IMG/VR virus record: IMGVR_UViG_3300002760_000007 | Location: 1 to 20,517 of that record | Length of the DNA: 20,517 nucleotides | Reading direction: 5' to 3' (one strand) | From: a virus | Part shown: piece after piece, positions 1 to 20,517 of the stretch | Numbering within the stretch: position 1 is the stretch's first letter | Layout: each line of letters begins with the position of its first letter | The notes under the pieces: generated by a model | Seen by the model: the letters and a program-made list of their open reading frames with translations, nothing else | What the model was told of the DNA's origin: nothing | Database searches by the model: none | Position numbers and translations under genes: made by a program

Positions 1-32
1 GCATAAAAGTTTTCGGTATCGCGTGAGTCCAT
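1..32 (-). CDS. Start of a further downstream gene (partial, cut by window edge)
   Basis: An ATG on the minus strand lies 3 nt after the TAG stop of the SSB gene, with a GGTGG purine run about 8 nt upstream inside the end of that gene. The frame is open for ten codons (reads M-D-S-R-D-T-E-N-F-Y) to the window edge. Tight spacing after SSB fits the operon pattern here. Too little is visible to name a product. Confidence 0.4.
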   Translation of the reverse strand, partial: MDSRDTENFY

Positions 33-35
33 CGA

Positions 36-800
36 CTAGTCCACCTTTAAGTCTTTAAGATGTGCCATGTAATCTTCATCAGCTGGCGCTTGGGTTTCGG
101 ACTCGACAGTTTCTGGTTGAGGACCTTTAATAGAAGCTTCTAACTCTGACATCATTAGCTTAAGTTCATCATAATCAGCTACCTTAACAAGACCATGAAT
201 GTCGTGTAAGCTATCCATCCACTTTGCGTTTTCGGCATCACTACCTGCTTCGCTCTGCTTTGGTTTAGGCGAAGACTTATCGTAATTCGGCCATTGTCCT
301 TGAGTATCTTTTACAATCTTGAAATCCCAACCTTCTTTCATGTCAGTGATATCACCAAAGTCCTCATCGAAGAAACAGTCTAGTACCTTACCGAAAAGCT
401 TTTGCCCTACGGATAGAATCTTAACTGACTCGTCACGGCGGTCTATCACATTCATGTAATAACGCTTGCGAGACTTAATTTGGCGTGCAAGGTCTTGGAG
501 CTCTTTGCCCTTAGGACTCTCTTTGCCGATGGAGTTAATTTCTTTCCACATGTTGTAGTAAGTATCACATACAGGACACTTGCCACCCTTCACACGTGGG
601 CAGTGATAATTCTTGTCATTAAGACGGTGAATTGCAGTTTCAGCATAAAATTCTTGTGTCGCCTCATCCTTTGCAGGGAGTACGCGCACAACAGATGTAC
701 CTTCGTCCATCATGAAGAATTTGCTTAGGAAATCGGAGTTTCCGCCGCCTTGATTATTAATCTCAGCATATTTTTTTCTTAGTTCGTCGATGTTAACCAT
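36..800 (-). CDS. gp32: Single-stranded DNA-binding protein, T4 gp32-like
   Basis: This gene probably encodes the phage SSB that coats single-stranded DNA at the replication fork and during recombination. The 254-aa protein starts with a basic, N/G-rich segment. It then has a gp32-type core with a zinc-binding cluster: a histidine at 58 or 66, C67, C75 and C78, in an H-C-x7-C-x2-C arrangement close to the T4 gp32 zinc site. The C-terminus is strongly acidic (about residues 235-254), the usual protein-interaction tail of SSBs. T4 gp32 is about 300 aa, so this is somewhat short. It lies downstream of a UvsY-like helical protein and a DnaB-like helicase, as expected for a replication cluster. 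No strong Shine-Dalgarno sequence precedes the ATG, so translation may be coupled to the upstream gene, which ends 5 nt before it. Confidence 0.87.
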   Translation of the reverse strand: MVNIDELRKKYAEINNQGGGNSDFLSKFFMMDEGTSVVRVLPAKDEATQEFYAETAIHRLNDKNYHCPRVKGGKCPVCDTYYNMWKEINSIGKESPKGKELQDLARQIKSRKRYYMNVIDRRDESVKILSVGQKLFGKVLDCFFDEDFGDITDMKEGWDFKIVKDTQGQWPNYDKSSPKPKQSEAGSDAENAKWMDSLHDIHGLVKVADYDELKLMMSELEASIKGPQPETVESETQAPADEDYMAHLKDLKVD

Positions 801-805
801 AGTTT

Positions 806-1249
806 TTAAAGTTGTTCAATTAGTTTAGCTTCCGCTCGTTTGTTCGCAGACAGCTGTATTATTATATCCTTTTGGTGGTCCAAACTGGAGACAATATTCT
901 TACATAAATTAAATTTATGTGCCTTCGAGGTGATACCTTGTCGAAGGGTTTGAAGTTCGGGTTGAATCTTAAGGTAGGCATCTAAAGCGCGGTCTGTGGT
1001 TTTCTGACCGGCTTGTCTTAGCTCCTCTCTGCGAGCTTCGCGTACTTCCGCTTCTCTTGTTTCGAAGATAAGGTTAGAACGGTCCACCTCTTTCTTTGCG
1101 TACGCCATTACCCCTGCGAAGAACGCGAAGGTAGAAGGGTGGTTCCCCATAGCCTCTTGGAAGTTATGTTCAGAAATAGCTATGTACTTCTTAGTAATAT
1201 CCAGGTAAGACTCTTCGATATTATCGTAAATTTCTTTTATATTAATCAT
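806..1249 (-). CDS. Small helical protein, possible UvsY-like recombination mediator
   Basis: The 147-aa protein is almost entirely predictable helix, rich in Glu, Arg and Lys. Two likely coiled stretches lie at about residues 50-85 and 95-145. The C-terminal part has the pattern D-Q/P-E-L-x-x-L ... S-S-L-D-H-Q-K-D-I-I-I-Q-L-S-A, similar in outline to T4 UvsY (137 aa, all helical) and to a widespread class of small phage proteins found next to SSBs or recombinases. UvsY loads the recombinase onto gp32-coated ssDNA. A gene directly upstream of the gp32-like SSB would suit that role, but no UvsX/RecA is in this window. The start codon overlaps the end of the preceding HExxH gene. Function is inferred from shape and position only. 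Confidence 0.6.
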   Translation of the reverse strand: MINIKEIYDNIEESYLDITKKYIAISEHNFQEAMGNHPSTFAFFAGVMAYAKKEVDRSNLIFETREAEVREARREELRQAGQKTTDRALDAYLKIQPELQTLRQGITSKAHKFNLCKNIVSSLDHQKDIIIQLSANKRAEAKLIEQL

Positions 1250-1598
1250 TGGTTTTAAAAATAAATTGGAATAGTTCGGGATTTAAACCCGCCATCTGTT
1301 GTATCATGTTTGAAGTAACGCTCGTCAGGAACTCATTACTCATCGTAGGCATCTCATCATCATCATTCAATCCAAAAACTTCATAGCCGATATGACAAAT
1401 TTCATGAAGCAAAGTTCCTTTGTAATCTTCAGGACGTTGGTTCGGGTCAATTGATAACAGATACTTTGGGAACTCTACACAACCATATAGATTATCTTTT
1501 TCTAAAGACGTTTGTTTGATATCGAAAGTTTTAATGCCTGTGTACACAGTCATTGGGTGGTTGTACTTAGGGTACTGTGTTTTAGTTTTCTTGGTCAT
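1242..1598 (-). CDS. Small HExxH putative zinc metallopeptidase, ImmA/IrrE-like
   Basis: The 118-aa protein carries H65-E66-I-C-H69, the HExxH zinc and catalytic motif, preceded by the hydrophobic helix start T-L-L. A candidate third ligand glutamate, E89, lies 20 residues downstream. It ends in a helix with N-P-E-L, a trait I associate with small phage ImmA/IrrE-type metallopeptidase-like proteins. Substrate and role are unknown; such proteins can cleave repressors, be structural zinc proteins or be inactive. The start overlaps the helicase stop by 4 nt (ATGA), and the end overlaps the start of the UvsY-like gene by 8 nt. It is thus translated as part of the replication operon. Confidence 0.7.
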   Translation of the reverse strand: MTKKTKTQYPKYNHPMTVYTGIKTFDIKQTSLEKDNLYGCVEFPKYLLSIDPNQRPEDYKGTLLHEICHIGYEVFGLNDDDEMPTMSNEFLTSVTSNMIQQMAGLNPELFQFIFKTND

Positions 1599-2875
1599 TG
1601 CTGTGTGATGGTTAGTCTTGTATAATCGATTCGGATTGGCACAATGTAACGTGCTCTACCATTTCGCGATTTCATTACGAACATACGAGCTTTACCTTCG
1701 TCAAACTCCTGTTCCTTTTGATTGATAGAGAAGGCTAAGTCGCATACACGAATCTTACCGTATGAATCAGCCAACTCGGCATCTGTAATAATATCTACCT
1801 CTTTTCCTTTACGGTTTGTTTGTGTAGCAGTCCATACAAGGCACTTATGCTCTACAGCAATACCCCGAAGCTCTTGAGCAATACGCTCTTGCCCCATGTA
1901 CTCAGACATAGTGGCGTCAGAGTTTGTCATCAGTTCAAGGTAATCAAGACAAATGATATCAGGGTGAAAGTCTTCATAGTTGCGCAACTGATTTAAGTAG
2001 GCGCGAAGTCCTGTAATTGAAAGTCTCTTAGTTGGGAACTCCTTAATCTTGAGACGTCCCATGTGAGGAGCGGCAGATTGCATTTGGTCGAGACGGTCAC
2101 TAAGCATTTTAACGCCCCCTTTCAACTCAGTTTGTTTGATTCGAGTGAAGATACTGTCCATGCGTTGTGCAACACGGTCTTCAGACATCTCTAGGGAAAT
2201 ATATAAAACATCCTTACCGTCCATTACAGACCTAGCGGCTTGGTTAGCTAAGAACAAGGACTTGCCCACACCAGGAGGTGCTACGACCATCGCTAATTCT
2301 TTAGGTGCAAGACCGCCTTCAAGCTCCTGATTAATAGTTTCGAAAGGAGTTCTGAACTGAGCATTAACACTAGTATCATTAAGTCTTTTATAACGTTCTT
2401 CTACACCACCGAAGTAATCAATGCCAAGGTCTACGTCACGGCTGACTGAGAGGGCTTCCCTAATCTGCTCTTCAATCTGACCAAACTTCTTCTGTTTCAG
2501 TAAGTCGATAGAGTTGATTATGGCGTCTTTAAGGGATTGCTCTTTGGCAAACTCCTCAACCTTGTCTAAGTAAAATTCTTCGTTCTCTAAAGACTTCTCG
2601 TCGACAGTATTGATTTCTTTAAGTTCTTCCTTAAAGTCGGACATTAACTCGTTGTCGGTCTTCATCTCTCGAATCTGCTCCAGGATTTGTTCGTCCGAAG
2701 GCAGCTTCTTGTAAGAGGTGTAATGGGCTTTAATAACAGACCAGAACTTTTGGTGTTGTGGGAACTCAAAGTATGAGTCCTTCACCATAGGGATTGCCTG
2801 TACTAGAAAGTTATCGTCTGATTTAGCGAGGTATACAATACCCCTCTGAATTGATTCTTGAAATGCGTACGCCAT
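1595..2875 (-). CDS. gp41: Replicative DNA helicase, DnaB/gp41-like
   Basis: This 426-aa protein is the likely hexameric 5'-3' replicative helicase. An N-terminal helical domain (about 1-110) is followed by a linker and a RecA-like ATPase. The ATPase shows Walker A at 199-206 (APPGVGKS), Walker B at about 307-315 (IICLDYLEL), and a sensor segment T-A-T-Q-T-N-R around 349-355. The length fits DnaB (about 470) and T4 gp41 (475). No separate primase is seen here, nor a primase domain in this protein. The start codon overlaps the dUTPase stop as TAATG, with AGGA about 9 nt upstream. The stop overlaps the next start as ATGA. The gene sits between nucleotide metabolism and recombination/SSB genes. 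Confidence 0.92.
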   Translation of the reverse strand: MAYAFQESIQRGIVYLAKSDDNFLVQAIPMVKDSYFEFPQHQKFWSVIKAHYTSYKKLPSDEQILEQIREMKTDNELMSDFKEELKEINTVDEKSLENEEFYLDKVEEFAKEQSLKDAIINSIDLLKQKKFGQIEEQIREALSVSRDVDLGIDYFGGVEERYKRLNDTSVNAQFRTPFETINQELEGGLAPKELAMVVAPPGVGKSLFLANQAARSVMDGKDVLYISLEMSEDRVAQRMDSIFTRIKQTELKGGVKMLSDRLDQMQSAAPHMGRLKIKEFPTKRLSITGLRAYLNQLRNYEDFHPDIICLDYLELMTNSDATMSEYMGQERIAQELRGIAVEHKCLVWTATQTNRKGKEVDIITDAELADSYGKIRVCDLAFSINQKEQEFDEGKARMFVMKSRNGRARYIVPIRIDYTRLTITQQ

Positions 2876-3345
2876 TAGTTGTTTCCTGTTGAGCCGAAAC
2901 CACCTTCGCCACGAAGTGTGTTGTTTGAAGATGAGTTATACTCATTAGAGTCCATAATATGAATTTTTGGACGTAAACTTTTCGCACAAATTACTTGTGC
3001 TACGCGCTCACCTTTATTAATGGTTATAGGCAAAGAAGTTAGGTTATGTAACATAACTTTAATTTCTCCTCTATAATCTTCATCAATCGTTCCTGGTGCG
3101 TTGGGCATTAGAAGCCCCTTTAATCCCCAAGAACTACGCAATCTAATCTGAGCTTCATGGTAAGGCGCTAACACAAAGTGCAAGCCTGTTCCAATTAGCT
3201 TTGTCTCTCCTGGCTGAATCACAGCATCCTCATTAGATGCTATATCAAAGCCTGAAGCTTTTGAAGTCTGGTATTCTGGGTCTGGATTTTGGGACTTGTT
3301 AAAAATGTACACCTTATCCATCTGCTTGAATGTTTTATCCGTCAT
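2875..3345 (-). CDS. dut: dUTP diphosphatase (trimeric dUTPase)
   Basis: dUTPase hydrolyses dUTP to dUMP and pyrophosphate, keeping uracil out of DNA and supplying dUMP for thymidylate. All five motifs of the trimeric family are visible in the 156-aa protein: motif 1 around 30-35 (A-S-G-F-D-I), motif 2 at 70-77 (RSSWGLKG), motif 3 at 85-94 (G-T-I-D-E-D-Y-R-G-E), motif 4 at 112-120 (GERVAQVIC), and the C-terminal flexible arm at 145-154 (R-G-E-G-G-F-G-S-T-G). Length is normal for the family. The start lies 11 nt inside the upstream zinc-ribbon gene, with AGGAAA about 8 nt before the ATG. Together with NrdJ it forms the nucleotide-supply part of the operon. Confidence 0.96.
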   Translation of the reverse strand: MTDKTFKQMDKVYIFNKSQNPDPEYQTSKASGFDIASNEDAVIQPGETKLIGTGLHFVLAPYHEAQIRLRSSWGLKGLLMPNAPGTIDEDYRGEIKVMLHNLTSLPITINKGERVAQVICAKSLRPKIHIMDSNEYNSSSNNTLRGEGGFGSTGNN

Positions 3346-3883
3346 GTCTGTTTCCTATATGTCGTTGTTCAATTTCGCGGTCGATTTTATCAGACGCATC
3401 TTGCGCTACTAATTTAGCACGCTCCTTTCGGATACGCTCTTTCTGTTCAGATGTACTTACGTCATCTCGTTTTATTAACCCACTCTCTAACTGTTTATCG
3501 ATATTAGGCTTAATGGTAGTGTATGGACTTGCCGCTGTTCCTTTAAGTTGGTCGTCTCCATCCACAGCCTTTTGAGCTTCCTCAATCTGCAGTCCCATCC
3601 ACTTATGCTCTGCCTCAGCGAGTGCTGTAGTGTAGTGAGGGTTATGCGAACCATCCTCGAAATTGCCCCTCACTCGCATAGTCGGAATGGAGTCTACATC
3701 AATAACAAACTCGGCATCCTCTCCACACTTATAAGGGCATGGCATCCCTGACGGGACCATCTCAGGGGGTGTGCGCCAATTAGCATGGAAGTATGTATTC
3801 CCTTTACACTCTGTGTCCGGACACCAAAACCTAAAGCGAGTTTTCGCGTTAGTGTTCTTATCCCCCGGTTCTTCCATAGCCAT
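3335..3883 (-). CDS. Hypothetical protein with N-terminal zinc ribbon
   Basis: I do not recognise this 182-aa protein. Residues 21-53 hold two cysteine pairs (C21-x4-C26 and C49-x3-C53) with aromatic residues between, which looks like a zinc ribbon. The rest is charged and helical, with a basic/acidic repeat of K, R, E and D from about 145 to the end. Two ATGs lie 6 nt apart (residues 1 and 3). The first is preferred because a TATAAT hexamer sits exactly 5 nt upstream, the same arrangement as at five other starts in this window. That suggests a leaderless message and a promoter for the downstream dut-helicase-SSB genes. A DNA- or RNA-binding regulator is possible but unproven. Confidence 0.72.
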   Translation of the reverse strand: MAMEEPGDKNTNAKTRFRFWCPDTECKGNTYFHANWRTPPEMVPSGMPCPYKCGEDAEFVIDVDSIPTMRVRGNFEDGSHNPHYTTALAEAEHKWMGLQIEEAQKAVDGDDQLKGTAASPYTTIKPNIDKQLESGLIKRDDVSTSEQKERIRKERAKLVAQDASDKIDREIEQRHIGNRHDG

Positions 3884-3895
3884 AACTTATTATAG
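3884..3895 (-). promoter_or_regulatory. Internal leaderless-type promoter of the replication operon
   Basis: On the minus strand the gap between the nrdJ stop and the next gene reads ACTATAATAAGTT before the ATG. The hexamer TATAAT (3889-3894) ends exactly 5 nt before the start codon, so initiation at the usual distance would fall on or next to the A of ATG. No TTGACA-like -35 is present at 16-18 nt upstream. It would allow dut, helicase and SSB to be expressed apart from the upstream genes. Confidence 0.6.
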
Positions 3896-3902
3896 TCCCG
3901 GG

Positions 3903-5807
3903 TTACAATTCACAGACGCCATTTATGCATGTTTCTATTGATTGGGCTTGCTCTTCGATTTTTCCCTCGATAATAAGCTTGTCCAAATCAATAGAGTTAA
4001 TATCTACAGCTTCCAACGGTTCATTTCCTCTAGACCCAGCACGATAGAATGTAAATCCTTTCATGTCTCCGGCATACATTAAGAGGTCGTCGTAGAGGTT
4101 GGAGGGTTCGTATCCTGCTGGGAGGTTACACGTTTTAGAAACCGCTGAATCAATGTATGATTGTACAACCGCTTGAACCTTGATATGTTCTTCTGCTGTA
4201 ACATCATAAGCGCCCACACAGTGTGAAACGTCACGACCTCTAAGATGTAAGTCCTTAAAGAGAGGGTCCACCACAATAGTTTCATTCCAGACACCATCAG
4301 TGCCAGTACGCCAACGACGTTTATAGACAGGGGCGAATATCGGTTCCAGACCAGTACTAACACCCAAGACCATAGAGATAGTTCCAGTTGGAGCGACCGT
4401 GAGTAGCACCGCGTTACGAAGTCCGTTCTTTTTGATATCTGAGCGGATTCGAGAGGGTAAGGTTTTAAAGAACTTTTCATCTTTTAGTTTGTGCCAGTCG
4501 TAAGCGGCGAAGCTTCCTTTCTCGCGACCCAAGTACATGGAGGCTTTGTAGGCTTCATTTCTTATCGTAGCGAATAACCGTTCCAAGAACTCAAGGCAGT
4601 CTTCTGACCCGTATTTATGACCCGCTTTAATGAGAAAATAGTGTAATCCTGTAATCCCTAATCCAATTCTTCGGGAACGCATCCCCGCTTCATCACACTC
4701 GGGAATCGGAAAATGGTTCGCAGTAAGGATATTATCTAAGAACCTAGTCCCTGTACGAATCGTACGAGCCATCCTACGCCAGTCGATAGTGCCGTCCATA
4801 TCCACCATGTTAGCAAGATTGACATGACCAAGACAACAATTACCATAGGCAGGAAGAACTTCCTCCCCACACGGGTTAGTAGAAGGCATATGCTCAAAAT
4901 AAGAAACGTTAGTGTATTCATTAGCAAAATCAATATTAAAAATTCCAGGTTCCCCTGATTCGATAGCATTATCTACAATGCGCTCCCAAAGGTCACGTGC
5001 TAGGATTTCCTTCTTCGTGGCTTTTGTAAATGTGTCTGCGTAGTGTTTAAGATGGTGTAGCTTGGCACGTCCAAGTGCATCCTCCTCAGTTTTAGCAACA
5101 ACCTCGACAGTGGCATTGCCTTCCTGGGAAATCCGCTCTACGTCATAAACAAAGTATTTATTCTGTCTTCCTCCAAATGTAAAGTGCCACTCTTCATTCT
5201 TTTCAACAGCTTCAATAAACCTTTTAGTGATTGCAACAGAAATGTTAAAGTTAGTAAGTTCTTTACGGTCTAACTTAACGTGGAGAAATTCCAAGAAGTC
5301 CGGGTGGGTAATATCTAGTATAGACATTAACGCAGTTCTACGATTTTTTCCTGCACGCACATGATTTCCAATCTCATTAATCATACGCATCACTGAGATA
5401 GACCCAGGAGCGGAGTTCTTAATATTTTGGATGTTATCGCCCTTAGGTCGAATCTTAGAGAAGTTAAAGCCAATGCCCCCACCCCCACAAGAAATCTTGT
5501 ACATGTCTGAGATAACTTTGCCAATACTGTCCACAGAATCCTCAGGGTCTAGTACGTAGCAGTTAAGCATATTTTGGTGGCTTCTTCCCGACCCGTAAAG
5601 GATGCGACCTCCGGGGCAAAAGTCTCCACTGTTAATAGCTTCGTAGAACTTCTGCTCGAACTTCTCTCTGTTTTCAGGGAATTCCGGGTCAGCTGCTGTC
5701 TTAGCGACACGCTTCGCACATTCTTTCCAGGAGTTCTCTCCCGGGTAGGCATACTTATCCATGAAAATGGTCTCCCCGAGGGAGCCTTCTTTAATTTCAA
5801 ATGCCAT
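3903..5807 (-). CDS. nrdJ: Ribonucleotide reductase, class II (adenosylcobalamin-dependent)
   Basis: This enzyme reduces ribonucleotides to deoxyribonucleotides for phage DNA synthesis. The 634-aa protein has the RNR catalytic barrel: cysteine C83 in L-N-C-Y, the thiyl-radical triad N311-P-C313-G-E315, and the partner cysteine at 324 or 325 in G-N-C-C-L. It also has the phosphate loop A-P-T-G-T-I-S near 465-475 and a C-terminal redox pair C627-x4-C632. There is no N-terminal ATP cone and no NrdB-like small subunit nearby. The length and C-terminal cysteines fit B12-dependent class II. Between residues about 212 and 262 there is an extra segment where related enzymes run almost directly into the next helix. 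The start is a TAATG overlap with the GroES-like gene, with GGAG upstream. Confidence 0.93.
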   Translation of the reverse strand: MAFEIKEGSLGETIFMDKYAYPGENSWKECAKRVAKTAADPEFPENREKFEQKFYEAINSGDFCPGGRILYGSGRSHQNMLNCYVLDPEDSVDSIGKVISDMYKISCGGGGIGFNFSKIRPKGDNIQNIKNSAPGSISVMRMINEIGNHVRAGKNRRTALMSILDITHPDFLEFLHVKLDRKELTNFNISVAITKRFIEAVEKNEEWHFTFGGRQNKYFVYDVERISQEGNATVEVVAKTEEDALGRAKLHHLKHYADTFTKATKKEILARDLWERIVDNAIESGEPGIFNIDFANEYTNVSYFEHMPSTNPCGEEVLPAYGNCCLGHVNLANMVDMDGTIDWRRMARTIRTGTRFLDNILTANHFPIPECDEAGMRSRRIGLGITGLHYFLIKAGHKYGSEDCLEFLERLFATIRNEAYKASMYLGREKGSFAAYDWHKLKDEKFFKTLPSRIRSDIKKNGLRNAVLLTVAPTGTISMVLGVSTGLEPIFAPVYKRRWRTGTDGVWNETIVVDPLFKDLHLRGRDVSHCVGAYDVTAEEHIKVQAVVQSYIDSAVSKTCNLPAGYEPSNLYDDLLMYAGDMKGFTFYRAGSRGNEPLEAVDINSIDLDKLIIEGKIEEQAQSIETCINGVCEL

Positions 5808-6091
5808 TATTCGTTCTCCGTATCCCAGCCGTAAACCAAAACATCTTCTTCTGGTAGAACGAGGTAGATGTCTTCATCCACACTAATTTCTTGACCTGCA
5901 AACTGGGCAAAGATAACGTGCATCCCTTCCTCCCAGTGGTCACTCTTACACCCAGCCCCAATACGTTCTACATAGCCTTCACTAAGCTTTTTCGCGGTTA
6001 TCTGGTCGGGCATAATAATGCCAAATTTAGATTTTAGCTCGTGTTTTTTACGAGTAACTATGAGTCTTGTTCCGTTGGGGATGTATTTCAT
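5807..6091 (-). CDS. groES: GroES-like co-chaperonin (T4 gp31 functional counterpart)
   Basis: The 94-aa protein follows the Cpn10/GroES fold in order. It has an N-terminal strand N-G-T-R-L-I-V, a mobile-loop region ending in the conserved G-I-I-M-P-D, then E-G-Y-V-E-R-I-G-A-G and V-I-F-A-Q-F-A-G-Q-E-I. The roof-to-end strands are D-I-Y-L-V-L-P-E-E-D-V-L-V-Y. Bacterial GroES is about 97 aa. It would cap host GroEL and help fold phage proteins; T4 gp31 and RB49 CocO do this for the major capsid protein. Its TAATG overlap with nrdJ suggests the two are translated together, so the reductase may also be a client. The assignment rests on the whole pattern; the mobile loop sequence itself is divergent. 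Confidence 0.85.
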   Translation of the reverse strand: MKYIPNGTRLIVTRKKHELKSKFGIIMPDQITAKKLSEGYVERIGAGCKSDHWEEGMHVIFAQFAGQEISVDEDIYLVLPEEDVLVYGWDTENE

Positions 6092-6104
6092 TTTTCTATG
6101 CGTT

Positions 6105-7715
6105 TTATTTAGTGATTTTGGTAAGATTATTACGTTTTACAACCTTTAAAGTTTCAGAATATTCTTCTAAAAGGGAAGTTAGGTATTCGTTATGGGTTAT
6201 CAAGAACAGTTTCTTGTGTTTGGTGAGCTGGTGTATAAGCTCAATCAAACCCTTTACTCCATCCGCGTCCAGATTCTCCGCTACCTCATCAAAGAAAATG
6301 ATGTTTGAACGGTCTTTTCCGGTCAGGAGAAGTAGGTCATTAAGACCTAGCATGACTGCTAGGGACACTCGTTTCTTCTCTCCGCCGGAGAGCGAGTCGA
6401 AATGACCTTGGACTCCGTTATTATAGAGGGATTCCTTTAAAGAGTCATCAAATTTTATTACAAAATTTCCCTTTGTCATAGTGCTGAGATACGAGTTGCA
6501 ACGCTCGTTAAAATACTCTAGAATGTTTCGGATAACATACTTAATTAAACCCGCTTCCGAGAACGCATGTTCCCAGAATTTTTGAATGTCGTAACCTTTT
6601 TGGGCTTTGGTTGCGAGGTCTCCATACGTGCGAATCGATTTATTCTCCTCAGTACGTTGCTTGAGAAGAATCTTTACTTCCGTGTCAACCTCTTTAAACC
6701 TTTCAATCATCTCAAAGTCCCCCACGGTTACAGGTATCTGTAAGGAATCTACCTCTTTACCCAAAACCTTAACCTGCTTTACTAAATCTCTTTCTTCCGA
6801 AGACCACTCCTCTATGGCAGATTCTAGTTTCAGCACTTTATCCCAGTTGGTGTGTGAGAGCTTCCCACAGTGCTCACAAGGTGCGTCTTTGAGATTCTTT
6901 ATCACTGAGTGGGTTTGGATGATGCGGTCCCTTAGAACGTCTCTGTGTGAGGAGCAACGTTCGAACTCTAAATCCTTTTCATGGTAAGCACGTTCCTGTT
7001 CTTGTATTTCTGTAAGGCTTTTACCAAAAATAAATTTATATTTCTCAGAAGTAAAGTAAGCCTTGGATGTTTTCTTTAATCCACGGAGTTTGGTTAGCTT
7101 TGCAGAAATTTTATCTACTTTGTTAGAGCCATTAGCTAAAAGGGTAAGGTTAACCTTTTTATCTCCTAAGTACTTAGACTTAAGGGACTTAATGGTTGAC
7201 CTGTTCTTAAAGAGGTCTCCTACAGAAAGAAAGTTTTGGATGATTGCTCTTTTTTCCTCAGCACTTGCTGTGAGGAAATCAGTACCGTTCGACTGACCAA
7301 ACACGATGGAAGCAAGAAAAACATTATGGTTGATGTTAAGAATCTGTTCGAGGTACTTCTGGGTAGCTTGTATTGATTCCTGTGTACAGTTCTCATCTCC
7401 CACGGTAACAGATAACATGGGAGCTTTCTTAATTCTCTCGATTACCGTGTCCTTGTTAACAGTTAGGACTACACGACACTTTCCTTTAGTGTAGTAGTTC
7501 TTTAAACTTTTGTCGTTTGTTTTGCGTATGGTCTTCCCAAACAACGCAAACATAACAGCTTCGATAATAGTACTCTTGCCTGCACCATTAGAGCCTGTTG
7601 GTTTGGTATCGAAGTTCTTACCTGTAATACGAACAAGATTGCCGTAGGAATCGAAATTAACTACAGCTTTTTTTACGGAAAGAAAATTATATATCTCTAA
7701 CTTATTTAACTGCAT
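6105..7715 (-). CDS. gp46: Recombination exonuclease subunit, Rad50/SbcC/gp46-like ATPase
   Basis: This is the SMC-type ATPase partner of an Mre11-like nuclease, processing DNA ends for recombination-dependent replication. The 536-aa protein has Walker A at 41-49 (GSNGAGKST), two coiled-coil arms, and a CxxC zinc hook at C280-E-H-C283 at the apex. The ABC signature is S-L-S-G-G-E-K-K-R (441-449), and Walker B follows with N-I-I-F-F-D-E (471-477). It then has a His switch region with L-I-T-H-N. T4 gp46 is 560 aa, so length is normal and much shorter than bacterial SbcC. The gene overlaps the gp47-like gene by 14 nt, the classic pairing. Confidence 0.95.
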   Translation of the reverse strand: MQLNKLEIYNFLSVKKAVVNFDSYGNLVRITGKNFDTKPTGSNGAGKSTIIEAVMFALFGKTIRKTNDKSLKNYYTKGKCRVVLTVNKDTVIERIKKAPMLSVTVGDENCTQESIQATQKYLEQILNINHNVFLASIVFGQSNGTDFLTASAEEKRAIIQNFLSVGDLFKNRSTIKSLKSKYLGDKKVNLTLLANGSNKVDKISAKLTKLRGLKKTSKAYFTSEKYKFIFGKSLTEIQEQERAYHEKDLEFERCSSHRDVLRDRIIQTHSVIKNLKDAPCEHCGKLSHTNWDKVLKLESAIEEWSSEERDLVKQVKVLGKEVDSLQIPVTVGDFEMIERFKEVDTEVKILLKQRTEENKSIRTYGDLATKAQKGYDIQKFWEHAFSEAGLIKYVIRNILEYFNERCNSYLSTMTKGNFVIKFDDSLKESLYNNGVQGHFDSLSGGEKKRVSLAVMLGLNDLLLLTGKDRSNIIFFDEVAENLDADGVKGLIELIHQLTKHKKLFLITHNEYLTSLLEEYSETLKVVKRNNLTKITK

Positions 7716-8721
7716 CTTTAATCTCCTTGAGCCCTGCCATCAATGCTTTCTTATCAAACACTGTGTCACTGGCGTTGATGTAGTCATCGATTACCTTGTC
7801 GTCAAGGCTGAAGATGCGGTTCTTAGGTATGTAACCGGATTCGAACTTGGGAAGTACATCCTCGAACACAAGTTCCAAGCTTTGTATAGGGTACTCAGCG
7901 AATATCTCATCCTTCAACCGTTGCTCAGTGTAAGAATCTAGCTTATCCATCTTCACACGGAGGATGGTGAAGAAATCTTCAAACTTGTGCTTCTTAGCAA
8001 GTTCAGGAATCTCATCAATGGTTCCCACGATATGTTTGATGCCTCTTCCGATAGGCTTTTTAATAAGCTCTATCTCTTGGTCGCGTATTACCAATTCGTG
8101 CACGAATTTTTGTGCGTTGGCTTCTCCGAAAGTATTAGAGTATGCTGTACCTAAAATAACAATGTTGTCATAGATTTTAGGTTTGTGGATGTGTCCGAGA
8201 AAGGCGAAAGGCTTCTTCTTAAAGTGCCATCTCTTTACACGGGCTTCATATGCATAGCTCCCATTGGAAACACATCCATCAAAACCAAAGTGACCAAACA
8301 CAGGGTTCTTAGTTTTCTTGAGGTCAGCGATGATTCTATCCTCGTCCTCGTAGTGGGGGATGAAATCAAAGTCTACCGCCCCAAGCCTAATGGTCTCAGT
8401 ATCTTTAACGATACGGGCTTTCTCCGAAAAGAGAGAAAGAATAGTATCTGAAGTTCCATCCTTACGAAGGGTGTCATGGTTACCTCTATTTACGATAATA
8501 TTTTTACATTCAATATTGTCTAACAAGTAACCAAAAGCGAGCAGTTCCTCACTTCTAGGGTTTCTACGCTCAAACACATCGCCATTGATAACGACGTGGG
8601 AACAGGGCTTACGATTAGCTAAATGGAGAAGAGTCTCCACTTGCGCATCGAGGAACCCAGGGAAATAATCTGCACGTAAATGCAAATCTGTAAGGATAAC
8701 AACTTTAGCGGGTTTCGACAT
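7702..8721 (-). CDS. gp47: Recombination nuclease subunit, Mre11/SbcD/gp47-like
   Basis: This calcineurin-like metallophosphoesterase is the nuclease partner of the gp46-like ATPase. The 339-aa protein shows all metal-ligand motifs in order: T-D-L-H-L (D12, H14), N-G-D-V-F (D48), R-G-N-H-D (N81, H82), G-H-F-G (H144) and G-H-I-H (H177, H179). T4 gp47 is 339 aa, the same length. It overlaps the polymerase gene end by 17 nt and the gp46 start by 14 nt, so the three are tightly co-translated. The complex would resect DNA ends to give 3' single strands for recombination-primed replication. Confidence 0.95.
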   Translation of the reverse strand: MSKPAKVVILTDLHLRADYFPGFLDAQVETLLHLANRKPCSHVVINGDVFERRNPRSEELLAFGYLLDNIECKNIIVNRGNHDTLRKDGTSDTILSLFSEKARIVKDTETIRLGAVDFDFIPHYEDEDRIIADLKKTKNPVFGHFGFDGCVSNGSYAYEARVKRWHFKKKPFAFLGHIHKPKIYDNIVILGTAYSNTFGEANAQKFVHELVIRDQEIELIKKPIGRGIKHIVGTIDEIPELAKKHKFEDFFTILRVKMDKLDSYTEQRLKDEIFAEYPIQSLELVFEDVLPKFESGYIPKNRIFSLDDKVIDDYINASDTVFDKKALMAGLKEIKDAVK

Positions 8722-10219
8722 AGTCTATAATTTCTGCTTTATTAAGCAACTGTCCTTTACCGTTAAACTCGACATCAATCATATCTCCAAAGGAGCGTCC
8801 TGCCTCAACATCAACGGCAAAAGGAACAACAAAGTCCAAACCATACAACCCTTTAAAATCTTCAGTACTCTCAAGAGCATAACGCATCAGTTCAACAACT
8901 TTCTGTAGGTCTTTCTTGGAGCATTGCACTTCAACTGAGTCGTGGACCGTAGCCAGAATCTGCGCGTCTAAACCTGTAGCTTCTAGGTATTTTTGCAAAC
9001 GCAGAATTGAGTGAAGCATTAAGTCCGAAGCGGAACTTTGGATTACAAAGTTCATACCTTGTCGCAGAGCGCGATACTGGTACTTCCTATTTGGGCTTGT
9101 TACATTGGGGAGGTGTCTCCTACGTCCAAAAATACTTACCGCGTAGCCGTTCTTCTTCACAAACTTATGTACGAAGTCAATCCAGTCAAAAACTTTTGGG
9201 AAGGAGTCTTGATAAGCTTTGAAAATATTCTTGCAGTATCCTACCGACTTACCTATCTGCTCAGATAGTTTGTGTGGACCCCCTCCGTAAACAATTAGAA
9301 AGCTAACACTCTTTGCAATCTGTCTTTCTTGCTTGGTGACATCCTTGGCATCCTTGCCAAATACAAGGGATGCCGTGAAGCTGTGCAAGTCCTGTCCGGA
9401 GTTAAACGCTTCGATAAGGTTTCTGTCCCTACAGCACTGAGCAAGTACTCGTAACTCTGCTTGAGAGAAGTCAGCGGCAACGAAGACTTTGTCCTTATCG
9501 GCTGTCATCATGCTTCGCAGATTGATTGGGTCATCTTCGTCAGGACGGGGTAAGGTGTGGAAGGAAATACCTTTACGGTCTTTGCCTACTGAGTACGTAG
9601 AACAACTCAGGCGACCCGTTACTACATTACCGAAGTTGTAACTAGAGTAAACTCTACCGTCCTCGTTGTAGGCGGTGGCTTTTTCAACCCCCTTAACATA
9701 TGTCTTGTGTTGCTTTACGCGACCTTTGTACTTAAGCAGTAGCTCAATATACTCTTTCGCATCTCCTGTAGCAGTAACAGCTACTTTCTGCAAATGAGCT
9801 TCAGTGATTGAGGGTGCTTTTGTTTTTTTGGAAAACTCCACGGCTTTTAACCCGAAACCTTCTTTAGAGAAGAGCAATAGACCCATGTCCGCGTTGGACT
9901 TCGGATTAACATCGTCAATCACTGATAGCTCGAAAAGCTTCGTTTCGAGCTCTCCAACCTCTTTGGTTAATAATTCGTCGAAACGAGATACACAGGCGGA
10001 GTCTACTAAAATGCCACGATGTTCTACGTCTGACGCTACGACAAGAATCTTTTTGAGGAGTTTTTCGTAAACGTGGTTTACCCCTTTCTTGTTCATTTCC
10101 ACAATCATGTTGGAGTGGGCGCGTAAAGTGAAATCCGCATCCATAGCGTTTCCCAACGCCATTTCGTCCAGTGGCATGTTTGCCCAATCATGGGTCCCTC
10201 CATCAGTTACTGTTAGCAT
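8705..10219 (-). CDS. polA: DNA polymerase I family, polymerase half with Exo III motif (split PolA)
   Basis: This 504-aa protein is the polymerase domain of a family A replicase. Motif A is at 250-257 (DFSQAELR). Motif B runs from R299 through K303 and F307 to Y311-G312. The G-R-R-R-H-L-P segment is at 365-371 and motif C is H426-D427-S428. Residue F307 matches E. coli Phe762. The first 35 residues are not polymerase: P-L-D-E-M ... A-M-D-A-D-F-T-L-R-A-H (D27) matches the Exo III end of a PolA 3'-5' exonuclease domain. The rest of that domain is in the gene at 11383-12354. The usual Exo III tyrosine is replaced by glycine. The start overlaps the 62-aa gene by 17 nt; a second in-frame ATG at residue 15 is possible. 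Confidence 0.93.
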   Translation of the reverse strand: MLTVTDGGTHDWANMPLDEMALGNAMDADFTLRAHSNMIVEMNKKGVNHVYEKLLKKILVVASDVEHRGILVDSACVSRFDELLTKEVGELETKLFELSVIDDVNPKSNADMGLLLFSKEGFGLKAVEFSKKTKAPSITEAHLQKVAVTATGDAKEYIELLLKYKGRVKQHKTYVKGVEKATAYNEDGRVYSSYNFGNVVTGRLSCSTYSVGKDRKGISFHTLPRPDEDDPINLRSMMTADKDKVFVAADFSQAELRVLAQCCRDRNLIEAFNSGQDLHSFTASLVFGKDAKDVTKQERQIAKSVSFLIVYGGGPHKLSEQIGKSVGYCKNIFKAYQDSFPKVFDWIDFVHKFVKKNGYAVSIFGRRRHLPNVTSPNRKYQYRALRQGMNFVIQSSASDLMLHSILRLQKYLEATGLDAQILATVHDSVEVQCSKKDLQKVVELMRYALESTEDFKGLYGLDFVVPFAVDVEAGRSFGDMIDVEFNGKGQLLNKAEIIDYVETR

Positions 10220-10391
10220 CTTTTAATTCTTTTATTATGTGTCCTAGTTCAAAAATCATATTAACGTAGTGTACGTTAGATTTATAATCCTGTTGGGTAA
10301 CTTCCCCCGCTTTCATAATAGCGTCGCGGTACTCATTTAGAGCACGAATTACCTCATCAATTAATCCGGGGGGGAGCCCACCTTTTATCAT
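10203..10391 (-). CDS. Small hypothetical protein between glutamine synthetase and polymerase
   Basis: The 62-aa protein has no family I recognise. It reads as two helices joined by a short polar loop (about 8-30 and 36-58), with charged and hydrophobic residues alternating as in a helical hairpin. Its start forms TAATG with the glutamine synthetase stop and its end overlaps the polymerase start by 17 nt. It is therefore locked into the operon by overlaps on both sides, which supports it being real. It lies inside the gap that splits PolA, and may have arrived with the glutamine synthetase or been there before. Confidence 0.65.
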   Translation of the reverse strand: MIKGGLPPGLIDEVIRALNEYRDAIMKAGEVTQQDYKSNVHYVNMIFELGHIIKELKDANSN

Positions 10392-11383
10392 TAGGCTAGA
10401 GTTTCCAAAAGCTTAGATGTTACAAGGTAAGGGTCACAAGTAGCTGCCGGACGACGGTCCTCAAAGTAACCACACTCATCAACGTGTACATGGGCTGGAA
10501 TACGAACGCTTGCGCTACGGTCACCGACACCCCAAGAAAATTCATCGTAACTAGATGTCTCGCATTCACCAGTAAGGCGTAGGTCGTTTCCTGCACCGTA
10601 GATGTTGATATGCTCTAAGTGAGTATCCTTCAACTTGTCCATCATTATCTCAATCTCCTTAAAACCACCTTTCTTGCGCGTCTTTTCAGTTGATACATTA
10701 ACATGACAGCCAGCACCGTTCAGACTTGGGTAAATCTTTGGGTGGTATGAGATTCTCATGTTAAACTTCTCACTGCCTTTTTGTAAGATGTAGCGCGACA
10801 TCCATAGGTCGTCGGATACTTTAAGAGCGGGTTCAGGGTTAGTTTGGTACTCCCATTGAGAAATCATTACTTCAGCATTACTACCGAACAAAGTGATGCC
10901 CGCTTTATCGCAGTTTACTAAATGCTCATCCGCAATTAAACGCCCAATAACATTACCTGCACCTACACCGCAGTAGAAATCTCCCTGCTTAATGTCTTCT
11001 GGTACAAGGGGTTGCATCATCGGGTCTACAAAAGTATACTCTTGCTCAAACCCGAAAAGAGTCTCTGTATCGATGTGCTGAAGTTCGGTATCAATTTGGG
11101 CAGCAAGCACGTTCCGCATATTAGATTCATGGGGAGTACCGTCAGGGTTCATAACCTCGCACAGTACCATGTAATTACCCTCATTAAAAGGGTTCTTGTA
11201 TAACCGTACCGGTTTTAGCTTTCGGTCAGAGTCTTCCAAATCTCCTTGTCCGGTGCTACCACCGTCAAAAGACCATTCAGGCAGTTCAGCCAAAGCGTAT
11301 TTTTCAGAAAAGACTCTCGTCTTTGAACGTAGTTGGGGCATATCTACAGACCCATCTAACCATATATATTCTACTGTAATCAT
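10391..11383 (-). CDS. glnII: Glutamine synthetase, GSII (eukaryote-type/GlnII) family
   Basis: Glutamine synthetase makes glutamine from glutamate, ammonia and ATP. The 330-aa protein matches the short GSII type along its length. Visible are the N-terminal W-S-F-D-G-G-S-T-G-Q (37-46), metal-site F-G-F-E-Q-E-Y (E113, E115), N-A-E-V with E171 and Q-W-E-Y, N-G-A-G-C-H (222-227), R-L-T-G-E-C-E-T, S-V-R-I-P (R294), and Y-F-E-D-R-R-P-A (306-313). The flap glutamate E275 is kept, but the preceding residue, normally His in R-L-T-G-x-H-E-T, is Cys274. Typical GSII is about 340-370 aa. Overlaps of TAATG on both sides place it cleanly in the operon, between the two parts of PolA. It may raise glutamine for nucleotide synthesis during infection (inference). 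Confidence 0.93.
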   Translation of the reverse strand: MITVEYIWLDGSVDMPQLRSKTRVFSEKYALAELPEWSFDGGSTGQGDLEDSDRKLKPVRLYKNPFNEGNYMVLCEVMNPDGTPHESNMRNVLAAQIDTELQHIDTETLFGFEQEYTFVDPMMQPLVPEDIKQGDFYCGVGAGNVIGRLIADEHLVNCDKAGITLFGSNAEVMISQWEYQTNPEPALKVSDDLWMSRYILQKGSEKFNMRISYHPKIYPSLNGAGCHVNVSTEKTRKKGGFKEIEIMMDKLKDTHLEHINIYGAGNDLRLTGECETSSYDEFSWGVGDRSASVRIPAHVHVDECGYFEDRRPAATCDPYLVTSKLLETLA

Positions 11384-12354
11384 TAAAATTTCTCCAATTC
11401 CTGGGGGAAGTACTCCTTCACTAAATCCATAAGACCATGAGGAAGATTTTCATCGAGTAGCGAGTGCATAATTTTTGTATCCCCAATATTGTGAAATTCA
11501 TTTATCCCATAGGTCTTCATGAATTTAATATCAAATTGGCAGTTATGAAAAATTTTCTCGATATTTTTATTTGCCATTAAAGCACTTAATCTTTGTTTGA
11601 TAAGTTCTTTGTCTACATCATCGAATGGACTTTCACGATGATTGATTGGTACGGTAAAAGCTTTATTTTCACCGTAAGAAAATGCTATAGTCGACATATC
11701 ATCCTTTTTAAAGTCGAGTCCAGTCGTCTCGATATCCGCGCCGAGGCAAGAGTATTGCTCTGCTAAATCCATCTGCTCATTAAACTCTGCGATGGTTTTA
11801 CAAAGTACATAACCCGTACCATCAAATTTATTTTTATTTAAAATGAACTTATCGTAGGCGTTGTTTACGTCCTGAACGAACAGCTTACGTAACTTAGGTT
11901 CGAGGAATACAAGCTCCGAGCTGTACGTAGGTACCACAGGGCATCCCTCGTACTCAAACTCTTTCCCCCGCTTATTAAATAGTCCAGACTTCTTGAGGAG
12001 CGTCTTCATAGCCACATTACCTAGAGGGATAATAAGCGTAGGCTTAATCTGTTCTAAATCCTCAAATAGAAAGGGTCTATGGGTATTATAGTCAGCAGTT
12101 GTTAAATCATCCTCTGAGGTATTAGGCTCTCGGATAGCCGGTATAAACTGATAACTACCTTGGGGTACTCCGGTCTTCGCGAGGAGAGTGCTGACAGCTG
12201 TATACTCATGGTCGCAGAAGTCGTAAAGGCTTCCGCGCTCACGATATTGGCAAGTAGTAATGAAAACAATTTTCTCATCGCCAACGCCTGTTGACGAATA
12301 ATCTTTTGTTTTTTCATCTTTCTCGAAATTTTGTAGTAATTTTTCTAAGTCCAT
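11383..12354 (-). CDS. UDG-like domain fused to 3'-5' exonuclease (Exo I-II), N-terminal half of split PolA
   Basis: The 323-aa protein has two parts. Residues about 27-165 resemble a family 4/5 uracil-DNA glycosylase fold (P-T-L-I-I-P-L-G-N-V-A then K-R-G-K and P-V-V-P-T-Y). However, the catalytic G-E-A-P-G motif is replaced (T-T-C-Q-Y, 33-37), and the H-P-S motif reads Y-S-S (144-146). It is therefore probably inactive and structural. Residues 200-323 are a DnaQ-type exonuclease with Exo I D207-I-E209 and Exo II H270-N-C-Q-F-D275. The protein stops just after G-L-M-D-L-V-K-E-Y, before Exo III. Exo III is found at the start of the polymerase gene at 8705-10219. The start follows a hexamer CATAAT by 5 nt and is first in the operon. 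Confidence 0.88.
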   Translation of the reverse strand: MDLEKLLQNFEKDEKTKDYSSTGVGDEKIVFITTCQYRERGSLYDFCDHEYTAVSTLLAKTGVPQGSYQFIPAIREPNTSEDDLTTADYNTHRPFLFEDLEQIKPTLIIPLGNVAMKTLLKKSGLFNKRGKEFEYEGCPVVPTYSSELVFLEPKLRKLFVQDVNNAYDKFILNKNKFDGTGYVLCKTIAEFNEQMDLAEQYSCLGADIETTGLDFKKDDMSTIAFSYGENKAFTVPINHRESPFDDVDKELIKQRLSALMANKNIEKIFHNCQFDIKFMKTYGINEFHNIGDTKIMHSLLDENLPHGLMDLVKEYFPQELEKF

Positions 12355-12369
12355 GTTCTATTATGGGTT
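12355..12369. promoter_or_regulatory. Overlapping bidirectional leaderless-type promoter
   Basis: Only 15 nt separate the two divergent ATGs. On the minus strand CATAAT (12360-12365) ends 5 nt before the ATG of the exonuclease gene. On the plus strand TATTAT (12359-12364) ends 5 nt before the ATG of the gp55-like gene. The two -10-like hexamers overlap by five bases in a near-symmetric TATTATG core. Neither side has room for a leader or a Shine-Dalgarno sequence, so both mRNAs should begin at or next to the ATG. Confidence 0.62.
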
Positions 12370-12738
12370 ATGGCGAAACGTAAAAAGAAGAAACATTATA
12401 TTGATAATAAGAAGTTTGAAGAGACCATTTTTAACTATTTGGAAAATCCAAAAGAGCATGAAGATGAGCTTATCGGGCAACTAGACTTATTAATTACAAG
12501 CATCCTTATATCCTTTAAATTTAAAGTTGAGTTTGATGATGCTAAACAAGAATGTTTCGTGTTGTCTTTGAAAGTCCTTAAAAACTTCACCCGCGAAAAG
12601 GGGTCGGCTTTCAATTACTTCACTACTGTTATAGTGAATAACCTGAAGCTTATTTATACTAAAAATAAGAAATATCAGGAAAAGATTCAACAGTACAGGG
12701 ACAAGAAGATTAAGTCTTTCCTCGAGGAGACTGGGTAG
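12370..12738 (+). CDS. gp55: Late-transcription sigma factor, T4 gp55-like
   Basis: The 122-aa basic protein matches the sigma region 2-like part of T4 gp55. A helix is followed by F-D-D-A-K-Q-E-C (55-62), then V-L-K-N-F-T-R-E-K-G-S-A-F-N-Y-F-T (69-85), V-N-N, and a K-K-Y basic helix. T4 gp55 has the same order (K-Q-E-M, H-N-F-D, N-P-H-A-Y-I-T, K-K-E-R-K-E). T4 gp55 (185 aa) directs RNA polymerase to late promoters that have only a -10 element. This version is shorter, lacking most of the gp55 C-terminus, where T4 carries its clamp-binding tail. It is on the opposite strand from the replication genes and shares their promoter region. Its 3' end overlaps the thioredoxin-like gene tail by 29 nt. 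Confidence 0.8.
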   Translation: MAKRKKKKHYIDNKKFEETIFNYLENPKEHEDELIGQLDLLITSILISFKFKVEFDDAKQECFVLSLKVLKNFTREKGSAFNYFTTVIVNNLKLIYTKNKKYQEKIQQYRDKKIKSFLEETG

Positions 12739-13039
12739 AGAAAAAGGAGTAAATCTTTGGATATTCTATATCCACTCTAACCTTTTTATTTACAAGATGA
12801 ACCAATGAAGGTGCCGATGTTATTGAAAACGATGCGAACGATTCAGGTAGGTCCCAGCTGTTTACTAGGTAAACGGTTTCGTGACCTTCTTGTTCTTTCC
12901 ATACGTCAGCACGTTCAAGAATCTTATCACACCAACCGCACCAAGTTGAGTAGTAGAGGACCGAAAAGTTTTTACGTTTACGGTCCTTCAGTACCTCATT
13001 CAACTCTTGCTCAGTTACTAGCTTGGTCAGACTTCTCAT
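12710..13039 (-). CDS. Thioredoxin/glutaredoxin-like protein
   Basis: The protein has a thioredoxin-type redox site W-C34-G-W-C37 after a core strand (S-V-L-Y-Y-S-T), and a cis-proline segment S-A-P77 about 40 residues later. At 109 aa it is thioredoxin-sized. The start is set at the second ATG (13039) because GGAG lies 6 nt upstream; the longer frame from 13087 adds 16 residues without a ribosome site and runs deep into the preceding gene. C-G-W-C differs from both thioredoxin C-G-P-C and glutaredoxin C-P-Y-C. It could reduce the C-terminal disulfide of NrdJ, but this is inference. It overlaps the acidic protein gene by 29 nt and the gp55-like gene tail by 29 nt on the other strand. Confidence 0.82.
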   Translation of the reverse strand: MRSLTKLVTEQELNEVLKDRKRKNFSVLYYSTWCGWCDKILERADVWKEQEGHETVYLVNSWDLPESFASFSITSAPSLVHLVNKKVRVDIEYPKIYSFFSTQSPRGKT

Positions 13040-13385
13040 TGTCTTCTCCACTAAACTCGCCCTCTGCCATTTCCATAGCAGCGTCAACTTGTTCGTCGCT
13101 CATTTGTTTCATGATTTCCTCTTTTTCTTCGTCCGTCATGTTCTCAACGCGTTCGTTTAGTTCAGCAGTAATTGCGTGGATGCCTTTGAAAAACAGGACA
13201 CGGGCTAAAGTGTCATTGGACATCTGTCCCCCTGTAAGAGCATTTTTTAGAGCGTCCCATTGGTCCGTCTCTTCTTTATTTAGTTTAATGTATAATTTCA
13301 TTTTTCGGTCTCCATCACGGAGTTTAAAGTTACCAAAATTATTGCCGTCAACAGCAAATGTTATTTTTTCTTTGTCGGCACTCAT
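13011..13385 (-). CDS. Hypothetical acidic protein, possible ribbon-helix-helix-like core
   Basis: I do not recognise this 124-aa protein. A short strand K-L-Y-I-K-L (about 30-35) is followed by two helices with S-N-D-T-L-A-R-V-L-F-F-K-G in between, loosely like a ribbon-helix-helix DNA-binding unit. The last 50 residues are very acidic and Met-rich (E-E-K-E-E-I-M ... G-E-D-N-E-K). The acidic tail could mimic DNA or bind a basic partner such as the gp55-like factor. The first ATG is chosen because a TATAAT hexamer ends exactly 5 nt before it. It overlaps the thioredoxin-like gene. Confidence 0.65.
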   Translation of the reverse strand: MSADKEKITFAVDGNNFGNFKLRDGDRKMKLYIKLNKEETDQWDALKNALTGGQMSNDTLARVLFFKGIHAITAELNERVENMTDEEKEEIMKQMSDEQVDAAMEMAEGEFSGEDNEKSDQASN

Positions 13386-13403
13386 ACCATATTATAGTAC
13401 CCC
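13386..13403. promoter_or_regulatory. Second overlapping bidirectional leaderless-type promoter
   Basis: The two divergent ATGs are 18 nt apart. On the minus strand TATAAT (13391-13396) ends 5 nt before the acidic protein start. On the plus strand TATAGT (13393-13398) ends 5 nt before the nuclease start. The hexamers share four bases (TATA). A minus-strand TTGACA at 13405-13410 is only 8 nt from the hexamer, so it cannot serve as a normal -35. Confidence 0.62.
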
Positions 13404-13919
13404 ATGTCAAAAAACATCGATTCAATTTTAGAATTTGGAGATTTCTCCAAAAAGAAGCGCGTTAACAGTAAGCGCAAGGGCAGTAACTTTGAGCGTAAAA
13501 TCGCTAAGCTACTGAATGAGAGGTTTGAGACTAAAGAGTTCAATAGGACTCCTGGTTCCGGAGCTTTCGCTACCACTCATAAGGACTTACCCGACCATCT
13601 ACGGATTCAAGGTGACCTTATCACTCCCGTTACTTTTCCATTTGTTATAGAATGTAAAAATGGGTATGACGTACAACTTGATGATTTGTTTAAACGAAAA
13701 AGCGATTTCAAAGCTTTCATCGCACAAGCTCAGAATGACGCCTCTCACGCTGATAAGGATTGGATGGTAATCTACCAGAAGACGAGGCGCATGGCTATTG
13801 TAATCGTCGGGAAGCCGTATCAGATTAAGCCGGAGCTAGTTCTAGACGGTCTTTACTTTATCTATCCTCTTAATGAGTTCTTGAAGCTGTCTAACGAAGT
13901 CTTCGGCTTTCATAGCTGA
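13404..13919 (+). CDS. PD-(D/E)XK nuclease, Holliday junction resolvase-like
   Basis: The 171-aa protein has the ordered catalytic elements of the PD-(D/E)XK fold. These are K-G-S-N-F-E30 in the first helix, then N-R-T-P-G-S-G-A-F as in archaeal-type resolvases. G-D71 and I-E83-C-K85 follow, then a helix with Q108-A-Q110. Size and order fit Hjc/RecU-like resolvases or VRR-type nucleases, which cut branched DNA. In this phage it could resolve recombination intermediates before packaging, the role of gp49 in T4. It starts with no leader or ribosome site, 5 nt after TATAGT. Its last 26 codons overlap, in antisense, the 3' end of the 823-aa gene. Confidence 0.82.
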   Translation: MSKNIDSILEFGDFSKKKRVNSKRKGSNFERKIAKLLNERFETKEFNRTPGSGAFATTHKDLPDHLRIQGDLITPVTFPFVIECKNGYDVQLDDLFKRKSDFKAFIAQAQNDASHADKDWMVIYQKTRRMAIVIVGKPYQIKPELVLDGLYFIYPLNEFLKLSNEVFGFHS

Positions 13920-16313
13920 GTTTCCTACAGCTGAGTTTCCAGTCTTTGCGGCTTTGGCTCCACTCAATTCTCTCATGCGCGGGAGGATTGAGTCAGTAGA
14001 CTCTACAGCTTCCTGTACGGCAACTCCCTCCTTTAGTCGGCGACGGAGACCGATACCACCTTCAAAGTTTACTCCTGTTCCTGTAATAGAAGTTATGGGA
14101 GCCGGACCATCCTCTCTACCATACCCCATGATATTTGCGGCAGCAGTACCAATACCATCACTCTCAGAGCCTACAAAGGTCTGTCCTCCTGCTGGCTTAG
14201 TGACTACAAACCCTTGGTTTTGCGTAGCCATCCCTGTTTGGCAATACTCTATTGCCATATTAAGACGGAATCCAGGTGCATTCTGGTTCTTATTGCGATA
14301 GGCGTTGGCGAGGGTAACTCTAATTTGCTTTTCTGCCTTGGTTCTTTCATCGCTTGGGTTCTCTCCATTTTGGTAGTCAGTAAACAGTTTTTGGAGATTG
14401 CTAAACTTCTCACCTTCTTCGTAACCCATTTTTCCCATAACGGCGCCCATAACAGTTCCCACGGTTCCTTGGGATAGACCTCCAGGCGCAAGAACTTTCA
14501 TCGCATCATTGACAGCGTTTATCTCCTTCATTTTATATGCGTCTGCGTCTGCCTTGTCCTTTTCGGTTAATGCTTGCCCATTCTGTTCGGCTACCCCATA
14601 TAAATAGTTGGCATGTCGGTTACGTGCTCGTTCGCAACTTTCTGTAAACCCCGTAATTACGCCCTCTTCGTTAGTATCCACAGCATCTATACTATTAGCA
14701 ACGCCTCGTTTTCCATACGCAACATCCGTACCGTCATTAGACGTTTTTACGTTAAGACCTGTAGCTTGTTCCCCTGTGTAATGGTCTCGGTTTTTATCCT
14801 CGTCATCACCAAAAATACCAGTTCCACTTTTAACCTGATTCTTTTTGTTGACTACGAGTTTTTTAGCAAGTTTACCGCAGCTTACTTGAACATCTTGGTT
14901 AACAGCGCCGCCATCGTCTTGTTGTCCGGTAGGACCGCGTCCTACTACATCAAACTCACAACCCTCAAACATAGGGTCTGATACAATACCGTCCCAGGAA
15001 TTAAGAAGGCTTCCTACGTACCATGCCAAAGCCTTGGGACCATCTACCTCTCCTTGAGCAGCTTCGATATCATTTAAAATAAGTTCGTTACCGTCACCAT
15101 CTATGTCAGTGAACTGTATTTCATCAGGAATCGTGCCCATGTTACGTTGTTCTGCACCAAACACTAAAAGATTTAAATTAAATTGTTCCGCTGAAAGCAT
15201 CCCTTCAATCTGCTTATCCATCGCCGAGCAGGGCATCTCTCTATTACACGCAATCCAGGACTGAGCTAATTTGGGTCCGTACTCATTCAACACACCATCC
15301 ATGGCGCGGTAAGAGTGCATTCTAGAAGTTTCGTTTCCTCCCCAAAAGATAGCTGGCTTACCTTCGTCATATAGAGGGTTTCCTTTCTTTATGCTTTGTT
15401 CGTGTAGCCATACACCCGCTTCATAGATAGGAGAGTTGTGGTTACCAATTTTAACTCCGTACCTATCTCCTCCTTTTTGGAAAGGTATTCCTGCCTGCAT
15501 CAAATCGCCTCCACAGGCATCCCCGCCCGCATCACTAGGAACTACATAAATCCCTCTATCTTTACCTCGTCCACGCAAACGAAGGCACTCCCTCATAAAT
15601 TTACGGTCACTTTCGGTTAACCCTTTTCCCCCATTACGAACTTCCTGAGAAATCTGGGATACTCTCGTTACAAGGCTATTGACAATAAGGGAGTCTTGGT
15701 ATCTCAGAGCGTCTTCCTCTGCTTCGTCAATTTCCTCTCCAGCTCGTTTTCGTGCAGCTTTTCGGATAGCATTATCTCCGCCTATACCCGCAATCTGTCT
15801 GAACAGGTTTCTCGTGCTACCCTGTACTTTTCCCATAAACCCTGCGTCAGCGAGAACCGTTTCAGCAGCCTCACCAAACGCGTCGGCGGTACCTTGTACC
15901 TGTTCCTCTCTCTGCTTGGCTTGTTGTTTTGCGTCTAAGACTTCCTGTGGGGAACCGGCTGGTGCGTCCCCAGGAGTAAGTTGAGCTCCTTCTTTAAACC
16001 TTCCTAAAAGGGCGGTCCAATCAGGTTCATCAAAGCTAATTATAGGGGTGTCTCCTCCTTCTGGCTTACATCCAGTTCCGATATAGTACACGCTGGTTTT
16101 ACCGGCTTTGGTTTCGTACTTTCCGTATTGGGTGCCGTCCTTACCTTTTAATGTCTCAAGGGCACTCCCTGAGTCAGTAAGTGCTATCTCACTGGGAGGT
16201 TGCGTTAACCCCGCAAACATACAGAGATACTTCCCTATATCATCTTTTGCCTTTGCTTCTAGCAAAGTGTTTCCGCAGTCTAGGTACGCGTCAAGAAATT
16301 CAGATAGTTCCAT
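13842..16313 (-). CDS. Large protein of unknown function in the late block (possible virion protein)
   Basis: I do not recognise this 823-aa protein. It has no visible signal peptide or membrane segment. The N-terminal 130 residues look folded. A basic, helical part follows (about 130-240, E/A/R-rich). Next comes a Gly/Asp/Asn-rich middle with D-I-D-G-D-G-N, possibly calcium-binding-like, and a helical C-terminus. It has about 11 cysteines, many for a phage protein. It follows the tail tube gene, the place of the portal gene gp20 in T4, but shows no portal features. Being expressed with tail genes suggests a structural or injected protein. The start has no Shine-Dalgarno sequence; TTTAAT lies exactly 5 nt upstream. 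The 3' end overlaps the nuclease gene on the plus strand by 78 nt. Confidence 0.75.
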   Translation of the reverse strand: MELSEFLDAYLDCGNTLLEAKAKDDIGKYLCMFAGLTQPPSEIALTDSGSALETLKGKDGTQYGKYETKAGKTSVYYIGTGCKPEGGDTPIISFDEPDWTALLGRFKEGAQLTPGDAPAGSPQEVLDAKQQAKQREEQVQGTADAFGEAAETVLADAGFMGKVQGSTRNLFRQIAGIGGDNAIRKAARKRAGEEIDEAEEDALRYQDSLIVNSLVTRVSQISQEVRNGGKGLTESDRKFMRECLRLRGRGKDRGIYVVPSDAGGDACGGDLMQAGIPFQKGGDRYGVKIGNHNSPIYEAGVWLHEQSIKKGNPLYDEGKPAIFWGGNETSRMHSYRAMDGVLNEYGPKLAQSWIACNREMPCSAMDKQIEGMLSAEQFNLNLLVFGAEQRNMGTIPDEIQFTDIDGDGNELILNDIEAAQGEVDGPKALAWYVGSLLNSWDGIVSDPMFEGCEFDVVGRGPTGQQDDGGAVNQDVQVSCGKLAKKLVVNKKNQVKSGTGIFGDDEDKNRDHYTGEQATGLNVKTSNDGTDVAYGKRGVANSIDAVDTNEEGVITGFTESCERARNRHANYLYGVAEQNGQALTEKDKADADAYKMKEINAVNDAMKVLAPGGLSQGTVGTVMGAVMGKMGYEEGEKFSNLQKLFTDYQNGENPSDERTKAEKQIRVTLANAYRNKNQNAPGFRLNMAIEYCQTGMATQNQGFVVTKPAGGQTFVGSESDGIGTAAANIMGYGREDGPAPITSITGTGVNFEGGIGLRRRLKEGVAVQEAVESTDSILPRMRELSGAKAAKTGNSAVGNSAMKAEDFVRQLQELIKRIDKVKTV

Positions 16314-16325
16314 ATTATATTAAAG
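16314..16325 (-). promoter_or_regulatory. Leaderless-type promoter of the 823-aa protein gene
   Basis: On the minus strand the sequence before the ATG reads CTTTAATATAAT. TTTAAT (16319-16324) ends 5 nt before the start codon, as at the other such starts here. It directly follows the hairpin at 16326-16360, so this gene may be transcribed separately from the tube gene. Confidence 0.5.
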
Positions 16326-16360
16326 TAGGCTTCCCTGATATTATATACCAGGAAAGCCTA
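16326..16360 (-). terminator. Strong hairpin after the tail tube gene, likely terminator
   Basis: Two 12-nt arms, TAGGCTTTCCTG and CAGGGAAGCCTA on the minus strand, surround an 11-nt AT-rich loop. As minus-strand RNA all 12 pairs form (one G-U wobble); as plus-strand RNA there is a C-A mismatch, so the structure favours the minus strand. It lies 20 nt past the tail tube stop. The sequence after it (CTTTAATAT) is only modestly U-rich, so termination may be partial, or the hairpin may protect the upstream message. Confidence 0.6.
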
Positions 16361-16379
16361 AATATTTTTCAATTAAAAC

Positions 16380-17051
16380 TTAGCTTATAGCTATCGGGGA
16401 CATTACGGAATCGATATCAGAGGTTTCAGTGAACTGAACAGCGAAGTCGTAGCGTAGGGTCATCTCGATAGTATGGAACTCGTTAGTTGAGTAGTTAAAC
16501 TCACCTAGCTTCCAGCCTTTAGGGTAACAGCCGTAGAGATTAACGTGAGTAATCGGGTTACGGTGAGCATCTAATTGCCAGATAGTTACAGTTCTCTTGA
16601 AGATAGGAGCTTCAGTAATACCAGCAAGACCTTCAGGGCTTGGGTTTACTTCGCTAGTACCGTTACCTAGACCACCGTAATGAATACCGTAGACTGGGTC
16701 ATACACACTTCTCATCCACGCAAAAAGAGAGTCAGCAATATCACCTTTGATTAAGTTATCAAAAGTAACTGTGATTTCATCAGGAGTTGCTTTGCCTGGG
16801 TAGTAGAACTTTTCGTTTACACGATGAACTTCAATGTCTTCAACAGTGAAGCCCGGTTGAGTAATTTGCTTTGCAGCAAGAGTAAGTCGGTCTTGGGAAT
16901 CCAGACCAGGAACGTTAGAAAGAGCGCCCGCGAATTGCGGAATTTGAATCTCCCAAGCGTATGCACGGAAAGATTCCAGTGCGTGGGAAAGACGGGGGCT
17001 GTCGGCGATTAGCTCGGCAGCTCTGTCTACGTAGTATTTTCCATTAGCCAT
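16380..17051 (-). CDS. gp19: Tail tube protein, T4 gp19-like
   Basis: This is the likely inner-tube subunit of the contractile tail. The 223-aa protein has the gp19 order: an N-terminal segment leading to W-E-I-Q-I-P, a Q-P-G-F-T-V-E-D-I strand, and I-T-V-T-F-D-N. A helical region with F-A-W-M-R-S-V follows, then R-T-V-T-I-W-Q-L-D, L-Y-G-C-Y-P-K-G-W, and a final I-E-M-T-L-R-Y-D strand. T4 gp19 is 163 aa; the extra length is at the N-terminus and in a loop near 120-150. Its position just after the sheath gene is the T4 order (18-19). AGGTAAACAAAC precedes the ATG, giving a weak ribosome site about 9 nt upstream. Confidence 0.9.
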   Translation of the reverse strand: MANGKYYVDRAAELIADSPRLSHALESFRAYAWEIQIPQFAGALSNVPGLDSQDRLTLAAKQITQPGFTVEDIEVHRVNEKFYYPGKATPDEITVTFDNLIKGDIADSLFAWMRSVYDPVYGIHYGGLGNGTSEVNPSPEGLAGITEAPIFKRTVTIWQLDAHRNPITHVNLYGCYPKGWKLGEFNYSTNEFHTIEMTLRYDFAVQFTETSDIDSVMSPIAIS

Positions 17052-17080
17052 GTTGTTTGTTTACCTATTATTATATAGTG
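17052..17080 (-). promoter_or_regulatory. Candidate late promoter before the tail tube gene
   Basis: The 29-nt gap reads, on the minus strand, CTATATAATAATAGG before a short leader. TATAAT (17070-17075) resembles the -10-only late promoters of T4-like phages (TATAAATA). Unlike the leaderless sites, 18 nt separate it from the ATG, leaving room for a leader of about 11 nt and an AGG ribosome site. Confidence 0.42.
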
Positions 17081-19495
17081 TTATACACTAGCTGATTGAT
17101 TTGTGAGGTTAAGCTCGAATACCAAGATTTCAGCGGTCTTAGTAGGCTTAAGAATAACCTTACACCAAAGTTCGTTTCTATCAACGCGAAGGGGAGTATT
17201 AGTAGTTGCATCACAAGTAACAGAGAATTGGGTGATACCTCGTCTCTGCTGTATATCAGCCAATGCTGGGTTGATGACGTTTCTTACTGCTTCCCAAGTG
17301 ATTGGGTCGTTAGGCTCAAAGACAAACCTACGAGCGGCTTGCAGTACAAGTCTTCGTAAGTAAATCATCAAGCGACGAACATTAATTCTGTCCAGAGCAG
17401 TGGCTGCTCTTTGGGCAGTACGTTGACCGTAAATAACAATTCCATCTTGTAGGAACTTAGTTATTGGGTTAACAATGTTACCAGGACCGTAGAGAGCATC
17501 TCTGTCTCCTTGGTTCAGTTGAACCTCAACATCAGTTGGTTTCGTTAAACGACCTCTCCTCAAACCCGCGGGAGCGAACCATGGGTCCGATACCTCGTCA
17601 GTGAAGCACATCTGCCCGATAGCGAAGATAGACGGGTCAAACCACTTATCCACTCCGGTGTAGGTGTCGAAAGACTTTACCCAAGGCCAGTACAAAGCAG
17701 CGTAACTACTGTTAAGAGCAGCACTTCTGCCTGTAGCGGTGCCGTTAGACCAAGCAATAGCTTGCTGGGCGCTTCGGAATCCAACTGGGGGAGATACTAC
17801 CGCAATAAAGTTTTGGGTGGTTTCTGCTAATGTCACAAGTTCGTTCTGTACGTTCTGGTCAGTTACACCAGGGACAGCAGCCATAGTAACCGGAGTTGCC
17901 TCGGAATCTAGCGCGTTAAGACCTTGGCTCGTAGTTTGACCGATTAATGCGGTCCGTACGTTAGAGTTACTTAGATTGCCCCCGTAATCCGAAGCGTCAC
18001 CGTTCTTACCTCCAGAAAGGTTAAATTGAATATTCGGGTTATTAGCTGTACCATCTAAAGAAAGACAGCGGAAAACGTGGGCGCCAGTGGCTATGGCAGC
18101 AGCCTTACCCACACTGTAAGCCGTTGTAATCGTTGTACTGTTAGCAAACTTAGTCGGAGCAACCCAGGTATTAGAGCCTGAAGGCGTGACAGCTGCATCG
18201 TACCGATAGAAGTTTCCTTCAACGTATTGAGAAACCGCGTTAACAACTCCTTGGTTAAGAACATCTTCTGGGAAGATGCTCGTTGCCGAAGTTGTAGAAG
18301 CCGGTTTCCACAAACCCATATCGTAACTTTCTTCTAGACCTCCATCCGAGTAGATGTTGGTTACGAATCGACCTTGGTCGTTAGTATGTACGATGTCAGT
18401 TTGCAAGCCGCGGTACTGTAACCCTCCAGTATAGTTCATGGCGGAGTAATTGTAACCAAGCCCCGGGTATAAGGAGTTTACCTGGTACGCTCCTGCCTGA
18501 GTGCCACCAATATAATCAAGAAGAGCGCCGGAAGGAACATTTCCAGTCCAAGCTTGGTCGTCGAAGCCTAAAGTAGTAGCTTGCGCAGCTTCAAGAACAC
18601 ATGCGCTACCCCCGAAGTAGGTAGTAGGACCAGTCGCCATATTGGGGACGACGAAGAGAGGAGAACTTGAAACCTCGCCTAAAGTGCCGGTGTCGACTAA
18701 CGTGGCTATAGAGGACCAGTTCATATCATTGGTATCGAACGGGGTTCCTGACAGCCAGGTTCCCGTGAAATCAAATTGACCTCGGGCTCCACCGCCAACG
18801 CTGAGAGAAGAGGAGATGAACGTGTTGACCGTTAATCGTGAGGCATTACCAGTAGTAGCTCCTGGCTCTTTTGCTACAAGCATACCACTACCGGCAGCGA
18901 AGCCACTAGGAATAAAACAGAACGGACCAGTAGTTGGGTTGACGGCGTCACCTAAACCAGCTTGTATCGCTTGTTGCCATTGGACAATACCCATATCAGC
19001 AGCAGTTAAAGGTGCTGGCATAATAGACAGGGCGGATGCGTAGGGACGGTCACGATAAGCGTAGAAAGTAGTAGTTGCATCCCCAACAGCCGCTCCGTTC
19101 TTATCCCAAGCGTCAACGTCAAACCTAAAGGCTACGTTGCCGTCAAGGGCAAGAGATGAAAGCGCTGATGCGTTTACAATAATGTTTGGGTGGGTAACCA
19201 AAGGAATGGTGTACCTTGCGTCCTTAGCTTGAGTGGTCGCAGCTCTAACGTAATAAACCTGGTTGGTCTTTTGAAGAATCTCCAGAGCCGCATATATACC
19301 TTGACCACCCTTCACAAGGTCAGGAGTACCAAACTCTCGAATTACTTGCGCAGGGTTAGTAAGCAGGGTTGGAGTATCGATAGGACCGCGAGAAGCGAAG
19401 CCTACCAAACCAACGATAGATGGATTGACGGAAGGAGCGTAATCAGATACGTCCTTTTCAATCGTGTATACACCAGGGGAAACGAAATTAGCCAT
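17081..19495 (-). CDS. gp18: Contractile tail sheath protein, T4 gp18-like
   Basis: This gene encodes the sheath that contracts to drive the tube through the host envelope. The 804-aa protein begins with the sheath signature S-P-G-V-Y-T-I-E-K-D (about 6-15) and V-G-L-V-G-F-A-S-R-G-P. It ends with the conserved C-terminal sheath domain. That domain has D-R-I-N-V-R-R-L, F-V-F-E-P-N-D-P-I-T-W, and a V-D-R-N-E-L-W-C-K-V ... A-E-I-L-V-F-E-L strand pair that links subunits. T4 gp18 is 659 aa; the extra length is in the variable Gly/Ser/Thr-rich middle, which forms outer knobs. AAGG lies 7 nt before the ATG. It is followed directly by the tube gene. Confidence 0.95.
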   Translation of the reverse strand: MANFVSPGVYTIEKDVSDYAPSVNPSIVGLVGFASRGPIDTPTLLTNPAQVIREFGTPDLVKGGQGIYAALEILQKTNQVYYVRAATTQAKDARYTIPLVTHPNIIVNASALSSLALDGNVAFRFDVDAWDKNGAAVGDATTTFYAYRDRPYASALSIMPAPLTAADMGIVQWQQAIQAGLGDAVNPTTGPFCFIPSGFAAGSGMLVAKEPGATTGNASRLTVNTFISSSLSVGGGARGQFDFTGTWLSGTPFDTNDMNWSSIATLVDTGTLGEVSSSPLFVVPNMATGPTTYFGGSACVLEAAQATTLGFDDQAWTGNVPSGALLDYIGGTQAGAYQVNSLYPGLGYNYSAMNYTGGLQYRGLQTDIVHTNDQGRFVTNIYSDGGLEESYDMGLWKPASTTSATSIFPEDVLNQGVVNAVSQYVEGNFYRYDAAVTPSGSNTWVAPTKFANSTTITTAYSVGKAAAIATGAHVFRCLSLDGTANNPNIQFNLSGGKNGDASDYGGNLSNSNVRTALIGQTTSQGLNALDSEATPVTMAAVPGVTDQNVQNELVTLAETTQNFIAVVSPPVGFRSAQQAIAWSNGTATGRSAALNSSYAALYWPWVKSFDTYTGVDKWFDPSIFAIGQMCFTDEVSDPWFAPAGLRRGRLTKPTDVEVQLNQGDRDALYGPGNIVNPITKFLQDGIVIYGQRTAQRAATALDRINVRRLMIYLRRLVLQAARRFVFEPNDPITWEAVRNVINPALADIQQRRGITQFSVTCDATTNTPLRVDRNELWCKVILKPTKTAEILVFELNLTNQSASV

Positions 19496-19503
19496 ATTTT
19501 ACC

Positions 19504-19680
19504 TTAAATTATGTTGAGAAGATGTCTTTTTTGAAGCTCCAGACAAAGGTCTGTAATTGATTTTTCTGGAACAGAAATCTTCTGTCCGGCAGTTAAGCAG
19601 ATATGCTCAAATAAGCGACCAGACTTTAGAACTATTTCTAAATCTTGACCTGCGATATTTATTATTGTACGATTTTTCAT
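19504..19680 (-). CDS. Small 58-aa protein between gp15-like and sheath genes
   Basis: A 58-codon frame starts at the ATG at 19680 and ends with TAA at 19504, filling the otherwise empty gap upstream of the sheath gene. A purine-rich ribosome site (AGAGAAAGAAG) lies just before the ATG. The protein begins M-K-N-R-T-I-I-N-I-A-G-Q-D-L-E-I-V-L and continues with a G-Q-K-I-S-V-P strand and a helix L-C-L-E-L-Q-K-R. This looks like a small mixed beta/helix fold and not random sequence. I do not recognise a family. Its position suggests a minor virion or tail-assembly protein. Confidence 0.68.
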   Translation of the reverse strand: MKNRTIINIAGQDLEIVLKSGRLFEHICLTAGQKISVPEKSITDLCLELQKRHLLNII

Positions 19681-19740
19681 AAACTTCTTTCTCTTTAGTA
19701 TTTAGTTAATTGGAAGGCAAAAAAAGTCGCATTTTGAAAA
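19681..19740 (-). promoter_or_regulatory. Spacer with possible late promoter before the 58-aa gene and sheath
   Basis: This 60-nt gap contains, on the minus strand, AACTAAATACTAAAG about 20 nt upstream of the 58-aa start. CTAAATA resembles the T4 late -10 (TATAAATA). It also carries a T7 run just after the gp15-like stop. Either feature could be chance in AT-rich sequence. Confidence 0.35.
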
Positions 19741-20517
19741 TTAAGTAGATGGTAGGGGAGGAACCACAAGGGTCTCAGAGCCGGAGGTAGCCAAAATAGA
19801 CTCAGAAGGTGTGCCGGTCCCTGAGAAAGCGATGTCGGTTTTTAACTCTACATCATAACGCATCTCTCTAATCGCTCCGTTACTTTGAATCATATACTGT
19901 CTTGTAGGCATCCATGTCTGTACTTCAAAGGTAACGGTTTTTTTAATTATTCGGTCCTCTCTATCAGGAACAGCAAGCGTCGAGTTGTCAGACACCATAG
20001 TAATAAACGCAGGTGCGTTGGTAATAAAGTCGGTCCCTACTCTAAGTTGAGGTCGGAACTTACTCATAACATACTCAACAAGTTGGTTCATGTCTTCCAC
20101 GTACCGAGTCCACAAGTTTAGTTGGTAAGATACCTTAACAGCCTTAGGTGCCATGGCAGCCACACGAGTATACCTCATTCTTTTCTTGTCGTGGATAGTC
20201 CAGAATTCTATATCTGTGTTAGGCTTTCTTCTTTCGAAATCCTCTACCGTATCAGAAATTGCTAACGTCATTTGCGGTAAAGTTAAGTTACGAGTCTTAA
20301 AAAGCATTGCGATAGCTCTTTCGTAATTAGCATATGAGCAGTCAACACTTTGAATTTCGTTATCGCTACCTAGGATTTGGGCGTCAGAAAAAATATTTAA
20401 AAGTTCTCTGGAAGTCTTTCTGTAAAACGCTAAGCTTCTAAAATTTTTATTTTCTCTTTCAAAGATTTGGCGCTTGATATCAAAAACATTGGAGAGACGT
20501 TTACCGTTATAAAACGT
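19741..20517 (-). CDS. gp15: Tail sheath stabiliser/completion protein, T4 gp15-like (partial at 5' end)
   Basis: In T4, gp15 caps the finished tail and joins it to the head. The visible part aligns by eye with T4 gp15: V-S-Y-Q-L-N-L-W-T-R-Y-V-E-D-M-N-Q-L-V-E-Y matches I-Y-E-L-S-I-F-T-R-Y-E-D-D-M-F-Q-I-V-E-Q, and K-K-T-V-T-F-E-V-Q-T-W-M matches W-S-L-T-F-E-V-N-G-W-M. The first ATG in frame is at 20307, but the frame stays open for 70 more codons to the window edge. Those codons read like the gp15 N-terminus (L-A-F-Y-R-K-T-S-R-E-L-L-N-I-F-S-D, then C-S-Y-A-N-Y-E-R-A). The true start therefore lies beyond the window, and at least 258 residues are present here. Confidence 0.85.
   Translation of the reverse strand, partial: TFYNGKRLSNVFDIKRQIFERENKNFRSLAFYRKTSRELLNIFSDAQILGSDNEIQSVDCSYANYERAIAMLFKTRNLTLPQMTLAISDTVEDFERRKPNTDIEFWTIHDKKRMRYTRVAAMAPKAVKVSYQLNLWTRYVEDMNQLVEYVMSKFRPQLRVGTDFITNAPAFITMVSDNSTLAVPDREDRIIKKTVTFEVQTWMPTRQYMIQSNGAIREMRYDVELKTDIAFSGTGTPSESILATSGSETLVVPPLPST

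Follow-up and report, generated by a model that had tools for sequence, protein, structure and literature searches.

A family A DNA polymerase gene of uncultured phages divided between Exo II and Exo III, with probable re-association of the two chains

Can a family A DNA polymerase (PolA) still proofread when its gene is broken inside the 3'-5' exonuclease active site? This question is raised by a 20,517-nucleotide stretch of viral DNA (IMG/VR record IMGVR_UViG_3300002760_000007, positions 1 to 20,517; hereafter the window), which makes up most of a 22,980-bp virus contig. Here the polymerase is encoded as an N-terminal piece of 323 aa, EXON (11383..12354, minus strand), and a C-terminal piece of 504 aa, POLC (8705..10219, minus strand), transcribed from the minus strand in the order EXON, glutamine synthetase, 62-aa ORF, POLC, SbcD. 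The window also encodes SbcC/SbcD-like proteins, a gp32-like SSB, a DnaB-type helicase, a class II RNR, a GroES-like Cpn10, and T4-like tail sheath and tube proteins. A first-pass annotation made from the sequence alone had read the gene pair as a split PolA; its coordinates and open reading frames are correct, and the pair matches PF01612 (EXON, E 1e-19, residues 185-322) and PF00476 (POLC, E 7e-83).

EXON consists of a family-4-UDG-like domain (residues ~1-165) followed by the 3'-5' exonuclease through the helix after Exo II, and ends in ...PHGLMDLVKEYFPQELEKF. POLC starts with MLTVTDGGTHDWANMPLDEMALGNAMDADFT and contains the Exo III helix, thumb, palm and fingers, with polymerase motifs A, B and C complete and residues D250, R299, K303, F307, H426 and D427 invariant in 40 sequences. 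On PHROG 17, EXON aligns to columns 552-785 and POLC to columns 794-1242, while on NCBIfam NF004397 (DNA polymerase I) EXON residues 162-321 align to positions 286-432 and POLC residues 12-479 to 447-887, leaving a gap of about one profile position once the alignments are extended to the chain termini. The stretch between the helix after Exo II (H306) and the Exo III aspartate adds up to 45 residues over the two chains; by hand count it spans 38-50 residues in five phage PolAs that carry it on a single chain. Since the halves abut on the profiles and the spacing is in the normal range, little is absent and the cut lies between Exo II and Exo III, within one active site. This bears out the earlier proposal of an almost complete domain broken through its active site, rather than between domains.

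Structure prediction agrees with these assignments. AlphaFold2 single-chain models have a mean pLDDT of 84.5 for EXON and 86.7 for POLC, and Foldseek relates POLC to the Bst and Taq PolAs (TMq up to 0.80, rmsd ~2) and EXON to the Klenow exonuclease and family-4 UDGs. Confidence is low at both sides of the cut, with pLDDT of 46-62 over the last 30 residues of EXON and 56 over the first ten of POLC; the poor prediction of the EXON C-terminus on its own is consistent with an absent partner. The N-terminal domain of EXON resembles family 4 UDGs in both fold and sequence (Foldseek TMt 0.67 to 1vk2; PF03167, 3e-5; TIGR00758, 4e-7, below its curated cut-off). In far relatives the UDG-like domain carries an N-terminal Cys-rich stretch, for example residues 14-22 of the protein at 3882-4898 of locus L169, which may supply Fe-S ligands; the window protein is without it.

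Split genes seen in a single window are often artefacts, which is the general experience that would favour a sequencing or assembly error, or a decayed pseudogene, here. Six scans of viral contigs yielded 202 loci with all parts, amounting to 57 distinct palm sequences, some of them near-identical. The break falls at the identical residue in all 57, which come from many metagenomes, and EXON identity to the window descends to 32-38% in the farthest relatives. Where dN/dS could be measured it was ~0.03-0.05 for both EXON and POLC; 22 of 323 EXON positions are invariant across 47 sequences, as are nine of the first 150 positions of POLC across 57. Both genes are thus under strong purifying selection, and a break that recurs in 57 distinct sequences across many metagenomes excludes chance: it is old and common to the whole lineage, and not an accident of the window genome. 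With polymerase motifs complete as well, artefact and pseudogene were rejected, their probability being negligible, and the sequencing or assembly error against which the first-pass annotation had cautioned is set aside with them. One relative, L037, does have a frame change near residue 285 of EXON (9034-10001), reflecting either an assembly error or a decayed copy.

The new chain ends are themselves conserved. POLC begins with MLTV across the relatives and the last residue of EXON is aromatic in 49 of 57, a pattern that fits ends in use. The search of related phages for an uninterrupted gene, which had been put forward together with the original reading, found none with both halves in one frame among the 57 relatives of the six scans; exonuclease and polymerase lie on two or three ORFs in every one. 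Neither did bacterial genome contigs contain an intact gene (best match 30%, in a WOR-3 MAG) or isolate phage records a close homologue (best 28-31%). In a palm tree, made quickly and with long branches meeting, the lineage occupies one side of a branch opposite four intact phage PolAs (100% SH-aLRT).

The DEDDy site requires four acidic ligands, and all are present, three on EXON and one on POLC. The Exo I ligands D207 (11734..11736, minus strand) and E209 (11728-11730, minus strand) are conserved in all 56 scorable sequences, and the Exo II ligand D275 (11530..11532, minus strand) and the Exo III ligand D27 of POLC (10139..10141, minus strand) in 57/57. All four had been assigned to these positions beforehand, and their distribution between the two chains holds in all scorable relatives. 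What the first-pass annotation missed is the residue four before the last aspartate, where the DEDDy signature (Y-x3-D) has its catalytic tyrosine: here it is glycine (G23 of POLC; 10151..10153, minus strand), in 57/57. The tyrosine is kept in all six phage PolAs inspected, whether intact or otherwise split.

The glycine gives substance to the main rival reading, in which the two chains come together yet proofread poorly or no longer at all, catalysis having been crippled by the Tyr-to-Gly change and EXON serving as a structural or DNA-binding (UDG-like) subunit. In phage Tt72 Pol, a Tyr-to-Ala mutant retains ~4% exonuclease activity, as Asp mutants do (PMC9324360), and dead exonucleases occur in some phage PolAs, such as divPolA1 (PMC11348598). 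However, divPolA1 has all three catalytic aspartates replaced (PMC11348598), whereas in the present lineage none of the four carboxylates varies, not even D27 on the separate chain, at 32-60% identity. Nor may the tyrosine always be catalytic, since in T4 Pol and a T7 model it is directed away from the site (PMC8867116). In this lineage a different residue may have assumed its function, or the tyrosine may be dispensable to the mechanism, or activity may be weak, and the conserved ligands could instead serve metal binding or structure without proofreading. Reassembly and loss of proofreading had been offered at the outset as alternatives. The four invariant ligands, together with dN/dS of ~0.03-0.05 in both genes, favour reassembly, and loss is considered unlikely. 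It is mainly because of the Tyr-to-Gly change that confidence in active proofreading is moderate: that the two chains associate is very likely, that they form a working composite exonuclease is rather probable, and for proofreading the pieces probably have to join.

EXON might also be a stand-alone nuclease or glycosylase beside a polymerase that acts without proofreading, as its similarities extend beyond PolA to stand-alone RNase D/NrnC-like exonucleases and it is separated from POLC by other genes in 39/57 relatives. Yet the fourth ligand and the Exo III helix are missing from EXON, and it is exactly this helix and its aspartate that POLC has kept in 57/57, although a free polymerase would have no need of them. 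This makes an independent EXON improbable.

The genes inside the break differ from the break itself in their distribution. In the window the first is a 330-aa type II glutamine synthetase (GlnII; 10391..11383, minus strand; NF041605, E 1.6e-95), which covers the full length of the model but, at 320 bits, falls short of the curated cut-off of 500. The second is the 62-aa ORF (10203..10391, minus strand), which overlaps the POLC start by 17 nt and has homologues in 16 relatives, with dN/dS of 0.23-0.41. Both had been placed in the gap by the first reading, and correctly for the window, but they are neither the cause nor the definition of the break, as 18/57 relatives share it with nothing inside; the inserted genes are for this reason taken as later, variable cargo. 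By locus count the cargo comprises GlnII (23), the 62-aa family (16), ThyX (5) and a PDDEXK_11 nuclease (5), with rarer cases including a saccharopine dehydrogenase-like gene (three loci) and DUF3310. The tree requires at least eight changes between the states with and without an insert. A phrase search of the open-access literature on phage glutamine synthetase gave no match.

Boundaries at the break are tight with or without cargo. In the window a TAATG junction (11381..11385, minus strand) joins the EXON stop, by overlap, to the start codon of the gene that follows; in insert-free relatives the ATG of this junction is the POLC start, mostly in a TAATG or TGATG where stop and start share one base, and in two loci (L093, L095) a single base separates stop from ATG. 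Relatives with cargo usually show the EXON stop overlapped by the cargo ATG in the same manner. These junctions bear on the possibility that the break was made by a mobile element (the cargo, or a since-lost intron, intein or homing endonuclease), with splicing joining the mature enzyme. Phage PolA genes are targets of group I introns (SPO1/Bastille type), according to work cited by PMC10580990, and PDDEXK nucleases occupy the gap in some relatives. Against this, no Rfam match was found in 8600-12500, neighbouring genes overlap by 1 to 17 bases and leave no room, and insert-free relatives have a bare TAATG. An intron or intein in the break was rejected on these grounds, and a split made by a mobile element and mended by splicing is very improbable, although a homing origin of the first break, of which nothing is seen here, is possible.

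In 14/57 relatives POLC is itself divided in the thumb, giving a three-piece polymerase. Its first part is ~157 aa and is followed, with a conserved ATGA overlap, by a 370-aa palm/fingers gene (the overlap is found in L043, L044, L045, L125, L137, L155 and L168-L172); in L173, L179, L180, L183 and L184 the thumb break holds a gene resembling kinases of the phosphomevalonate kinase/dNMP kinase type. The two three-piece groups are distant in the tree, with three changes in total across the intact, two-piece and three-piece states, so that the thumb break is either old and then lost, or arose twice.

Another polymerase or exonuclease might relieve the split enzyme of its role, and a second complete PolA had been named from the start as evidence against the split reading. 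None was seen in contigs ranging from 51 to 112 kb. Nine of them (51-102 kb) contain one PF01612 and one PolA locus each, with no second PolA; for G007 and G008, which are three-piece members, the PolA matches are two adjacent pieces; and a single PolA is present in each of the contigs that carry L180 and L184 (100 and 112 kb). In eight long contigs, all fragments, no PolB was found and no DnaQ-type exonuclease above cut-off. The weak PF00929 matches, all below cut-off, are to EXON-sized open frames (324-340 aa), and in 3/4 records they fall within the EXON gene. As every genome examined is a fragment, the absence of another polymerase falls short of proof.

Split polymerases as such are already known, and what sets this one apart is where it is cut. 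An SPO1-like single-chain phage PolA (MW202455) shares the order of UDG-like, exonuclease, thumb, palm and fingers domains, and the motifs; the closest intact homologue in the phage set has 31% identity over the exonuclease. MW202455 is one chain and Goe26 is broken elsewhere, both with tyrosine in Exo III, in contrast to the Exo II/III break and glycine described here. The nearest published case is that of the OM43 phages MEP401 and MEP402, in which, as in most of their group, a family A polymerase likewise occupies two ORFs with a small ORF between (PMC10580990). There the first ORF comprises the exonuclease plus the N-terminal portion of DNA_pol_A, the break being inside the polymerase domain, and the authors suspect an intron (PMC10580990); the window break lies instead between Exo II and Exo III. 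Podovirus MW202554 also has its family A polymerase in two neighbouring genes, but they are divided after Exo III, between the exonuclease and polymerase domains, leaving the exonuclease site on one chain. More distantly, separate polypeptides are expected to be rejoined or to re-associate in the split PolB of phage MIJ3 (PMC6892783), which is of another family and has a split intein where none is present here, and in the minimal split Pol III alpha of jumbo phages (PMC7824862), again of another polymerase family. The divPolA1 and divPolA2 enzymes (PMC11348598) are also unusual phage PolAs, with the exonuclease inactivated or absent, whereas the carboxylates are all kept here. In the open-access literature, MEP401 was the only split PolA found, and no report was found of a PolA broken through the exonuclease active site throughout the history of a phage lineage, or of a three-piece PolA.

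Taken as a whole, the most probable reading is that of a split family A polymerase whose chains re-associate into a holoenzyme with a composite proofreading site, and it is held with reasonable rather than high confidence. We infer an order of events in which the ancestor of this lineage of uncultured phages, which have gp32-like genes and T4-like genes for sheath and tube, acquired a break in the polymerase gene at the loop that leads from the Exo II helix to the Exo III helix. The two pieces would be translated from neighbouring genes, presumably with translational coupling, and would most likely re-associate into one Klenow-like holoenzyme, where D207, E209 and D275 of EXON and D27 of POLC may together form a two-metal 3'-5' exonuclease site. 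Cargo genes such as GlnII would have entered the ready-made gene boundary later, and in some sublineages the thumb would have been broken too. More tentatively, and short of an even expectation, this may be an obligate multi-subunit replicative PolA with a two-gene proofreading site, a trimer in sister lineages, perhaps a thioredoxin-fold partner, and landing sites for cargo. If the parts do assemble, this would be a naturally split enzyme whose proofreading site is composite. Proofreading switchable by subunit supply would become directly testable, as would the replacement of the Exo III tyrosine and the making of a cargo slot by coupled gene fission, and the enzyme would offer natural split points for PolA engineering.

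The thioredoxin-fold gene lies upstream of EXON (12710..12997, minus strand) and is syntenic across the lineage; it is a possible accessory factor. It is found just upstream of EXON in 50/57 relatives, several of the others being truncated there. Both CxxC cysteines are kept in only 7/50 homologues (CGWC in the window), and the protein may act in a non-redox role, perhaps with the polymerase. A small opposite-strand gene (12370-12738, plus strand), syntenic in nearly all relatives, has weak similarity to sigma-70 region 2 and is possibly a gp55-like late sigma factor. Elsewhere in the window, the GroES-like Cpn10 gene (5807-6091, minus strand) adjoins the class II RNR gene.
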